In this document: positions 1-64,000 of the stretch, piece after piece | Layout of the letters: each line of letters starts with the position of its first letter | Numbering within the stretch: the first letter of the stretch is position 1 | From: Prochlorococcus sp. AG-409-I11 | GTDB lineage: Bacteria; Cyanobacteriota; Cyanobacteriia; PCC-6307; Cyanobiaceae | DNA: 64,000 nt | Direction of reading: 5' to 3' | Assembly: GCA_003215725.1 (NCBI GenBank) | Contig: QCJX01000007.1 | Location: forward strand, 1 to 64,000 | Notes under the pieces: generated by a model | What the model was told of the DNA's origin: nothing | Databases searched by the model: none | What the model saw: the letters and a program-made list of their open reading frames with translations, nothing else | Made by a program: the position numbers and the translations under genes

Positions 1-393
1 AGAAAGCAATGGATAAAAGATGGCCTCTCTTCCTATTTAAAACGTCTTAATGCTTTAAGTATTGTTGAATTACGTGATAGCAATCTTCAACGAGAAGCAG
101 ATGATATCCGGTCATGCTTAAGGCAAAATGAACTGTTAGTCGTCTTGACTGAAGAAGGTGAAAGCTTGACTTCACTTGAGCTCTCTAAACGATTGAATAA
201 ATTCGGAGCTCAACGACTTGCATTTGTAATTGGTGGACCTAATGGACTATCCCCTGAGATAAAAGAATTGGCAGATTGGCGTTTTAGCCTTTCTTCTCTT
301 ACCTATCCACATGAATTGGCACGATTGTTATTTGTAGAGCAGTTATATCGCGCGCAAATGATTTTGCGGGGCTCTCCGTATCACCGCGCCTAA
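1..393 (+). CDS. rlmH: RlmH, 23S rRNA pseudouridine-1915 N3-methyltransferase (5' part missing)
   Basis: The reading frame is open from base 1, so the N-terminal part lies outside the window. About 130 codons remain and end in the family's typical C-terminus (ILRGSPYHRA). The glycine-rich loop of the SPOUT methyltransferase knot (FVIGGPNG) and the segment YPHELARLLFVEQLYRA are visible; both are diagnostic for RlmH. The family is a small homodimeric cytoplasmic enzyme that methylates a pseudouridine in helix 69 of 23S rRNA on assembled 70S ribosomes. The next gene, umuD, follows on the same strand after about 45 bases that contain a LexA-like box, so it probably has its own promoter. Confidence 0.93.
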   Translation, partial: RKQWIKDGLSSYLKRLNALSIVELRDSNLQREADDIRSCLRQNELLVVLTEEGESLTSLELSKRLNKFGAQRLAFVIGGPNGLSPEIKELADWRFSLSSLTYPHELARLLFVEQLYRAQMILRGSPYHRA

Positions 394-418
394 TCAAGAG
401 AAGAGAAACCAATCGACT

Positions 419-432
419 AGTACTGATGTATT
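419..432 (+). promoter_or_regulatory. LexA (SOS) box candidate upstream of umuDC
   Basis: The 14 bases AGTACTGATGTATT match the published cyanobacterial LexA consensus RGTACNNNDGTWCB at 13 of 14 positions; the mismatch is T for C at position 13. The site sits 6 bases before the TTG taken as the umuD start and just after rlmH, where an SOS operator for umuDC would be expected. The lexA gene itself is not in this window, and binding is inferred. Confidence 0.6.
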
Positions 433-438
433 ATTGAG

Positions 439-900
439 TTGGTCTATCTTTTGCCCTTACCCCCGTTGGAATTGTCATTCAAGAAGGAGGTTAGATCTAA
501 GTTATTGCTTCCTCTCGCGATCGAGTCGGTAGCGGCAGGATTTCCTTCTCCTGCTGGTGATTATATGGATGTAGGAATAGACCTTAATGAGCAATTAATT
601 AGGCATCCAGCCAGCACTTTTTTCTTGCGTGTCAGTGGCCATTCAATGACTGAGGCAGGGATTCAAGATGGAGATTTACTCATTGTTGACCGGAGTTTAG
701 ATCCAAAACCTGGTCATATTGTTGTAGCCGTGCTGGATGGAGACTTCACCCTTAAACGCCTTCGCAGGAAGAAGGAAGATCTTTATTTAGAACCAGAAAA
801 TTCTAACTATCCGGCAATTGATCTTCGTCGTTATGGTGATGTACAGATCTGGGGTGTAGCTATTTACTCTATTCACCAACTTAGCTGTGTCTTGTTTTAG
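439..900 (+). CDS. umuD: UmuD, self-cleaving SOS mutagenesis protein (S24 peptidase)
   Basis: A LexA/UmuD-type S24 serine peptidase of 153 residues. It shows the Ala33-Gly34 autocleavage site (AAGFPSPAG), the nucleophile Ser69 in VSGHSM and the catalytic Lys106 in FTLKRL. In the known system RecA-stimulated self-cleavage gives UmuD', which joins UmuC to form translesion polymerase V. The start is uncertain. TTG at 439 is used because it leaves an N-terminal arm of usual length. A good internal AGGAGG at 485-490 has no start codon at normal spacing; TTG at 505 is 14 bases away. The 3' end overlaps umuC by 14 bases, which implies one transcript and coupled translation. A LexA-like box lies directly upstream. 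Confidence 0.9.
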   Translation: MVYLLPLPPLELSFKKEVRSKLLLPLAIESVAAGFPSPAGDYMDVGIDLNEQLIRHPASTFFLRVSGHSMTEAGIQDGDLLIVDRSLDPKPGHIVVAVLDGDFTLKRLRRKKEDLYLEPENSNYPAIDLRRYGDVQIWGVAIYSIHQLSCVLF

Positions 901-2176
901 TCAGGACGTAGCTACTGCATTGATTGATGGTAATAATTTTTATGCGGCCTGTGAAAAAAGTTTAGATCCGTCGCTTTCTGGACGTCCTTTAGTTGTTTTG
1001 TCCAATAACGATGGATGCATTGTTGCACGTAGTACTGAGGCTCGTGAACTTGGAATTCCTATGGGGCAGCCATATTTCAAGGCACGTCATGAACTGAAAA
1101 AATCAGGAGTAGAAGTAAGAAGTTCCAACTACGCCCTTTATGGAGATATGAGTCAACGCTTGATGACGTTGCTTAGGTTTAATTGTGAGGAATTAGAAAT
1201 TTATTCTATTGATGAAGCTTTTGTTCGGATTAAACGTCCTTGTAATCAAAACCTTCTTCCTTGGGCTCGTCGACTACGTGCGTTAGTTTATCAAAATTTA
1301 GGCTTACCTATTTCAATTGGGATTGGTAATAGTAAAGGTCAGGCGAAACTTGCTAATTATTTATCTAAGTCAGTAGAAGCAAATGCTGGCATATTTGACT
1401 TCTCTATTGTGGAAGATCCAGATACATGGTTGGAGATGATTGAAATAGAAAATGTCTGGGGTATTGGTAGAAAACTAGCTAGATGGTGTCGAATAAAAGG
1501 AGTGCAAAATGCGCGTCAGTTTTGTGATATACCTGTTAATGAATTACGCTCTAAATGTGGTGTTTTAGGAGTACGTTTACAGCATGAATTGCGTGGTCAA
1601 CCTTGCTTGCCTTTAATAACAAAACCTCAAGAAAAAAAAGAAACTTGTGTTAGTAGGAGTTTTAGTCGTCCAGTAACTGACTTGGAGGAACTATGTCAAG
1701 CAATAGCTACTTATGCGGTTTGTGCGGCTCAAAAGTTGAGATTTCAAAAGCAATATGCGGCTTCTATTTCAGTATTTATTCGTACAAATCCTTATAAAAA
1801 GTCTTTTTATAGTCAAAATGCAAAGATAAAACTAGACCCCCCGACTAATGAGACGTCTGCTATCTTGTCGGCAGCACTAAATTTAACAAAACGAATATTT
1901 AAACCTGATTGTTTGTTTATCAAAGCTGGAGTTGTCTTACATTCTTTGCAGAGCACATCTTATTTGCAAGAAAATCTTTTAGGAATTGACAGTAAAGAAG
2001 AGAGGAAAAGACGTGATCGATTAATGCAATTAATTGATCACCTTAATAAAAGATATGGCTCTGGCACTATTAATTGGGCTATCTGTGGATCAAAACCAGG
2101 TTGGGGTATGAATAGGAAGCTATTAAGTCGAGCTTATACAACACGTATTAATCAGATACCAATCGTAAGGGCTTAA
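887..2176 (+). CDS. umuC: UmuC, Y-family DNA polymerase V catalytic subunit
   Basis: A 429-residue Y-family polymerase. The first metal-binding motif is in the N-terminal strand (ALIDGNNFYAACE), and the second motif is YSIDEAFV. The segment VVLSNNDGCIVARSTEAR is typical of UmuC rather than DinB. A helix-hairpin-helix region follows (VWGIGRKLARWC), then the little-finger domain. The C-terminal tail (SRAYTTRINQIPIVRA) is the usual UmuC ending. It bypasses DNA lesions at the price of mutations, here for example ultraviolet photoproducts. It begins with GTG inside the end of umuD, so it is expected to depend on the same SOS promoter. Confidence 0.94.
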   Translation: MSCFSQDVATALIDGNNFYAACEKSLDPSLSGRPLVVLSNNDGCIVARSTEARELGIPMGQPYFKARHELKKSGVEVRSSNYALYGDMSQRLMTLLRFNCEELEIYSIDEAFVRIKRPCNQNLLPWARRLRALVYQNLGLPISIGIGNSKGQAKLANYLSKSVEANAGIFDFSIVEDPDTWLEMIEIENVWGIGRKLARWCRIKGVQNARQFCDIPVNELRSKCGVLGVRLQHELRGQPCLPLITKPQEKKETCVSRSFSRPVTDLEELCQAIATYAVCAAQKLRFQKQYAASISVFIRTNPYKKSFYSQNAKIKLDPPTNETSAILSAALNLTKRIFKPDCLFIKAGVVLHSLQSTSYLQENLLGIDSKEERKRRDRLMQLIDHLNKRYGSGTINWAICGSKPGWGMNRKLLSRAYTTRINQIPIVRA

Positions 2177-2415
2177 TTTTTACTGAAAATAAAGTCAACC
2201 CTTAGGAGATCTGGCTTTGGATTAAATGAAAATTTTAATTGTAAAAAAATAAATACATTGTGTGGAAACAAATAACTAAACTCGAATTAAATGAATTTTA
2301 TGTTTTTAGGTTAAAGTCAAGTGTTTTAGTGTAGAATGTAAAAGTGGATAAAATCAGGTGAAGTGATAATATATGACTTGATTTCTGATTATCTTTAACA
2401 GGTTACGGGTTTGGA

Positions 2416-2883
2416 ATGATGGAATTTTTGATATTTTTGAACTCTAAAGAGAAAGAGATATTGGAACTTGTAAATATGGCGCAATACTCTGTAGAGGAAA
2501 ACACTCCTTTGTGCCTTTTGGGAAAAGAGTTTTTTGGATTTTTAAAGAAAGATAAAAAAGTGATAGTTATATGTACGGAGAATGCCAAGGAATTCGCTGG
2601 CTATAGCTTTCGGAATAAAAAACAACCTCTTAATATGTCTAGAACAGGAATATATATAAGGAGGGCGCTTCGACATGAAGCTGTTCATGTTGCTCAAGGG
2701 TGTAACGATGGGAACTTGGTTGAATTGAAAAGAGAAAAGAATTTAAAAATACATCCATACAAAATAAATGCTTTAAAAGGTTCGACAAGAATATCTGGAG
2801 ATGAGTCTAAGGAGTATCAAGCTTATGCTATGGAAGATAAGCCGAAACTCATAATTGAATCGTTGAGAAAATATTGTTTATAA
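2416..2883 (+). CDS. small protein with an HExxH zinc-metallopeptidase-like motif
   Basis: 155 residues with no signal peptide and no confident named family. The central segment RRALRHEAVHVAQGC contains HEAVH at residues 87-91, the zinc-binding and catalytic signature of gluzincin-type metallopeptidases. A later acidic stretch (GDESKEYQAYAME, about 128-140) could supply the third ligand. Similar RHEAVH-containing small proteins exist in other cyanobacteria, from memory. It stands alone after umuC, separated by 239 bases, and faces the next gene convergently. Peptidase activity is an inference from the motif only. An ATG at 2419 is an alternative start. Confidence 0.75.
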   Translation: MMEFLIFLNSKEKEILELVNMAQYSVEENTPLCLLGKEFFGFLKKDKKVIVICTENAKEFAGYSFRNKKQPLNMSRTGIYIRRALRHEAVHVAQGCNDGNLVELKREKNLKIHPYKINALKGSTRISGDESKEYQAYAMEDKPKLIIESLRKYCL

Positions 2884-2895
2884 AAACTTTATTGA

Positions 2896-3204
2896 TTAAA
2901 AGTCGTTTAAAACTTGTAGTAGCTTTTGTTTTTTACTTAAAATTAATATCACCTTATTATTGTGAAAATTCATTCCTGTATGTTCATTAATGATATCATA
3001 GCTTGTTAATGCAAGGCCACAGGTCTCAATCAAAATAATAGGAAGGGTTTTGGAATTCCCTTGCATTCGTTGAATATCACGTGCTTGTCGAATCGCTTCA
3101 TGGGCTTTTGTGATTCCTAAGTTGTCAACAAATTTTGACCATAAAAAATTATCAGTTTTATAGCTTGTTAAATTAAATTTAATTGAAGGATTCATTTTAT
3201 ACAT
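2896..3204 (-). CDS. conserved hypothetical protein
   Basis: 102 residues, cytoplasmic in appearance and lysine-rich. I do not recognise a domain. The central part (AHEAIRQARDIQRMQGNSKTL) looks helical, and a hydrophobic strand-like segment (PIILIETCGLAL) follows. It lies 21 bases downstream of dnaG on the same strand and could be read from the dnaG transcript. It faces the HExxH gene convergently with 12 bases between the stops. Confidence 0.6.
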   Translation of the reverse strand: MYKMNPSIKFNLTSYKTDNFLWSKFVDNLGITKAHEAIRQARDIQRMQGNSKTLPIILIETCGLALTSYDIINEHTGMNFHNNKVILILSKKQKLLQVLNDF

Positions 3205-3225
3205 TAAATGTAATAGTAATTATAG

Positions 3226-5274
3226 CTATGCCGTTAAAATTTCATTGACTTGACTCCCTGAGCAACGTTGTTGATCTAAATGAAGAATATGCTTCCTTTC
3301 TGTATAATAAAGATTTTGAAAGTTTAGTGCCTCTTTGTTTAACTCTTCAAACATTTTGTTTATTCTTGACTCCATATCATATGTATCATTAGCATCATTA
3401 GTATTAATTAGAGAAGCAATACATTTCTCTAAAGTTTCAAGCCTTTGTCCGCTCCATGCTTCTAAAAGATGCTTGCACCTCTTTAAAGACTTTTGACGTT
3501 CAAGTAATGCCACTGCACCACGTAGTTGAAGCATTGGCTTCTGTAAAGATGCGACTTGAACTTCACTAGGATTTAAAAGTGGAGTTAAGCGCGAAATTAA
3601 GTTTGTGTTATCTAATGCTAATTGATCCATCAGAAGCCTTGGAAGATCAATCTCTTCTAAATCATTACCAGGATCTGACCCTCGACAAATATCTTCTAGT
3701 CGTGAAGACCCTATGTTGTTTTCTTCTAACTCACTTATTGAAGCCCATAGAAGACGGTGATGTCTAATCGCAAAATCTTCAAGTTCTCTTTGCCTTAATT
3801 CTTTGCGAAAAGCCGCTCTGTGATCTGGACAATGAAGATAAAGAGTAAGAATTTCCGCCTCACTTTTTTCTCTTAAAGTTGCATCTATAGGCTTTTCATG
3901 TTTTTTAGATCTTCCATGCCATCGATGGCCTTTTACTTGCCTTCTTAGGTCTTCCTCAAGTTGCAATGTTAACCGTGCTTGTCCACCGCTTAATCTCTCG
4001 GCAACTTTTTGAAGGTAATGAGTTCGAACAGCTGACTGAGGTAGTTTTCCTAATAGTTCTACGACGCCAGTGACTGCTTTTTGAAATTGATCTGCTTTGC
4101 TTAAATCTAGATTCTTAAGAACTTCTTCTATTTCCCAGTCAAGCCATAATGGAGCTTGTTCTACTAAAGCTTGGTATTCAGCAGGGCTATGATTTTTTAG
4201 GAAATCATCTGGATCTTTTCCGGATGGTAAATGAAGGACTCTTAGTTCTAATTGCCCTTGCATTGCAAGTTGTTCAACTTCACTAATAGCTCGTTTTGCA
4301 GCTCGTACACCTGCAGTATCAGCATCAAAATTAAGAATGATTCTTTTGTTATCAGTACATCGACATATTTGAGTTATTTGATTATTACTTAAGGCTGTTC
4401 CTAGTGACCCTACAGTGTTAGTTATACCTGCAGCATGTAAAGCGATAACATCAAAATATCCTTCTACAACAATAGCTAGATCATTTTTCCTAATTGTATT
4501 TGCGGCTTTATTAAATCCAAAAAGATGCTTCCCTTTTTCGAAGACTTCTGTTTCTGGAGAGTTTAAATATTTGGGCTCTGAGCCATCAAGACTTCTTCCA
4601 CCAAAACCAATAACCCTTCCTTGGCGATCTTGTATAGGAACAATTAAACGATTACGGAAACGATCATAAAAGCCATTCCCTCCTTTTCTTGGAATAATAA
4701 GGCCAGCTGATTCTAGAATTTCTAAGGAAATATTTTCAACTTTTTGTAGATGCTTAATTAATCCATCCCATTTGTTAGGAGCATATCCAAGATCAAAAGA
4801 GTTGATAGTTATTTCTTTTAGACCTCTTTCTTTCCTTAAGTAGTCAATTGCTTGTGCACTCTCTGTATTCCGTAATTGATCTTTAAACCATCCTTTTGCT
4901 AGGTCAAGAACTCTATAAAGGGTTTCTCTTTTTGATAGTTGCTTTCTTAAACGTTCTTGTTGGGGGCCTTCTAGGGTTTCTACTTGTACTTGATATTTAC
5001 GTGCAAGAGATAGGACTACATCTCCAAAACTTTCTCTTTGTAATTCCATTAGAAATTTAATGGAGTTACCACCTGCACCACATGAAAAACAGTAATAGAA
5101 CTGCTTCTCTGGAGAAACAGTCATCGAGGGCTTACTGTCGTTATGAAAAGGACATATTCCTACAAACTCTTTCCCTCTTTTCTTTAGGACGACGTGCTCA
5201 CCAACGACATCCACTATGTCAGCCCGGTCTTTAACGGCTTCTATGGTTCGTGGATGAAGACTTTTGATAAGCAT
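3226..5274 (-). CDS. dnaG: DnaG primase
   Basis: A 682-residue replicative primase that makes RNA primers for lagging-strand synthesis. The N-terminal CHC2 zinc finger uses Cys41, His44, Cys62 and Cys65. The RNA polymerase core and TOPRIM region follow; LAIVVEGYFDVIALH holds the catalytic Glu and ILNFDADTAGVRAAKRA the Asp pair. The C-terminal region from about residue 440 is the more variable helicase-interaction domain. It is somewhat longer than the E. coli enzyme (581 residues), which is usual for cyanobacteria. The start is ATG. The region upstream is shared with the divergent DMT transporter gene. Confidence 0.96.
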   Translation of the reverse strand: MLIKSLHPRTIEAVKDRADIVDVVGEHVVLKKRGKEFVGICPFHNDSKPSMTVSPEKQFYYCFSCGAGGNSIKFLMELQRESFGDVVLSLARKYQVQVETLEGPQQERLRKQLSKRETLYRVLDLAKGWFKDQLRNTESAQAIDYLRKERGLKEITINSFDLGYAPNKWDGLIKHLQKVENISLEILESAGLIIPRKGGNGFYDRFRNRLIVPIQDRQGRVIGFGGRSLDGSEPKYLNSPETEVFEKGKHLFGFNKAANTIRKNDLAIVVEGYFDVIALHAAGITNTVGSLGTALSNNQITQICRCTDNKRIILNFDADTAGVRAAKRAISEVEQLAMQGQLELRVLHLPSGKDPDDFLKNHSPAEYQALVEQAPLWLDWEIEEVLKNLDLSKADQFQKAVTGVVELLGKLPQSAVRTHYLQKVAERLSGGQARLTLQLEEDLRRQVKGHRWHGRSKKHEKPIDATLREKSEAEILTLYLHCPDHRAAFRKELRQRELEDFAIRHHRLLWASISELEENNIGSSRLEDICRGSDPGNDLEEIDLPRLLMDQLALDNTNLISRLTPLLNPSEVQVASLQKPMLQLRGAVALLERQKSLKRCKHLLEAWSGQRLETLEKCIASLINTNDANDTYDMESRINKMFEELNKEALNFQNLYYTERKHILHLDQQRCSGSQVNEILTA

Positions 5275-5364
5275 TTCGGTATTCTGGCCTTCTTTAAGAA
5301 ATTGGTCTAGGCAAACCTGTTTTTAGCCACAATAAAGAAATAAATTCTTAATGTATGTTTTTTA

Positions 5365-5389
5365 TTGAATTGAATTGAATTGAATTGAA
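5365..5389. repeat. TTGAA pentanucleotide microsatellite, five copies
   Basis: Five perfect tandem copies of TTGAA followed by a partial sixth (TT). The tract lies in the intergenic region between divergent dnaG and the DMT transporter gene and ends 14 bases before the transporter's TTG start. A stop codon falls inside the repeat in the transporter frame. Copy-number change would therefore alter promoter spacing or the leader, not the protein. Confidence 0.9.
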
Positions 5390-5403
5390 TTCATGGTATT
5401 TAT

Positions 5404-6327
5404 TTGAAACCCTCAATGATTTATCAAACTCAAGAACAACGACAAGCTTGTAAGGCGCTAATTACAAGCGCATTTTCTTTTAGCTTGATGACAGTATGTG
5501 TTAAACAATTAAACGGTGATATACCTGTTGCTGAGATGGTTCTCTTTAGGTCACTCTTTAGTATTGTAATCACACGGCTTATGATTAAAAGATTAAGAAT
5601 ATATCCTTGGGGGGAAAGAAAAATTTTATTAATAACACGGGGAATCCTTGGATCAATAGCTCTTTTTTGTATTTTTTATGCTTTGGAAAATCTAACTCTA
5701 GCGTCTGCAACTGTTCTTCAGTATACATATCCTACGATTGCTGTTTTACTTGCTTGGGTCTTTTTAAAAGAAGCAATTAGTAAACGAATTTTGGTTGGTG
5801 TTTTTGTAGGTCTAATAGGAATAATATTGGTCATTCAACCGTCCTGGATTGGATATGAAGCCCTGATTGAAATCCCTTTTGTGCCAGCTATTATTGCTAT
5901 AGCTGGTGCTACTTTTACTGCTTTAGCTTATATAAGCGTTCGAAAATTATCAGCCTCAGAGCATGCATTAGTTATTGTTCATTATTTCCCTTTAGTATCT
6001 ATACCTTTGACTATTCCTTTTTTGTTATTTGATTTTGTTATTCCTAACAATACTCAATGGATATTGCTTTTAGGAATAGGAGTCTTTACTCAGCTAGGTC
6101 AGTTATGTATAACAAAAGGACTAAAGGTACTTCCTGCAGGTCAGGCTTGTACCTGCAACTACTGCCAGGTCTTTTTTGCAAGCCTTTGGGGTGTACTTAT
6201 CTTTAACGAAAGTCTAAACTCTCTTTTAATATTAGGCTCTTTTTTCATTCTCTTTTCTACACTTGTCAGTCTTTCTTCAAAGGTAGAAGACTTGTCGGAT
6301 TCAAGTTACAAAAAATCTGCTATTTGA
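5404..6327 (+). CDS. EamA/DMT-superfamily transporter, drug/metabolite exporter type
   Basis: 307 residues with about ten hydrophobic segments arranged as two EamA repeats of five helices. The first repeat contains MVLFRSLFSIVITRLM and ASATVLQYTYPTIAVLLAWVFLKEAIS. The second ends in GQACTCNYCQVFFASLWGVLIFNESLN, the matching helix-helix motif. EamA proteins are inner-membrane exporters of amino acids, metabolites or drugs; the substrate cannot be told from sequence. TTG at 5404 is used as start, and ATG at 5416 is a reasonable alternative. A TTGAA repeat tract lies immediately upstream. Confidence 0.87.
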   Translation: MKPSMIYQTQEQRQACKALITSAFSFSLMTVCVKQLNGDIPVAEMVLFRSLFSIVITRLMIKRLRIYPWGERKILLITRGILGSIALFCIFYALENLTLASATVLQYTYPTIAVLLAWVFLKEAISKRILVGVFVGLIGIILVIQPSWIGYEALIEIPFVPAIIAIAGATFTALAYISVRKLSASEHALVIVHYFPLVSIPLTIPFLLFDFVIPNNTQWILLLGIGVFTQLGQLCITKGLKVLPAGQACTCNYCQVFFASLWGVLIFNESLNSLLILGSFFILFSTLVSLSSKVEDLSDSSYKKSAI

Positions 6328-6619
6328 TTTTGAATATTTAAGATTAATTATCTTGGTCAATATGTTCACATCGCCTATTGACCTCTGCTGTAATTAAATA
6401 GCTGAGCTAGATACGTATCTAAAGTATTGGTTTAAGCACATTTGATTTTGAAGATATAAAAGTTTTGGGTAAAAATACTTGTTCACAGTTGTGAATGATT
6501 GAATCTCATGTGTTGTTAATGGTTTCCCTAGCTTGTTTGGTCATTTTAAATAGTAGAAAAATTTATAAATCATCAGTTTCTCTTGGTTGGGTTTAAACTA
6601 ATAGGATCTCTTTTCAATT
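6328..6619. other. intergenic region with several short palindromes
   Basis: A 292-base gap with no gene that I can support. It contains two touching palindromes, TAGCTGAGCTA (6399-6409) and AGATACGTATCT (6409-6420), and an inverted repeat TTCACA-GT-TGTGAA (6482-6495). These are possible operator sites for the exported protein downstream. I could not assign them to a known regulator. Confidence 0.45.
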
Positions 6620-7015
6620 ATGAAACTAGCTCTTGTCGCACTAGTTGCTTTAACTTCTGGTCTCCCTGCTTTGGCAGGAGAGTCGCAGCCTGGTTATTCG
6701 ATTTCAAATACCTGTACTGTCAATAAGTATCGGGAACAGTACGTCCCAGGGAGTGAGAGCTCTCCTGGGTACGTAAAAAGCTGGAAAGAAACAGTAGACG
6801 TTCCTTGCGATGAATCCTCTACAACCGTAAGGCAAGCTGTTCCTCAGCCTCAGCCTGTTGCAGACAATAATGACTGTACTGAAGGTTCAATTATTGGTGG
6901 ACTGCTTGGTGCAGGAATAGCAACATCAAGTACTAGAGGGAAAGATCAATGGTGGGCAATACCTGCAGGCGGAGCTGCTGGAGCAATGATTGGCTGTCAA
7001 ATTGACGGTGGTTGA
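6620..7015 (+). CDS. exported protein with C-terminal glycine-zipper segment
   Basis: 131 residues. An N-terminal signal peptide (MKLALVALVALTSGLPALAG, cleavage probably after ALA) is followed by a soluble part with four cysteines and a proline/glutamine linker. The C-terminal segment SIIGGLLGAGIA...IPAGGAAGAMIGC resembles the glycine zippers of the 17-kDa surface-antigen/OmpA-linker type, which can insert into the outer membrane. The location is inferred as periplasm or outer membrane, and the function is unknown. It is preceded by a palindrome-rich gap and convergent with the lipoprotein gene downstream. Confidence 0.75.
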   Translation: MKLALVALVALTSGLPALAGESQPGYSISNTCTVNKYREQYVPGSESSPGYVKSWKETVDVPCDESSTTVRQAVPQPQPVADNNDCTEGSIIGGLLGAGIATSSTRGKDQWWAIPAGGAAGAMIGCQIDGG

Positions 7016-7049
7016 TTATAGCCATCTATTTCATAATCTTTAAATAGAG

Positions 7050-7472
7050 TTAGTCTTCTATCGGTAAAGGGTAACTGCTCAATTCAACCTTATTGTCTAC
7101 TACGATAGGCTTTACTAAGCTCCACCCTTCTCCTTTCTCTCCTTCTTCTAAGTAGATATTAAACACTCCTTTTACTTTAGACTTAACACTGGGTAAACTC
7201 CAAGACATTTCACCCGAAATGTTGTATGAATTATTCCCATAACCTTTGTATGCTTTCTTCCTGAGCACTTTAGCAGTATCTACTATTGGGAATTCATTAT
7301 TGTTGGTTTCTAATAGCTCTTCTACTGTTTTCTGAGTAAGTTTTAGATCAAACTCTAGTGCTTTTATTACAACTTTATGAGGAGGTCTTGCAATAAAGCT
7401 GCAACTAACAAGTGTTAATATAAGTGCTAATACAACGAATCGAGAGAATAGCCTTTGACTTGTTTTATGCAT
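7050..7472 (-). CDS. predicted lipoprotein, unknown function
   Basis: 140 residues. The N-terminus has a basic start, a hydrophobic stretch (FVVLALILTLVSC) and a lipobox ending in Cys24, so the mature protein is probably lipid-anchored in the periplasm. The mature part is mixed alpha/beta with a Trp-containing segment (SGEMSWSLPSVKSKVKGVFNIYLEEG) and shows no domain that I recognise. It is transcribed away from ruvA, with 61 bases between the divergent starts. Confidence 0.7.
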   Translation of the reverse strand: MHKTSQRLFSRFVVLALILTLVSCSFIARPPHKVVIKALEFDLKLTQKTVEELLETNNNEFPIVDTAKVLRKKAYKGYGNNSYNISGEMSWSLPSVKSKVKGVFNIYLEEGEKGEGWSLVKPIVVDNKVELSSYPLPIED

Positions 7473-7533
7473 ATACTAATGTTAATTGAGGACCATACAG
7501 TAAGAACTGATCTTAACCAATAAAGACTTAGAT

Positions 7534-8226
7534 ATGATTTCTTGGATAAATGGAAAAATAATAGATATTTGGATGACAACTTCTAGGGTTGGTGTCGTTT
7601 TATCTTGCAACGGGATAGGGTATGAAATTCAGTTATTACCTCGTTTCTTAAATTCAATTCAATCCAAAGCCTCTTTAACTCTTTGGACACATCAACTAAA
7701 TCGTGACGATGGGGTAATTCTTTTTGGTTTTGCAGAAAAGCTTGAGAGAGATCTTTTTCGAAAGCTTATATCTACATCTGGAATTGGACCTCAGACTGCA
7801 ATGTCACTTTTAGAACAACATTTATATAATCAACTGGTTTCTGCAATTGTTAATAAAGATATTGGTAAGTTAACAAGTGCATCTGGTGTTGGAAAGAGAA
7901 CAGCTGAAAGGCTTGTCGTTGAATTAAAAAACAAGCTTTCAGAATTTAAACAATTCCCTAATGATATTGAAGAAATTAGTGGTCTTGAGTGGCAACCTTT
8001 ATTAATTGAAACTGAGATCGCAGAAGAGTTGCTAATCACTTTAGAGAGTCTTGAATACGAAGAAATAGAGATCAAGAAGGCTATTAACACTGTGCTGCTC
8101 AACTTGAGTTCGGAAGACAGCACAAACGACATAACTACGAAAATTGACAAAAAAGTAGATTTTGACTCACTTTTAAAGGCAACTCTTCAAGTACTTAGTC
8201 AAAATCTCACCTCATTAGGCACTTAA
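7534..8226 (+). CDS. ruvA: RuvA, Holliday junction DNA-binding subunit
   Basis: 230 residues. The N-terminal OB-fold domain covers residues 1 to about 65 ([11 protein letters not shown]...). The central domain carries two helix-hairpin-helix motifs, [17 protein letters not shown] and [20 protein letters not shown]. The C-terminal domain III binds RuvB. It is slightly longer than the E. coli protein (203 residues) because of a longer linker. It acts with RuvB in branch migration during recombinational repair; ruvB is not in the window. rpsO follows after 46 bases. Confidence 0.95.
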
Positions 8227-8272
8227 GGAGGTAAATTGTATTCAATATCTTTCGCAAGGCTCTTTCCCTGAA
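8225..8272 (+). promoter_or_regulatory. rpsO leader: consensus Shine-Dalgarno plus 11-codon ORF
   Basis: Immediately after the ruvA stop lies AAGGAGGT (8225-8232), a perfect anti-16S match. Three bases later a TTG codon (8236) opens an 11-codon reading frame ([11 protein letters not shown]) whose TGA ends at 8271, one base before the rpsO ATG at 8273. The layout suggests ribosome loading at the upstream site and coupling into rpsO. rpsO itself has only a weak AAGG at 8256-8259. Regulation is inferred, not shown. Confidence 0.5.
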
Positions 8273-8542
8273 ATGTCTCTTGAAACAGAAGAAAAGCAAA
8301 GACTAATCAACACTCATCAAATTCATGGATCTGACACAGGTTCTGTTGAAGTTCAGGTAGCAATGCTATCTGAAAGAATAAGTAAGCTCAGTACCCATCT
8401 TCAGGGAAACAAGCATGATTTTTCTTCCAGGCAAGGTTTGTTAAAAATGATTGGTCAAAGGAAACGACTTTTAAGTTACATCAGAGAAAAAAGTGAGAAA
8501 AGATATCAAGCTCTTGTCGAGAAATTAGGCTTGAGAGGCTAA
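8273..8542 (+). CDS. rpsO: 30S ribosomal protein S15
   Basis: 89 residues, the standard length. It shows the family signature [21 protein letters not shown] followed by [24 protein letters not shown]15 binds the central domain of 16S rRNA early in 30S assembly and contributes to a bridge to the 50S subunit. ATG at 8273 gives the conserved start [12 protein letters not shown]. In several bacteria S15 represses its own mRNA; the 46-base gap after ruvA holds an unusual leader (separate entry). The PAM68-like gene follows 34 bases downstream. Confidence 0.97.
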
Positions 8543-8576
8543 TCCTTGCTAGAACAACTTTCATTGGAAGACGGCA

Positions 8577-9005
8577 ATGACAAAGAAATTAAATCCAAAG
8601 CCGTTCAAAGGAAATGAATTTGGAGTACCTAAAATCAAGAAAAACCAAGGAACAAATAAACAATCAATAAAAAAACGTTCCGAAAAAAATTCTGGTATAC
8701 CAAAGTTTGTAGCTAATAGGATGGCAAGGCGAATAGCTTTTACAACTGGTTTACCTACTCTTACTGGAATGTCTGTTTTTATTGGCAGTTATATTGTTGT
8801 TAGTAAAGGAATTGCAGAGATCCCTCCTGCTTTAACTTTGATTTCATCAGCGATATGTTTTTTTCTTGGACTATTAGGACTGAGCTATGGAATACTATCA
8901 GCAAGTTGGGAGGAAACCTCAGGAAGTCTTTTGGGCTTCGAGAATATAAGCCCAAATATTGTACGAATGAAAAAAGCTTTTACAACTATAGATTCAAAGA
9001 AATAA
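8577..9005 (+). CDS. PAM68-family photosystem II assembly protein (DUF3464)
   Basis: 142 residues. A basic, disordered N-terminus of about 45 residues is followed by the conserved block IPKFVANRMARRIAFTTGLP and two transmembrane helices (GMSVFIGSYIVVSKGIA and ALTLISSAICFFLGLLGLSYG). The motif SASWEETSGSLLGFENI comes next. This arrangement matches the cyanobacterial homologues of plant PAM68. Those work in early photosystem II assembly at the thylakoid membrane and may link ribosomes to nascent chlorophyll-binding proteins. The assignment rests on motif recognition. It is convergent with dnaE, with 15 bases between them. Confidence 0.82.
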   Translation: MTKKLNPKPFKGNEFGVPKIKKNQGTNKQSIKKRSEKNSGIPKFVANRMARRIAFTTGLPTLTGMSVFIGSYIVVSKGIAEIPPALTLISSAICFFLGLLGLSYGILSASWEETSGSLLGFENISPNIVRMKKAFTTIDSKK

Positions 9006-9020
9006 TAATAGTTTTACAAG

Positions 9021-12000
9021 TTAAATTAATAAGCTTTCACTTGTCTTTGCAGTAAACGAGTTATTTTTTAATGAGATAACTGCAGCATTTACATCTTTTA
9101 CACAGAATTGATGACCTAATCTTACATGTAATGTCCTTTCTCCATCTTTGATAGAAGCTATAACAGGAACTCTTACTCCTTTATCTCCTTTTTCCGGACG
9201 ATGTTTATATAAGCATTCTCTTAGTCGATGATGGATTTCAATATCACCTGCTTGATCTGAGCTTAAATTTATTATTAAAAGCCTAATGTCATCAATAAGA
9301 CTGCAATCATCTACGATTAATTGTGTTCTGTCATCTCTGCGGTCAATTGAACCCCAAATTAATAACCTGGACTCCGTCACTAAGTGATCTGAAAGACGCT
9401 CATATGTTTTAGGAAATACAACTCCTTCGCAGGAACCAGATAAATCCTCAAGTTGGACAATTGCCATTCGATCTCCTTTTCGAGTAGTTATTTGTTTTAT
9501 TTGATTTATCATTGCTATAACACTTACTTTGGATTTGTCATCTTGCTCAGCTATCAAACCAATACCTATTGGAGCTATCAATTTTGCTGGGGATTTCAAT
9601 TGCTTTAAGGGATGATCTGATAGGTAAAATCCAATAATTTCTTTTTCAAGTCTTAGCTTTTCACTCGCTGAATAGTCCGATGTTGACTTTGCTTTTGGGC
9701 TTATTTCATCAGCTTTGTTTCTTGAATTAGAAGACTCACTTAATAAATCAAAAATATTACCTTGTCCAGAGACCCTGTCTTTAGCCCTTGAGGATGCCCA
9801 GTCAATAATAAGATCTAAATCGGCGATTAGTTGAGCCCTATTTGCGTTTGGTTCCAGAGTATCTAGGGCTCCACAGTGTATTAATGATTCAAGACTGCGT
9901 CGGTTGAGAATGTTAGACGGTATTCGATCACATAAGTCTGCTAATGATTCAAAATGTCCTTCTGTTGCTCGAATTCTTATAAGTTCCTTAATAGCTCCTT
10001 CACCTAAATTTCTTATAGCAGATAGGCCAAAAAGAATATAGTTTTCTTGAGGAGTAAAGTCTATATCTGAAGTATTAATATTTGGCGGTAGCACATCAAT
10101 ACCCATAGAGTTACAGTTGGAAATGTATCTCTGAACTTTGTCAGTATTGCCAGAATTAACTGTTAATAAGGATGCCATATAGGCAACAGGGTAATGTGCT
10201 TTTAGATAGGCAGTTTGATAAGTAACTGCACCATAAGCAGTGGAATGACTTTTGTTAAAACAATATTCGGCAAATAAAACCATTTGATCAAATAGTTCAT
10301 TTGCAAATTTTTTATCTACTCCCTTTTCACTAGCTCCATTAACAAATAGATTTCTGTGCTTTTGCATTTCATTAATCTTTTTCTTGCCCATCGCACGACG
10401 TAGTAGATCAGCCTGACCTAGGGAATAACCTGCTAAGTCTTGAGCAATTTTCATTATCTGTTCTTGATAAACCATGATGCCATAAGTCTCTTTTAGAATT
10501 GGTTCTAATGTGGCATGAGGGAAATCAATATTATCTTTGCCATGTTTTCTATTTATAAATTTGGGTATTAATCCTGCATCAAGTGGCCCAGGCCTATATA
10601 AGGCAAGAATTGAAGATATGTCTTCTAATGAACTAGGTCTTAAATCTCTAACTATTTGTCTCATTCCACTTGATTCTAGTTGAAAAATCCCTTCTAGATC
10701 TCCTCTAGAAAGAAGGCTATAGGTTTTAGAGTCCTGAGAAGGTAGTTCGTCTGGATCGATAGTTTCCCCTGTAGATTTTTTTATAAGATTTACGGTTTTC
10801 TCAATCATAGTTAGGTTTTTAAGTCCTAGAAAATCCATCTTTAATAGTCCCATAGATTCAATATCTTCCATAAAGTATTGGGTTATTATTTGTCCATCAT
10901 TGTTCCTTTGCAGTGGAACAAGTTCATCAAGTGGATCTGCTGCTATAACTACGCCTGCAGCATGTACTCCAAAAGTTTTATTTGTACCTTCTATTCTTAT
11001 TGCCATATCTACCCACTTCTTAACTAAATTATCATTTTTATACTTATCTCTAAAATCTGAATTTGGACTATCCTTGCCGATCATTTCTTCTAATTTAGCT
11101 GGTTTTCCTCGTACAACTGGGATTAGTTTTGCTAAACGATCTGCGTCACCATATGGAATATCAAGCACTCTTGCGACATCTTTTAGTACTGCTTTTGATG
11201 TCATCCTATTAAATGTAATTATTTGGGCAACTTTTTCTTCTCCATAGCGGTTGGTGACATATTGTATAACCTCTCCTCTTCTTTCAATACAAAAATCAGT
11301 ATCAATATCTGGCATTGATTTTCGAGCAGGATTTAAAAAACGCTCAAATAAAAGACCATGTTGTACAGGATCTATATTTGTAATTTTTAATGCATAAGCC
11401 ACAAGTGAACCGGCTGCTGACCCTCTTCCTGGGCCAACTGCAATTCCCTTTTCTCTCGCAAAACGTATGTAATCCCATACAACTAGAAAATAAGTGGGGA
11501 AGCCCATTTGATTGATAACTTTTAACTCGTATTCCATTCGATCTAAATAATGTTTTGGAATTTCATTAGCCTCGGATAGCTTTAATCTTGTTAATAACCC
11601 CTCCTCTGTTACTTGACTTAAGTATTGAATTGCAGATGAATTTTTCGGTAAAGGAAATTTTGGCATCTTATATGAACCAAGTATAGAGTATTCTTCTATC
11701 TTTTCTGCCACCTCTAATGTATTATTAATAGCATCTTGTATAGTATTTGGTTCTAAATGATCTAAAAAAAGCTTTTCCATTTCTTCTTTTGATTTAATAT
11801 ATTCAGTTCCCGTGTATCTAAGTCTTTTTTCGTCTGAAATTAATTTGCCAGTGAGTACACACAGAAGCGCATCGTGTGCTTCAACATCATTTTTAGTTAG
11901 ATAATGCGCATCATTTGTGGCAATTAGTTTGATGTTTAGTTCATTGGATATGTTTGCGATTTCAACGTTAACTATTCTGTCTTCTGGTGAACCATGATCC

Positions 12001-12533
12001 TGAATTTCAAGATAAAAATCATCTCCAAATAATTCTTTATACCAACTTGCTATTTTTCTTGCTAAATCATTCCGACCAGATAAAATTGCTTGTGGAATTT
12101 CTCCTCCAAGGCACGCTGTTGATACAATTAAACCTTCTTTATATTTTTCTAATAAACTTTTGTCTATACAAGGTCTTGAAAAAATTCCTCTTCCACGCGT
12201 TCCTTTTAGGTGACTTATAGTAGTAAGCTTAACAAGATTTTTATAGCCTGTTGTATTTTTAGCAAGCACCACTAAATGATATCTTCGTTCTTTTTTTTGT
12301 TGAGGTTCGTTTATTGATCCATTTATTACATACATTTCGTTCCCGATAATCGGCTTTATCTCTGATTCATTGCAAAGCTTAAGAAGCTCAACTGCTCCGT
12401 ACATCACGCCGTGGTCTGTTAAAGCTAGTGCGGGCATATCCAATTCTTTTGCCCTCTTAACCATCAATGGCAGTTGGCTTGCGCCATCAAGCAGGCTGTA
12501 GTCGCTGTGGTTATGAAGTGGAACGAATCCCAT
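9021..12533 (-). CDS. dnaE: DNA polymerase III alpha subunit
   Basis: A 1170-residue replicative polymerase. The PHP domain is at the N-terminus ([19 protein letters not shown]). The polymerase core has [16 protein letters not shown] and the catalytic aspartates in MPDIDTDFC, with a further metal residue region near MDFLGLKNL. The tail has the helix-hairpin-helix region ([16 protein letters not shown]) and an OB-fold ([29 protein letters not shown]). The length is normal for DnaE1, and no intein is visible. It copies the chromosome with the beta clamp. gatA lies upstream on the same strand, 72 bases away. Confidence 0.97.
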
Positions 12534-12605
12534 GATTCAGCCTTTCCTTGTACTCAATATGGGTGGTGTCTATTTCTAGGCAGCACCATATGCAGTGTAG
12601 TCGGC

Positions 12606-14069
12606 TTATTGAGGGATTGATTCTCCGGAGGGGTGAGCCTTCATAACTTGTGCTGCTTGTTCATAGTTATGAGCAACTTGCAGTAACCGTCTCTCATCAA
12701 GAACATTGCCAATAAGCTGAAGGCCAATTGGGAGATCTTCACTATCAAACCCACAAGGGATACTTATCGCGGGCAGACCAGCTAAGTTGGCAGGAATAGT
12801 TAAAAGATCAGATAGATACATTGATAAAGGATCATTCTCATGTTCACCTGCTGGAAATGCTGTAGATGGAGCCGTAGGAGTGAGAAGAACATCTACTTTA
12901 TTAAAGGCGTTATCAAAGTCCTTGCGAATAAGAGTTCTTACTTGCTGAGCTTTTTTGTAGTAAGCATCAACATAACCTGCTGAAAGTGCATATGTTCCTA
13001 TTAATATTCTTCTTTGTACTTCAGGACCAAACCCTTTTGCACGGCTAAGAGAAGTCATCTTGGCTAAACTTTCAGCTCCATCAATTCGAAATCCATACTT
13101 AACTCCGTCATATCTAGCTAGATTTGCGGAAGCTTCTGAAGGGGCAATCACGTAATAAGTAGCTATTCCATCATTAAATCGGGGGCAAGATATATCTATT
13201 AGCTCTGCTCCTAACATCTCTAATTTATTTGCTGCTTGCAAAACAGTTTCTTTGACTTGTGATGCAAGTCCTTTTTGGTGAAAACATTCGCGAATTAATC
13301 CTACTTTTAAACCTTTAATTGGATGGCTAAGTGTCTCTAAATAATCTGGAACATCAATATCTAAACACGTTGAATCTTTGGGATCTTTTCCTGCAATTAC
13401 TTGCAAAATCTCAGCTGCATCGGCAACAGATGTTGTTAAAGGACCTACTTGATCGAGTGAGCTTGCAAATGCGATTAGCCCCCAACGACTTACTCGACCA
13501 TATGTTGGTTTCAGGCCAACAACACCACAAAAAGAAGCTGGTTGCCTTATAGACCCTCCAGTATCAGAACCTAATGAAGCTGTACATAAACCAGCAGCCA
13601 CTGCGGCAGCACTACCTCCTGAACTTCCTCCAGGCACCATTTTGTGGTTCCAAGGATTTGCAGTTGCGCCAAATGCGGAAGTTTCTGTAGAGCTTCCCAT
13701 TGCAAATTCATCTAAGTTTGTTTTGCCAATCAAAATGGCCCCTGCTTCCCATAATTTTTGCGTAACTGTTGATTCATATGGTGGGACAAACTTTTCGAGC
13801 ATTCGACTTGAACAAGTTGTTTTTATTCCATTAGTACAAAGGTTATCTTTTATTGCTATTGGAATCCCTGCAAGAGGTGGAAGATTAATTCCTTCTGAAC
13901 GTGCTTTATCAATTTTTTCTGCATCAGCAATTGCTCTATCTTTAGTTACTTCTAAAAACGAGTGAAGATGCTTATCTATAGAAGCAATTCTTGAAAGTTG
14001 CTCATCAACTAATTCTCGAGCAGAAATTTGTCCATTTTTTAGTTGATGACGCCATTCGGCGATAGACAT
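12606..14069 (-). CDS. gatA: glutamyl-tRNA(Gln) amidotransferase subunit A
   Basis: 487 residues of the amidase-signature family. The catalytic lysine is in [11 protein letters not shown], the glycine/serine signature in [17 protein letters not shown], and the nucleophilic serine region in [16 protein letters not shown]. With GatB and GatC it converts Glu-tRNA(Gln) to Gln-tRNA(Gln), the route cyanobacteria use because they charge tRNA(Gln) indirectly. gatB and gatC are not in this window. A short inverted repeat (GACGCTA...TAGCGTC, 14094-14118) separates it from the DUF1816 gene upstream. Confidence 0.97.
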
Positions 14070-14122
14070 TCTTCGTTAGGGATTTTGTGATTTGACGCTA
14101 TCAGGATTCTGTAGCGTCTTGA

Positions 14123-14353
14123 TTAAAGAGTAAAGGGTTCGGCTTTGCGGCATCTAACCAAACTGTGATTAATGCCTTGACTGCCCTCATTAGATAGGTC
14201 TTGTTCGAACATGGGAAGAGAGCCGTTAAGGCTTTTTCGGGTTAGGAATGGTCCAAACCAGTAGGTTCCATTTGGTTGGTTAGTTTCAACCTTGGCCCAC
14301 CATGCCATCCCAATCCTGTTTCCTAAGCTTCGAATCGCCCTGATTGGGCCCAT
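14123..14353 (-). CDS. DUF1816 family small protein
   Basis: 76 residues. The segment MAWWAKVETNQPNGTYWFGPFLTRKSL followed by DLSNEGSQGI matches the cyanobacterial DUF1816 family as I remember it. These are small proteins with a fold related to the phycobilisome linker CpcD. Prochlorococcus lacks true phycobilisomes, so a linker role is unlikely here and the function is open. It sits between rlmB and gatA, all on the reverse strand. Confidence 0.75.
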   Translation of the reverse strand: MGPIRAIRSLGNRIGMAWWAKVETNQPNGTYWFGPFLTRKSLNGSLPMFEQDLSNEGSQGINHSLVRCRKAEPFTL

Positions 14354-14585
14354 TTTTTTGTTAGGCGTCTATTACTATTCTGCCTTTAAAAAAGTCAAAA
14401 TAATCAAAAGGATTGTGATCCCTGACGCACGAGGGTATTGAATTCGTCTTGGAATGATTTTTGATAACTTCTAGAAAAGGACATATATCTATATTTTTAA
14501 AGCTAAAAAGGTGTATTGGGTTAATTTCTAGTTCCGTTGTTGTCTAGGAAAAAAGGTTTATAAAATAATATATTTTACTGATAGC

Positions 14586-15833
14586 TCAATTTATTTTGGA
14601 GTCATTCTCCTTTGAAACTTTTGCACGAATAGTTTTTGGTGATGGTGCAGATCCTTTTAAACCTTTCATCCAACTATTTCTTGCAACCTCATATAGTAAA
14701 AGTGCGGTCGCAACAGATGCGTTAAGGCTTGTGGTGGCTCCTCGTAATGGAATTTTAATTAATTGATCACAATGTCTTCTAGTCACTAGTGAAATACCTT
14801 TATCTTCTGATCCAGTAACAACTACTAAAGGACCTTCTAGATCTGCATCAGGGAGAGTTACTTCACCTTCTTCTGCTAGCCCAACAATCCTGTATCCAGC
14901 ATCCTTTAATTGTTCTAATGATCTGTTTAGGTTTACTACCCTTGCAACAGGCAAATGCTCTAAAGCACCTGCTGCAACTTTTGCAACAGAACCTGTTAAA
15001 CCTGCACTTCTTCTTTGTGGTATAACAACGCCATGAGCACCCATCGCTTCAGCTGACCTAACTATTGCTCCAAGGTTTTGTGGGTCTTTGAGACCATCCA
15101 AAGCAACTAATAGAGGTGTCTCATCTAAGGAATCACAAGCATCTATAAGAGTCTTCAAGTTTAATGTTTCTGCAGCTGCTGTTTGTATGGCAATCCCTTG
15201 ATGAACAGCCCCTTTTGTTAGTTGTCCTAAGCGTGCCCAAGTTACTTCCTCTATTAGTACCCCTGTTAGTTTTGCATCACGAAGTAATTGAAGAAACTTT
15301 TGGGAATTCCTTATTTCTGCTGTACACCAAATTCTATGAATAGGTCTACCTGTCTCTAGCGCTGCCTTGGTTGAATGTATCCCCCATAAAATGTCATTTG
15401 GAAGTTCTTTCCCAACATCTACATTCTCTAAAATTAATCTACTTTCAGTTCTTTGGTTATATCTTGTTTCATTGTTTACTTCTCCTGAGCTAAGGTTAAC
15501 TTTCCTCTCAGATCTGAAACTTCCTTTTTGATTAGCCGTTACAACCATATTAGTTGATCTTCTTCTTAACTTGTAAGAATTTTGATCTAAGTTGGAAGGT
15601 CTATTTCTTCTTTGATCAGCTTTTCTAGCATAAGAAAATTCTTGTTGATTGAATGATTTGTTCTCTTTTATTTCTCCCTGCTTCCTTGCCGAGCGATATT
15701 GATTACTTTCGTTATTTTTTAAATTGTTTTTCCTTCTGTCTTTAGAAGAAATTCTTGTATGATTTCTTCCGTCACCTTTTGGAGTGTTTGACCTATAGGA
15801 GCGGTTTGATCGTTGATCGGAACGGTAACTCAT
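14586..15833 (-). CDS. rlmB: RlmB/TrmH-family RNA 2'-O-ribose methyltransferase with basic N-terminal extension
   Basis: 415 residues. The C-terminal 270 residues are a SpoU-type enzyme: a substrate-binding domain (LWGIHSTKAALETGRPIHRIWCT) followed by the SPOUT knot. Its motifs are ALDGLKDPQNLGAIVRSAEAMGAHGVVIP, VVVTGSEDKGIS and IPLRGATTSLNASVATALLLYE. RlmB methylates G2251 in the 23S peptidyl-transferase loop. The first roughly 130 residues are low-complexity, rich in Arg, Asn, Ser and Lys, and are absent from the E. coli enzyme; they may be an RNA-binding tail. The start lies 4 bases after the mrnC stop, so the two are probably co-transcribed. Confidence 0.88.
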   Translation of the reverse strand: MSYRSDQRSNRSYRSNTPKGDGRNHTRISSKDRRKNNLKNNESNQYRSARKQGEIKENKSFNQQEFSYARKADQRRNRPSNLDQNSYKLRRRSTNMVVTANQKGSFRSERKVNLSSGEVNNETRYNQRTESRLILENVDVGKELPNDILWGIHSTKAALETGRPIHRIWCTAEIRNSQKFLQLLRDAKLTGVLIEEVTWARLGQLTKGAVHQGIAIQTAAAETLNLKTLIDACDSLDETPLLVALDGLKDPQNLGAIVRSAEAMGAHGVVIPQRRSAGLTGSVAKVAAGALEHLPVARVVNLNRSLEQLKDAGYRIVGLAEEGEVTLPDADLEGPLVVVTGSEDKGISLVTRRHCDQLIKIPLRGATTSLNASVATALLLYEVARNSWMKGLKGSAPSPKTIRAKVSKENDSKIN

Positions 15834-15837
15834 TGGA

Positions 15838-16251
15838 TTAGTTATTCAGAGGTTTTTTTACGGTCTCCTCTAATCGTTCTAAGAGTTGAGAAAGCCTTGT
15901 TGGATTCTTCAAAAAGAGCCAGCCAATTATTGTCTCAAAGCCTGTCGCTTTTGCATAAATTACTGCTTCACCTTTTCTAGGTCCTCTTCCCGCACTATTG
16001 CGACCTCTACGGACATATTCTTTTTCTATCTCTGATAAATGAGGTTCTAGTACGGATAGGGCTTTGGCTTGAGCAGCAGCCTTTACTTCTTCAACCACAT
16101 AAGAGTGAAGATCCTTTGAGCGTGCAGGCCTGTCACAATGCTTTAATCGCTGGTGCATTTCCCATACTGCATCTCCTAGCCAAGCTAATTGGGAGGGCCT
16201 CAATTGATCTGGACAACCTGAAGGAATTTGATTTTTAATCCAATTAGTCAA
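15838..16251 (-). CDS. mrnC: Mini-ribonuclease 3 (MrnC)
   Basis: 137 residues: a lone RNase III catalytic domain without the double-stranded-RNA-binding domain. The first active-site motif is SQLAWLGDAVWEMHQRLKH; the second acidic site lies in GEAVIYAKATGFETIIGWLF. In Bacillus MrnC matures 23S rRNA ends. Its place directly before rlmB fits a ribosome-maturation role. Its ATG overlaps the stop of the STAS gene by four bases (ATGA), a sign of translational coupling. Confidence 0.9.
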   Translation of the reverse strand: MTNWIKNQIPSGCPDQLRPSQLAWLGDAVWEMHQRLKHCDRPARSKDLHSYVVEEVKAAAQAKALSVLEPHLSEIEKEYVRRGRNSAGRGPRKGEAVIYAKATGFETIIGWLFLKNPTRLSQLLERLEETVKKPLNN

Positions 16252-16634
16252 GCTGCTAGTTGAGTTAACGCAGTTTTTAAGTCAGATACAAGATGTAGAA
16301 ATTCTTCAAGTCTCACCAATTTGATGGTTTGGACCACCCTTGGGTTACCCACAACAAGGAATGAGCGTTTCGACTTTTTACATTGCTTGGCTGTTTGGAC
16401 CATAGCTCCAAGACCCGATGAGTCAATGAAATCGATTTTGGTTAGGTCAATAACCACTGATAAAGGATTGGCTTTAAGCACATCACTGACATAGCTATTA
16501 AATTGTTTTTCTGAGTAGGCATCAAGCTGCCCTGTGAAGTAAAAGACCAAGCATCCTTGGCGACGTTCGAACCCACCTCGAAGAGATACGGTGAGCTTCT
16601 GTAATTCGTTTATGGGATCTGCCTCCGAATACAT
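16248..16634 (-). CDS. STAS-domain protein (anti-sigma-factor-antagonist-like)
   Basis: 128 residues consisting of one STAS domain. The strand SVVIDLTKIDFIDSSGLGAMVQTAK contains the DSSGLG loop, where SpoIIAA-type antagonists carry the phosphorylated serine. The strands before it (CLVFYFTGQLDAYSEKQF) fit the fold. Such proteins bind an anti-sigma kinase of the RsbW/SpoIIAB type in a partner-switching module. No kinase, phosphatase or sigma gene lies nearby, so the partner is unknown. It is sandwiched between carA and mrnC and overlaps mrnC by four bases. Confidence 0.85.
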   Translation of the reverse strand: MYSEADPINELQKLTVSLRGGFERRQGCLVFYFTGQLDAYSEKQFNSYVSDVLKANPLSVVIDLTKIDFIDSSGLGAMVQTAKQCKKSKRSFLVVGNPRVVQTIKLVRLEEFLHLVSDLKTALTQLAA

Positions 16635-16664
16635 ATGGCACGAAGTGTAGTTAGCTAGGACGAT

Positions 16665-17819
16665 CTAAACCACGGTTGATCGACTTTCTCCCATCAGAGA
16701 AACAAAACGTTCAAAATGATGATCTGCGTCATGAGGGCCTGGACTGGCTTCTGGGTGATATTGAACTCCAAATACCGGCTTGTTAAGCATTGCAATTCCT
16801 GCAACAGTTTTATCATTGAGGTTGAAATGGGTCACTTTGACAAGTTCTTTGGGTAATGAATCGGCTTGTAACGCAAAACCGTGATTTTGACTCGTAATTT
16901 CCAAACGACCAGCTTTTCCACAAGGATGGTTTAAGCCTCTGTGACCATAGTTAAGCTTGAAGGTTTTTCCCCCAAGAGCAAGTCCAAGAATTTGATGACC
17001 TAGACATATTCCAAAGATAGGGAGGTTTACTTTCTCAATTAGGTTTTTAGCTAAATTTATTCCTTCTATTACAGCTGCGGGATCTCCTGGTCCATTGGAT
17101 AGGAAAATCCCATCTGGCTTAAGTTCTAAGATTGTTGACAAGTCTGAATCAAAAGGTAGTACAACTATTTCACAACCATGAGCAACTAATCGATTTAGAA
17201 TTGATTTCTTTATGCCAAAATCTATAGCTGCTACTTTAAAAGGAGTCTTTCTTCTCTCCTTAATTCTTTTGTCGAAACTTACGTTGCATAATGAGTTCCA
17301 TTTGTATTGAGTTTTAGTTGATACTTTTTTAGCCATGTTCAATCCTTTTATGTTAGGAGCCTTCTTTAACCTTTCTAGTAATTCTTTAGGTGATAAGTCT
17401 ATTTCTGTACTTATTACTCCATTCATAGATCCATATTCTCGTAAATGCCTAACAAGTGCTCTTGTATCAATCCCGGAAATACCAACCACTTTTTGACTCT
17501 TAAGCCAATTATTTAATGTGTCTTTAGAACGCCAGTTACTCGACCTTGCCGAAAGTTGACGAACTATAAGGCCTCTAACACTAGATGAGCTTGATTCTTG
17601 ATCATCTGAATTAACTCCTGTATTTCCTATCTCTGGGTAGGTAAAGGTGATTAATTGGCCAAAATAACTTGGGTCAGTTAAAACTTCCTGATAGCCTGTT
17701 ATACCTGTATTAAAAACAACTTCTCCTATCGCAGTTCCTTTGCAACCAATGGCTAGACCTTCTAAAAAGCTTCCATCTTCAAGGATTAAAACAGCTTTAT
17801 CAGTTTCAAGTTTATTCAT
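16665..17819 (-). CDS. carA: carbamoyl-phosphate synthase small subunit
   Basis: A glutamine amidotransferase subunit of 384 residues from ATG 17819. An upstream in-frame TTG at 17861 would overlap trpD and is less likely. The N-terminal domain has [16 protein letters not shown] and [15 protein letters not shown]. The class I amidotransferase domain shows the nucleophile in [16 protein letters not shown] and the catalytic His-Glu in [12 protein letters not shown]. It delivers ammonia to CarB to make carbamoyl phosphate for pyrimidine and arginine synthesis; carB is not in this window. It lies just downstream of trpD on the same strand. Confidence 0.95.
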
Positions 17820-17841
17820 CAGATCAAGTAATAGTAGGTTT

Positions 17842-18885
17842 TTAATTAGAGGTTGAATCAAGTCTTTCTCTTAGCTTTTCCAATTGATCCCAAGCTAGTC
17901 CAGATTTCAGACAAGCCAAAGCTTTATCTACACCTGATTGAATATCAGTTTCTACACCTGAAACCCATAAGACCAAAGATGTATTTAATGCCACAACATC
18001 TTGTTGAGAGTTAGTACCTTTTCCTTGAAGAACTGCCTTAAGAATCTCTGTATTACGTTCAAGATCCCCGCCTTTAAGAGAGGTGTTTGGAGTACTAGTT
18101 AATCCGTAATCATTAGATTTAATTGTTTTAGAATTGATAACACCATTCTCCAGGAACCTCAATTCATTATCTCCTTCTAGAGAAGCTTCATCTAGTCCCC
18201 CAGCTCCATATACAACAATTGCTTTTTGTAAGCCTAAATCTTTTAGAGCCTCAGCCATTGGGTCAAGTAATTCAGGTTTTGCGACCCCTAACACTTGTGA
18301 GCTAGGTCTAAGAGGATTGACCAATGGTCCTAATAAATTGAAAATTGTTCTAATTCCTAAACTTCTACGTAAAGGTGCAAGATTAATTAAAGAAGGATGC
18401 CAGGCAGGAGCAAACAAAAAGGTTATGCCTACATGATTTATCGCTTCAACAACTGATTCTAAAGGGGCATCGAGTTTTATTCCTAGGCCTTCTAGTACAT
18501 CAGCAGAACCTACTTTCCCGCTAGCACTCCTATTGCCATGTTTAGCAACTTTCGCTCCACAGGCAGAGGCAGTAAAAGCTACTGCTGTTGAAATGTTAAA
18601 AGTATCAGCACCATCTCCTCCAGTTCCACAAGTATCAACCATTTCTAATTGAGGCTTTAAATATGGAAGCTGGCTTTCTTCTCTTAATATTTTTGCCATT
18701 GATCCAAGTTCAACTCCTGTAACCCCTTTGGCACGTAGAGCCGTTAAATAAGCGCCTGTTTGTACAGGAGACAACTCCTCATTTAGCCAAGCTCGAATAA
18801 GATTGGTGGCTTCTAAATTCGATAAATCTTCTCTATTTAAAAGAGACTCCAGTAGTTCAGACCAGGATTTAGAAACAGAGGACAT
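17842..18885 (-). CDS. trpD: anthranilate phosphoribosyltransferase
   Basis: 347 residues. The PRPP-binding glycine loop is in [27 protein letters not shown]. Other conserved pieces are [31 protein letters not shown] and [16 protein letters not shown]. It catalyses the second step of tryptophan synthesis, joining anthranilate and PRPP. The ATG at 18885 lies only seven bases after the T-run of a strong terminator-like hairpin (18893-18921). trpD must therefore be transcribed through that structure or from a start inside it. No other trp gene is in the window. Confidence 0.96.
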
Positions 18886-18892
18886 ATGTTAG

Positions 18893-18921
18893 AAAAAAAC
18901 CCGGGTGCTCTGCACTCCGGG
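18893..18921 (-). terminator. intrinsic terminator or attenuator directly upstream of trpD
   Basis: On the reverse strand, CCCGGAGTGC pairs with GCACCCGGG around a three-base loop. The stem has nine pairs with one bulged base and seven of the nine pairs are G-C, which is exceptional in this AT-rich sequence. Seven T residues follow. It lies 79 bases after the stop of the DUF3288 gene and ends seven bases before the trpD ATG. It may be the terminator of the upstream gene, a trpD attenuator, or both. Confidence 0.8.
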
Positions 18922-18999
18922 CCAAGTGATGGGGACAAATCTACTATCACTCAAATTTAACTTGATTGCGAGTAGATGTTCGAAAATTTTTTGTTCGAT

Positions 19000-19308
19000 T
19001 TATTTTTCATCTTTGTCAGCCGTATCAAAACCTGAGCCCACAACATCGTTTGAAGACATTCCAGGCTTAAATCCTTTCTGCCAAATTTTACGTGTTTTTA
19101 CGTTTAGCTCTTCGCGTGTAAAACCCCATTTTTCCATTGATTTAATAATGTCTCTTTTTAAATCCACTGCTCCTGAGAATCCTTCATACCTAATTAGCAA
19201 CCTTGCTAGGTCGACTAAATCCTCTTCGTTAGGTATTGTTTTTGCTAATAATCGGTTAACAAGCTCTCTATCAACCGCATAAAGGGGATGGCTTTGTTCT
19301 GGATTCAT
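19000..19308 (-). CDS. DUF3288 family protein
   Basis: About 102 residues from the internal ATG at 19308 (MNPEQSHPLYAVDRELVNRLL), which matches the usual start of this cyanobacterial family. An upstream ATG at 19377 would add 23 residues and leave only 12 bases to the divergent ABC transporter, so it is less likely. The conserved core is LVDLARLLIRYEGFSGAVDLKRDI followed by WGFTREELNVKTRKIW. Its function is unknown. It is divergent from the transporter and is followed by the strong terminator in front of trpD. Confidence 0.75.
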   Translation of the reverse strand: MNPEQSHPLYAVDRELVNRLLAKTIPNEEDLVDLARLLIRYEGFSGAVDLKRDIIKSMEKWGFTREELNVKTRKIWQKGFKPGMSSNDVVGSGFDTADKDEK

Positions 19309-19389
19309 AAGACTCTGTTCATCGATTTCCAAAAAACTCCACACTTTCAAGGCATTGATGCTTAGCCTTAACAACATAGTAATAAAGGC

Positions 19390-21150
19390 ATGTCTACATT
19401 TCGTTTAGATCTAGTAAGCCGATATTTAAGGCCACATAGAAGAACGTTGTTCTTAGGAGCAATTTGTTTGGTGGCTGTAAATATTTTAAGTGTCACCATC
19501 CCAATGGAAGTAAGAAATATTGTTGATGAGCTACGAGATGATTTCACGGTAAAAGAAGTTTTTAACCAAGCTTTGTGGATAGTCTTATTAGCAAGTTTTA
19601 TGGGTATTACTCGTCTTTTATCTAGACAACTTGTTTTTGGTGTTGGTCGGCAAGTTGAAGTTAATCTCCGTCAACGTATATTTGATCATATGCTTTGCCA
19701 AGAACCTGGATGGGTTCAAGAAACTGGTAGTGGCGAAGTTATTAGTAGAGCAACTAGTGATGTCGAGAACATTAGAAGATTATTAGGATTTACAATTCTT
19801 AGTCTTACAAACACCCTTCTTGCATATGCTTTCACAATTCCCGCAATGCTTTCAATTGACCCTTTCTTGACAGTTACATCAGTTGCACTTTATCCATTGA
19901 TGTTGGGTATTGTTGGACTTTTTGGTGGACGAATGGTTCGTCAAAGAAAGAGACAGCAACAAGCATTATCTACACTTAGCGAATTAATCCAAGAAGACTT
20001 GTCAGGGATTAGTGCAATTAAGATTTATGGACAAGAAAGTTATGAGAGAAAAGCGTTTTCTGTCTTTAACAATAATTATAGAGATGCAGCAATTAATCTT
20101 GCTCGAACAGCTAGTACACTCTTTCCTTTACTTCAAGGAATTTCTTCAATATCTCTTCTATTATTGATTGCAATTGGTAGTGGACAACTTGAGAAAGGAA
20201 CTCTAACCATTGGAGGTTTGGTTGCTCTTATTCTTTATGTAGAACGATTAGTTTTTCCAACAGCTCTATTGGGATTTACTTTGAATACTTTTCAAGTTGG
20301 CCAAGTAAGCCTTGAAAGAGTTGAAGAGTTGTTTGAAAAAAAACCAACTATTAGAAATCCTTTAGAACCTGTTGATTTAAAAAAACCTGTTTACGGAAAA
20401 TTAGAAGCAAAACGACTAACTGTTAGTTATGAAAAGAGCAATAAGAATATGTTGCAGGACATTAGCTTTATTATTCAACCAGGAGAATTGGTTGCAATTG
20501 TTGGACCTGTTGGATGTGGAAAAACTACTTTAGCAAGGGCTATTGGTCGAATGATTGAGGTTCCAAAGGGTCAACTTTATTTAGATGATATTGACATCGT
20601 CGATATGCGTTTGGAAGACTTGCGTGAAAACATTTCTTTAGTTCCTCAAGAGGGTTATTTATTTACAAGCAGCATTGCAGAAAATATTAAATATGGAGAT
20701 CCATCAGCTTCTATGGAACAAGTTGAGGAATCCGCTTCACAAGCAAACCTTATTGATGACATTAGAAGCTTTCCTGATGGATTTAATACTTTGGTGGGAG
20801 AAAGAGGCATAACTCTTAGCGGGGGACAACGCCAGAGAACGGCTTTGGGAAGGGCTCTATTGGTTAGCTCTCCTATAATTGTTTTAGATGATGCTTTGGC
20901 TAGTGTTGATAACAAGACCGCTTCTGCAATTCTTTCTTCTATAAGACATCAATCAAATCGTACTGTTTTAATGATTAGTCATCAATTATCTGCGGCGGCG
21001 GCTTGTGACCGTATAATTGTTCTTGATAAAGGACACCTTGTTCAACAAGGTAAACATTCGGAATTAGTCAATGTTCAAGGCACTTATAAAAAATTATGGG
21101 AAAGAGAACAAGCCCAGGAAAACTTAAATCAAGCTGTAGTTAATGATTAA
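19390..21150 (+). CDS. ABC exporter, fused membrane and ATPase domains (MsbA/MDR type)
   Basis: 586 residues, a half-transporter that should work as a homodimer. The first 310 residues hold six transmembrane helices of the type I exporter fold. The ATPase domain shows Walker A in GPVGCGKTT, the Q-loop in LVPQEGYLF, the signature LSGGQRQRTALGRALL, Walker B in IIVLDDALASVD and the switch His in LMISHQLSA. The substrate is probably a lipid or hydrophobic compound but cannot be fixed by sequence. A 7-bp inverted repeat (TTTAGCT...AGCTAAA, 21155-21180) follows the stop. Confidence 0.93.
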   Translation: MSTFRLDLVSRYLRPHRRTLFLGAICLVAVNILSVTIPMEVRNIVDELRDDFTVKEVFNQALWIVLLASFMGITRLLSRQLVFGVGRQVEVNLRQRIFDHMLCQEPGWVQETGSGEVISRATSDVENIRRLLGFTILSLTNTLLAYAFTIPAMLSIDPFLTVTSVALYPLMLGIVGLFGGRMVRQRKRQQQALSTLSELIQEDLSGISAIKIYGQESYERKAFSVFNNNYRDAAINLARTASTLFPLLQGISSISLLLLIAIGSGQLEKGTLTIGGLVALILYVERLVFPTALLGFTLNTFQVGQVSLERVEELFEKKPTIRNPLEPVDLKKPVYGKLEAKRLTVSYEKSNKNMLQDISFIIQPGELVAIVGPVGCGKTTLARAIGRMIEVPKGQLYLDDIDIVDMRLEDLRENISLVPQEGYLFTSSIAENIKYGDPSASMEQVEESASQANLIDDIRSFPDGFNTLVGERGITLSGGQRQRTALGRALLVSSPIIVLDDALASVDNKTASAILSSIRHQSNRTVLMISHQLSAAAACDRIIVLDKGHLVQQGKHSELVNVQGTYKKLWEREQAQENLNQAVVND

Positions 21151-21245
21151 TCACTTTAGCTATGAACAACTAGAGCTAAAATTAAGAAGACCTCAATTGC
21201 AAAACCTCTTACTTTATTTACTTAAACCTAATTTATTTTACTTAT

Positions 21246-21497
21246 ATGAGCCTCAATGAGAAATACACCGTTAGGTGTGACCTAACTTTCGGAGATATTT
21301 ATATTCAGGTTTTAGCCTGGATGCTAGTTATCTTTGTTAGCCTTGCTTCTGGTTTAGGTCTGATGGGATCTTCTAGACCAATATTTGCTTTGGTTGGTGT
21401 TGGGTTGATCTTGGTACTAAGCTTGCCATTTTTACTCTTTGCTTTTGTTACTACGTTGTTAAATCATATTCAATTAATACCTACTCAAACTGATTGA
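21246..21497 (+). CDS. small conserved membrane protein
   Basis: 83 residues with two predicted transmembrane helices (DIYIQVLAWMLVIFVSLASGLGL and IFALVGVGLILVLSLPFLLFAFVTTLL) and a short polar tail. It resembles small membrane proteins conserved in marine picocyanobacteria, from memory, but I know of no function. It lies between the ABC exporter and msrA on the same strand, 13 bases before msrA, and may share its transcript. Confidence 0.7.
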   Translation: MSLNEKYTVRCDLTFGDIYIQVLAWMLVIFVSLASGLGLMGSSRPIFALVGVGLILVLSLPFLLFAFVTTLLNHIQLIPTQTD

Positions 21498-21510
21498 TTG
21501 AGATGCTTTT

Positions 21511-22224
21511 ATGATTAAATCATTCTTTGACAATATTTTTATGACAAATCAAAGTAGTAAAAAAGAGGAATTAAAACATTTTATTCTCGGTACATCACTT
21601 ATACAAACTTTAGATCAGGATAGTGATTCAATTCTTTTTGGTTGTGGATGTTTCTGGGGAGCAGAAAAAGCTTTTTGGAAGTTGCCAGGTGTAATTACTA
21701 CTTCTGTTGGTTATTCTGGAGGAAACCTTCTTAACCCTAGTTATAAACAAGTTTGTTCTGGCACAACAGGTCATGCTGAGGTTGTACAAGTTGTTTGGAA
21801 TAAATCTAAAATTGATCTTAGCGATCTTTTGAAATTGTTTTGGGAATGCCATGACCCCACTCAAGGAAATCGTCAGGGTAATGACTATGGAAGTCAGTAT
21901 CGCTCAGCAATATACACAAATGACGAATTTCAAAATAAAATATCATTAGCAACTAGAGAATTTTATCAAAATCGACTTAAAAACCATGGCTATGGAGATA
22001 TAACAACAGAAATAACAACTAAAAAAAATTATTACTTAGCAGAAGAATACCATCAGCAATATTTGGCTAGGCCATTCAATAGGCCATATTGTTCTGCCAT
22101 GCCTACTAAAGTAACTCTTGGGGAATTTCCTGGCTCTAACTATTTGCTTAAGGATGAAATATGGAAGAATTATAACTGGAAAATAAATCATTGTGTACTT
22201 AGAACAAGCAATGAACCCATTTGA
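21511..22224 (+). CDS. msrA: peptide-methionine (S)-S-oxide reductase
   Basis: 237 residues. The catalytic cysteine is Cys47 in the GCFWG motif (FGCGCFWGAEKAFW). Other family blocks are VGYSGG, TGHAEVVQVVW, FWECHDPTQGNRQGNDYGSQYRSAIY and YHQQYLARPFNRPYC. It repairs oxidised methionine, which is valuable next to oxygen-evolving photosystems. The N-terminal 35 residues are an extension relative to short MsrA forms; ATG 21541 (MTNQSSKK) is an alternative start. Confidence 0.95.
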   Translation: MIKSFFDNIFMTNQSSKKEELKHFILGTSLIQTLDQDSDSILFGCGCFWGAEKAFWKLPGVITTSVGYSGGNLLNPSYKQVCSGTTGHAEVVQVVWNKSKIDLSDLLKLFWECHDPTQGNRQGNDYGSQYRSAIYTNDEFQNKISLATREFYQNRLKNHGYGDITTEITTKKNYYLAEEYHQQYLARPFNRPYCSAMPTKVTLGEFPGSNYLLKDEIWKNYNWKINHCVLRTSNEPI

Positions 22225-22331
22225 TAAAATCATTAAATTCTTATAGAAATTAATGGCATAACTTTATTAAGATAAATTTTCAGAGTATTCAATAGATACC
22301 TATACTGCTTGAAGAAAGAAAAATTAAACTT

Positions 22332-22499
22332 ATGAATGAACCGTTACCTGATAAAGCTGTCTTTTTAGCTTTATTCCTTACAGTAATCCTTGTATTTATA
22401 TTTATTTTTTCAACAAGGCCACATTACAACTCAATAGATAATTCAATTGAATGGAAGGATAGTTCATCTTCTCAATTACATTCACTTCCTATCACTTAG
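22332..22499 (+). CDS. 55-residue single-span membrane protein
   Basis: A short reading frame from ATG 22332 encoding a polar N-terminus (MNEPLPDKA), one clear transmembrane helix (VFLALFLTVILVFIFIFSTR) and an acidic, serine-rich tail ending in HSLPIT. The helix and the positively charged residue after it make a real gene likely. A TATACT box (22301-22306) stands at promoter distance. No family is recognised. Confidence 0.5.
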   Translation: MNEPLPDKAVFLALFLTVILVFIFIFSTRPHYNSIDNSIEWKDSSSSQLHSLPIT

Positions 22500-22550
22500 A
22501 CTTATCTTTTAGTTTTTATTTGTAAAATTAATCTTATCAACTGATTATAA

Positions 22551-22907
22551 GTGTTTAAGTCAGAGGTGCCTCCCCAAAAAGAATCACTAGTTAAATTACC
22601 CAAAGCATATATATATTTATATGCTTCCATGGCAATAGTTATAGTTATTATTCCTGAAACTATTGCTAGCGTTATTATATATATATATAATTCTTACTTT
22701 TATAATAATTTAAAATTAAGGCAATATATCGGTAACGACATCCCCGAAATAAGATTATCATCTATGAAAATGAGAGATCTTAGACTATTAGCTTCCAATT
22801 TACGTATTCATGGATATGCCAGAGAATGTCGGGATTCATTATCTGAACTTATTCTCACAAAATTAAAGGATGATAGGTACAAAAGGTTTTTGGATAAACT
22901 AGATTAG
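22551..22907 (+). CDS. small membrane protein with SAP/Rho-N-like C-terminal helix pair
   Basis: 118 residues from GTG 22551; GTG 22566 is an alternative. One long hydrophobic segment (AYIYLYASMAIVIVIIPETIASVIIYIY) is followed by a soluble C-terminus. There SMKMRDLRLLASNLRIHGYARECRDSLSELIL resembles the short helix-extended-helix of SAP or Rho N-terminal domains, which bind nucleic acid. The similarity is by eye and weak. The tRNA-Pro gene follows after 29 bases. Confidence 0.6.
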   Translation: MFKSEVPPQKESLVKLPKAYIYLYASMAIVIVIIPETIASVIIYIYNSYFYNNLKLRQYIGNDIPEIRLSSMKMRDLRLLASNLRIHGYARECRDSLSELILTKLKDDRYKRFLDKLD

Positions 22908-22936
22908 ATGAATGTCATATGATAGCTTTATAAATA

Positions 22937-23010
22937 CGGGGCGTAGCGCAGCTTGGTAGCGCACCACTTTGGGGTAGTGGGGGTCGTGGGTTCAAATCCC
23001 GCCGCTCCGA
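22937..23010 (+). tRNA. tRNA-Pro (anticodon GGG)
   Basis: A complete cloverleaf. The acceptor stem is CGGGGCG paired with CGCTCCG, and the discriminator is A. The D stem is GCGC/GCGC. The anticodon stem CCACT/AGTGG encloses the loop TTGGGGT, which puts GGG at positions 34-36. The T arm is GTGGG-TTCAAAT-CCCGC. It reads CCC and CCU codons. No CCA is encoded. It stands at the left edge of the AT-rich small-gene region. Confidence 0.95.
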
Positions 23011-23014
23011 TTTA

Positions 23015-23043
23015 TTTTATATAAATGATATATTTATATAAAA
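23015..23043. terminator. AT-only perfect hairpin after tRNA-Pro
   Basis: TTTTATATAAAT and ATTTATATAAAA form a perfect 12-bp inverted repeat around GATAT, five bases after the tRNA and nine before the stop of the convergent DUF2939 gene. Both arms give T-rich ends, so it could terminate transcription from either side. It lacks G-C pairs, so efficiency is uncertain. Confidence 0.5.
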
Positions 23044-23051
23044 TAATAATA

Positions 23052-23657
23052 TTAGAATCTTATTATCTCTTCAGGAATTTTTATTGAAAAAAGCCTCCAC
23101 TTACTCAACCCATCTCTTTTGAAATATGCTTTAATAGGCTTTTCTATATTATCAATCTTATTTTCCAGAACAAATAAGTTTAAATTCTTATAATATAGGT
23201 TTATATTTGGTTTCTTATTAGTATCCAAATTACTAGAACCGTTTAATTCTTTTTCTGGATTATTTTTATCCTTTAAACTCTCATTATTTATTTGACCTTT
23301 CTCTAATAATAAAATCAGTCCTTCTGGTGTAATAATTGAATTAATAGCCACCTCAACCAGTCCATTAACAATGGGTTTAATAAATATCAAGCTTAGAAGC
23401 ATATATCTATTTTCTTTCATTTCTTGTGTGACAGTTTTAGTTATTGACTTTGATAATTGGCCTCTAATACTCTTTCTAACTGATGGATAGTCTATATATC
23501 TATTGGTTTGTATATAGTTTTTGTTTTTGATAGATTGATTTAATAATAATAAGGAGATATATGGAGTTAGGAATAGATAAAATAAAGATATAAAAATAAT
23601 TATTGATGAACTAAATATGAATTTTCTATTTATATTGATCTGAATATTTAATTTCAT
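23052..23657 (-). CDS. DUF2939 family membrane-anchored protein
   Basis: 201 residues with an N-terminal transmembrane helix (FIFSSSIIIFISLFYLFLTPYISLLLL) and a soluble remainder. The segment NQSIKNKNYIQTNRYIDYPSVRKSIRGQL matches the DUF2939 pattern, in which a residue pair marks a parental YxDYPxLRxSL-like turn. The C-terminal part ends in YFKRDGLSKWRLFSIKIPEE. It is probably anchored in a membrane facing the periplasm or lumen. The function is unknown. It lies four bases from the stop codon side of the next small gene and is likely co-transcribed with it. Confidence 0.7.
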   Translation of the reverse strand: MKLNIQININRKFIFSSSIIIFISLFYLFLTPYISLLLLNQSIKNKNYIQTNRYIDYPSVRKSIRGQLSKSITKTVTQEMKENRYMLLSLIFIKPIVNGLVEVAINSIITPEGLILLLEKGQINNESLKDKNNPEKELNGSSNLDTNKKPNINLYYKNLNLFVLENKIDNIEKPIKAYFKRDGLSKWRLFSIKIPEEIIRF

Positions 23658-23660
23658 TGT

Positions 23661-23990
23661 TTAGCATGCTTCTCCAAGCTCAATCCACTTTTGAAGTCCA
23701 ACCTCTAAATTATCCAAACCATCTTTTGTTTCTGTTGTATTAATTGCACTAATTAAGGAATTTGTCGCTTCTATCCCAAAATTGCTAGCTTTTGTTAGAG
23801 CAGCACATCCAGTTAATTCATCTCCATTTTCAAAAGCTTTCTCTGATTCTGTTAGATAATTACTTGCCAAAGCACTCTTTTCGACCCAGATATTGTAATA
23901 ATATTCGAACCCTAGAGCTTCTTTTGCATTTACAATATTTATATTAATAAAAATTGGAATCAGCATTAGTATAGAAAATATTATTTGCAT
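23661..23990 (-). CDS. small exported protein, unknown function
   Basis: 109 residues with a signal peptide (MQIIFSILMLIPIFININIVNA, cleavage likely after VNA). The mature helical domain of about 85 residues has two cysteines (Cys in GDELTGCAALTK and the last residue), which may form a disulfide. The pattern ALASNYLTESEKAFENGDELTGCAALTKASNFG looks like paired helices. It is upstream of and in line with the DUF2939 gene, three bases apart. Confidence 0.65.
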   Translation of the reverse strand: MQIIFSILMLIPIFININIVNAKEALGFEYYYNIWVEKSALASNYLTESEKAFENGDELTGCAALTKASNFGIEATNSLISAINTTETKDGLDNLEVGLQKWIELGEAC

Positions 23991-24070
23991 GAATTAACTT
24001 TTTTATTAACTATATTCTATTCTTGATTTAGAAAACAGGGTTGTTTCTAATTTGGCTTCGTTATCTTTTG

Positions 24071-24103
24071 AGACATGCTATTCATTCATTTGATAGCATG
24101 TCT
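24071..24103. repeat. 11-bp perfect inverted repeat
   Basis: AGACATGCTAT and ATAGCATGTCT flank an 11-base spacer in the 258-base gap between two divergent small genes. No T-run follows on either strand, so it does not look like a terminator. It could be an operator or the stem of a small RNA. Nothing else is visible in this gap. Confidence 0.7.
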
Positions 24104-24248
24104 GAGTTGCTCACCTTTGATATGTTCTTATATTAACGTGCTTTTATCACTCACTAAAATTTCAACTCTTTCCAGTCAATAATGCTATTATTATAGAAAG
24201 GTGTGATTTACTTTATTTAACTAGACCCTATAAGAAACCCATTACATC

Positions 24249-24812
24249 ATGATCATTGCCATCCTTCTTTTATTTTCTATTATTGCAACAATTACATTGC
24301 TGCTAATTATTAATAAAGGGGAGAAGGCACAATTAATCAAATCAATAATTTTAGACATATACACAAACTTTAAACAGCTTTTTGAAAACTTTGTACGTTT
24401 ATATAGAGCTGTTAGAAGTCTATTCCCAGATGATACAGAGCAAGTTGATAATGAATACAAAGCTACTCAATCTGATAAAAATCAAGAGTTAATCGAATCA
24501 ATAAATGAGACGAAGAATAAAGAATCATCCGAAAAGGATGAAATATTAAATATTAACCCAGATATTATCGATCAAACCAATACTAAATCGTCTACTACTG
24601 ATGATGGTAAAACACCTTTAATTCAAAATGACAATCTTATACAATCAATTACTGAAAGTACTAAGTCTTTAGATGATTCATACAACAATTCTGCTGCAAT
24701 TGAAATTTTAGATTCTGAAGATATTCCTAGTTATAACCAAACGGATACTAATCTATTAGAAGAGAATAATAATATCGGCTCAAGTGTTGAAGAAGATGAT
24801 ATTAATCAATAA
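24249..24812 (+). CDS. membrane-anchored acidic low-complexity protein
   Basis: 187 residues. An N-terminal transmembrane helix (MIIAILLLFSIIATITLLLIINKG) is followed by a short basic stretch. About 120 residues rich in Asp, Glu, Asn, Ser and Thr come next and look disordered. No known domain is recognised. The topology is probably a membrane anchor with a flexible acidic tail. It is convergent with the next small gene, with seven bases between their ends. Confidence 0.6.
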   Translation: MIIAILLLFSIIATITLLLIINKGEKAQLIKSIILDIYTNFKQLFENFVRLYRAVRSLFPDDTEQVDNEYKATQSDKNQELIESINETKNKESSEKDEILNINPDIIDQTNTKSSTTDDGKTPLIQNDNLIQSITESTKSLDDSYNNSAAIEILDSEDIPSYNQTDTNLLEENNNIGSSVEEDDINQ

Positions 24813-24819
24813 TTTTTAG

Positions 24820-25005
24820 TCAATCATCTTTAGTATCATTAAATATTTTTTCATTTAGAATTTCTTGTATTTGCGATTTTGCTGTTTTTATATCTTTTAT
24901 TATTTCCAGCTGTTCTAAATTTTCTAAAAAACTATTAATACTTTCATCTAGCTCTTTGTCCAATTTTTCTTCATCATATTTTAAATCTTTAGATTTATTT
25001 TTCAT
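24820..25005 (-). CDS. 61-residue acidic coiled-coil-like protein
   Basis: 61 residues from ATG 25005; a TTG at 25014 would add three. The sequence is highly charged and predicted helical (DEEKLDKELDESINSFLENLEQLEIIKDIK), suggesting a short coiled coil or a helical binding protein. It starts 15 bases after the stop of the lipoprotein gene on the same strand. The function is unknown. Confidence 0.5.
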   Translation of the reverse strand: MKNKSKDLKYDEEKLDKELDESINSFLENLEQLEIIKDIKTAKSQIQEILNEKIFNDTKDD

Positions 25006-25020
25006 GACTGTCAAAAAATT

Positions 25021-25395
25021 TTATTCTAATGAATCTTTTTTGGTTTTTCTCTCAAGCTGATAACTTATTTGCTTGCCCATCTTGTCTGGAACTGTAATTC
25101 TGCAACCCTTATCTCTCTCAATGTCACATCCTGGTGTAGCTCTTTCAGTTTTCCAAGTACAAACTATCTCTTCCTTTGTAGCACTTATGACTTTCCATCC
25201 ATCATCTGTGTATTTTTTTAACTTATTTTTGCCACATGAGACAGTTACTTGTTTTTTCTCAATCAATGTAATGTCTTTTTTATTATTATCAATCCTCTCT
25301 AGGACAGTCTTTTCTAATTTACTCATTAGCTCGCACCCGCTTAGAATTACTGGTATGGCCAGCAATAACAGACTTTTAATTCCTGAAACTCTCAT
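25021..25395 (-). CDS. predicted lipoprotein with cysteine-containing C-terminal domain
   Basis: 124 residues. The signal sequence MRVSGIKSLLLLAIPVILSGC carries a lipobox with the modified cysteine at position 21. A short helical linker follows, then a domain with four further cysteines (VTVSCGKNKLKKYTDDGWKV, EEIVCTWKTERATPGCDIERDKGCRI) that probably form disulfides. It is likely membrane-bound in the periplasm and has no recognised family. An antisense frame overlaps it but lacks credible features. Confidence 0.65.
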   Translation of the reverse strand: MRVSGIKSLLLLAIPVILSGCELMSKLEKTVLERIDNNKKDITLIEKKQVTVSCGKNKLKKYTDDGWKVISATKEEIVCTWKTERATPGCDIERDKGCRITVPDKMGKQISYQLERKTKKDSLE

Positions 25396-25530
25396 TGAGG
25401 CAACTAATCAACCTGTTTATCATATTCTATTATGAATATAGTTTTTTAAATAAATCGTTTTATCCTAATCAACCCTTGACTTCGTGGAATTTTCTGTTGA
25501 GATGGTCTTATTGAATCTATTGCTTTTGCT

Positions 25531-25683
25531 ATGCAAAAGAACATCAAAACTCACTTTTCCCCAGATTTCCTCACAGCACAGAGAGATAGGTACAACACTT
25601 ATTTTAAATTCAACCAGCAGCAGATAGATATCCTCACAAACCGTCTGATTTATAAGTTAGACTTTCTTAAGCAAAATACTTAA
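25531..25683 (+). CDS. 50-residue hypothetical protein
   Basis: A short frame from ATG 25531 encoding a basic, soluble peptide (MQKNIKTHFSPDFLTAQRDR...) with a helical C-terminal half rich in Gln, Asn and Leu. The codon usage looks normal for the neighbourhood, and the peptide has no membrane segment. It faces the next gene convergently. It is reported with modest confidence because of its length. Confidence 0.4.
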   Translation: MQKNIKTHFSPDFLTAQRDRYNTYFKFNQQQIDILTNRLIYKLDFLKQNT

Positions 25684-25710
25684 ATAATTCAGTAATCAAG
25701 TAAAGCGTAC

Positions 25711-25914
25711 TCATTTCTTTTTTCTTGCTCTACTTGCTGATTTAGGTTCTACTACTTTTAACAAATCATCCATTTTTGTCATCAGTTTTTTTACTTCAGC
25801 TGCTTCAGGGAGAGTGAGATTTTCAGTAACACCTAAGTGCATTTCTCTTAATTCTATGCGAAGTTGTTTTAATGCAAGTTTTACTTCCTCTTTCTTTTCT
25901 TTTGCAGTTGCCAT
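25711..25914 (-). CDS. 67-residue basic helical protein
   Basis: 67 residues with a charged helical N-terminal half (KEKKEEVKLALKQLRIELREMHLGV), a short turn and a second helix (EAAEVKKLMTKMDDLLKVV). It ends in a strongly basic tail (SRARKKK). It looks like a small conserved picocyanobacterial protein. The basic tail hints at nucleic-acid or membrane contact, but the function is unknown. Confidence 0.55.
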   Translation of the reverse strand: MATAKEKKEEVKLALKQLRIELREMHLGVTENLTLPEAAEVKKLMTKMDDLLKVVEPKSASRARKKK

Positions 25915-26209
25915 TTTCCGCTATCAAAGTTAATAGATTAAATAAATTTTAACACTCAATCGTTTTAATTGGATTGTTATTGGAATTTTTATACATATAT
26001 TTTCACCACTTTATTCTAGGGCACTTTTCTCATTTTCCACTAGGTTAATTTAAAATAGGGTCTTATGACATTTGCTGAATATTCAATCCTAGTTTGAATT
26101 TTATAAAATAAACAACTATTCTTTATTTAATAGACAATATAAATCTTTATCTAATTATATTAAGTGTTTATCCTTTTAAAATTTTTTAATGTAAAGTAAT
26201 AAGAAAATT
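25915..26209. other. gene-free AT-rich intergenic region
   Basis: 295 bases between divergent small genes. I found no credible reading frame longer than about ten codons, no tRNA shape and no strong hairpin. The sequence is extremely AT-rich with several TATAAT-like words, so it presumably carries the promoters of both neighbours. Confidence 0.5.
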
Positions 26210-26356
26210 ATGATCAGAGTTCTTTCTTTCTTGTATGAAAACTTTTGGGTACCTTTCTTTGGAAGGATTCTGAATCTCTTTTCTTTTTTAATTGAAGGTG
26301 AAAAAGTAAATAAAAAGCCTACCTACGACCTTAGAAAAAAATCAAGAAATAATTAA
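26210..26356 (+). CDS. 48-residue hypothetical protein
   Basis: A short frame from ATG 26210. The N-terminal half is aromatic and hydrophobic (MIRVLSFLYENFWVPFFGRI), and the C-terminal half is basic (KKPTYDLRKKSRNN). This looks like an amphipathic, membrane-associating small protein. It is convergent with the next gene, with six bases between the ends. No family is recognised. Confidence 0.5.
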   Translation: MIRVLSFLYENFWVPFFGRILNLFSFLIEGEKVNKKPTYDLRKKSRNN

Positions 26357-26362
26357 TATTAT

Positions 26363-26854
26363 TTATTCACTCTTATTTATTTTTGACTCTAACGACAGCA
26401 AATCCCCGCCGTTGCATATGTGATTTGAGAGTATATTAAGTTTATGGTTATCTTCATTAAATAGTTCATTTTGACTCAAAATTAGTTTTGCGGAACTTAT
26501 ACATTTGTTAGCATTTGTTGCTTTTTTAAGTATTGGTTGAAAATAGATCAATGTCAGCAATAGTAGTAGGGTATAGTAAATAATTTTTTTATTATTACTT
26601 AATAATATTTTTGCTTGTCTTTTCTTATTTAACAATGGCCTTAGCCACCTGTCAGGAAGACCTATTTGAACAAAAAATAATTCAACCCACCAAGGCAGAT
26701 TTATTTTGTCGCTGTTATTATTCATGTTTTTTTGGTCTAGTTTGACTTTATTTAATGATTTCCCACCTTGATAGGATGGGTTATCCTTTTCCTCGCTCAT
26801 TAGCTTAGCATTTAGCTTTTCAAATATATCCTGATTTGCTAGCTGTGAAAACAC
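26363..26854 (-). CDS. single-span membrane protein, unknown function
   Basis: 163 residues from GTG 26854; ATG 26800 (MSEEKDNPSY) is an equally possible start and would give 145 residues. A polar N-terminal region contains WWVELFFVQIGLPDRWLRPLLNKK. It is followed by one transmembrane helix (IIYYTLLLLLTLIYFQPIL) and a C-terminal part with two cysteines (ANKCISSAKLIL, SNHICNGGDLL). No known domain is recognised. Confidence 0.55.
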   Translation of the reverse strand: MFSQLANQDIFEKLNAKLMSEEKDNPSYQGGKSLNKVKLDQKNMNNNSDKINLPWWVELFFVQIGLPDRWLRPLLNKKRQAKILLSNNKKIIYYTLLLLLTLIYFQPILKKATNANKCISSAKLILSQNELFNEDNHKLNILSNHICNGGDLLSLESKINKSE

Positions 26855-26966
26855 TTAAATGATATTTTTTACATCTTCTTTGCTAATGTGGAATAACTGT
26901 TTCTAATTTCATTATTCTTTCTATAAAAACCTAACCTTAGCTATTCTGAAAAATCTCCTAAGAACC

Positions 26967-27236
26967 ATGCCAAAGAAACGTAGAAAACTTGACCGTGAAC
27001 TAGAAAAGGAAATAGCTACTGCTAAAAAGAAGGTTGAGCTTATCTCCGCTAAGATAAATGATATAGACGAGGAAGATATCCAATCCGAATATAGATCAGC
27101 ATTTCAACTAGTTTTAGTTGAGTATCTATCGCTCAGCAATTTGTATACATCTTCAGGAGTTACACCTGAGACTAGCTTAATTCGCCAAAATTACTATAAG
27201 CTGCTTGAGCAGTTCGAAAATGAATATGAAATTTAA
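26967..27236 (+). CDS. conserved hypothetical helical protein
   Basis: 89 residues, soluble. A basic start (MPKKRRKLDRELEKEIATAKKKVE) continues into a likely coiled coil. The second half contains QSEYRSAFQLVLVEYLSLSNLYTSSGVTPE and a further helix. No domain is recognised. It is transcribed toward the exported cysteine protein gene. Confidence 0.6.
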   Translation: MPKKRRKLDRELEKEIATAKKKVELISAKINDIDEEDIQSEYRSAFQLVLVEYLSLSNLYTSSGVTPETSLIRQNYYKLLEQFENEYEI

Positions 27237-27283
27237 TTAGTTAATAGACAAAGGTTTCAATGAGCCCACAACTTGCAATATAA

Positions 27284-27317
27284 TAATATTATTATATATT
27301 TAATATTATTATATATT
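27284..27317. repeat. perfect 17-bp tandem duplication
   Basis: The unit TAATATTATTATATATT occurs twice in direct succession (27284-27300 and 27301-27317), ending five bases before an ATG. Each copy contains several -10-like words, so the duplication may double a promoter element of the exported protein that follows. Confidence 0.9.
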
Positions 27318-27322
27318 TAATT

Positions 27323-27754
27323 ATGATTGTTTACACATTATTACTTTTAGTTCCTTATTTTCTTCCATCTCCTTTTTTATACGCACATGAGTTGCCTGAG
27401 TTACATGATCAGTGTTTAACTGCTACTGATTACAAGGGTTGCATCAAACACAATAAAAAAGCTGTTAAACCAAATAATACTAAACCTAGTTACTCAGCTC
27501 AATGGCGTAAGTATGGTCCTCTTAGGGTTAATTGGGAAATGTGGGCCACTAAGGGAAACAGTCATATAGCTCCAACACTTAATTTGCAAAAGAAACCATT
27601 ATATCTAGCAATAAATTGTTATAGTAAAAAAATTAATGTCAAAGAACTTAACGGTGATTGGAAGGGATGGGAAGATCCTAAACAAATATTTGAAAAATCT
27701 ATCATTTACGATTTGTGCCTAGAAAAGAAGGATACCTCACTTCAGAACATCTAG
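27323..27754 (+). CDS. small exported cysteine-containing protein
   Basis: 143 residues with a signal peptide (MIVYTLLLLVPYFLPSPFLYA, cleavage likely after LYA). A short motif follows, with Cys-x8-Cys in HDQCLTATDYKGCIKH. The second part (YGPLRVNWEMWATKGN...PLYLAINCYSKKINV...WKGWEDP) ends with a further cysteine (IYDLCLEK). It is probably periplasmic with disulfides. Similar proteins occur in other picocyanobacteria, as I recall. A 17-bp tandem duplication abuts the start. Confidence 0.65.
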   Translation: MIVYTLLLLVPYFLPSPFLYAHELPELHDQCLTATDYKGCIKHNKKAVKPNNTKPSYSAQWRKYGPLRVNWEMWATKGNSHIAPTLNLQKKPLYLAINCYSKKINVKELNGDWKGWEDPKQIFEKSIIYDLCLEKKDTSLQNI

Positions 27755-27761
27755 AGACCTT

Positions 27762-28073
27762 CTATATATCTTCCCACCAGTCATCGTTTTTATTTTGATA
27801 TTGCTTGTATTTATAAACTTTCTTTTGGTATTTTCTACTTCTACTAGTTGTCTTTTTAAACTTTGCCTTGTTGAAAGGAATTACTTCCAGGCGTATAGGT
27901 TCTGAATTGGAAAATGTTGGTGGTTCCTTGACTCTTCCTAAATTCTTCATGCTTTTAACACATCTTGCATAGTTACTGCTTTTTTGGCAAAACTTTATCA
28001 TGCTCTGATTAATGTTCTCACCCATGACCGGTTCTGCTACGAGCAAAATAAGCATTAATTTAATAAATTTCAT
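27762..28073 (-). CDS. small exported protein with basic tail
   Basis: 103 residues from ATG 28073; a TTG at 28076 would add one. The signal peptide is MKFIKLMLILLVAEPVMG. The mature part starts with IKFCQKSSNYARCVKS, which repeats the Cys-x8-Cys spacing of the convergent neighbour. It ends in a strongly basic, tyrosine-rich stretch (TTSRSRKYQKKVYKYKQYQ) and an acidic WWEDI terminus. The function is unknown. Confidence 0.6.
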   Translation of the reverse strand: MKFIKLMLILLVAEPVMGENINQSMIKFCQKSSNYARCVKSMKNLGRVKEPPTFSNSEPIRLEVIPFNKAKFKKTTSRSRKYQKKVYKYKQYQNKNDDWWEDI

Positions 28074-28259
28074 CAATTCAATGCTTTAAGATTTAGAAAT
28101 CATATTATTAATACTTAGTGTATATATCTTTCTTTTTCATTGCAAGTACTAAGTTAATTTCATTTATTTTATTTGAGTCTACTGCTCATCGTTTAATCTT
28201 GTTACACTTTTATGACAAGCTAGTTATTTCCTGCAGGATAAAATAAATAAATTTTGATT

Positions 28260-28394
28260 ATGATCAACGATAAAGATTATAGCTACGAATTAGAGGAGGC
28301 TATGAACGCAATCAAAGAAGAGTTATTGCAAGACCTTTATCATGCTCTTCCTGAAAATTATAAAGACACTTCAGATGATTTTATTCTTCAATGA
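28260..28394 (+). CDS. 44-residue acidic hypothetical protein
   Basis: A short frame from ATG 28260: an acidic helical peptide (MINDKDYSYELEEAMNAIKE...) ending in SDDFILQ. Its last seven bases overlap the 3' end of the convergent DUF2103 gene. It has no membrane segment and no recognised family. Moderate support comes from its composition and complete frame. Confidence 0.45.
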   Translation: MINDKDYSYELEEAMNAIKEELLQDLYHALPENYKDTSDDFILQ

Positions 28395-28669
28395 TTTTTA
28401 AGCACGTTTTCTATCATTTTTTGTAATTCTTTCTGATCTACCTTTGTAATTACAAATACTTCTTGTGTCATACTCCCTTTTCTTGCTATTAGTTTAAACC
28501 CTCCTATCGTTTTAATAGAAACCTTTATGCGTAGATGTTCGCTTTTACCTCTCGCCTTTTTCAAGACACCTGGAGTTACTGTTTGAATGTTTTTTATTTT
28601 GCTTACTTTTTTAAGAACTTCTATTAATCCATCAATATATGAACTATGAGTTATTACTAAGCGACCCAT
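28388..28669 (-). CDS. DUF2103 family protein
   Basis: 93 residues. MGRLVITHSSYIDGLIEVLKK, IQTVTPGVLKKARGKS, LRIKVSIKTIGGFKLIARKGSMTQEVFVIT and the helical end match the DUF2103 family, annotated in databases as a predicted metal-binding protein and found in archaea and cyanobacteria. The role is unknown. It is divergent from petN; the shared upstream region contains a TATAAT box facing petN. Confidence 0.78.
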   Translation of the reverse strand: MGRLVITHSSYIDGLIEVLKKVSKIKNIQTVTPGVLKKARGKSEHLRIKVSIKTIGGFKLIARKGSMTQEVFVITKVDQKELQKMIENVLKNH

Positions 28670-28747
28670 TACCTTTTGAAAACTTATCTATTCTAGTAGG
28701 GATTTAGCTTAGTAGTAGCTCTTTTATCACTTAACACCTCTGCATAA

Positions 28748-28753
28748 TATAAT
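28748..28753 (+). promoter_or_regulatory. -10 element of petN
   Basis: A perfect TATAAT lies 21 bases before the petN ATG, predicting a leader of about 15 bases. No convincing -35 box is visible at the usual spacing. Strong constitutive expression would fit a photosynthetic electron-transport subunit, but the start site is inferred. Confidence 0.55.
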
Positions 28754-28774
28754 GTACACAATTGCTCTTTTCGG

Positions 28775-28876
28775 ATGCTTTTCACCTTTGGTTGGGCAGC
28801 ACTTGCTGCTGTTTTTACACTCTCCATAGCAATGGTTGTTTGGGGTAGGAATGGTGATGGCTCTATAGACATATAG
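28775..28876 (+). CDS. petN: PetN, cytochrome b6f complex subunit VIII
   Basis: 33 residues: [20 protein letters not shown] followed by [13 protein letters not shown]. The GW...[11 protein letters not shown] pattern is the PetN signature. This single-helix subunit is needed for stability of the cytochrome b6f complex, which passes electrons from plastoquinol to plastocyanin in the thylakoid membrane. Its small size makes it easy to miss. A TATAAT box lies upstream, and a second small membrane protein starts two bases downstream. Confidence 0.93.
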
Positions 28877-28878
28877 GC

Positions 28879-29016
28879 ATGTTTGACTCATTTCAATATT
28901 TGACCCCTACAAGTACACTCATTTTGGGGTCTTTCGTTTTGCTTGTTTTTATAACATTGGCAGTTATCTATATTACCTTAATACAATGGAAAGATAATAA
29001 AAGAAAAAAAGACTAG
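28879..29016 (+). CDS. 45-residue single-span membrane protein downstream of petN
   Basis: A short frame starting two bases after the petN stop, so almost certainly on the same transcript. It encodes MFDSFQYLTPTSTLILG, one transmembrane helix (SFVLLVFITLAVIYITLIQW) and a basic tail (KDNKRKKD). The size and topology resemble accessory photosynthetic subunits, but I do not recognise it, and the link to cytochrome b6f rests on position alone. Confidence 0.6.
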   Translation: MFDSFQYLTPTSTLILGSFVLLVFITLAVIYITLIQWKDNKRKKD

Positions 29017-29043
29017 TAATTAGTAATTTTCTTAAATAGTCAA

Positions 29044-29718
29044 TCAATTAGCGTTACTTACCTCCCTTGATTTGTTTTTTCTCTTTTCCGCTTCAATTCC
29101 TTCTTTGATTATTTCTAATGCTTCTGTGATTCTTTTAATTGTTCCTCTGTATAAGCTTATATCCTTTTCTATTCTGGTTTTGGAAAAACCTAACTCTTCT
29201 CCAATATCCTTAGCTTTTTCTCCTATAATATCTTTATTTTCTGCTTTACCTTCTTGACTATTCTCGAGGAGGGTCAGGATTCCTACCGTTTGTATTCTTG
29301 AATAGTAAATACTCTGCTCTATATTATCATCATTCTGTCTGTAGCTAACGTTAGATATAACATCAGATTCATTTTTTATAAGTTCTTTAATGTCTATTGT
29401 TTTCAATTCTTTTGCTTTCTCTGAGATAGATTCGGCCTTGAATTTGATATCTCGAGTGTCAAATCCATTAGATCTACAAATAGCATCAAATAATTTCTCT
29501 ATATGATCCTCTGGTTGATAGCCTTTGGTCATATCATTAAATATTTTTCTTAGCCCTACGGCAAAGAGGCTATTGATTTTGAATCTTTTTTGTTGGCTCA
29601 GTAAATGAAGCTCCACAACTAGTTCGTCAGCGACTCTTCTGTAGATAGGCGGGATTACATATGGAAAGGCCTTGTTGAAAGCTAGTTTGCTGTCAGATAC
29701 TGTTTGTTGTTGGCTCAA
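29044..29718 (-). CDS. thf1: Thf1/Psb29, thylakoid formation and photosystem II biogenesis protein
   Basis: 224 residues. TVSDSKLAFNKAFPYVIPPIYRRVADELVVELHLLS is the diagnostic N-terminal block. FAVGLRKIFNDMTKGYQPEDHIEKLFDAIC follows, and the long C-terminal coiled coil is typical of the family. In Synechocystis this protein (Psb29) binds FtsH protease complexes and is needed for photosystem II repair. It is translated from a TTG here. It is divergent from clpP and 0.7 kb from ftsH. Confidence 0.92.
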   Translation of the reverse strand: MSQQQTVSDSKLAFNKAFPYVIPPIYRRVADELVVELHLLSQQKRFKINSLFAVGLRKIFNDMTKGYQPEDHIEKLFDAICRSNGFDTRDIKFKAESISEKAKELKTIDIKELIKNESDVISNVSYRQNDDNIEQSIYYSRIQTVGILTLLENSQEGKAENKDIIGEKAKDIGEELGFSKTRIEKDISLYRGTIKRITEALEIIKEGIEAEKRKNKSREVSNAN

Positions 29719-29799
29719 GATCTTTTTCTCATTAGTTCTTAAAAGACCTTAGCTCCGCCAGTGCCCCAGTTAAGATCATGTAAACCGAACACTACCAAG

Positions 29800-30390
29800 A
29801 TGATTCCAATAGTTATAGAAGAGTCAGGGAGAGGAGAAAAGGCGTTTGATATTTATTCTCGTTTGCTTAGAGAAAGGATAATTTTTCTAGGAGAGCAGGT
29901 CACTAATGAATCTGCTAACAGAATCGTCGCTCAATTACTTTTCCTTGAAGCAGAAGACCCTGAAAAGGATATTTATTTGTATATAAACTCTCCAGGTGGT
30001 TCTGTCTATGACGGACTTGGTATTTTTGATACCATGCAACATGTAAAGCCCGATATTCATACTGTTTGTGTTGGGCTCGCTGCAAGCATGGGTGCTTTTT
30101 TACTATGTGCAGGAGAAAAAGGCAAAAGAAGTAGTCTTCAACATTCTCGAATCATGATCCACCAGCCATTGGGAGGTGCTCGTGGTCAAGCTAGTGATAT
30201 TCGAATACAAGCAGATGAAATTCTTTTTCTTAAGGATAGATTGAACATGGAGTTATCTGAAAGAACAGGTCAGCCTTTAGAGAGAATAAGAGAAGATACA
30301 GATAGAGACTTTTTTATGTCACCTTTGGAAGCTAAGAATTATGGATTGATTGATAATATCTTTAACAGAAGACCTATCCAGTCAGTGTGA
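29800..30390 (+). CDS. clpP: ClpP, ATP-dependent Clp protease proteolytic subunit
   Basis: 196 residues from ATG 29800 ([23 protein letters not shown]), the usual family start; an upstream in-frame GTG at 29761 is unlikely. The catalytic serine is in [11 protein letters not shown], the histidine in [10 protein letters not shown] and the aspartate near [10 protein letters not shown], so this is an active ClpP and not the inactive ClpR. It forms the barrel that degrades proteins delivered by ClpC or ClpX. Several clpP copies are usual in cyanobacteria. It ends 12 bases from ftsH, convergent. Confidence 0.94.
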
Positions 30391-30402
30391 TTCGGCAGTT
30401 AA

Positions 30403-32316
30403 TTAATTTAGAACAGGTACTGTTCTTTCCTTTGCTGGAATCTCTGAATATAATGAAAGGATTTTGCAAAACTCCTCTCCATCCATAGTTTCTTTATCTA
30501 TTAGAAGCTCTACTAGATGATCCATTGCTTCTCTATTCTTCTTTACTATTTCTAATGTTTCCTCATAACATGTCTTTACCATGATTCTAACTTGTTCATC
30601 TATTTGTTTTGAGATTGCATCAGATATATCATTCCTAGTCATTAAATCTCTTCCTATAAATACTTCTTGACTATCTCCTTCTAGAGACACTGGCCCTAGA
30701 TTACTCATCCCAAATTTAGTGACCATTTGTCTTGCCATTGAGGCAACTTGTTGAATATCCCCTCCTGCACCTGTAGTTACCTCAGCCCTTCCAAACACAA
30801 TATCTTCAGCTGCCCTTCCACCTAATGCTCCCATTATTCGGGCTTTAAGTTGAGCTCTACTAATCAACATTTGATCATCATCAGGAGAAAACCAAGTCAA
30901 ACCTTTAGCTTGACCTCTTGGTATAAGAGTCACCTTTTGAACAGGGTCATGATCCTTAACTAGTGATCCAATAAGAGCATGCCCAACTTCATGGTAAGCA
31001 ATTAACCGTTTACTTTTTCCATCTGTAAGTGGTTGTCCCTCCATTCCTGCAATTATTCGATCAACTGCATCATCAATTTCAGACAAAGTAATTGAATCTT
31101 TTCTTCTTCTTGCTGTAAGTATTGCAGCCTCATTTAATAAGTTCGCTAGATCAGCACCTGTGAAACCTGGAGTTCTTCTAGCAATACTTTCTAAAGAAAG
31201 GTTCTCATCTATTTTTTTATTTCTTGCATGAACTTCAAGAATTGATAAACGTCCTTTTATATCTGGTGCATCAACGCTTACTTGTCTATCAAAACGCCCT
31301 GGACGCATTAGAGCTGAGTCAAGTACATCCGGTCTATTAGTTGCAGCTATTATAATAATTCCACTATTACCTTCGAATCCATCCATTTCAGTAAGTAATT
31401 GATTGAGAGTTTGCTCTCTTTCATCATTACCTCCGCCAATACCAGCACCTCTTTGTCGACCAACTGCATCAATTTCATCTATAAAAATTAAGCAAGGACT
31501 ATTTTCTTTTGCTCTTTTAAATAGATCTCTAACTCTACTTGCACCTACACCTACAAACATTTCAACAAACTCTGAGCCAGATAGAGAAAAGAATGGTACA
31601 CCTGCTTCCCCTGCAATGGCTTTAGCAAGTAATGTTTTGCCTGTACCAGGTGGTCCAACTAATAAGACTCCTTTTGGTATTTGTGCTCCGACAGATGTAA
31701 AACGTTCTGGTTGTTTTAAAAATGTCACTACTTCTTCTAGGTCTTGCTTCGCCTCATTTACACCTGCAACATCATCAAACATAACCCCGGTTTCCGCCTC
31801 CATTGCAAATCTGGCTTTCGTTTTACCAAATTGCATGGCCTGGCCTGGACCTCCAGGCATTGAATTTGATCTTCTTGCTAATAAAATTAATCCCCCTATC
31901 AAGAGTATTGGGAATAGTAAATTTCCTACTATTCCAAGTGCAGGAGGTGCTTTCCTTTCTGGATGAATATCAAAACTAATACCTTCTTCTTTTAACTTAT
32001 TAATTAATTCTGGTGCTAGCCCAGGTAAGTCAACTCTTATTCTTTGTACTCTGTTATCTAAATCAGGGTCAATAGCTTCAATTACTGCATTCCTGCCTCC
32101 ATCAAAAATGTCAACTGAAGTAACTCTTCCATCCTCTACATAATCTAGAAAGCGACCATAACTCATCTTTGATATAGCAGTATTTCTTGTCGCAACAGTT
32201 AAATTGCTTGTTTTTACAGTTGACTGACTACCGCTTCCCAATATTTGCCAAGAAAGTAGTAATACCATGCATACTGGCAGCAACCACAGCAGTATCAGAC
32301 GCCAACGTTGATTCAT
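30403..32316 (-). CDS. ftsH: FtsH, membrane AAA+ zinc protease
   Basis: 637 residues. Two N-terminal transmembrane helices ([17 protein letters not shown] and [17 protein letters not shown]) bracket a lumenal domain. The AAA domain has Walker A GPPGTGKT and Walker [13 protein letters not shown], with the second region of homology in [12 protein letters not shown]. The protease domain has HEVGH as zinc site. Cyanobacterial FtsH hexamers remove damaged D1 in photosystem II repair. Which of the several paralogues this is cannot be decided from sequence alone. Confidence 0.96.
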
Positions 32317-32499
32317 GAATTTATTTAATCGGATCTATTCTAAATGAATTTTGCTCTAATCCGTTGGTTTTTCTTTAAATTTATTTCGCTCTGCGAGACA
32401 AAAAGTTCATCAATATAGAAAGATGCATTAAAAAGTAATTACTTAAATACACTCTTTCTTATAAATAATTATATTACTTAGTCGGTTATTCCTGAATTT

Positions 32500-33729
32500 T
32501 TATAAACTTCTCAAAGCAATAATAGGGTCAAGGCTTGAAGCTCTTCTTGCTGGTAAAACTCCAAAGATAAGCCCTATTGATCCAGATAAACTAACGGTGA
32601 AAATTATTGTCCTTATACCAATTGTTGCCGGTAGTGGCGTCAGCAATGAAATTGTCGTGACAGTTCCATAACCCAATACTGTTCCTATTACTCCTCCTAA
32701 TGAAGCAAGTATAAGAGCCTCGATTAGAAATTGCATTAGCACATCTGAACTCCTTGCTCCTAATGCTTTCCTTAATCCGATTTCTTGTGTTCTTTCACTT
32801 ACTGAAACTAACATTATATTCATAATTCCAATACCACCAACAATTAAAGAAACACCACCAATTGCACCCAACATAAGAGTTAGTCCCCCCGTTATATTTG
32901 TAACTATTTGAAGTGCATCTTTTTGAGACCTAACTGCGAAATCATCCTCTCTTATTATTCTATGCCTTTGACGAAGTAGATTTGTTATTTGAAATTTTGC
33001 TGCACTAGTACTTTCTTTATTTATAGCTTCAATACTAATAAAGCTTAGACTAACTCCATATGTTGGGTCTCTACCTGTAACCCTATTTACCATTGTTGAC
33101 AATGGAATATATACGTTTTTATCTTGATTATTTCCAAATACAGCACCTTTTGGAGCCATAACTCCAATTATGTTAAATGATTGGTCCTTAATTCTCAATA
33201 ATTTTCCTATTGCTATTTGATTTGGGAACAATTTGTTTTTAAGATCTGGTCCTATTACTACAACACTTCTAGAACTATTCATATCTGTTTTATTAATAAA
33301 CCTTCCATTTGATATTTCAAAACTTCTAACCGTTAGGAACTCAGGAGTGACACCTGCAATAGATGTACTTGTGCTTTTTGAACCATATTGAACAACTTCA
33401 CTGGAACTTATTTGAGGAGCAACACTTTTAACTGTAGGTACTTGCTCTAAAATTGCTTTTGCATCTTTTAAAACAAGGTTTTTTGGGAAGGCAACACCTC
33501 TTCTTCTAGTGTCATTATTACCTGGCACTACAAATAGAACATTGGCTCCTAAGTTACTTAATTGATCTTTAGCTAAATTCTGTGCACCTCTACCAACCCC
33601 AACCAATGTTATAACTGAAGCATTGCCAATTACTATACCCAACATAGTTAAAAGACTTCTAAGCTTATTAGACTTAAGTGTTCTTACAGCTATTTGCGCA
33701 GTGACATTTATAGGTAACTTTCTTGCCAT
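32500..33729 (-). CDS. MacB-like ABC transporter permease
   Basis: 409 residues. There is one N-terminal transmembrane helix (LRSLLTMLGIVIGNASVITLVGVG), a large periplasmic domain (about residues 50-275), then three C-terminal helices in the FtsX fold. These include IGGVSLIVGGIGIMNIMLVSVSERTQEIGLRKALGA, the diagnostic block. MacB-type permeases use a separate or fused ATPase to drive export across the envelope. The ATPase is not in this window, so this is a split system. The substrate is unknown. It lies 25 bases downstream of pyk. Confidence 0.9.
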   Translation of the reverse strand: MARKLPINVTAQIAVRTLKSNKLRSLLTMLGIVIGNASVITLVGVGRGAQNLAKDQLSNLGANVLFVVPGNNDTRRRGVAFPKNLVLKDAKAILEQVPTVKSVAPQISSSEVVQYGSKSTSTSIAGVTPEFLTVRSFEISNGRFINKTDMNSSRSVVVIGPDLKNKLFPNQIAIGKLLRIKDQSFNIIGVMAPKGAVFGNNQDKNVYIPLSTMVNRVTGRDPTYGVSLSFISIEAINKESTSAAKFQITNLLRQRHRIIREDDFAVRSQKDALQIVTNITGGLTLMLGAIGGVSLIVGGIGIMNIMLVSVSERTQEIGLRKALGARSSDVLMQFLIEALILASLGGVIGTVLGYGTVTTISLLTPLPATIGIRTIIFTVSLSGSIGLIFGVLPARRASSLDPIIALRSL

Positions 33730-33754
33730 GATTTATTTATTTAAATCCATTAAT

Positions 33755-35212
33755 TTAAATACCAATTTCAACTAAGCTTTCTTCTGTGCCAACTATAGCA
33801 ACCTTTATTAAATCTGTTGAGCCACTTACACCTTTTAGAGTACCTGCTGTTTCAACAACCAGATCACCTTTGTTTAATATATTTTTCTCCAGAGCAATCT
33901 TTAATGCAAGACTAAATGTCTTAGAAGTGCTCGACTGGTTCTCAATTACAATAGGGGTTACTCCCCATACTAATTGGAGTTTTCTAGCTACTGATAATTC
34001 ATTTGTAATTGCAAGAACTGGTGTTGCAGGTCTGAACTTGCTTACATTGTGAGCTGTTGCTCCACTTTTTGTTAGTGGTAAAATGGCAGCTGCATTTAGT
34101 TGACTAGCAATACTACTTACCGCAGCACTTATTGCATTAGGGATAGTACTAGGGAGGTGACTTTCTATAGCCCTTTGTGGATAGTCTCGCTCAATTCTTC
34201 TTGCAATCGTAGCCATGGTTTTCACTGCTTCTATTGGATAATCTCCGACAGCAGTTTCATTAGAAAGCATCACTGCATCAGTTCCATCCAATATTGCATT
34301 CGCAACATCGCTTACTTCTGCTCTCGTTGGTCTAGGACTTGATGCCATTGAGTCCAACATTTGTGTAGCGGTGATTATTGGGATGCCTAGGCTGTTTGCT
34401 TTCTTGATCAGATCTTTTTGAATTAAGGGAACTTCTTCTGCAGGCATCTCTACACCTAGATCTCCCCTGGCGACCATTACTCCATCACATAGAGGCAAAA
34501 GAGAATCGATTTGGTCAATAGCTTCGAACTTTTCAATTTTTGCTACAACGGGCGTGGAATAGCCTTGTTTTTTTATTAGTTCTTTTATTTCTTTTATATC
34601 GGAAGGGTTTCTTACGAAACTCAATGCAATCCAATCAACACCTTGTTTTAAGCCAAATTCCAAGTCCAATTTATCTTTATTTGTGAGAGCGTTAACAGAT
34701 AACTGAACATCTGGGAAATTTACTCCTTTGTTGTTTGAAAGAACGCCACCAACTGTTACTACACACTTAAGGGTCTGATCAGAGGTGTCGACACTTTCAA
34801 CCTTCATTTCTACCCTTCCATCATCTAAAAGGATTCTGCTACCAGATGAAACTTCTTCTGCCAATTTTTCGTAAGTTACATTTGCGATATTTTGATTGCA
34901 ATCAACTTTTCTTGACGTGAGTACAAATTTTTCTCCATTTGAGACAGTAACAGGACCTTCTTTAAACCTGCCAAGCCTAATTTTGGGACCTTGAAGATCC
35001 TGAAGAATCCCTATGTTTACACCTAGATCCTGGGAAACCCTTCTGATTGTGGATATACGTTGAGCATGTTCTTTATGATCTCCATGTGAAAAATTTAATC
35101 TAAATGTGGTCGCACCCGCCTTTACTAGCTCAGTGATTTGCTGAGCACTTTCAGTTGCAGGACCAATGGTTGCAACTATTTTTGTCCTCCTTGGGAGTTG
35201 GTTCTTGGTCAT
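33755..35212 (-). CDS. pyk: pyruvate kinase, short form
   Basis: 485 residues. RRTKIVATIGPATES starts the barrel. RLNFSHGDHKEH binds phosphate, and VAKIEKFEAIDQID carries the active-site lysine and glutamate. GVMVARGDLGVEMP and ATQMLDSMASSPRPTRAEVSDVANAILDGTDAVMLSNETA complete it. It converts phosphoenolpyruvate and ADP to pyruvate and ATP. The protein lacks the extra C-terminal PEP-utilizer domain seen in the long (about 590 residues) cyanobacterial type, and the frame ends cleanly. It is divergent from the MazG-like gene. Confidence 0.96.
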   Translation of the reverse strand: MTKNQLPRRTKIVATIGPATESAQQITELVKAGATTFRLNFSHGDHKEHAQRISTIRRVSQDLGVNIGILQDLQGPKIRLGRFKEGPVTVSNGEKFVLTSRKVDCNQNIANVTYEKLAEEVSSGSRILLDDGRVEMKVESVDTSDQTLKCVVTVGGVLSNNKGVNFPDVQLSVNALTNKDKLDLEFGLKQGVDWIALSFVRNPSDIKEIKELIKKQGYSTPVVAKIEKFEAIDQIDSLLPLCDGVMVARGDLGVEMPAEEVPLIQKDLIKKANSLGIPIITATQMLDSMASSPRPTRAEVSDVANAILDGTDAVMLSNETAVGDYPIEAVKTMATIARRIERDYPQRAIESHLPSTIPNAISAAVSSIASQLNAAAILPLTKSGATAHNVSKFRPATPVLAITNELSVARKLQLVWGVTPIVIENQSSTSKTFSLALKIALEKNILNKGDLVVETAGTLKGVSGSTDLIKVAIVGTEESLVEIGI

Positions 35213-35291
35213 TAAAAGGACCTCTTCTTAGAAGGTAAATAAGATCTAGACGTCAAAAGCCTTTCCATCATCGGTTATTAAAGACTAAATC

Positions 35292-35621
35292 ATGGACCTA
35301 AACTATTACCAGAATGAAGCTCGCAAAACAGCTCTTTATCCTGACGTTGGAAAAAATCCAATTTATCCAACTCTAGGCCTTAATGGGGAGGCTGGAGAGG
35401 TAGCCGACAAAGTAAAAAAAGTTCTTCGAGATAAAAAAGGTATTTTTGATGATCAAACTATCTACGACATCAAACTTGAGCTAGGAGATGTTTTATGGTA
35501 CGTAGCTCAGCTAAGTAGTGAGCTTGGATTGAAACTTGATGAAGTTGCTGGATCTAACTTAAAAAAATTGGCAAGCAGGTCAGAACGTGGAAAAATCAGT
35601 GGTGAAGGTGACTTTAGATAG
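35292..35621 (+). CDS. MazG-like nucleotide pyrophosphohydrolase
   Basis: 109 residues of the all-alpha NTP pyrophosphatase fold. YPTLGLNGEAGEVADKVKKVL gives the ExxE pair, and DIKLELGDVLWYVAQLSSELGL the second ExxD metal motif. Such enzymes hydrolyse nucleoside triphosphates to monophosphates, either to clean the pool or to lower alarmones. MazG-like genes are also common in cyanophages, so exchange with phages is possible though nothing here shows it. A small AT-rich hairpin follows. Confidence 0.85.
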   Translation: MDLNYYQNEARKTALYPDVGKNPIYPTLGLNGEAGEVADKVKKVLRDKKGIFDDQTIYDIKLELGDVLWYVAQLSSELGLKLDEVAGSNLKKLASRSERGKISGEGDFR

Positions 35622-35644
35622 TGTTTGATTATTAATCTAAAAAT

Positions 35645-35667
35645 AATTAAATAGCTTATTTAATTTT
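35645..35667 (+). terminator. AT-rich terminator candidate after the MazG-like gene
   Basis: AATTAAATA pairs with TATTTAATT around GCT, and the last stem bases run into TTTT. The stem contains only A-T pairs, so it is a weak candidate. It lies 23 bases after the stop of the MazG-like gene and faces the YggT gene. Confidence 0.4.
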
Positions 35668-35711
35668 AAGCAGCCCTTGATGGATTTTCTTATCTATTTA
35701 TCGAATGTATT

Positions 35712-36005
35712 TTAATAAGTAATAGAGTTACTTAGCATAGTTATACTGGCTCCGGTTAGTAGTCTTTGCATGAGGCTTAAAGCAAAAAAAGCTAAAATTG
35801 CCGAAAGATCAAGTCCGCCAATGGGAGGAATTATTCCTCTAAAAGCATTGAGGTATGGGTCAGTGATTGAACTTACTGAAGTAAGCACAGGATTACCCCA
35901 GTCGAGATTTGGGAACCAACTTAAGAGAACTCGAACAATAAGTACAAATGAATAGATCTCTAATGACTGGGCAAGTACTTGTAGGAGAGTTGACAGTATT
36001 TCCAT
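35712..36005 (-). CDS. YggT/Ycf19 family membrane protein
   Basis: 97 residues with two transmembrane helices (LLQVLAQSLEIYSFVLIVRVLLSWF and LDLSAILAFFALSLMQRLL) and the loop VTDPYLNAFRGIIPP-type motif (SITDPYLNAFRGIIPPIGGLDLS). Family members in plastids and cyanobacteria affect thylakoid or nucleoid organisation and cytochrome b6 maturation. It lies 25 bases downstream of scpB on the same strand. Confidence 0.87.
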   Translation of the reverse strand: MEILSTLLQVLAQSLEIYSFVLIVRVLLSWFPNLDWGNPVLTSVSSITDPYLNAFRGIIPPIGGLDLSAILAFFALSLMQRLLTGASITMLSNSITY

Positions 36006-36030
36006 AAATTAGGAATGATCTTGTGAGATA

Positions 36031-36618
36031 TTAGGCAACTTTTTGACTTTCTGAAGTGCTTACATCAGGAAGTACAGAAAAAGTTTGATGAAACTTTTCT
36101 GAGAGCGTCAGCCAGTAAGACCTCCCTTCTCTTTGTCTTTTGCGTTCTATGAATTTTTGATCAATCAGTTCTTTGATGTGGTCATATGCACCTGAGCCTC
36201 TTATTTCTACAAGCTCTGATTGAAGAACTCTTTTCTTTAGGGCTATGGTTGCAAGTGTTCTAAGAGTGGCTACTGATAAGTCGACTGGCAAGAGATTTTG
36301 AACTAAACCCCCTAAGCCTGAGCGTAGTTGAAGGCTATACCTACCTTGCTTTTCTTGAATATCTAATGCGGTATCTCTTTGTGCGTATCCAGCCATTAAT
36401 GCCATAAGTGCTTGATCTACAGAACTCTCCGGTTCTTTTACTATTTCTGCCATTTCAAATATTGATAAAGGCTTTCCTTTTAGATAGAGAATTGCTTCCA
36501 GCTTTGCTGGAAGAGAAATCTCAGATTCCTCTTCAACAAGCTTTAGTGGGGAATTTGCGTTGATGGGTCTTTGCTTCGAGATTTGTTTAAAAATAACGTG
36601 ATTACCAATGATTTGCAC
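36031..36618 (-). CDS. scpB: ScpB, segregation and condensation protein B
   Basis: 195 residues with paired winged-helix domains: LEAILYLKGKPLSIFEMAEIV, then LPVDLSVATLRTLATIALKKRVLQSELVEIRGSGAYDHIKELIDQKFI, the conserved ScpB core. ScpB joins ScpA and SMC in the condensin that organises and separates chromosomes. The start is GTG, inside the 3' end of ilvA (17-base overlap), so it is probably translated from the same message. Confidence 0.9.
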   Translation of the reverse strand: MQIIGNHVIFKQISKQRPINANSPLKLVEEESEISLPAKLEAILYLKGKPLSIFEMAEIVKEPESSVDQALMALMAGYAQRDTALDIQEKQGRYSLQLRSGLGGLVQNLLPVDLSVATLRTLATIALKKRVLQSELVEIRGSGAYDHIKELIDQKFIERKRQREGRSYWLTLSEKFHQTFSVLPDVSTSESQKVA

Positions 36619-38152
36619 CTAAGAAAATTTTGTAAGCAGGGTTTTCTGTCTCATCCCAACTTTTGTATCCAAGATCGTTGATAAAATCAATCCAAGAATT
36701 TATTTCACTCTCAAGTACAAATACACCTACAACGATTCGACCAATATCTGCTCCATGATTACGATAGTGAAATATACTTATTGTCCAATCGGGATGCATA
36801 TTGTTAACAAAATTCATGAGTGCACCAGGTCTTTCTGGAAACTCAAATCTATACAATAGCTCTTTATAACTTGTTTTTATATTTAAATTATTTGCTGTTG
36901 GTAATCTCCCTCCCACCATATGCCTTAAATGTACTTTGGATAGCTCATCATTTGTTAAATCAAGCGTTTCAAACCCGGATTTTTCTATTTCCAGCTTTAT
37001 TTTTTTTCGATCTTTCTTGTTTTCAACTTCTAGACCGATAAAAATATGTGCTCTAGAGGCTTGTGCCATTCTGTAACTAAATTCAGTAAGATTTCTTTTC
37101 CCAATTACTTTGCAAAGTCGCTTTAAGCTTCCTGGTTTTTCTGGTATTTCTACAGCAAACATTGCCTCTCTTTCTTCACCTAATTCAGCTCTCTCTGCTA
37201 CAAACCTAAGCCTTTCAAAATTCATATTTGCTCCACAAGAAATAGCAATTAAGTTCTTGTTTTTTAGGTTTCTCTTTGAGGCATCGAGCTTTAATCCTGC
37301 TATTGCTAATGCACCAGCTGGTTCAAGTATGGATCTTGTATCTTCAAATACATCTTTTATTGCTGCACAAATTTCATCAGTACTAACAGTAACCATTGAA
37401 TCAACATATTTTTGGGCTAATGAAAATGTGTTCTCTCCTACTCGTCTGACAGCAACACCATCAGCAAATAATCCAATATTGTCTAGTTCAATTCGCTTGC
37501 CAGCTTTTAAAGACTCTGTCATTGCTGCAGCATCAATTGGTTCAACTCCAATTATCTCAACTTCAGGCCAAAGGTTTTTTACGTAAGCACTAATTCCTCC
37601 TATTAGCCCACCTCCTCCAACAGCAATATAAATTGCATCTGGTGGACTTTCTGTTTGACGCATGATTTCAATAGCTATTGTTCCTTGACCTGCTATTACT
37701 TCTGGATCATCAAAAGGGTGAATAAAAGTTAATCCGTTTTCAAAAGCTATCCTTTTTGCTTCCTGATATGATTCGTCATATGTTTCCCCGTGCAGAATAA
37801 CCTCTGCTTGGTGTGATTTAACTGCTAAAACTTTTACAGCAGGTGTTGTGATTGGCATCACAATCACAGCTTTGCATTTTAAGAATGAGGCGCTTAAAGC
37901 AACTCCTTGCGCATGATTACCTGCACTTGAGGCTACAACACCTTTATTAAGCTCACTTTGTGATAACTGAGCCATGCGGTTATATGCACCTCGAACTTTG
38001 AATGAAAAAACAGGTTGAAGGTCTTCACGTTTTAGCCAAACTTTATTTCCAATACGCTTGCTAAGATTTTTAGCCCTGTCCAGAGGGGTTTCTATTGCTA
38101 CGTCATAGACGCGTGCTCTGAGAACTTTCTGTAAATAATCTTCCATTACCAT
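36602..38152 (-). CDS. ilvA: threonine ammonia-lyase, biosynthetic
   Basis: 516 residues. The PLP lysine is Lys52 in VFSFKVRGAYNRMA. SSAGNHAQGVALSA and the glycine loop VGGGGLIGGISAY bind the cofactor phosphate. Two ACT-like regulatory domains follow, the first beginning at FAVEIPEKPGSLKRLCK and the second at YRFEFPERPGALMNFVNNM, so feedback control by isoleucine is expected. It makes 2-oxobutanoate, the first step of isoleucine synthesis. It is divergent from dxs. Confidence 0.96.
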   Translation of the reverse strand: MVMEDYLQKVLRARVYDVAIETPLDRAKNLSKRIGNKVWLKREDLQPVFSFKVRGAYNRMAQLSQSELNKGVVASSAGNHAQGVALSASFLKCKAVIVMPITTPAVKVLAVKSHQAEVILHGETYDESYQEAKRIAFENGLTFIHPFDDPEVIAGQGTIAIEIMRQTESPPDAIYIAVGGGGLIGGISAYVKNLWPEVEIIGVEPIDAAAMTESLKAGKRIELDNIGLFADGVAVRRVGENTFSLAQKYVDSMVTVSTDEICAAIKDVFEDTRSILEPAGALAIAGLKLDASKRNLKNKNLIAISCGANMNFERLRFVAERAELGEEREAMFAVEIPEKPGSLKRLCKVIGKRNLTEFSYRMAQASRAHIFIGLEVENKKDRKKIKLEIEKSGFETLDLTNDELSKVHLRHMVGGRLPTANNLNIKTSYKELLYRFEFPERPGALMNFVNNMHPDWTISIFHYRNHGADIGRIVVGVFVLESEINSWIDFINDLGYKSWDETENPAYKIFLGANHW

Positions 38153-38274
38153 ATTTTGGCAATTGAATCAGGATCATGAGCTTATATTTTTTAAAATACA
38201 GTTGATATAAATCAAATTTCTTTTCTAAAGCACGTTGAACCTCTTAGATTGAAGAAAGGATTAATGCTTTGATT

Positions 38275-40212
38275 ATGAGGTTGAGTGAGTTAAGTCATCC
38301 AAATCAGCTTCATGGATTGTCAATTGACGAGTTAGAGGATGTTGCTTGTCAAATTAGAGAAAGGCACTTGCAGGTAGTTTCTACAAGTGGTGGTCATCTA
38401 GGGCCAGGGTTAGGCGTTGTTGAATTAACGATAGCGTTATACCAAACATTAGATCTTGATGTTGATAAGGTCGTTTGGGATGTAGGTCATCAGGCTTACC
38501 CTCACAAACTGCTTACCGGTAGATATAAAGACTTCGATAGCCTTAGACAGAAAAAAGGGGTTGCTGGTTACTTAAAAAGGAGCGAAAGCAAATTTGATCA
38601 TTTTGGAGCTGGACATGCCAGCACCTCAATCTCTGCAGCACTTGGTATGGCTCTAGCACGAGACAATAGAGAGGAGAATTTTAAATGTGTAGCAGTAATT
38701 GGAGATGGAGCTTTAACAGGTGGAATGGCGTTAGAGGCTATTAACCATGCAGGCCACTTGCCCAACACGCCCTTTCTCGTAGTACTAAATGATAATGATA
38801 TGTCGATATCACCACCAGTTGGAGCACTTTCAACTTATTTAAATCGTATAAGGCACAGTGGACCTGTTCAGTTTATTTCTGACAGTTTCCAAGAAAGTGT
38901 AAAGAACCTACCCTTTATGGGTGAAGAAATTTCTGAAGAACTTAAGTCAATTAGAGGAAGTGTTCGTCGTTTATCTGTACCAAAAGTTGGAGCTGTATTT
39001 GAAGAACTTGGGTTTACATATATTGGTCCTGTTGATGGACATGACATTTCTTCTTTAACAGAAACTTTTGAAAGTGCTCACCGTCTTTCTGGTCCTGTAC
39101 TTGTTCATGTTCTTACAACAAAAGGAAAAGGATATCCTTATGCTGAAGCTGATCAGGTTGGCTATCATGCACAATCAGCTTTTGATTTAACTACTGGCAA
39201 ATCACTCCCATCTAATAAACCAAAGCCACCAAGTTATAGCAAGGTTTTTGGTCAGACTTTAGTTAAGTTATGTGAGCAGAATAAACATATTGTAGGGATT
39301 ACTGCAGCTATGGCTACAGGTACAGGTCTTGATCTATTACAAAAACAAGTTCCTAGTCAATATTTTGATGTTGGCATAGCCGAACAACATGCTGTGACTC
39401 TTGCGGCTGGCATGTCATGTGAAGGAATAAGGCCTGTTGTCGCTATTTACAGCACATTTTTACAAAGAGCATATGATCAATTAATTCATGATGTTGGTAT
39501 ACAAAAACTACCAGTTACTTTTGTATTAGATAGAGCAGGAATCGTTGGTGCTGATGGACCTACTCATCAAGGTCAATATGACATTAGTTACCTTAGATCT
39601 GTTCCTAACTTTGTTGTTATGGCCCCCAAGGATGAATCTGAACTTCAAAGAATGTTAGTCACATGCATAAATCATAATGGACCTACAGCTATGCGAATTC
39701 CTCGTGGATCTGGATTAGGTGTTCCTTTAATAGACGAGGGATGGAAATCATTGGAAATAGGTAAAGGTGAGTTAATCATTGAAGGAGACGATCTACTTAT
39801 AGTTGCTTATGGAACAATGGTAGAAGAAGCCATTAAAACAGCAGATTTGTTGAGAGCATCTTCTATTCGATCAACAGTAATCAATGCAAGATATTTAAGA
39901 CCTCTTGATAAAACTTTAATTCATCCTTTAGCAAGAAGAATTGGTAAAGTTGTCACAATGGAGGAAGGAGCTCTCCCTGGAGGGTTTGGATCAGCAATAG
40001 TTGAATCTTTATCAGATGAAAATATTTTTGTATCTACTTTGAGAATTGGTATTCCTGATCAATTAGTAGACCATGCAACTCCTGACCAAAGTAAAGAAGA
40101 TCTAGGCTTAACACCTCAACAAATGTCTTTACAAATTAGAAAACATTTTAATTTGTCTATCGATCAGAGTTTTGCTTTTGATGGGTCAGAAGATCCAGCC
40201 TTAAAAAGTTAG
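38275..40212 (+). CDS. dxs: 1-deoxy-D-xylulose-5-phosphate synthase
   Basis: 645 residues from ATG 38275 ([16 protein letters not shown]); a TTG two codons upstream is unlikely. The thiamine-diphosphate motif [18 protein letters not shown] is present. [16 protein letters not shown] and the pyrimidine domain with [16 protein letters not shown] follow, then the transketolase C-terminal domain. It condenses pyruvate and glyceraldehyde 3-phosphate. This is the entry of the MEP pathway that feeds carotenoids, phytol and quinones. The flavoprotein gene downstream starts 11 bases later and may act on isoprenoid chains. Confidence 0.97.
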
Positions 40213-40223
40213 TTATTAGGTTT

Positions 40224-41441
40224 GTGACCATTTTGGTCGCTGGAGCTGGTCCATCTGGTGCTCACCTGGCTTGTTTGCTTGCGTGCAAAGGAATTAAAGT
40301 AACATTAGTAGATAAATTAAAATCCTCTAAAGATAATAATTTTTCTAGTGCAGCATTACCATTAAAATCTTTAAGAGACCATTCAGTACCTTTACAATCG
40401 ATTTCTTCTTATTGGAATAAATGGCAAATATACGACCCTTATGGTTCTAATTATCAATGGACCTCTTCTGTTCCGCTAGGAGTAGTTTTAGATTTTTCAA
40501 TATTAAGAGAAAGCTTATGGGAAAGAGCCAAGAAGTTAGGAGTTGAAGTTTTAATTGGCTGGGAAGTGATGACTGTTATTTCTAGAAATACACATGCTCA
40601 AGTAGTACTAAATAGTTCTTTTGGCCAAGCAATAAATAGAAATTTTCAATTAGTTGTTGACGCAACAGGACAGACAAGGGCTTTGCTAAAAAAACACTGT
40701 AAGAACACAATTAATACAAATCAAAAATTGTTAACAGGAACTGGAATTGAATTTTTAATAAAAGTAGATAATAAAACTTCTCAGAAGTGGAAAAATTGTC
40801 TTACATTTTTTATTGGAAATAAATGGATTCCGCATGGTTATGGTTGGGTATTTCCAATGAAAGATAATAATCTTAAGGTTGGTATTTGTCAGCTTCCTCC
40901 AACAAATAGAAAGAATGTAATTACCAATTCGTACGCTATTAAAAGGCTAATTCGGAATTTAGAATTAGATAAATTTAATATCTTAGACAAACATGGAGGT
41001 GCTATTAGAAGCACAATTGATAGAAGTGATATGCTTACTTCTGGAAGAATTATAGGAGTTGGCGATGCAATTAGTACAGCTAATTTATTAGGAGGTGAAG
41101 GTATTCGGCATGCAATGAAAAGTGCAGAAGTTCTTGCTTCTTTTATTATTAAAAAATATAATTTTGAATGTAAAGCTTATACAAATAACAAATCAATAGA
41201 CATCAAATCCTACAGAAAAGATCTTTCAAAAGCCTTTGACTGGCGATGGAAATTAGCCAATCGTATTGCTAAACGTACCTGGTGGGGCCTCTCTGGAGCA
41301 GATTCTGACAATCGCTTATTCCTTTTAATTAAACACTTAAACAAAAAAATGAGCGCTGAAGAAATCAGCGCTCTTCTTTTTGATTACCGCTTCGAGCGTT
41401 ATGGTCTTCGCATTTTGCCTTATTTGTTCAGATGGAAATAA
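40224..41441 (+). CDS. FAD-dependent oxidoreductase of the geranylgeranyl-reductase type
   Basis: 405 residues from GTG 40224. The N-terminal Rossmann motif ILVAGAGPSGAHLACLLACKG binds FAD. RIIGVGDAISTANLLGGEGIRHAMKSAEVLA is the second FAD motif typical of geranylgeranyl reductase and related monooxygenase-like flavoproteins. The PHGYGWVFPMKD motif also fits that family. The position directly after dxs suggests work on an isoprenoid, but it is more divergent than ChlP and the substrate is unknown. A perfect terminator-like hairpin lies inside its last 90 bases. Confidence 0.8.
   Translation: MTILVAGAGPSGAHLACLLACKGIKVTLVDKLKSSKDNNFSSAALPLKSLRDHSVPLQSISSYWNKWQIYDPYGSNYQWTSSVPLGVVLDFSILRESLWERAKKLGVEVLIGWEVMTVISRNTHAQVVLNSSFGQAINRNFQLVVDATGQTRALLKKHCKNTINTNQKLLTGTGIEFLIKVDNKTSQKWKNCLTFFIGNKWIPHGYGWVFPMKDNNLKVGICQLPPTNRKNVITNSYAIKRLIRNLELDKFNILDKHGGAIRSTIDRSDMLTSGRIIGVGDAISTANLLGGEGIRHAMKSAEVLASFIIKKYNFECKAYTNNKSIDIKSYRKDLSKAFDWRWKLANRIAKRTWWGLSGADSDNRLFLLIKHLNKKMSAEEISALLFDYRFERYGLRILPYLFRWK
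41351..41381 (+). terminator. terminator-shaped hairpin inside the flavoprotein coding region
   Basis: GAGCGCTGA and TCAGCGCTC form a perfect 9-bp stem around AGAAA, followed by TTCTTTTT. Upstream, seven A residues give a T-run on the other strand, so the element is potentially bidirectional. It ends about 60 bases before the flavoprotein stop codon and would also serve as the terminator of convergent psaK. It encodes SAEEISALLF in frame. Confidence 0.65.
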
Positions 41442-41476
41442 CAATGTTATCTAGAAAAGGCAATTTTGTTCTATTG

Positions 41477-41737
41477 CTATAGAACTCCTCTTGCAGCTAG
41501 ACCCAAAATTGAGCCTATCCCAAGAATATGACCTAGGCAATTTGCTGCTACAACAGAAGCATGGCTCATGCCACCGTAGAAATGTGAGTTGGGGACTTCA
41601 AATCCAACATTTGGTTTTGCAATATTTGCTCTAGCAATTGCATAGGCCAGCACGTTGCAGGCGATCATGACTACTGCGCACTTTGGAGACCACTGAAAAG
41701 TGGCTGGGTCTGCGGTAGCCAATAAGGTCGTGATCAT
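41477..41737 (-). CDS. psaK: photosystem I reaction centre subunit PsaK
   Basis: 86 residues from ATG 41737 (MITTLLATADPATFQWSPKC), the usual family start; an upstream in-frame start at 41782 would add 15 atypical residues. Two transmembrane helices are visible: KCAVVMIACNVLAYAIARANI and SHASVVAANCLGHILGIGSILGLA. The motif GGMSHASVVA is typical. PsaK sits at the outer edge of photosystem I and helps bind antenna proteins. Confidence 0.93.
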   Translation of the reverse strand: MITTLLATADPATFQWSPKCAVVMIACNVLAYAIARANIAKPNVGFEVPNSHFYGGMSHASVVAANCLGHILGIGSILGLAARGVL

Positions 41738-41806
41738 TGATACACAGGAAGAGACCCTATTATTTTCCTTTATTGAGCACACTTGACCACTAAGATTTAA
41801 TGCCTC

Positions 41807-42142
41807 TTAAGAGTTATTTACTACAATTTTTTGGCGAATTTTCAAAAAACCTAGTGCTACCAAGGCATCACTAAGAGTTAGGAAAGCTTCGGCTGCTCCA
41901 TGTAATGGATCAATATTTGTTAGTTCTTGGTCATAAACCTTTAAAGCAATAACCGCAAATATGATTGTCATCAGGACAAAAAGCAATGTAAGCCTGAATC
42001 CCCATAGAGAAATCTTTGGTATATAGGAGGATTTTTGAGCCCAATAAAGAAAAAATAGGTATGGAACTAGAGATAGAACGAAAAATGGACTTGGATCAAC
42101 CCCTCCTAGGTAGTTGATAATCGTTGAGAAGCCTTCTTTCAC
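41807..42142 (-). CDS. DUF3593 family membrane protein
   Basis: 111 residues with three transmembrane helices (FFVLSLVPYLFFLYWAQ, GFRLTLLFVLMTIIFAVIALKVY and AAEAFLTLSDALVALGFL). The sequence DPSPFFVLSLVPYL and the ADxLHGAAE-like stretch (NIDPLHGAAEAFLTLSDALV) match DUF3593. The family occurs in cyanobacteria and plastid-bearing eukaryotes, which points to a thylakoid role. The GTG start overlaps the DUF2499 stop by four bases, so the pair is translationally coupled. Confidence 0.82.
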   Translation of the reverse strand: MKEGFSTIINYLGGVDPSPFFVLSLVPYLFFLYWAQKSSYIPKISLWGFRLTLLFVLMTIIFAVIALKVYDQELTNIDPLHGAAEAFLTLSDALVALGFLKIRQKIVVNNS

Positions 42143-42444
42143 AGTACTTCCTCTTTCTCCTTGCGAACTAGATTCCAGGCAGCTATTGCCAAACAGATAT
42201 TACCGGCCATAGTTAGCCCTGCTTGTAAAACGACTAGGCCTTTTAACTCAAGAGAGTTGTCATAAATGTGCCAAGTAATTGCTGCCATTGCACTTGCTAA
42301 ATTTGGTAGCATTGCAATTGCTAGCCAACCTAGAGCCCTGTTATTAATATCTGTCCCATAACTTGCTATTAGTACTATTGCCAACATCCATTCTAATAAT
42401 GTTGATACATGGATAAACCAAGTTCCAAACGATAGTTCGTGCAC
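42139..42444 (-). CDS. DUF2499 family membrane protein
   Basis: 101 residues with three hydrophobic helices. ELSFGTWFIHVSTLLEWMLAI, LAIAMLPNLASAMAAITWHIYDN and LQAGLTMAGNICLAIAAW match DUF2499. The gene pair DUF2499-DUF3593 is conserved in cyanobacteria, and both have plastid counterparts, so the two proteins may form a complex. It starts with GTG. No experimental function is known to me. Confidence 0.83.
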   Translation of the reverse strand: MHELSFGTWFIHVSTLLEWMLAIVLIASYGTDINNRALGWLAIAMLPNLASAMAAITWHIYDNSLELKGLVVLQAGLTMAGNICLAIAAWNLVRKEKEEVL

Positions 42445-42633
42445 TTATTAATGTATGTGATTACTTTGATAATTCTCTAGGAATTTGTTGTAATTGTCTT
42501 TGATTTAGTTGGCGATCCAACGAATTGAAACATTGTTGAACAATTAAAATTTTGCAAATATGGATATGTAAAGTAAGTTGGTTAGATACTAAATAAAAAA
42601 TTTATAATTAAAATAATTCTTAAACTATCAAAT

Positions 42634-42658
42634 AAACTAAAGCTTGTAGCTTTAGTTT
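42634..42658 (-). terminator. terminator candidate after rpmB
   Basis: AAACTAAAGCT and AGCTTTAGTTT form a perfect 11-bp stem around a three-base loop, 34 bases after the rpmB stop on the reverse strand. The stem ends in TTT followed by ATTTG, a partial T-run. The rest of the 247-base gap to the DUF2499 gene holds no gene that I can support. Confidence 0.65.
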
Positions 42659-42691
42659 GCTTTAAGCTTTTAGCTAATCCTTATTAAATAA

Positions 42692-42928
42692 TTATATTTT
42701 ATTAAGGTCTATTCCCAATGATTTTGCATATGTACCTAATCCTTTCTTTTGTATTGTTTTAAGTGCTCTGGTTGTTATGCGAATTTTTATCCATTTATTT
42801 CCTTCAGCCCACCAGAGTCGTCTCTGTTGTAAATTGGCCTGTTGCAATTTTTTGGTTCTTATATGTGAATGACTAACGGCCATGCCATTATTGGCTTTAG
42901 TCCCAGTTAGCTGGCAAACTCTAGACAT
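42692..42928 (-). CDS. rpmB: 50S ribosomal protein L28
   Basis: 78 residues, normal length. [26 protein letters not shown] is the family N-terminus, followed by [33 protein letters not shown]. It binds 23S rRNA near the exit-site region. It lies between htpG and a hairpin terminator on the reverse strand, 63 bases after htpG. Confidence 0.97.
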
Positions 42929-42991
42929 TTCTGATACCTTGTGACGTCATAGACAAATCTATGGAAATATCATACCAAATCTTTAAGTGAC

Positions 42992-44893
42992 TTACTCCAT
43001 TTTGGTAAGTAGACGCCCCATTAGATCTGAACTTTTAATTTGAAAATCCGCTATTTCTTGTGGATTAAGTCCTCCAACTCCTAATTTTGCCAAATTGTAT
43101 ATATGTCTTGCCAAATCTTGAGCTAGAACTTCATTTGGAGAACTTTCGTTCGACCCAGTAATTATTGATGAAGCTTTTAACTTCATTAAGTTTTGAATTA
43201 GAGGATGATTGATATTGATCAGTAAAACGTGATTTTCTGGAAGGCCTGGAATTTTTTGTTCCATTAAAGCACCAATATCATTAATTCTTCTTATTTGTTC
43301 TGGCAAAAGTATCATTGCAGGAGGTGTTTGTTCACCCTTTAATGCCTGAACCTTTACTGTTATTTTTTCATTATCTAAGGCTTTCTTTAGAAACAAATTA
43401 AGTGAATCTGAACTTGTTTCTCCATCTTTGTCTGTTAAATTAGATTGTTCTTGACTTAGGCTTTCATCTAATTCTGAATCAACACGCAAGAAACTATAGT
43501 CTTCATGACGTTCTTCTAACCACGGAATAAATTGTGAATCAATAACTGAATCGGCTTTAATTACTTCTATTCCTTGTTCTGTCCATAATTTTAATGCACT
43601 TGCTTGCCCAATTTCATCTGTAAAATAAAGTATTTTTTTGGAAGATTCATCTTTAATTCTACTTTTATATCCGTCTATAGTTGTATAGATATCTTCGTTA
43701 GACTTAAATAGATCATTATTATTTCCTTGTTCGTCTATATTTTTTGTTGGGAATAGAATTATTTCCTCTACTTGATCAGCAAACTTTTCATCCTCCATCG
43801 CCCCAATTTTTACAAATGGTGCTAATGAATTCCAGACTTCAGCATAAAAATTCGGATCTTCTGTTTTTAATGTCTTTAATCTATCCGATACTTTCTTGGC
43901 GATAAAATTACCTATTGACCTAACTCTTCTATCAGTTTGTAAGGCACTTCTGCTAACATTTAATGGGATATCAGGTGAGTCTATAACACCTCTCAACGGT
44001 AAAAGATATCTCGGTACAACTTCCTTTATTGAATCACTTACGAATACTTGATTGCAATATAACTTGATTTGACCTTGCTCCCAATCTGCTCTACCAGAAG
44101 TCTTGGGAAAATAAAGTATGCCTTGTAAATTGTATGGATAGTCAGTATTTAAATGTATCCAAAGAAGAGGGTCTCCTTGGAAAGGATATAAATACTTATA
44201 AAGTTCAATGTAATCATTGTCTGACAACTCTCTAGGACTTTTCCTCCATTCTGGATTCTTTTTGTTTATAACTTCACCTTCTAGTGAGATATCTAGTGGC
44301 ATAAAATCACAATATTTAGTTATTAAGGTTCTAATCCTTGAAGGTTCAAGATATTCTAGTTCTTCTTCTAACAGATATAAGATAACATCAGTCCCTGCAT
44401 TGTCTCGTTTGCTTTCTTTAATCGTAAAGTTAGGAGAACCATCGCAGCTCCATTTAAAACATATACTATCTCTTTTGGCTGACTTCGTAATTATTTCTAC
44501 GTTTTTAGCAACCATAAAGCTAGAGTAAAAACCAAGTCCAAAGTGACCTATAAAACTATCATTATCTTGTTTGTATTTCTTTAAAAATTCCTCGGCACTC
44601 GAAAAGGCTACCTGATTAATATATTTCTTTATTTCATCAGCATTCATTCCTATACCATTGTCAGAGATAGTCAATGTTTTCTCTTCACGGTTAATCTTGA
44701 TATCTATTTTGCCTTCGTTGCCTTCTTCACAATCTCCTGCAATTGATACCATTCTTCTTTTGTTTATAGCATCAACTCCATTACTTATTAACTCTCTTAA
44801 AAATATTTCATGATCTGAGTATACTGCTTTTTTAATTATTGGAAAGATATTTTCAGTATGGATCTGGATCTGCCCTTCTTCTTGAAATGTCAT
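42992..44893 (-). CDS. htpG: HtpG, Hsp90-family chaperone
   Basis: 633 residues from ATG 44893. The GHKL ATP site shows ELISNGVDAINKRR, the DNGIGM motif and GHFGLGFYSSFMVA. The middle domain has the arginine-containing loop around VPRYLLPLRGVIDSPDIPLNVSRSALQTD. The C-terminal dimerisation domain is shorter and more divergent than in E. coli, as in other picocyanobacteria. It helps proteins fold during heat, light and oxidative stress. Confidence 0.95.
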   Translation of the reverse strand: MTFQEEGQIQIHTENIFPIIKKAVYSDHEIFLRELISNGVDAINKRRMVSIAGDCEEGNEGKIDIKINREEKTLTISDNGIGMNADEIKKYINQVAFSSAEEFLKKYKQDNDSFIGHFGLGFYSSFMVAKNVEIITKSAKRDSICFKWSCDGSPNFTIKESKRDNAGTDVILYLLEEELEYLEPSRIRTLITKYCDFMPLDISLEGEVINKKNPEWRKSPRELSDNDYIELYKYLYPFQGDPLLWIHLNTDYPYNLQGILYFPKTSGRADWEQGQIKLYCNQVFVSDSIKEVVPRYLLPLRGVIDSPDIPLNVSRSALQTDRRVRSIGNFIAKKVSDRLKTLKTEDPNFYAEVWNSLAPFVKIGAMEDEKFADQVEEIILFPTKNIDEQGNNNDLFKSNEDIYTTIDGYKSRIKDESSKKILYFTDEIGQASALKLWTEQGIEVIKADSVIDSQFIPWLEERHEDYSFLRVDSELDESLSQEQSNLTDKDGETSSDSLNLFLKKALDNEKITVKVQALKGEQTPPAMILLPEQIRRINDIGALMEQKIPGLPENHVLLININHPLIQNLMKLKASSIITGSNESSPNEVLAQDLARHIYNLAKLGVGGLNPQEIADFQIKSSDLMGRLLTKME

Positions 44894-44957
44894 CAATCAA
44901 TTTTTAATTAATTTGATAATAATTGCATATGCTTACTAATTTCAAGTACCTTATGGT

Positions 44958-45203
44958 TCAGTTCTCCGTACCACTAAGGCTATTTATATTTTGAAGATCT
45001 GGTCTTTCTTCTGCTAAAACTGCGCCATTAACAGGGCATACTTGTAAACATATTCCACAGTCAATACATGTTTCTGAGAGGATCCAAAAATAATTTGTTC
45101 CCTTTGAATTTTTACCAGGCCCTGGTTTAATACAACCTACTGGACATGCATTTACGCAATCAGCCACACCTTCACATATGTCTGATACGATTGTGTGTGG
45201 CAT
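44958..45203 (-). CDS. bacterial-type ferredoxin with two cysteine clusters
   Basis: 81 residues. The first motif has Cys10, Cys16, Cys20 and Cys24 (CEGVADCVNACPVGC). The second is a standard CxxCxxCxxxCP at Cys46, 49, 52 and 56. The second cluster should be 4Fe-4S. The first has C-x5-C-x3-C spacing, close to 7Fe/8Fe ferredoxins but shorter in the first gap. The sequence resembles the conserved cyanobacterial bacterial-type ferredoxin. It carries electrons between enzymes that are not known. It lies 24 bases downstream of hisZ. Confidence 0.88.
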   Translation of the reverse strand: MPHTIVSDICEGVADCVNACPVGCIKPGPGKNSKGTNYFWILSETCIDCGICLQVCPVNGAVLAEERPDLQNINSLSGTEN

Positions 45204-45227
45204 TTAGATAAATGTTTGTATATAGTT

Positions 45228-46403
45228 CTATTCTATCCATTCTACTCTAGAGCATTCTCTTTTAATAAGCAGATTATTTGCAACATCTTTGGTTTCACAT
45301 GGACTATGCTCAATGACAGCCTTTATTGATTTTTTGTGGAAATCATGTTGAAGGACTAGAGCATCTTCTAACTTCTTATTTTTACTATAAGCTATAAGTA
45401 CACATTCAGAATTTTCTTTAGAATTAATCTTTTTGTTTGATAATTCTCTAACCTTATCTATAGCAAAACTAAAACCAGTCCCTGCAGCAATTGATTTATC
45501 TGTTCCAAACTTTTCAACTAACTTGTCATACCTACCTCCTTTTGCAATTACTATAGGAGCAGATACACCTTCACAAACTAATTGAAATACTAATCCATTA
45601 TATAAGTTGAAGTGTGGTTGGAATGTAGTATCTAAAAATAATTTTATTCCTTCTTCTTTAGATCTTGAATCGACAATATTAAAAAGTTTATATAATTCGT
45701 CGAATATTTGACTTTTACCGTATGTGGATTCTAAAAAGTTTAGAATCTCTTCCCAACTTCCACGTGCACTAAGAACTCTAATAAGTTTTTCCTTTAATTC
45801 ATTTTCCAAGCTCAAATTATCAAGATCTATCCTATTTAGATTTACGAGAGATGATCTTGTCATCTCTCGTAAATCTAAGGGAATTTCTTCTAATATTAGG
45901 TCCATTATAGATGTATGACCTATTAAAAGGCTCGGTTTATAATTCTGATTCAATTCACATTCTTTATACGCATCAATTAGTAAACAAAGAAGTTCAATCT
46001 CTGCAGTAATTCCTTTTATTCCAAATAGTTCCACTCCACTTTTCAAATTTTCTTCTATCAGTAATCCGCCTTCTATAGCTTGATTACTTTCAAACACGGT
46101 TCCCGATGACCATAACCTTAATGGTCTTGGCTTCTTTGCAAGTCTGGTACATGCAGCTCTTGCTATAGAGGCTGTCATTTCTGGTCTTAGGCCTAGTGGT
46201 TCATTTGCCACTAATGTTGCGATTTCCTTGCTGGAAATTCCACCTCCTGCCATTAGAGTTTCTGTTCTTTCTATCCTTGGTGGAGCCACTTCCTCGTAGC
46301 CCCATAGTCTGTATATTTTTGCAAGACGTTGGCTTAACAAATGGTTTGACTCCACTTGTTGAGGATTGAGATCTCTTGCTCCAGCTGCTGGTTTTAAAGC
46401 CAA
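45228..46403 (-). CDS. hisZ: HisZ, ATP phosphoribosyltransferase regulatory subunit
   Basis: 391 residues from TTG 46403. It resembles class II histidyl-tRNA synthetase without tRNA-charging elements: GARDLNPQQVESNHLLSQRLAKIYRLWGYEEVAPPRIE, LRPEMTASIARA, and a late IAKGGRYDKLVEKFG block. HisZ activates the short form of HisG in the first step of histidine synthesis. A remarkable 19-bp perfect inverted repeat lies in the middle of the gene and is part of the conserved coding sequence (separate entry). Confidence 0.92.
   Translation of the reverse strand: MALKPAAGARDLNPQQVESNHLLSQRLAKIYRLWGYEEVAPPRIERTETLMAGGGISSKEIATLVANEPLGLRPEMTASIARAACTRLAKKPRPLRLWSSGTVFESNQAIEGGLLIEENLKSGVELFGIKGITAEIELLCLLIDAYKECELNQNYKPSLLIGHTSIMDLILEEIPLDLREMTRSSLVNLNRIDLDNLSLENELKEKLIRVLSARGSWEEILNFLESTYGKSQIFDELYKLFNIVDSRSKEEGIKLFLDTTFQPHFNLYNGLVFQLVCEGVSAPIVIAKGGRYDKLVEKFGTDKSIAAGTGFSFAIDKVRELSNKKINSKENSECVLIAYSKNKKLEDALVLQHDFHKKSIKAVIEHSPCETKDVANNLLIKRECSRVEWIE
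45836..45878. repeat. 19-bp perfect inverted repeat inside hisZ
   Basis: Left arm 45836-45854 (TTAGATTTACGAGAGATGA) is the exact reverse complement of right arm 45860-45878, with a five-base loop (TCTTG). On the hisZ message it would form a hairpin in the segment encoding LDLREMTRSSLVNL. No T-run follows, so it is not a standard terminator. The coding frame is unbroken. Confidence 0.95.
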
Positions 46404-46453
46404 GTTGAAATTTAACCTATTAGTTAAGGTTACTTGTTAATAAGAACTTTATC

Positions 46454-47329
46454 TCAGAGAAACTTTTCATCTAGAGGTTTTACTTTACTTAATTCCACTT
46501 TCATCTCGTGATGAATACCTGGTGTACATGCAAGAACTCTTCCACTATTCAGATCAAACTCTCCATTTGGGTAATTGCTAATAATAGCTCCAGCTTGTTC
46601 TGCGATTGCTACCCCAGCTGCTAGATCCCAAGGACTGAGTCCTCTCTCCCAGTAACCATCTAATTTACCTGAAGCAATAAATGCAAGGTCTACTGCTGCG
46701 GCTCCACCTCTCCTAACACCTCTTGATCTATTTGTCATCCAACAGAACTCAGAGTAGTTATTATCTGAAGTTGTTTGCCTATCATATGCAAACCCTGTAA
46801 CTAATAACGAATTTAATATATGATTGCTACTAGATACTTTAATTTCTTTTTGATTACAGAATGATCCAAGAGTTGGTGCTCCATAATATATTTCTTTTAA
46901 GTATGGTACATGTATAGATCCTAATATTGGTTTGCCATTATATGTTAGACCGATTGATGTTGCAAAAAAAGGATAGCCGTGAGCATAGTTAGTAGTTCCA
47001 TCTAAAGGGTCTATGCACCAAACTAACGAGTTTTGCGGTCCATAACTTCCTGTCTCTTCCGCTAATATTGATATATCTTTTGTTTGTGATGTTAAATACT
47101 CAAGTATTAAATTCTCTGCCTCAATATCTGCATTGGTAACCAGGTCACCTATTGTTCCCTTGCTTTGAATTTCATTAATATTTCCAAAGTTTTTTATTAA
47201 TGATTCTCCTCCTATTAAAGAAGCCTTTTTAGCTATGTTAATTAATTTATTTATATCACTACTTTGCAGGCCAGCATCTAATGCCGCATTTCTTGTAATC
47301 AGATCACTTTGTAAACTCATCTTTTTCAT
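46454..47329 (-). CDS. inositol monophosphatase-family phosphatase
   Basis: 291 residues. The metal-binding motifs of the family are present: GDLVTNADIEAENLI, ILAEETGSYG, WCIDPLDGTTNYAHGYPFFATSIG and the C-terminal WERGLSPWDLAAGVAIAEQAG. Members hydrolyse inositol phosphates or fructose bisphosphate and related sugars; cyanobacterial members can also act in sulphur metabolism. The precise substrate is undecided. It lies 50 bases upstream of hisZ. Confidence 0.88.
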   Translation of the reverse strand: MKKMSLQSDLITRNAALDAGLQSSDINKLINIAKKASLIGGESLIKNFGNINEIQSKGTIGDLVTNADIEAENLILEYLTSQTKDISILAEETGSYGPQNSLVWCIDPLDGTTNYAHGYPFFATSIGLTYNGKPILGSIHVPYLKEIYYGAPTLGSFCNQKEIKVSSSNHILNSLLVTGFAYDRQTTSDNNYSEFCWMTNRSRGVRRGGAAAVDLAFIASGKLDGYWERGLSPWDLAAGVAIAEQAGAIISNYPNGEFDLNSGRVLACTPGIHHEMKVELSKVKPLDEKFL

Positions 47330-47531
47330 TAAATAGCTAAAATAAATATATCAGCTGACATTTAATCACATTATAATGAAATTATTTCTTTGCAATTTAT
47401 TTAAATTTATTAGTTATGACTTAATAGATTTAAGTGTTATGTTATCCCTTCACACTTAAGATTATTTGAAAAACAACACTCGAGTATCAATTTGATGGTT
47501 ACCTGCTAGATTTATCCTGTTAGTACTCAAT

Positions 47532-47618
47532 GGAGAGGTGGCCGAGCGGTCGAAGGCGCAGCACTGGAAATGCTGTATAGGGGCAACTCTATCGAGGGTT
47601 CGAATCCCTCCCTCTCCG
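47532..47618 (+). tRNA. tRNA-Ser (anticodon GGA)
   Basis: A class II tRNA with a long variable arm. The acceptor stem is GGAGAGG/CCTCTCC with discriminator G. The anticodon stem AGCA/TGCT encloses the loop with GGA (TGGAAA). The long variable arm is TATAGGGGCAACTCTAT, and the T arm is GAGGG-TTCGAAT-CCCTC. It reads UCC and UCU codons. No CCA is encoded. Confidence 0.95.
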
Positions 47619-47651
47619 TATTACCTTCTGAAAACTTCACAAATTATTTAA

Positions 47652-47673
47652 ATACTAAATATTTATTTAGTAT
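47652..47673. terminator. AT-rich hairpin between tRNA-Ser and pstB
   Basis: ATACTAAAT and ATTTAGTAT form a perfect 9-bp stem around four bases. It lies 12 bases beyond the pstB stop on the reverse strand, with U-rich sequence after it, and 33 bases after tRNA-Ser. It is probably a shared terminator for the convergent genes. Confidence 0.5.
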
Positions 47674-47685
47674 CTCTACTCATTT

Positions 47686-48474
47686 TTATCCAAACTTTCC
47701 AGATATATAATCTTCAGTTTCTTTTTTGTTTGGTGACTTAAATATTTTTTCAGTTTTATTAAACTCTACGAGGTAACCGACTTTGTTGTTAACTGAATCT
47801 TCAACCTTTTCTGCATTAAAAAAGGCGGTCATGTCACTAACTCTTAAGGCCTGCTGCATATTGTGGGTTACTATTATAATTGTATATTTATCACTTAATT
47901 GATGTATTGTTTCTTCAATTTTTAATGTTGATATTGGATCCAGGGCCGAGCATGGTTCGTCCATTAAGATTACTTCTGGTTCTATAGCTATTGTTCTTGC
48001 TATACACAATCTTTGCTGTTGTCCTCCCGAAAGAGAATAACCACTCTGATTTAGCTTGTCTTTACATTCGTCCCATAGAGCTGCTTTGATGAGGGATCTT
48101 TCAACTAGATCATTCATGTTTCCTGTATAACCATTTATTTTTGCTCCATAAGCGATATTTTCAAATATGCTTTTGGGGAAAGGGTTAGGTTGCTGGAAGA
48201 CCATCCCAATCCTTCTCCTTACTTCAACTGGATCAATTCTAGGATCATATAAATTTTTACCTTCAAATATAACTTTGCCTTTTAAATTACAATTATCTAT
48301 TAGATCATTCATTCTGTTTATAGATCTTAGTACTGTAGATTTGCCGCAACCAGAAGGTCCTATTAAGGCAGTTACTTTTCCTTTAGGTATATCTAAATAG
48401 AGATTTCTAACAGCTTCGGTGCTTCCATAGCTGATGGAAACATTCTCAAAGGATATGATCGGTACACTTTGCAC
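47686..48474 (-). CDS. pstB: phosphate ABC transporter ATPase PstB
   Basis: 262 residues from GTG 48474. Walker A is GPSGCGKST, followed by [24 protein letters not shown], the signature LSGGQQQRL, Walker [14 protein letters not shown] and the switch His in IVTHNMQQA. The [14 protein letters not shown] loop is specific for PstB. It energises high-affinity phosphate uptake, a key trait in phosphate-poor oceans. Transcribed with pstA and pstC (65 bases from pstA). Confidence 0.97.
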
Positions 48475-48539
48475 AAGAGTGCTGCCAAATCTTTTTTAAT
48501 ATTATAGCCTCAATTCAAAGCTCGTAAAGATATACTGAC

Positions 48540-49439
48540 TTACTTGAACTGTTTTTTATTGCTTGATAACTTTGATAATATACTTAGTATTAATATGCTA
48601 AGTACAAGGATAAAGGAAGCTGCCCAGGCTAAACTATTTTGACTCTCATATGGCTCTAATGCAAAATTGTATATTAATACAGATAATGATGCTATTGGTT
48701 CTAATATTGAATTGATATTGTCTGACCAGTAAAATGAAAATAGTGCAGTGAATACTAATGGAGCCGTTTCTCCTGCGGCCCTAGCAATTGATAAAAGAAT
48801 ACCTGTAGATATTGGTTCAAATGCAGCTGGAAGTGTTATTTGTGTGATTGTAGTAAATTTGGAAGCACCAACACCAAGAGAGCCTTTCCTTAAGTCATTA
48901 GGTACAAGTTTTAAACCTTCATCAGTTGTTTTTATTATTGTTGGTATCATAAGTATTGATAAAGCAATTCCTCCAGCCAAAGCACTAAAACTTGCTCCAT
49001 TAAAAATTCTTGTAGAGACAATAATTCCATAAACAAAAACTCCAGCAATTATAGAAGGTACACCAGCAAGAACGTTAGTGCCAAATCTAATAAATTTGGA
49101 AAAATATCCATTTTTAGAAAATTCAGATAAATAAATTCCACCACCAACTCCTATAGGTATAGATATTAATGCTCCTATGAATGTAACAATAACTGTGCCT
49201 AAGATTGCGTTTCCAATTCCTCCAGCTGTATTTAAATCATATCCCGGAGGTTCAGGTAAATTCGTAAAAAGTTGAAAATTTAGTTGAGAACCTCCCTTGA
49301 TTAATACGTATGTCAAAACCAAAAGTAAAGGGATTAAGCTTATCAAGGTAAATGTAATTGCAATAATAGTAAAGATTACATTATTAATATTCCTCCTTTG
49401 AGTAAACTTGTAGTATAGATTTGAGTTAATTTTAGACAT
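48540..49439 (-). CDS. pstA: phosphate ABC transporter permease PstA
   Basis: 299 residues with six transmembrane helices. The family blocks TAGGIGNAILGTVIVTFIGALISIPIGVGGGIYLSEF and GVGASKFTTITQITLPAAFEPISTGILLSIARAAGETAPL carry the EAA-type loop that touches PstB. It forms the membrane channel with PstC. It starts three bases after pstC ends, so the genes are co-translated. Confidence 0.95.
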   Translation of the reverse strand: MSKINSNLYYKFTQRRNINNVIFTIIAITFTLISLIPLLLVLTYVLIKGGSQLNFQLFTNLPEPPGYDLNTAGGIGNAILGTVIVTFIGALISIPIGVGGGIYLSEFSKNGYFSKFIRFGTNVLAGVPSIIAGVFVYGIIVSTRIFNGASFSALAGGIALSILMIPTIIKTTDEGLKLVPNDLRKGSLGVGASKFTTITQITLPAAFEPISTGILLSIARAAGETAPLVFTALFSFYWSDNINSILEPIASLSVLIYNFALEPYESQNSLAWAASFILVLSILILSILSKLSSNKKQFK

Positions 49440-49442
49440 AAT

Positions 49443-50393
49443 TTAGTACTTAAGGCTCAGTTTGCGTACCATCCACTGTGCAAATATATTTATCACTAGT
49501 GTGAGTAACATTAATACTAATGCTGCATACATTAAAGATGAGACTTGACTTCCATCCGCTTCGCCAAATTGATTTGCCAATAGTGCTGAGATAGTATTTC
49601 CTGGAGATAGTATTGACCATGTGAAATTATTCGAATTGCCTATTATCATTGTTACAGCCATTGTTTCACCCATTGCTCTACCCAATGCCAGCAGAACACC
49701 TCCAGCTATCCCTGATATTGAGGCTGGTAGTATTACATTAAATATTGTTGACCATCTGGTAGCACCTATACCATAAGCGGCTTCTCTTAACTTTATAGGC
49801 ACTTGATTAAGTGAGTCCTTGGTAATTGATGTAATAATAGGAAGAATCATTATTACTAATATTAATATTGCAGGTGCTATTCCGGGTCCAACAGGTCTAG
49901 TCCCAAAGAAAGGCATCCAGCCCATAAATTTATGCATTATTATTAAAATGGGTCTTATAAATGGTTCCATAACAAATATTGCCCATAGACCCAATACAAC
50001 CGATGGAATAGCGGCTAGTAATTCCACCATCATTCCTATAATATTTCTAATTTTTAATGGAATAATATTTTCAGTAATAAATATAGCTGTACCAATGCCT
50101 AAAGGAATTGCAATTAATAGTGAAGCAAATGAGGTTAGTAGCGTTCCATAAATTGCTGTAAATGCTCCATATGAATTGGTAACTGGATTCCAGTCTGAAT
50201 TCACTAAAAAACCTAGTCCATAACGGCTCATTGATTGCAACGAGCCTGCAAAAACTACAAGTAAGATTCCAAGAAGAATTATTGCAACCATTGAAGCAAA
50301 AAAAACAACAATGCTTTTAAATCCCTTATCTACCAACTTTTCTGGCCTAGTACGTCGTTTAAGGATGTACTCACCTTTTGCACTTATTGACAT
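49443..50393 (-). CDS. pstC: phosphate ABC transporter permease PstC
   Basis: 316 residues from ATG 50393 (MSISAKGEYILKRRTRPEKL); an upstream in-frame TTG at 50453 would add 20 residues. Six transmembrane helices are visible. Family blocks include YGAFTAIYGTLLTSFASLLIAIPLGIGTAIFI and YGIGATRWSTIFNVILPASISGIAGGVLLALGRAMGETMAVTMI. It pairs with PstA. The phosphate-binding protein gene pstS is not adjacent. It is divergent from dnaK, and I see no convincing Pho box in the shared 142-base region. Confidence 0.94.
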   Translation of the reverse strand: MSISAKGEYILKRRTRPEKLVDKGFKSIVVFFASMVAIILLGILLVVFAGSLQSMSRYGLGFLVNSDWNPVTNSYGAFTAIYGTLLTSFASLLIAIPLGIGTAIFITENIIPLKIRNIIGMMVELLAAIPSVVLGLWAIFVMEPFIRPILIIMHKFMGWMPFFGTRPVGPGIAPAILILVIMILPIITSITKDSLNQVPIKLREAAYGIGATRWSTIFNVILPASISGIAGGVLLALGRAMGETMAVTMIIGNSNNFTWSILSPGNTISALLANQFGEADGSQVSSLMYAALVLMLLTLVINIFAQWMVRKLSLKY

Positions 50394-50535
50394 GTTGGAA
50401 GGTGGATTTAACTTAAAGCTAGTAGACCTGACCACGTGTTTTGATAAATACAATCAAAATATGTGGTGATTACTACAAAAAACATATGTATCTTGATGTT
50501 AAGCCAGTTACGGTAGGAATCAAATAAATACTGCA

Positions 50536-52530
50536 ATGGGGCGAATAGTAGGAATCGATCTTGGGACTACTAACTCCGTAATAGGGGTATTGGAAGCTGG
50601 CCGGCCTGTTGTAATAGCTAATTGTGAAGGTAGTCGGACTACCCCATCAGTTGTTGGATATACCAAAGAGTCTGAACTTCTTGTAGGTCAGCTTGCTCGT
50701 AGGCAATTAGTTCTTAATCCTCGTAATACCTTCTCAAATTTAAAGCGTTTTGTTGGAAGGTCTTGGGATGAGTTAGACGAAAACAGCCTTTCAGTTGCAT
50801 ACAGCGTTAGAGCGAATGATCAAGGAAATGTTCGTATTACATGTCCAGCAACAGAAAGAGAATATGCCCCTGAAGAATTAGTAGGAAGCATTATTAGAAA
50901 GTTAATTGATGATGCGGAGACATATTTAGGTGAATCAATAGAGTCAGCTGTCGTTACTGTGCCTGCTTATTTTAATGATGCTCAACGTCAAGCAACTAGA
51001 GATGCTGCTGTTCTTGCTGGAATTAAAGTTGAGAGAATATTAAACGAGCCAACTGCAGCTGCATTGGCTTATGGTTTTGATAGGAGTTCGTCAAGCAGGG
51101 TACTTGTTTTCGACTTGGGGGGCGGTACTTTTGACGTTTCTTTAATGCGAGTTTCAAATGGTGTTTTTGATGTGAAGTCAACTTGTGGTGACACACAACT
51201 TGGTGGAAATGATTTTGATCAAAGAATTGTTGATTGGCTTGCTGAACAATTTTTAAAAAAGAACTCTATTGATCTTCGAAGAGATAGACAAGCTTTGCAG
51301 AGATTATCTGAAGCTGCAGAAAAGGCTAAACAAGAATTGTCTGGTGTTCAATCTGTACCAATTTCTTTACCATTTATAGCTACTGGAAAGGATGGTCCCT
51401 TACATATAGAAGCCAACTTAGACAGAAGTAAATTTGAAAGTCTATGTATTGATCTTTTAGACCGTCTTTTACTTCCAGTTCAAACAGCATTAAGTGATTC
51501 TGGTTGGTCTTCTGATGACATTGATGAAGTTGTATTAGTTGGGGGAAGTACCAGAATGCCTATGGTTCAACAGCTTGTTCGAACATTAGTTCCAAATCAA
51601 CCTTCCCAATCTGTAAACCCAGATGAAGTGGTTGCAATAGGGGCTGCAGTCCAGGCTGGAATACTTTCAGGAGATTTAAGAGATCTTTTATTGAATGATG
51701 TGACACCACTTTCACTAGGTTTGGAAACTGTAGGTGGACTTATGAAGGTTTTAATTCCAAGAAACACTCCTATACCAGTTAGACAATCAGATGTTTTTAG
51801 TACATCAGTTGCCAATCAACCTTCTGTAGAGATACATGTATGGCAAGGTGAAAGACAACTTGCTGCTGATAATAAATCTTTAGGCCGTTTTAGACTTTCT
51901 GGTATTCCACCAGCTCCAAGGGGTGTTCCGCAAGTTCAGGTAGCTTTTGATATAGATGCAAATGGATTATTAGAAGTTAGTGCAACTGATAGAACTACTG
52001 GTCGTAAACAATCTGTCAATATAAACGGAGGATCAAATCTTAATCAAGATGAAATCAATAAGATTTTAGCTGAAGCCAAATCTAAGGCCAATGATGATAG
52101 ACGCCGCAGAGCATCCATTGATAGTAGGAACAATGCTTTGACTCTTGTTGCACAAGCTGAGAGGCGATTGAGAGATGCAGCTTTAGAACTTGGTCCGTAT
52201 GGAGCAGAAAGACAACAAAGAGCAGTCGAGATTAGTATGCGTGATGTTCAAGATTTACTCGATTCAAATAACCTCAAAGAATTAGAGTTAGCCGTATCAT
52301 CTTTGCAAGAAGCACTTTTTGGACTTAATAGAAGACTGGCTGCAGAAAAACGCACAGATTCGAATCCTTTGCAAGGTATAAAAAATACTTTTGGTTCGCT
52401 AAAAGATGAACTTTTTTCTGATGATTATTGGGATGATGATCCCTGGGATTATTCCAATAGAGATTACATTGATAGGCGAAATTCACCTCGAAGAGATCTA
52501 GATCCTTGGGATAATGACATCTACCGGTAA
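50536..52530 (+). CDS. dnaK: DnaK-family Hsp70 chaperone with non-canonical C-terminus
   Basis: 664 residues. The ATPase domain has GIDLGTTNSVIGV, the phosphate loop VFDLGGGTFDVSL and VLVGGSTRMP. The substrate domain includes TPLSLGLETVGG. The lid ends not in the usual EEVD-like or low-complexity Gly tail but in an acidic/aromatic stretch (DDYWDDDPWDYSNRDYIDRR). Cyanobacteria carry several DnaK types; the tail and the adjoining DnaJ suggest a DnaK1/DnaK3-like form rather than the main DnaK2. The stop overlaps the DnaJ-like gene by 17 bases. Confidence 0.93.
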   Translation: MGRIVGIDLGTTNSVIGVLEAGRPVVIANCEGSRTTPSVVGYTKESELLVGQLARRQLVLNPRNTFSNLKRFVGRSWDELDENSLSVAYSVRANDQGNVRITCPATEREYAPEELVGSIIRKLIDDAETYLGESIESAVVTVPAYFNDAQRQATRDAAVLAGIKVERILNEPTAAALAYGFDRSSSSRVLVFDLGGGTFDVSLMRVSNGVFDVKSTCGDTQLGGNDFDQRIVDWLAEQFLKKNSIDLRRDRQALQRLSEAAEKAKQELSGVQSVPISLPFIATGKDGPLHIEANLDRSKFESLCIDLLDRLLLPVQTALSDSGWSSDDIDEVVLVGGSTRMPMVQQLVRTLVPNQPSQSVNPDEVVAIGAAVQAGILSGDLRDLLLNDVTPLSLGLETVGGLMKVLIPRNTPIPVRQSDVFSTSVANQPSVEIHVWQGERQLAADNKSLGRFRLSGIPPAPRGVPQVQVAFDIDANGLLEVSATDRTTGRKQSVNINGGSNLNQDEINKILAEAKSKANDDRRRRASIDSRNNALTLVAQAERRLRDAALELGPYGAERQQRAVEISMRDVQDLLDSNNLKELELAVSSLQEALFGLNRRLAAEKRTDSNPLQGIKNTFGSLKDELFSDDYWDDDPWDYSNRDYIDRRNSPRRDLDPWDNDIYR

Positions 52531-53413
52531 GCCTGACTACTGGTCCCTCCTAGGCTTAGATCCTGATAGTGACCAAAATGAGTTAAAAAGAGCTTTCAGA
52601 AGAGAAGCCAGAAAATGGCATCCAGATTTAAATGGTAATAATATTCAAGCTGAGGAACGTTTCAAATTAGTAAATGAAGCTTATGCCGTATTAAGTGACC
52701 CTAGAAAAAGATCAGATTGGGAAAAAGAAGGAAGAAATATTGAGTATTCAGATGATCCTTTTGTTAGTGGTTTTCCAACTTTTGAAGACTATAGTGATGT
52801 TGTCTTGGGTTTAAATTTAAACTCTAAAAAAAATGTAAGAAAAGATGAGAATATTGATACATCAGAAAAGTTTCAATGGCCTACAACATCAGCAGCCCCG
52901 CCCCCTCCAGTTCAAATATATGATGACATTGAGACAATTGTAGAGTTAACACCACAACAAGCTTTATACGGAACAACGGTTGAGTTGGAATTAAATGATG
53001 GAACAATAGTCGAGGTTGTTACACCTCAATTTGCTGGAGATGGATGGAAGTTAAGGTTGGCTGGGGTTGCGAAGGGAGGTAGAGATCATTTTCTCCAGTT
53101 GAGGGTACAAACCGAAGATGGATTACGTATTGATGGATTACGAGTTTTATATAAACTTGAACTCTTCCCACCTGATTGTCTTTTAGGTTGCGCTGTAGAT
53201 ATACCAACCATTACAGGAAAAGTAACTCTGCAAGTTCCACCAAGGTCATCAAGTGGAAGGTTATTACGTTTGAGGGGAAGAGGCTTGGAATTTGATGGAC
53301 AAAGAGGTGATCAAATAGTAGAGATTGTTATTGTCATACCTGCTAATGTAACAGATTCAGAATTAGCCTTGTATAAAAGGCTTCAAGAATTAGCCTTACA
53401 AGAAGAATTATAA
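52514..53413 (+). CDS. DnaJ-like co-chaperone without zinc finger
   Basis: 299 residues. The N-terminal J domain carries YWSLLGLDPDSDQNELKRAFRREARKWHPDLNG, with the HPD tripeptide that stimulates DnaK. A region of low complexity follows. The C-terminal peptide-binding domains have VELTPQQALYGTTVELELNDG and PPRSSSGRLLRLRGRGLEF. There are no CxxCxGxG repeats, so it is a type II (CbpA-like) J protein. The 17-base overlap with dnaK indicates a dedicated partner pair. Confidence 0.9.
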   Translation: MTSTGKPDYWSLLGLDPDSDQNELKRAFRREARKWHPDLNGNNIQAEERFKLVNEAYAVLSDPRKRSDWEKEGRNIEYSDDPFVSGFPTFEDYSDVVLGLNLNSKKNVRKDENIDTSEKFQWPTTSAAPPPPVQIYDDIETIVELTPQQALYGTTVELELNDGTIVEVVTPQFAGDGWKLRLAGVAKGGRDHFLQLRVQTEDGLRIDGLRVLYKLELFPPDCLLGCAVDIPTITGKVTLQVPPRSSSGRLLRLRGRGLEFDGQRGDQIVEIVIVIPANVTDSELALYKRLQELALQEEL

Positions 53414-53453
53414 TTAATACTATTTTTCGTAACCTTTCTTTAATTATTTAGCC

Positions 53454-53861
53454 ATGCATGTTTTTGTTCTTCTATTTGATGTAGGTAAGGAAACCGAAGG
53501 TATTCATTCTCTTGAAATAACTGGAAAGACAGTTGTTTTAATGTTTGAAGACTATGATGATGCTATTAGGTACTGTGGATTATTAGAAGCTCAGGACTTT
53601 CCTTTACCAGAAGTTGAAAAGATAGATGTTGCTGAGATTAAACAATTTTGTACTGATTCAGGTTACGAGGCTCGATTAGTAGAAAAGGGTTTTATTCCTA
53701 ATAATGAAGAGGATCGATTACTTATTTCACCACCAGAAAACAACATGGATGTCAGTGATTGGAATGAACAAGTTGATAAAAATGTTTCTATCAAAGATAA
53801 TAACTCTAAGTTAGTAGATGAGTTGGATGTTATTAGAAAACGTTTGGAAGACCTTGTTTGA
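53454..53861 (+). CDS. DUF3110 family protein
   Basis: 135 residues. MHVFVLLFDVGKETEGIHSLEITGKTVVLMFEDYDDAIRYCGLLEAQDFP and VEKIDVAEIKQFCTDSGYEARLV match DUF3110, a cyanobacterial and plastid family of unknown function. The C-terminal 50 residues are acidic and variable. It follows the dnaJ-like gene by 40 bases. Its TGA stop shares a base with the murQ ATG. Confidence 0.85.
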   Translation: MHVFVLLFDVGKETEGIHSLEITGKTVVLMFEDYDDAIRYCGLLEAQDFPLPEVEKIDVAEIKQFCTDSGYEARLVEKGFIPNNEEDRLLISPPENNMDVSDWNEQVDKNVSIKDNNSKLVDELDVIRKRLEDLV

Positions 53862-54805
53862 TGAACTCTCTTAATTTAAACGGTAAAGATATTGAACCTT
53901 CTTTTGATAGAGGTGAATTAACTACTGAAGAGATTAATTATAAGTCAAATGATTTAGATTCACTTAGCACAATTGATATAGTTAAATTATTTTCAGATGA
54001 GGACTTGCTACCCCAAATAGCTGTTAAAAAGGCTATACCGGAAATTGCGAGATCTATCGATAAAATATCAGATAGATTAAGAGATGGAGGCCGTTTAATC
54101 TATATAGGTGCTGGGACATCTGGCAGGCTTGGTGTTCTTGATGCTGCTGAATGCCCACCAACCTTTTGTACCTCCCCAGATCTTGTACAGGCAATTATTG
54201 CGGGTCATGATAAGGCTTTAACTAGAAGTTCTGAGGGACTAGAGGATCTTGAAAATCTGTCTATTAAGGACTTAGAAAACCGAATGTTTAATTCGCTTGA
54301 TTGTTTAATAGGGATAACAGCTGGAGGTACTACTCCTTATGTACAATCTGCTTTAAAGCATTCTAAAGAAATAGGTGCTTTGACCATATCTATCTCTTGC
54401 GTACCAAGTGATCAAGTTTCATTGGTTTCAGATATTGATATTCGATTAATTACTGGGCCAGAGATTTTAGCCGGTTCAACTAGACTAAAAGCCGGTACAG
54501 CAACCAAGATGGCATTAAATATGATTTCTACTGGGGTAATGATAAAGCTCGGTAAGGTTTATAAAAATAGGATGATTGACGTTTCTAACTCTAATAAGAA
54601 ATTGCTAGACAGATCATTGAGAATACTCCATGATCTAATAGGCTTAAACCGTGAAGATGCTATGAAAATCCTAAATAGAAGTAATGGTTCTGTTAAATAT
54701 GCACTATTAATGCATTTTTCAGGTCTTTCATATTATGAATCTGTTGAATACTTGTCTAAGCATAATTACAACCTTAGAAAAGCTATTGATTCCTTGAATT
54801 GCTAA
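53861..54805 (+). CDS. murQ: N-acetylmuramic acid 6-phosphate etherase
   Basis: 314 residues from ATG 53861. The SIS sugar-isomerase fold shows LIYIGAGTSGRLGVLDAAECPPTF and IGITAGGTTPYVQSAL. The family signature GPEILAGSTRLKAGTATKMALNMIS is complete. It cleaves the lactyl ether of MurNAc-6-phosphate to recycle peptidoglycan sugars. It overlaps the DUF3110 stop by one base (TGATG). No anhydro-muramic acid kinase or importer gene is visible nearby. Confidence 0.95.
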   Translation: MNSLNLNGKDIEPSFDRGELTTEEINYKSNDLDSLSTIDIVKLFSDEDLLPQIAVKKAIPEIARSIDKISDRLRDGGRLIYIGAGTSGRLGVLDAAECPPTFCTSPDLVQAIIAGHDKALTRSSEGLEDLENLSIKDLENRMFNSLDCLIGITAGGTTPYVQSALKHSKEIGALTISISCVPSDQVSLVSDIDIRLITGPEILAGSTRLKAGTATKMALNMISTGVMIKLGKVYKNRMIDVSNSNKKLLDRSLRILHDLIGLNREDAMKILNRSNGSVKYALLMHFSGLSYYESVEYLSKHNYNLRKAIDSLNC

Positions 54806-54921
54806 AGACGTAAGCAAATCCTTTATTATCAATATAAATCACTTAACTATCTTTATTTACTAACAAATTTTAAATTTAATCCTTAGTATAAGGTTATAAT
54901 AAAACTATTGCTTTCAAATTT

Positions 54922-55359
54922 ATGACAACAGTACTTATGCAGACTGATTGTGGTCAAATAGAAATTGATTTATTTGATCACGATGCACCAAATACTGTAG
55001 CCAACTTCGTAAAACTTATTAATGAAGGGTTTTATGATGGCCTTTCTTTTCATCGGGTAATCAATGGTTTTATGGCTCAAGGAGGCTGTCCTAACTCTAG
55101 AGATGGTGCTTCAGGTATGCCAGGTACCGGTGGCCCAGGATATACCATTAATTGTGAAATTAATTCCAATAAACATTTGCCAGGTTCGATTTCTATGGCT
55201 CATGCTGGTAAAAACACAGGAGGCAGCCAGTTTTTCCTGGTCCATGAGGCCCAACCACATCTAGATGGTGTTCATACTGTTTTCGGCCATACAAAGAATA
55301 TTGAAGTTGTACTATCTTTAAAGAATGGATCTAAGATCAATAAAGTAACTATTAAGTAG
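54922..55359 (+). CDS. cyclophilin-type peptidyl-prolyl cis-trans isomerase
   Basis: 145 residues of the small bacterial cyclophilin type. The active-site blocks are [41 protein letters not shown] and HTVFGHTKN. No signal peptide is present, so it acts in the cytoplasm. The TATAAT at 54895-54900 fits a promoter. It is convergent with ribBA, separated by ten bases. Confidence 0.94.
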
Positions 55360-55369
55360 GTTTTATAAA

Positions 55370-57055
55370 TTAATTCTTACTCCATATGATTAAATGCGGT
55401 TTGTGAATGTCATCAATATATTGACTAATATTTGTTTCTTTATCTAATAGTTCAACTATTTCTTTCTCTAATCTTATTAGGTCTTGAGGTGGATGATAAG
55501 CAATCTGCTCACTCTCGGTCAGGATTAACCCTATCCTTTTAATTCCATGCCATCTACTCATTTCCTTGAGTATTTTGTTAATATTTTTGAATTGTGATAT
55601 TGATGAATTTGCTTCTAATTGCTTCTCGCTTTTTAATCTCCAGAGGAATAAAGGCCTTTCACATAGTGCTAATAATCTTGGTGAACTCATAGGAACAATT
55701 TCATAATTATTATTGATAAATAATTCCTCACTTCTTGTTCTTAGTATAGGTAACGTTTCATCTTCAACTGACCCATCCCAAAATATTAATATAGTAGGAC
55801 CTTCCTTTTCTTTATTGTCTAGTTGACTATCCATTAAATGCCCTAACTTTGTTCTTTTTACATTTAGGTAAGCTTCATTATGGTCACTTGGGCAAATAAC
55901 TAGAGGTACTCTAGTTTCAACATGTAATCCATAACCTCCTAATCCTGCAATCTTTCTTGGGTTATTTGTCAGTAATTTTAATCTATGAATTCCTAGATCA
56001 GAGAGTATTTGTGCGCCTACACCATAGTTTCTTAAATCAGCAGGAAAGCCTAATTTCTCATTTGCCTCAACAGTGTCCAAACCACCATCTTGAAGGCTAT
56101 AAGCCTTAAGCTTATTTATCAGGCCAATACCTCTACCTTCTTGTCTTAAATAAACTACTACACCCTCTCCTTCCTCTTCAATCCTTGATAAGGCTGCCTC
56201 TAACTGAGGACGACAATCGCATCTTAAGGATCCAAAGGCATCTCCTGTAAGGCATTCAGAGTGCATCCTTACAAGTACAGGTTCTTTAAGTTGATTTGGC
56301 TTTCCTTTTACTAGAGCTATATGTTCTAATCCGTCTAGTTCGTTCTCATAACCTAAAGCTTCAAAGCCACCAAATACACTTGGTAATTTTGCAGTGGCTT
56401 TTCGATATACAAACCTTTCATTCTCTAGTCTGAATCTTATTAAATCAGCAATACTTATTAACCTTAAATTCCAAACCTTTGCATATTCTTTTAGTTCTGG
56501 AAGCCTTGCCATTGATCCATCTGCATTTTGAATCTCGCAGATAACACCCGCAGCTGAAAGACCTGAAAGCTGTGCCAAATCAACAGCTGCTTCTGTGTGC
56601 CCTGCTCTTTTTAAAACGCCACCTTTATTTGCTCTAAGAGGAAAAACATGTCCTGGCCTACGAAGGTCTACAGGCTTAGTTTTTGGATTTATTGCCACTT
56701 GAATCGTTCTGGCTCTATCTTCGGCGGAAATTCCAGTTGATACACCAAACTCTGAACCTGCGTCGATACTTACAGTAAAAGCTGTTTGGTTTGAATCTGT
56801 ATTGCGATCTACCATCAATGGAAGATCTAATTTGTCCAGTCTTGAACCATTCATAGCAAGACAAATCAAACCTCTAGCTTCTGTTGCCATGAAGTTGATT
56901 TGCTGGGGTGTTGCAAATTGAGCAGCACAAATCAAATCACCTTCGTTTTCCCTTCTTTCATCATCAACTACCACCACACATTCGCCATTTCGAATTGCCG
57001 CTAACGCATCTGGAATCTCATCGAACCAGATATCTTTGGATGATGTTGTTTTCAA
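55370..57055 (-). CDS. ribBA: RibBA, bifunctional riboflavin biosynthesis protein with C-terminal extension
   Basis: 561 residues from TTG 57055. Residues about 15-215 are DHBP synthase ([49 protein letters not shown]). The GTP cyclohydrolase II domain follows, with its zinc cysteines (GSLRCDC) and [24 protein letters not shown]. About 150 further residues after the normal end (from [12 protein letters not shown]) have no recognised domain but are usual in cyanobacterial RibBA. It makes both precursors of riboflavin. Confidence 0.95.
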
Positions 57056-57160
57056 ATTTTCCTCAGGATTGTGGTTTTTAGCTTGCTTAACTCATTATTG
57101 TCAAAAGAAACATTTCCTTAGTAACCAAAATCACCTCACTCAATTTATCTGATTACTTAA

Positions 57161-58240
57161 ATGGCTTTCACTAATACAAATGGTAAGAGGGTCTCAATTA
57201 TTGGTGCCTCAGGTTATGGAGGGATCCAGTTGATGAGATTATTGAAGTACCATCCTGACTTTGAGGTCACATATTTAGGGGGGGAGCGTAGTAGCGGCCA
57301 AACTTGGAATGATATTTGCCACTTTCTTACGGTTGACAAATCTTTAGTAATTGAAAAGCCAGATTTAAAAAAGATTTCAGACCTTTCTGATTTTGCAATT
57401 TTAAGCCTTCCTAATGGTTTGGCATCACAAATAACACCTGAGCTTGTGGAAATGGGAGTTAGGGTTATTGATTTATCTGCAGATTATAGATATAGATCTT
57501 TAAATCATTGGAAACAGATTTATATTCAAGAATCAAGTAAATATGAAAGAAATGATGATGATCTCTGCATTGAAGCCATTTATGGACTACCTGAATGGTT
57601 CTCACAAGAAATTTCAGAAGCAAGATTAGTAGCTTCTCCAGGTTGTTTCCCTACAGCATCATTATTACCTCTACTCCCTTTTTTAAAGCAAGGACTTATC
57701 GATACAGATGGTTTGATTATTGATGCTAAGTCTGGAACATCTGGAGGTGGACGTAATCCAAAGGAACACCTTTTGTTGGCAGAAGCTTCGGAATCAATAT
57801 CTCCCTATGGGGTCATTGGACATCGTCATACTTCTGAAATTGAAGAACAAGCTACTAATGTTTCAGCTAAAAAAATTCAATTGCAATTCACTCCTCATCT
57901 AATTCCTATGGTTCGGGGTTTGTTAGCTACTGTGTATTGTCGTCTTAGAGATCCAGGCTTAACTGCAGAGGATTGCACTACAGTTCTTGAGGCTTTCTAT
58001 CGAAATGAAAGTTTTATTTCTGTCTTACCAGTAGGAACTTATCCTGCAACTAAGTGGGTTACGAGAACAAACAAAGCTCTATTGTCAGTTCAGGTTGACT
58101 CTAGAAATGGAAGATTGGTGTTAATTAGTGTTATAGATAATTTAATAAAAGGACAAGCTGGGCAGGCTATACAGTCTCTTAACCTGATGGCTGGTTTTAA
58201 ACAAGAAACAGGACTTCCTACAGATTCTTATTATCCATAG
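57161..58240 (+). CDS. argC: N-acetyl-gamma-glutamyl-phosphate reductase
   Basis: 359 residues. The dinucleotide-binding motif is SIIGASGYGGIQLMRLL. The catalytic cysteine is in VASPGCFPTASLLPLLPF. AKSGTSGGGRNPKEHLL and FTPHLIPMVRGLLATVY complete the family pattern. It catalyses the third step of arginine synthesis. It ends four bases from purN, convergent. It is divergent from ribBA. Confidence 0.96.
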   Translation: MAFTNTNGKRVSIIGASGYGGIQLMRLLKYHPDFEVTYLGGERSSGQTWNDICHFLTVDKSLVIEKPDLKKISDLSDFAILSLPNGLASQITPELVEMGVRVIDLSADYRYRSLNHWKQIYIQESSKYERNDDDLCIEAIYGLPEWFSQEISEARLVASPGCFPTASLLPLLPFLKQGLIDTDGLIIDAKSGTSGGGRNPKEHLLLAEASESISPYGVIGHRHTSEIEEQATNVSAKKIQLQFTPHLIPMVRGLLATVYCRLRDPGLTAEDCTTVLEAFYRNESFISVLPVGTYPATKWVTRTNKALLSVQVDSRNGRLVLISVIDNLIKGQAGQAIQSLNLMAGFKQETGLPTDSYYP

Positions 58241-58244
58241 ACTT

Positions 58245-58916
58245 CTAATTCCTTCTCCATAAAAGTCCAGCCATTGCTAATCCTATGGGTAAGATTTTAT
58301 ATTCTTGTTGTTGTATTCGTTGATTTAACTTAAACTTATCATCTTCATCAAAGATTGGAACAGCTGCTTGGACAAGAATCTTGCCAGAATCAACTTCTGA
58401 ATCCACAAAGTGAACAGTACAACCAGTTATATTGACTCCATATTCTAAGGCCTGTGCAACTGCATCTATTCCTTTAAAACTTGGAAGTAATGATGGGTGA
58501 ATGTTTATTAATCTTTCTGGATATTTCTTTATTAACTGATTAGTAACTATTCTCATCCACCCTGCCATTACTATACCTTCTATATTGTATTTAGAAAATG
58601 AATCAATAATTGCATTGTCCATATCAACTCTATTATTAAATCTTCTGTGGTCCAAAACTATACAAGGTATCCCATAATGCTCTGATTTGAATCTTGCTTG
58701 ACAATTAGGATTATTTACAACTAATGCTTTAATATCTGCGTCCAAATCTCCATTCTGACATAAGTTAACTAATGATTCGAAATTTGATCCATTACCAGAT
58801 GCCATAACGCCTATTCTTAACCTTGGAGTAAAAGAAGGTAGCTTGCTAGGGCTAGGATTTGTTATAAAATCATATTTGATAGAAGTTTCCTGATTAACCT
58901 TAATACTTGAATCCAT
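58245..58916 (-). CDS. purN: phosphoribosylglycinamide formyltransferase
   Basis: 223 residues. IGVMASGNGSNFESLVNLC starts the domain; VMAGWMRIVT and the catalytic INIHPSLLPSFKGIDAVAQALEYGVNITGCTVHFVDSEVDSG follow. It transfers a formyl group in the third step of purine synthesis. About 25 residues precede the usual start, a modest N-terminal extension; an internal start is possible. Confidence 0.94.
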   Translation of the reverse strand: MDSSIKVNQETSIKYDFITNPSPSKLPSFTPRLRIGVMASGNGSNFESLVNLCQNGDLDADIKALVVNNPNCQARFKSEHYGIPCIVLDHRRFNNRVDMDNAIIDSFSKYNIEGIVMAGWMRIVTNQLIKKYPERLINIHPSLLPSFKGIDAVAQALEYGVNITGCTVHFVDSEVDSGKILVQAAVPIFDEDDKFKLNQRIQQQEYKILPIGLAMAGLLWRRN

Positions 58917-59097
58917 TAAATGCTAACTTGAAAGTATATATTATAATCTAGTACACTAAAGAAGTAAATCAGAAATGAATTTCTATTAATTCTTGGTGAT
59001 TTACTGTAGTCATAGATTACATTTTCACTGAAAATAATATATATTGCATAGGCTAAAGATTTATTTGAATGAGAACATCACCATTTATTATAAAAAA

Positions 59098-60819
59098 ATG
59101 AAAACATCTAATACATTGACGGATTCAGTAAATATAAAGATAGATCTCGGGAAGCCAGTTTTACAAGTTATTGAAGTATCAATCTCATTTTGCCCAAAAG
59201 AAGAATATGTAGAGTTTTCACTTCCAGTCTGGACGCCAGGCTCTTATACAGTAAGAGATTATGCACAAAATATTTTTGATGTTAAAGTTATGCAATCTGG
59301 TAAAAATATTAAATTTAATCGTAAAAGTATAAACAGTTGGAATTTCCATTGTTTATCTAAAGAGAAAATTTATCTATTATATAAAGTAGAGGCACGGGAA
59401 CTTACTGTTAGAAATTCATATTTAGACAGTGAATTTGCCTCATTGTGTATGCCTTCTGTAATTATGATGGTTAAGGGGCATAGATCTAGTTCTCATTTTA
59501 TTAATGTGATTACTCCAGATTCTTGGAATCTATATTGCCCTTTGCCTAGGAATAAAAATACATATAGTGCTACCAATTATGATAATTTAGTAGATGCACC
59601 TATTCATGCTGGTATCTTTAATGAGCATAAATTCTACGTAAAAGGTTTTCTACATAAGATCATAATCATCTCTTCCTACCCAGGAAGCCTTCCTTCTCAT
59701 TTTCTCTCAGATCTCTCCAAGGTATGTGAGTCAGCTTGCGATTTAGTTGGTGAAGATCCCCCTTCAGAAGATAACTACTTATTTGTCCTTTTTATTCTTG
59801 ATAAAGGTTATGGAGGATTAGAGCATGATAATTCTTCCGTTAATCATTTTAATTGGAAACTTTTACATTCAGAAAATGGATACCGTAAGTTATTACAACT
59901 TCTTGGCCATGAGTACTTTCATCAGTGGAATGTCAGAAGATTGCGGCCTAAAGAATACCAATATTATAATTACAATAGTCCGGTAATAAGCGACAGTCTT
60001 TGGTTCTCTGAAGGATTGACTAGTTATTACGACTTGGTGTTTCCATACTTGGCTAAATTGTCTACCCTAGAAGACTTATTATCAGATTTGTCAGAAGAAT
60101 TATTATTCTTTTTTAAAACACCTGGAATTAATATTCAAAGCTTATCTGATAGTTCGAGAGAGGCTTGGGTTAAACTTTATAAATCTAAACCTTATAGTAT
60201 AGACACTCAAGTAAGTTACTATAAACTAGGCCTTGTAACAGTATTATGTATAGATATTTTACTTAGACAGTCTAATTCATCTATGTCTGAAATATTTAGA
60301 ACACTTTGGCTTAAATATGGTAAAACTAATTTAGGGTTTACTAGAAAACAAATATTATTCGAGATATCTTGTATTAACCCTGCTATTTCTGATAAATTAA
60401 ATTGTTGGTTAGATACTCCAAATAGCCTACCACTCGAGGATATTTTATCTATGGTTGGTTTACAGATAACTCCACATTACCACGAAGATTCAAACTGTGG
60501 TTTTGATTGTTATTTAGATCATAATCATAATATTATTATTAGTCGTGTGTATAAGCATTCGCCTGACCATTTAAGTGGCTTGGCTATCGGTGATGAAATT
60601 ATAGCTCTAAATGGTTTTAGAGTATCTACTTTGAATGATTTAAATACTATTATAGGAATAAATTCCAAATTTAATATTTTATATAGTAGACGAGGTAAGA
60701 TTTCTCAACACACTATTAATGTCAAATCAAAAATGATTAAAAAGTGTACACTTCACTTAAGCTCTGAGGGTGACATGAGTAAAAGTAAATTACGTGATAA
60801 ATGGCTTAATCTAATTTGA
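59098..60819 (+). CDS. M61-family glycyl aminopeptidase-like protein with PDZ domain
   Basis: 573 residues from ATG 59098; TTG 59044 would add 18. The N-terminal beta domain has FSLPVWTPGSYTVRDYAQNIFDV, typical of the M61 family. The zinc site is HEYFH in LLGHEYFHQWNVRRLRPKEY, with the third ligand in SLWFSEGLTSYYD. The C-terminal PDZ domain (HSPDHLSGLAIGDEIIALNGFRV) probably recognises substrates. No signal peptide is evident. It likely trims peptides with N-terminal glycine or alanine. Confidence 0.9.
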   Translation: MKTSNTLTDSVNIKIDLGKPVLQVIEVSISFCPKEEYVEFSLPVWTPGSYTVRDYAQNIFDVKVMQSGKNIKFNRKSINSWNFHCLSKEKIYLLYKVEARELTVRNSYLDSEFASLCMPSVIMMVKGHRSSSHFINVITPDSWNLYCPLPRNKNTYSATNYDNLVDAPIHAGIFNEHKFYVKGFLHKIIIISSYPGSLPSHFLSDLSKVCESACDLVGEDPPSEDNYLFVLFILDKGYGGLEHDNSSVNHFNWKLLHSENGYRKLLQLLGHEYFHQWNVRRLRPKEYQYYNYNSPVISDSLWFSEGLTSYYDLVFPYLAKLSTLEDLLSDLSEELLFFFKTPGINIQSLSDSSREAWVKLYKSKPYSIDTQVSYYKLGLVTVLCIDILLRQSNSSMSEIFRTLWLKYGKTNLGFTRKQILFEISCINPAISDKLNCWLDTPNSLPLEDILSMVGLQITPHYHEDSNCGFDCYLDHNHNIIISRVYKHSPDHLSGLAIGDEIIALNGFRVSTLNDLNTIIGINSKFNILYSRRGKISQHTINVKSKMIKKCTLHLSSEGDMSKSKLRDKWLNLI

Positions 60820-60826
60820 TTATTTT

Positions 60827-60843
60827 TAGCTAGCTAGCTAGCT
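60827..60843. repeat. (TAGC)4 tetranucleotide repeat and 16-bp palindrome
   Basis: Four tandem TAGC units followed by T form the perfect palindrome AGCTAGCTAGCTAGCT (60828-60843), seven bases after the M61 peptidase stop. It may act as a weak terminator (TTTTT precedes it) or be a slippage-prone microsatellite. The rest of the 142-base gap before pgi is AT-rich with TATATA runs. Confidence 0.85.
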
Positions 60844-60961
60844 TTAATTAGTGGCTATATATATTTAAGTCATATTGATATTTCTAGCTGAATTGTTACC
60901 ATTTACAGACAACATTGCAATAACTCAAATTATTTCTCTATATATATTGTAGTATAGAAGA

Positions 60962-62569
60962 ATGAAATTACCCGATTACAACAGTAAGGATACTGAGATC
61001 CTTTCGCAAAGGTTTTGCAATTTGTTATGGCATGATAGTGAATTAGAATTTTGGCTTGATGTTAGTAGAATAGATATTAATGAAGAGGACTTAAGTTTTT
61101 ATAATACAAACTTTAACCATATATTTCAATCAATGCAACTATTAGAGGAAGGAGCTATAGCAAATCCAGATGAAAATAGGCAGGTTGGACATTATTGGCT
61201 TAGGAATCCTATACTTGCCCCAAGCCAAGAAATTGCTAAGTCTATTGAAAAGCAAATTGAACAGATTGAATTATTTTCGAAACAAATAGTGAATGGAAAA
61301 TATACCTCTAAAAATAATAATAAGTTTGAAAATGTTCTTTGGATTGGAATCGGTGGTAGTTCTTTAGGTCCCTTACTTCTTAAGAATGCATTAAAGCAAT
61401 TTGATAAAGGCCTTAATTTCTATTTCCTTGACAATGTAGATCCAGATGGAATTACGGACAAACTTCAGTCACTGAAAGAAAAGTTACGTAGCACACTTTT
61501 TGTAGTTGTAAGTAAATCAGGAGGAACTCCTGAACCTCGTATTTCTATGCAACTTGCTCGTCAGTTTGTTGAAACTAATGGTATTGATTGGCCGTCTCAG
61601 GCAATAGCGATAACCATGCCTGATAGTAATTTAGACAACTTAGCTATAAGAGATAACTGGTTACAAAGATTCGAAATGCAGGATTGGGTTGGAGGCCGTA
61701 CAAGTATTACTAGTTCTGTAGGCCTTTTGGCTTTAGCACTTTTAGGAATAAATATTAGGGACTTTCTTAGAGGTGCCTCAATTATGGATCAGAAAACACG
61801 TGTCCATGATTTAATTGCAAACCCTGCAGCCCTTATGGCTTTTTCTTGGTACTTGGTTGGTGGAGGTAAAGGATTAAAGGATATGGTCATTCTTCCTTAT
61901 AAAGATAGGTTAGATACATTAAGCCGTTATTTACAACAATTGGTTATGGAGTCATTAGGAAAAAAATTCAATAGGCAAGGCAATGTAGTTAATCAAGGCC
62001 TTTCTGTGTATGGAAACAAAGGCTCTACAGACCAGCATGCGTATGTTCAACAATTACGAGATGGTATTGACAATTTCTTTGTTACCTTCATAGAAGTTCT
62101 CACTAACAATTCAATGCTTTCATCTCAAGATGGTTATAAACCTGAGGATTATCTTTCTGGTTTCCTGCAGGGAACCAGATCAGCTTTAACAAATAGTGGG
62201 CGTCAAAACGTAACTATTACTATTAAATCCCTTACCCCCTTTTCACTAGGCGCTTTAATTGGCTTATTTGAGAGAACTGTAGGTTTATATGCTGAAATGA
62301 TTGATATAAATGCATATGATCAACCTGGAGTAGAAGCAGGTAAAATAGCAGCTTCAGATGTTCTATCATTACAATCTAAAATTCAATCATTGCTTTCTGA
62401 TTTTCAACCAAGGACGATTAAACAAATTACTAATAATATTCCTGATACATCACTGGAATCTATCTTTTATATTGTAAGACACCTTGCATATAGCAATTCT
62501 CAGTATTTAACAACTGGTGACTGGTCAGATCCGGAGTCTATTTCAGTTGAATTTAAACTAAACAACTAA
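60962..62569 (+). CDS. pgi: glucose-6-phosphate isomerase
   Basis: 535 residues, usual for the cyanobacterial form. [28 protein letters not shown] and [23 protein letters not shown] mark the SIS folds, and the active site includes [15 protein letters not shown]. It interconverts glucose-6-phosphate and fructose-6-phosphate, linking the Calvin cycle, glycogen and the oxidative pentose phosphate route. Its last 12 bases overlap the convergent leuS end. Confidence 0.96.
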
Positions 62570-64000
62570 ATTAACTAACTTACCAGGTACAACAATAACT
62601 CTTTTCAGGTCTTTTCCTTGAGTCCACTTCGTTATAGATTCCGAACTAACAGCTAGTTTTTCTAATTCATTCTTACTTATTTCAGTTGGAACATTTAACT
62701 TACCTCTCACTTTTCCATTTACCTGAATCACTAGTTCGAAACTCTCTTTAACAAGTGTACTTGCATCGCATAATGGCCAGCTTTGCAAATGAACACTTTT
62801 TGCTCCTCCAAGTTTACGCCAACATTCCTCTGCTAAATGAGGTGAGAATGGAGCAACTAACCTTATTAATACTGAAAATGCTTCTTTTAAAACATGTGGA
62901 CTTGCTGAATCGTAGTATTCATTTATTGAATTAACTAATTTCATTAGTTCTGATATAGCTGTATTGAATTGATATTCATCCTTAAGATCTTCTGTAACAG
63001 ACTTTATTGCCAAGTTAATACTTCTACGCAAATCTTTCTCGTTTCTACTTAGCTTTATTTCATTAAAATTATTATTTAATTCTTCAATGTTTTCGTCATG
63101 CTTCATAGCACAATATTTATTTACTAGTTTCCATAAACGGTTTAAAAACCTATACTGTCCTTCTACATCAGCATCATCCCATTCTAGATCCTTCTCAGGT
63201 GGTGCTTTGAAAAGTATAAACATTCGAGCAGTATCAGCTCCATATTTGTTTATAACTAATGATGGATCAATTCCATTATATTTCGATTTCGACATCTTCT
63301 CAAAAATTACATCTAACTTCTCTCCTGTTGAGGGATCCTTAGGATCTTCTGGGTCAGTTATTTGCTCTGAACGAACATATTTTAATGTTTTAGGGTTCTT
63401 AAATGTTATGCCCTGAACCATTCCTTGTGTTAATAGTTTTGAGAAGGGCTCGCTAATGTTTATTAACCCTTTATCTTTTAATGCTTTAGTAAAGAATCTT
63501 GCATATAAAAGATGTAATATAGCATGTTCAATTCCTCCAACATATTGGTCAACCGGTAACCATTTGTCTATATTACTAATATTAAAAGGGGCATTTTGAT
63601 TTTTAGCATCTGCAAATCTAAGAAAATACCATGAAGAGCACATAAAGGTATCCATAGTGTCTGTTTCTTTAGTTGCAATTCCACCACACTTTGGACAACA
63701 TACTTTTAACTTATCATCTACTATAAACTTTATATCCTTGTTATTAAATTCATTCTTTTCTGATGTAATCCTTACTGGTAGATCTTTTTTAGGGACTGGA
63801 ACAGCTCCGCATGAAATACAATGAATAATTGGAATAGGACATCCCCAATACCTTTGCCTTGATATTAACCAATCTCTTAACTTATATTGAATTTTAATTT
63901 TTCCCCATTCATTCTTAATAGCTATATCCATTATTTTTAGTTTTGCTTTCTTGCTTTCCATACCATTTAACTCTCCACTGTTACACATTATGCCTTCCCC
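62558..64000 (-). CDS. leuS: leucyl-tRNA synthetase, C-terminal part (cut by window edge)
   Basis: About 480 codons are present; the frame runs open through base 64000 ([13 protein letters not shown]), so the true start lies outside. Visible elements are the catalytic-domain motif [18 protein letters not shown] and a zinc-binding cysteine pair set (CISCG and CPKCGG). WYFLRFAD, the KMSKS loop ([11 protein letters not shown]) and the anticodon-binding domain follow. The C-terminal domain ends in [13 protein letters not shown]. It charges tRNA(Leu). It overlaps the convergent pgi by 12 bases. Confidence 0.95.

Follow-up and report, generated by a model that had tools for sequence, protein, structure and literature searches.

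Terminators that serve both directions between convergent genes have reportedly been described by Ju, Li and Liu in 2019. In E. coli, the convergent arfA/mscL pair goes one step further: according to the sections of the two reports used here (PMC10070815, PMC3989581), an inverted repeat in the 3' coding part of arfA overlaps the 3' UTR of mscL, and without RNase III a short arfA mRNA is seen that ends just past the repeat and is ascribed to premature transcription termination. Further 3' UTRs ending within the coding sequence of a neighbor are treated, together with overlapping transcription and the excludon, in the relevant part of PMC7154746. Terminators located late in translated open reading frames of E. 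coli are repressed by the following ribosome, as set out in the excerpted results of PMC4824070: in an engineered construct whose terminator precedes the stop codon by 38 bp the efficiency was 40% of the control's, and more than 27 nt beyond the last ribosome suffice for termination. Cyanobacteria are without Rho (stated in the portions of PMC5100998 and PMC13289151 consulted), and the latter portion, dated 2026, gives a hairpin with U-tract at only 22% of the transcription units of Synechococcus elongatus, so that a terminator should not be taken for granted; photosystem transcripts of this species end at defined positions more frequently (76%, P = 0.05; same portion of PMC13289151). How transcripts are ended in Rho-less cyanobacteria is an open question. 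Among the titles and abstract openings listed from the openly licensed PMC literature we found neither a psaK hairpin of the kind described below nor codon-locked terminators of convergent genes.

The hairpin studied here lies in Prochlorococcus sp. AG-409-I11, on a stretch of 64,000 nt that was analyzed as a whole (the window). The host genome (G000; 1.33 Mb, 74% complete) belongs to a genus with no other member in our collection. The elements of the locus are:

38269 to 40212, + strand: dxs, upstream of the flavoprotein gene; in the relatives read that have no flavoprotein gene it faces psaK
40224 to 41441, + strand: gene of an FAD flavoprotein of the geranylgeranyl reductase (GGR) family, host of the hairpin, from its open reading frame and family matches
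41341 to 41350: T-tract of the psaK strand, ATTTTTTTGT, downstream of the stem on the - strand
41351 to 41359, + strand: 5' arm of the stem, GAGCGCTGA, codons (at)G AGC GCT GA(a)
41360 to 41364: loop AGAAA, variable among relatives
41365 to 41373: 3' arm of the stem, TCAGCGCTC, codons (a)TC AGC GCT C(tt)
41374 to 41381, + strand: T-rich tail of the sense strand, TTCTTTTT, encoding LLF
41442 to 41476: gap of 35 nt between the stop codons of the flavoprotein gene and psaK
41477 to 41737, - strand: psaK (TIGR03049, E 1.2e-34), start set by comparison with relatives; most likely terminated by the hairpin

An earlier note on this DNA had placed a terminator-shaped hairpin with a perfect 9-bp stem at 41351-41381, and we could confirm it there, with the stem at 41351-41359/41365-41373 and T-rich sequence on either side; six of the nine pairs are G-C, and an A-run (41343-41349) flanks the stem opposite the sense tail. 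The terminator shape claimed for both strands is likewise found in the host genome, where both a mechanical scan and folding list it in either direction, and the peptide SAEEISALLF is indeed encoded in frame. The distance to the stop codon, given as about 60 bases, is 65 nt from the end of the stem to the TAA at 41439-41441, which puts the hairpin within the last 30 codons of the flavoprotein gene; it lies 103 nt downstream of the stop codon of the convergent psaK. The label geranylgeranyl-reductase-like is acceptable, though weakly founded: the match to TIGR02032, the geranylgeranyl reductase family (E 6.8e-32), does not reach the curated cut-off, and Pfam GGR_cat gives 30 bits (cut-off 27). 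The listed psaK reading frame extends to 41782, 15 codons upstream of the ATG at 41737 suggested by relatives.

In 16 kb of sequence 9 terminator-like sites were found, compared with 10.2 ± 2.9 in shuffled controls; a terminator-like match alone is therefore not above chance. What is unusual about this hairpin is its strength. Folds of 45 nt reached -19.6 kcal/mol on the sense strand (z -5.2) and -22.9 kcal/mol on the psaK strand (z -6.2), and none of 200 shuffles was equally low. With longer segments the psaK strand retained a z of -4.0 (147 nt), and the sense strand gave only -1.4 (142 nt; 18 of 200 shuffles equally low). The 27-nt core folds at -17.3 kcal/mol in the host genome and qualifies as a G+C-rich hairpin; energies on the psaK strand range from -11.6 to -18.5 kcal/mol in all 19 loci of the hairpin set defined below. 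When up to three mismatches were allowed, the dyad pattern occurred at one further place in the host genome (with three mismatches), and a reversed control pattern gave two matches. Elsewhere in the window (45835-45879, + strand) there is a very long terminator-like inverted repeat, for which 20 pairs were counted.

We searched 300 genomes of the cyanobacterial family for the flavoprotein, with matches, often weak, in 255 of them, and analyzed 70 homologues, i.e. the 30 best-scoring loci (the window's own included) and 40 lower-scoring ones. The hairpin set comprises the window locus and 18 relatives (n = 19, 15 genera), defined by the peptide SAxx[ILV]SA and a psaK more than 70% identical, this line having been set after the data were seen. 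Since the flavoproteins are 44-52% identical, the synonymous sites are expected to be reshuffled. Instead, both serine codons of the stem (Ser377 and Ser382) are AGC in 19 of 19 loci, where local codon usage predicts 2.2 for each; the (I/L/V) codon is xTC in all 19 (2.3 expected), and the alanine codon GCT is found 19 times at Ala378 and 17 times at Ala383 (7.5 expected each). The locked pattern of the SAxx(I/L/V)SA codons is thus AGC GCT .. xTC AGC GC(T). AGC makes up 6-18% of the serine codons in the hairpin loci, yet 38 of 38 within the stem. Of the 99 conserved codons with four- or sixfold degeneracy in the gene, none but Ser377, Ala378 and Ser382 is invariant; Ala383 ranks sixth. When the codons were resampled, 0-13 of 1000 trials at each locus produced an equally stable stem. 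The synonymous sites of the stem, which the earlier note had proposed to compare across strains, are therefore locked across 19 loci and 15 genera. Relatives that keep the peptide and lose the complementarity, which that note had named as evidence against the hairpin, do not occur where psaK is more than 70% identical (complementarity kept in 19 of 19). Outside this set, none of eight other loci with the peptide, all of higher G+C content, has all five codons, the nearest locus left out (L011, psaK 66% identical) having three of five and seven more distant ones 0-3.

Between relatives the loop varies, and the core of a near-perfect symmetric 21-bp repeat is invariant. At the outer pair, 11 loci have G opposite C and 2 have A opposite T, and in 6 the two bases do not pair (n = 19); the resulting association (11/0/0/8) rests on 1-3 independent pairs only. 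Formal covariation is weak (0.029, compared with 0.028 in shuffles and with a higher 0.099 for a structure shifted by +2), because most pairs, those of the core, never vary. With covariation weak and independent pairs few, the case is carried by codon choice and by the genomes without the flavoprotein gene. In a tree of the flavoprotein, open at its base, the hairpin loci are grouped (3 changes; 0 of 500 shuffles equally low). A tree of dxs plus psaK is mostly unresolved, with 7 changes for the hairpin and 8 for presence of the gene, and is compatible with gain as well as with loss.

In every one of the 69 loci that yielded psaK, this gene is convergent with the flavoprotein gene; the short piece of the 70th locus (L026) gave no psaK. 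The two stop codons are 14-35 nt apart in the hairpin loci, but 72 nt in L006, and 9-24 nt apart in other Prochlorococcus-type loci, with the exceptions of L048 (43 nt) and L031 (overlap). A gap of 14-35 nt offers little room for a terminator, and a psaK terminator outside the gap must lie in the neighbor. At a loose cut-off, 30 loci have 2 terminator-like sites on the psaK strand within 0-99 nt downstream of psaK, 18 within 100-199 nt and 5 within 200-299 nt, compared with 0-3 in each of the 23 bins of 100 nt that cover 300 to 2599 nt; a stricter cut-off gives 0, 10 and 5, then 0-2. Fifteen of the 19 hairpin loci are among the 18 with a site at 100-199 nt. In L008 no psaK-strand terminator was present at the loose cut-off. 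Three hairpin-less sisters have a different psaK-strand hairpin in the coding region (L010 and L028, psaK+132 to +136; L024, psaK+129); the one shared by L010 and L028 reads TCCTCCG../..GGAGGA.

The strongest evidence for a role in psaK comes from genomes without the flavoprotein gene, of which we read 12 loci (G028, G013 and ten others). In G028 (L126) psaK and dxs are convergent with 355 bp from stop to stop, and no flavoprotein match is present between them, one weak match lying elsewhere in this 77%-complete assembly. The exact stem GAGCGCTGA/TCAGCGCTC is nevertheless kept 88 nt past the psaK stop (L126 1856-1878), i.e. where it starts in 8 of the 10 gene-bearing loci compared with G028 (87-94 nt), and it is followed on the psaK strand by the tail ACTTGTTTTTG with 6 T in 9 nt. 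One frame still reads QVSADCVSAL, which marks the stem region as a fossil of the host gene; the stem has thus outlived the gene that contained it. In G013 (L113, about 1868-1900), also gene-less and with the fossil FERMGLRLVPV, the psaK-side stem is AACGCTG/CAGCGTT. Relative to the usual stem this is a paired change on both sides, and flanking pairs extend it to -22.7 kcal/mol; it may descend from the common stem or be of new origin. Eight of the ten other gene-less genomes have another psaK-strand hairpin with T within 260 nt at the loose cut-off, those of L122 and L131 being weak. In L109 and L128 none was found within 260 nt at this cut-off.

Position, codon lock, distribution and survival after loss of the host gene point in one direction: the hairpin is probably the intrinsic (Rho-independent) terminator of psaK, or at least a hairpin that forms its 3' end. 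As the convergent stops are a few tens of bases apart, psaK transcription would run into the last codons of its neighbor and stop about 110-165 nt past the psaK stop codon. No ribosome would follow on this strand, so that the hairpin would be free to fold; it lies far past the last ribosome on the psaK message. The codons for the neighbor's Ser-Ala...(I/L/V)-Ser-Ala would have been frozen as AGC GCT ... xTC AGC GCT to preserve the hairpin, and the same DNA would encode a peptide on one strand and end transcription on the opposite one. In the sense direction, ribosomes trailing RNA polymerase closely would prevent most termination, allowing full-length protein to be made. We infer both the termination on the psaK strand and its suppression on the sense strand. 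Of the earlier suggestion that the element serves the convergent psaK and is tolerated in the flavoprotein gene, the first half is supported by the codon lock in 19 of 19 loci and by the G028 stem; mere tolerance does not describe an element to which the codons are locked.

The sense strand has terminator features of its own, and the hairpin might be a shared bidirectional terminator that also ends some dxs-flavoprotein transcripts within the reading frame, giving non-stop mRNA, with the sense function under selection as in arfA of E. coli, for which arfA/mscL is a precedent. All 19 loci have a T-rich sense tail (5-7 T per 9 nt); it exceeds the psaK-strand tail in T in 14 of them, with 4 ties. 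At a strict cut-off without spacer, 16 of the 19 hairpins qualify as terminators when read in the sense direction and 5 when read in that of psaK. Over the 30 loci, 21 sense terminator-like sites were counted within 100 nt upstream of the stop codon, compared with 7 within 330 nt downstream. The terminator shape, the rich tail and the few sites past the stop make the worry about non-stop messages a fair one. The total T content of the sense tail, however, equals the codon expectation (6.37 versus 6.22), which does not support selection for sense termination, and LLF-type residues occur in 70 of 70 loci, with or without the hairpin. The codon of Leu385, however, is CTT, which puts five T in a row, in 12 of 19 loci (4.9 expected), compared with 3 of 12 hairpin-less sisters (3.1 expected), and this excess could mean selection for a sense T-run. 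Conservation of the residues past the hairpin (F, Y and F in all 70 loci, G in 69) implies that the full-length protein is needed and that the sense gene is read through at least in part. In G028, moreover, where stem and psaK-side tail are retained, the sense-side tail TTATCCTACC has 4 T in 9 nt, a lower count than in each of the 19 loci. Together with the repression of late terminators by translation (in the excerpted results of PMC4824070), by which sense termination is probably suppressed here as well, this makes a selected sense function rather unlikely. Quite improbable, in our view, is a refinement in which the hairpin is a two-way stop gated by translation, the psaK message always being ended and the sense message ended within the reading frame only when ribosomes lag, with both uses selected. 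If it were true, poor translation would truncate the flavoprotein message, making it a target of tmRNA, and keep antisense transcription off psaK.

The tails on the psaK strand bear on a further reading, in which the polymerase stops further on and exonucleases trim the psaK mRNA back to a stem that stabilizes its 3' end or serves its processing. The psaK-strand tail has 7 T per 9 nt in the host genome and 5-7 in 8 of 19 loci, and 2-4 in the other 11 (2-3 in L005, L008, L009, L012 and L029, 4 in six more), and the stem is retained in spite of these poor tails. Some of the poor-tailed loci (L005, L009, L013, L027 and L029) have a strong, lineage-specific second psaK-strand hairpin with T-tail deeper in the flavoprotein gene (psaK+229 to +247); for L005, L009 and L029, with their weak first tail, it was found as a second terminator at psaK+229 to +245. 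REP-like hairpins stabilize in this way in E. coli (relevant part of PMC13289151). The same part of that report finds such structures largely absent at S. elongatus ends without U-tract, and the 8 well-tailed loci, the window among them, as well as G028 with its 6 T, fit a stabilizer poorly, so that we consider a stabilizing hairpin in place of a terminator distinctly unlikely. The weak T-tracts of the 11 loci are the main difficulty for the psaK reading; in these loci the stem may protect the 3' end, act together with a second site, or be active on the sense strand as well. On the side of the psaK tail, the A content shows no clear excess over codon expectation (4.42 versus 4.15, p 0.08). In 39 hairpin-less outgroup loci (L035-L074 except L048) there is an A excess just upstream of Ser-Ala (3.15 versus 2.46 per 9 nt), which does not enter our argument.

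The invariant core of the near-perfect symmetric 21-bp repeat could also be read as a dyad in double-stranded DNA that binds a regulator. With at most one mismatch, the dyad pattern matched in 90 of 400 genomes of the family, beside psaK in at least 20 genomes among the matches listed and elsewhere in others, mostly larger genomes; small genomes that bear the hairpin contain it once, at the psaK site, among the matches listed. One genome, G101 (genus g36), has 38 places matching AGCGCTGANNNNNTCAGCGCT with at most one mismatch, possibly copies of a dispersed palindrome with no relation to psaK. The single copy in the small genomes, the location at the 3' ends of genes with T-tails, and the half-site letters of G013, which differ while pairing is kept, leave a regulator site very unlikely. 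That the peptide SAxxxSA together with codon bias yields the hairpin as a mere by-product has next to no credibility: the repeated Ser-Ala makes a stem easy to evolve, and readily yields one because AGCGCT equals its own reverse complement, but the minority codon AGC, the resampled codons and the eight peptide-bearing loci without the full codon set argue that it is not, unless local codon usage is set by something else.

If psaK termination is the right reading, this would be a clear case of one sequence acting as protein on one strand and as termination signal on the other, and searches confined to intergenic regions miss such terminators. Evolution seems to have flagged one photosystem terminator here, constraining the codons of the neighbor in 15 genera and keeping the hairpin in one genome past the loss of that neighbor.

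With bidirectional terminators the psaK hairpin shares the design of one hairpin with T-tracts on both sides at convergent genes; it differs in lying wholly inside a conserved coding sequence, in being preserved through codons and in the strength of its tails, which varies by lineage. The likeness to arfA/mscL, as far as the sections of PMC10070815 and PMC3989581 used here describe that pair, lies in two tail-to-tail genes, one of which carries an inverted repeat within its 3' coding region. Maintenance of the stem by synonymous choice in a 3' coding region is a further trait shared with the arfA type. Whereas that type of control calls for residues past the hairpin that are dispensable or removed from the active protein, those of the flavoprotein are conserved; and the arfA stem serves the sense gene, through RNase III cleavage, non-stop mRNA and control by tmRNA, while the evidence on the psaK hairpin points to the gene on the opposite strand. 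As in the cases in the relevant part of PMC7154746, a termination site within the coding sequence of the next gene is what our reading of psaK implies, but in contrast to the excludon discussed there we see no sign that psaK and the flavoprotein gene regulate each other. The construct of PMC4824070, in the excerpted results, carries a terminator within a reading frame 38 bp before the stop codon, comparable to the 65 nt of the flavoprotein hairpin; it is, however, an engineered E. coli system, whereas the natural hairpin probably functions on the opposite strand.

Follow-up and report, generated by a model that had tools for sequence, protein, structure and literature searches.

The formation of perfect inverted repeats inside genes by replicational template switching is an already known process. 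Quasipalindromes in E. coli lacZ are converted to perfect or more perfect repeats (PMC7202029), and in yeast coding genes the arms of inverted repeats are homogenised by template switching, which alters several adjacent amino acids and does not need selection (PMC8604942). For prokaryotes, Ladoukakis and Eyre-Walker (2008, cited in PMC4060949) attributed an excess of short inverted repeats in coding sequence to template switching; the excess, also surveyed in PMC4060949, is set against a codon-aware null, the sites are scattered and the arms described span 6-9 bp. Perfect inverted repeats are also found in the translated genes of Nematomorpha mitochondria, many of them species-specific (PMC6649704).

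Here, we describe a perfect inverted repeat in hisZ of Prochlorococcus sp. AG-409-I11, which is most likely another case of this process. It is the kind of product that the lacZ reporters predict, a close inverted repeat within a gene that is perfect or nearer to perfect; whereas in lacZ the event was caught, at hisZ the end product alone is visible. The yeast events were dated on a strain phylogeny, unlike the one proposed for hisZ. With these prokaryotic repeats, our locus shares the coding excess over a codon-aware null and the scatter of sites, but its arms are considerably longer, with 19 bp each. The Nematomorpha repeats differ from the hisZ repeat in having arms of up to 142 bp, in being far denser and in that some are common to several species.

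A perfect inverted repeat within hisZ

The window, by which we mean the whole stretch of 64,000 nucleotides that was analysed (contig QCJX01000007.1, positions 1 to 64,000), contains the following features at this locus:

45228..46403, minus strand: hisZ, ATP phosphoribosyltransferase regulatory subunit, 391 aa, intact, listed start TTG
45836..45854, minus strand: arm 2 (in reading order), codons S-S-L-V-N-L and the first base of N190
45855..45859, minus strand: loop of 5 nt, CAAGA on the message strand
45860..45878, minus strand: arm 1 (in reading order), codons L-D-L-R-E-M and the first base of T182

The arms, TTAGATTTACGAGAGATGA (45836-45854) and TCATCTCTCGTAAATCTAA (45860-45878), are complementary at 19/19 positions (100%) and enclose a 5-nt loop. 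This confirms to the base the 19-bp perfect inverted repeat with a five-base loop that the first-pass annotation had reported inside hisZ. The repeat sits in frame within a 391-codon minus-strand ORF, which is identified as hisZ by NCBIfam NF008939 (539 bits, cut-off 335). No other close inverted repeat in the window is as long; the second-longest, with arms of 15, lies outside the ORFs called in our scan. Directly upstream of hisZ, positions 46454-47329 (minus strand) hold an inositol-monophosphatase-family gene whose best model is the HisN histidinol-phosphatase (151.7 bits, under the cut-off of 275); the two may perhaps be neighbouring genes of the histidine pathway.

Folding predictions yield -32.2 kcal/mol (z = -7.3) for the repeat on the message strand and -34.0 kcal/mol (z = -7.9) on the antisense strand. 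The very stable stem that had been proposed for the message is thus borne out as a prediction, and a stem of this predicted stability could in principle slow ribosomes. The repeat also exceeds chance, as had been claimed, since synonymous-codon shuffling within hisZ, which preserves the protein and its codon usage, never passed an arm of 12 in 3,000 shuffles (typically 7-8). On the basis of these shuffles pure chance was rejected.

Palindromes can also reach coding sequence as mobile pieces. Rickettsia palindromic elements are dispersed repeats that add residues to proteins. Like the hisZ repeat they place a palindrome in frame inside an ORF, but they insert and recur, whereas the hisZ repeat shows no insertion and no second copy. 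The HisZ protein aligns without indel at the repeat site to nearly all relatives and keeps the family length; the exception, L035, carries two additional residues there. Further copies of the arm with up to 3 mismatches are absent from the available genome sequence, an exact arm search in IMG/VR contigs gave no useful match, and a search for distant DNA matches in phage records led nowhere. In the absence of an indel against nearly all relatives and of additional copies, an inserted palindromic element of the RPE or REP type was rejected, in agreement with the first-pass annotation, which had argued against an inserted palindrome.

Conservation among hisZ relatives

To place the repeat within its family, 47 hisZ relatives were aligned, all of them distant: none is from the same genus and the nearest has 56% protein identity. 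The repeat is absent in every one of them. At the homologous columns the relatives pair on average at 4.8/19 positions, where slid controls span 4.1-6.7; the best single relative pairs at 9/19, and perfect repeats with arms of at least 9 are found at this site in none of them. Maintenance of the stem through compensatory change is therefore not seen among these distant relatives. As far as they show, the repeat appears not to be conserved, which would still be compatible with a function confined to the lineage.

The protein segment had been described as conserved, and this holds for one part of it. R179, R183 and L186 are conserved, whereas residues 176-178 in arm 1 are variable and arm 2 deviates from the family preference at three positions: S185 (A in 32/47), L189 (Y or F in 45/47) and N190 (D in 42/47). 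Together with these deviating residues, arm 2 contains the rarer codons: CTC and CTA, which make up 5% and 13% of leucine codons, are both rare and both located there. In codon adaptation arm 2 falls into the lowest 7% of hisZ windows and arm 1 is average; the codon rarity of arm 2 is modest. On the DNA level, identity in AT-rich relatives is 40% for arm 1 and 38% for arm 2, values that do not separate the arms at such distance.

As for a role in RNA, no U-run follows the stem on the message strand, which thus has no terminator tail. The antisense strand offers one weak terminator-like match, with the tail GGAATTTCTT, compared to 0.8 expected from shuffles. An intrinsic terminator was rejected on these grounds. 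A search of the repeat against Rfam gave no match either. Given the absence in all 47 relatives, pairing at chance level, the lack of a U-run and the empty Rfam search, the suggestion that the hairpin acts on the message or seeds a small RNA is left unsupported. Judged by its lack of conservation, the hairpin would seem to be without function, although this basis is silent on a function specific to the lineage.

Inverted repeats in coding sequence across the genome

Our genome scan covered about 1.06 of 1.33 Mb, consisting of the window and further stretches, with 868 kb of mechanically called ORFs. Close and perfect coding inverted repeats with loops of up to 20 were counted and compared to a null of synonymous-codon shuffling. 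In the 868 kb of ORFs, AG-409-I11 has 29 coding repeats with arms of at least 12, where 1.75-2.6 are expected, and 7 with arms of at least 15, where 0-0.05 are expected. The hisZ repeat is an extreme member of this genome-wide population: only one other coding repeat, L077:2290-2342 (arm 20, loop 13), beats its arm length. Other long coding repeats in the same genome are found at L088:17021-17067 (arm 18) and L085:6975-7019 (arm 17). The first-pass annotation had called a mid-gene hairpin of this kind unusual, which does not hold for a genome in which 1.06 Mb contain 7 such repeats in coding sequence with arms of at least 15. Since the genome has several such sites, one long perfect coding repeat is by itself no sign of regulation.

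Perfect arms also occur outside the called ORFs, at L089:5623-5686 (31), L071:11520-11582 (29) and L061:12624-12684 (28); these are perhaps terminators or similar scars. On contig C1 (about 80 kb), L058:1-2500 is an N run of about 2.5 kb, which is either masked sequence or an assembly gap.

A comparable population is present in G031, a relative whose genome is assembled in one contig. In 346 kb we counted 11 coding repeats with arms of at least 12 (0.5-0.8 expected) and 5 with arms of at least 15 (0.05 expected).

Proposed template switching and alternative explanations

We regard the hisZ hairpin as probably a mutational product of replicational template switching and not as a selected element. 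During replication, the polymerase would have stalled in an earlier imperfect inverted repeat within hisZ, copied a few bases from the nascent strand or from the other template strand instead, and then returned to its first template. One arm would thereby have become perfectly complementary to the other, and the rewritten stretch, retaining the frame and encoding tolerable amino acids, would have persisted. The direction was probably from arm 1 to arm 2. The rare codons and the three departures from the family in arm 2 are what is expected if this arm was overwritten, and they are suggestive only that it was copied from arm 1. We infer both the event and its direction from the sequence as it stands today. 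At hisZ itself, the repeat is close and perfect, has a short spacer and lies beyond codon-preserving chance; across the genome, the excess is made up of unrelated sites. An excess in genes that is scattered, unrelated in sequence and not conserved is as template switching predicts.

The 5 coding repeats of G031 were compared with relatives at 61-83% identity. In 2 of the 5, one arm is much less relative-like than the other. At L111:1911-1944, identity to the relatives amounts to 9 and 7 of 15 in one arm versus 12 and 13 in the other, and at L125:6311-6340 to 6 and 4 of 15 versus 9 and 11. Going by these identities, both repeats would fit the pattern of a one-arm replacement. The G031 relatives also pair at 47% of positions at the repeats compared to 25% when slid. 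This higher pairing is not independent evidence, because shared identity to the palindrome explains most of it. The reading that it reflects ancestral quasipalindromes was dropped, since identity to a perfect palindrome yields a similar level of pairing.

Several other explanations have to be weighed against template switching. A lineage-specific functional RNA hairpin, carried by the hisZ message or by an antisense transcript, would pause ribosomes, block or direct RNase cleavage, or cause the ferredoxin and htpG genes downstream to be expressed less. The stem predicted on both strands is very stable, the pairing is perfect and the following same-strand gene begins 24 bp past hisZ, all of which would suit such a role. 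We nevertheless consider it unlikely, given that the repeat is missing from all relatives, that the message strand is devoid of a terminator tail and the antisense match is at chance, that Rfam gives no match, and that the hisZ repeat is one among many scattered through the coding sequence of this genome. Selection at the DNA level would retain a cruciform-forming palindrome because it provides a binding site or aids supercoiling, and a close, perfect repeat within a genome-wide excess is in line with this idea. The sequences of the arms, however, vary between repeats, no second copy is found within 3 mismatches and the position is not conserved in relatives, which makes DNA-level selection highly improbable in our view.

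A more technical concern is a chimeric fold-back introduced by single-cell amplification or during assembly. Chimeras from amplification are often inverted, the assembly is fragmented (37 contigs totalling 1.33 Mb, 74% complete), and the closest named records resemble single-cell genomes. Yet a fold-back should have produced long arms or disrupted the gene, whereas the hisZ ORF is intact across the repeat and has the length typical of its family. Single-cell amplification is moreover unneeded as an explanation because the one-contig G031 shows the same kind of excess of coding repeats, and we hold an artefact to be very unlikely. That the repeat simply arose from protein sequence and codon usage can be given practically no credence: nothing but AT-richness (window GC 0.353) speaks for it, and it would have to account for an arm of 19 in a gene where 0/3,000 codon shuffles gave even an arm of 13, as well as for the surplus of arms of at least 15 throughout the genome. 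Template switching as the source of the hisZ repeat implies that a striking in-gene hairpin can be an ordinary trace of replication error. The counts presented here further provide a codon-aware yardstick for judging in-gene hairpins.

Differences between clades

The comparison between clades draws on the window and on stretches L054-L146 and L160-L179. For genus g18, the sample was taken from 26 stretches of G364 and 14 stretches of other genomes and amounts to 686 kb of coding sequence. It contains 9 coding repeats with arms of at least 12, where 4.15 are expected, and 0 with arms of at least 15. At the rate of AG-409-I11 about 5.5 of the latter would be expected, corresponding to a Poisson P(0) of about 0.004, a value to be read in light of the fact that related genomes are not independent. 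The excess of long coding repeats is accordingly strong in AG-409-I11 (G000) and G031 and weak in g18.

The clades also differ in their nuclease matches. Searches of 6 g18 genomes returned no matches for recJ or xseA, whereas both genes are present in G031, G003, G051, G010, G039 and G055. Losses of recJ and xseA are on record for strain MED4 (PMC551534), and from genome size, GC content and these losses we infer that g18 is the high-light clade. The 74% complete assembly of AG-409-I11 is uninformative on both genes: there is no xseA match, and a recJ fragment is located at the end of contig 8. A search for SbcD found no genome above the cut-off and did not separate the clades.

It is rather doubtful, with a small chance of being right, that the formation or retention of long perfect coding repeats differs by clade within the family, with g18, which has no recJ or xseA match, at the weak end. 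If the losses of recJ and xseA (ExoVII) were causal, natural palindrome formation would depend on these nucleases, in the opposite direction to the one suggested by their function as enzymes that remove single-stranded DNA. The clade difference would offer a natural way of testing which of the nucleases influence template-switch mutation. As a cause of the g18 contrast, nuclease loss is a weak candidate and serves as a lead, because it comes from one contrast with a single clade and because five other genera with recJ and xseA, when pooled, likewise have 0 repeats with arms of at least 15 in 329 kb of coding sequence. Among arms of at least 12, the same five genera show a clear excess, with 10 repeats observed compared to 1.05 expected.
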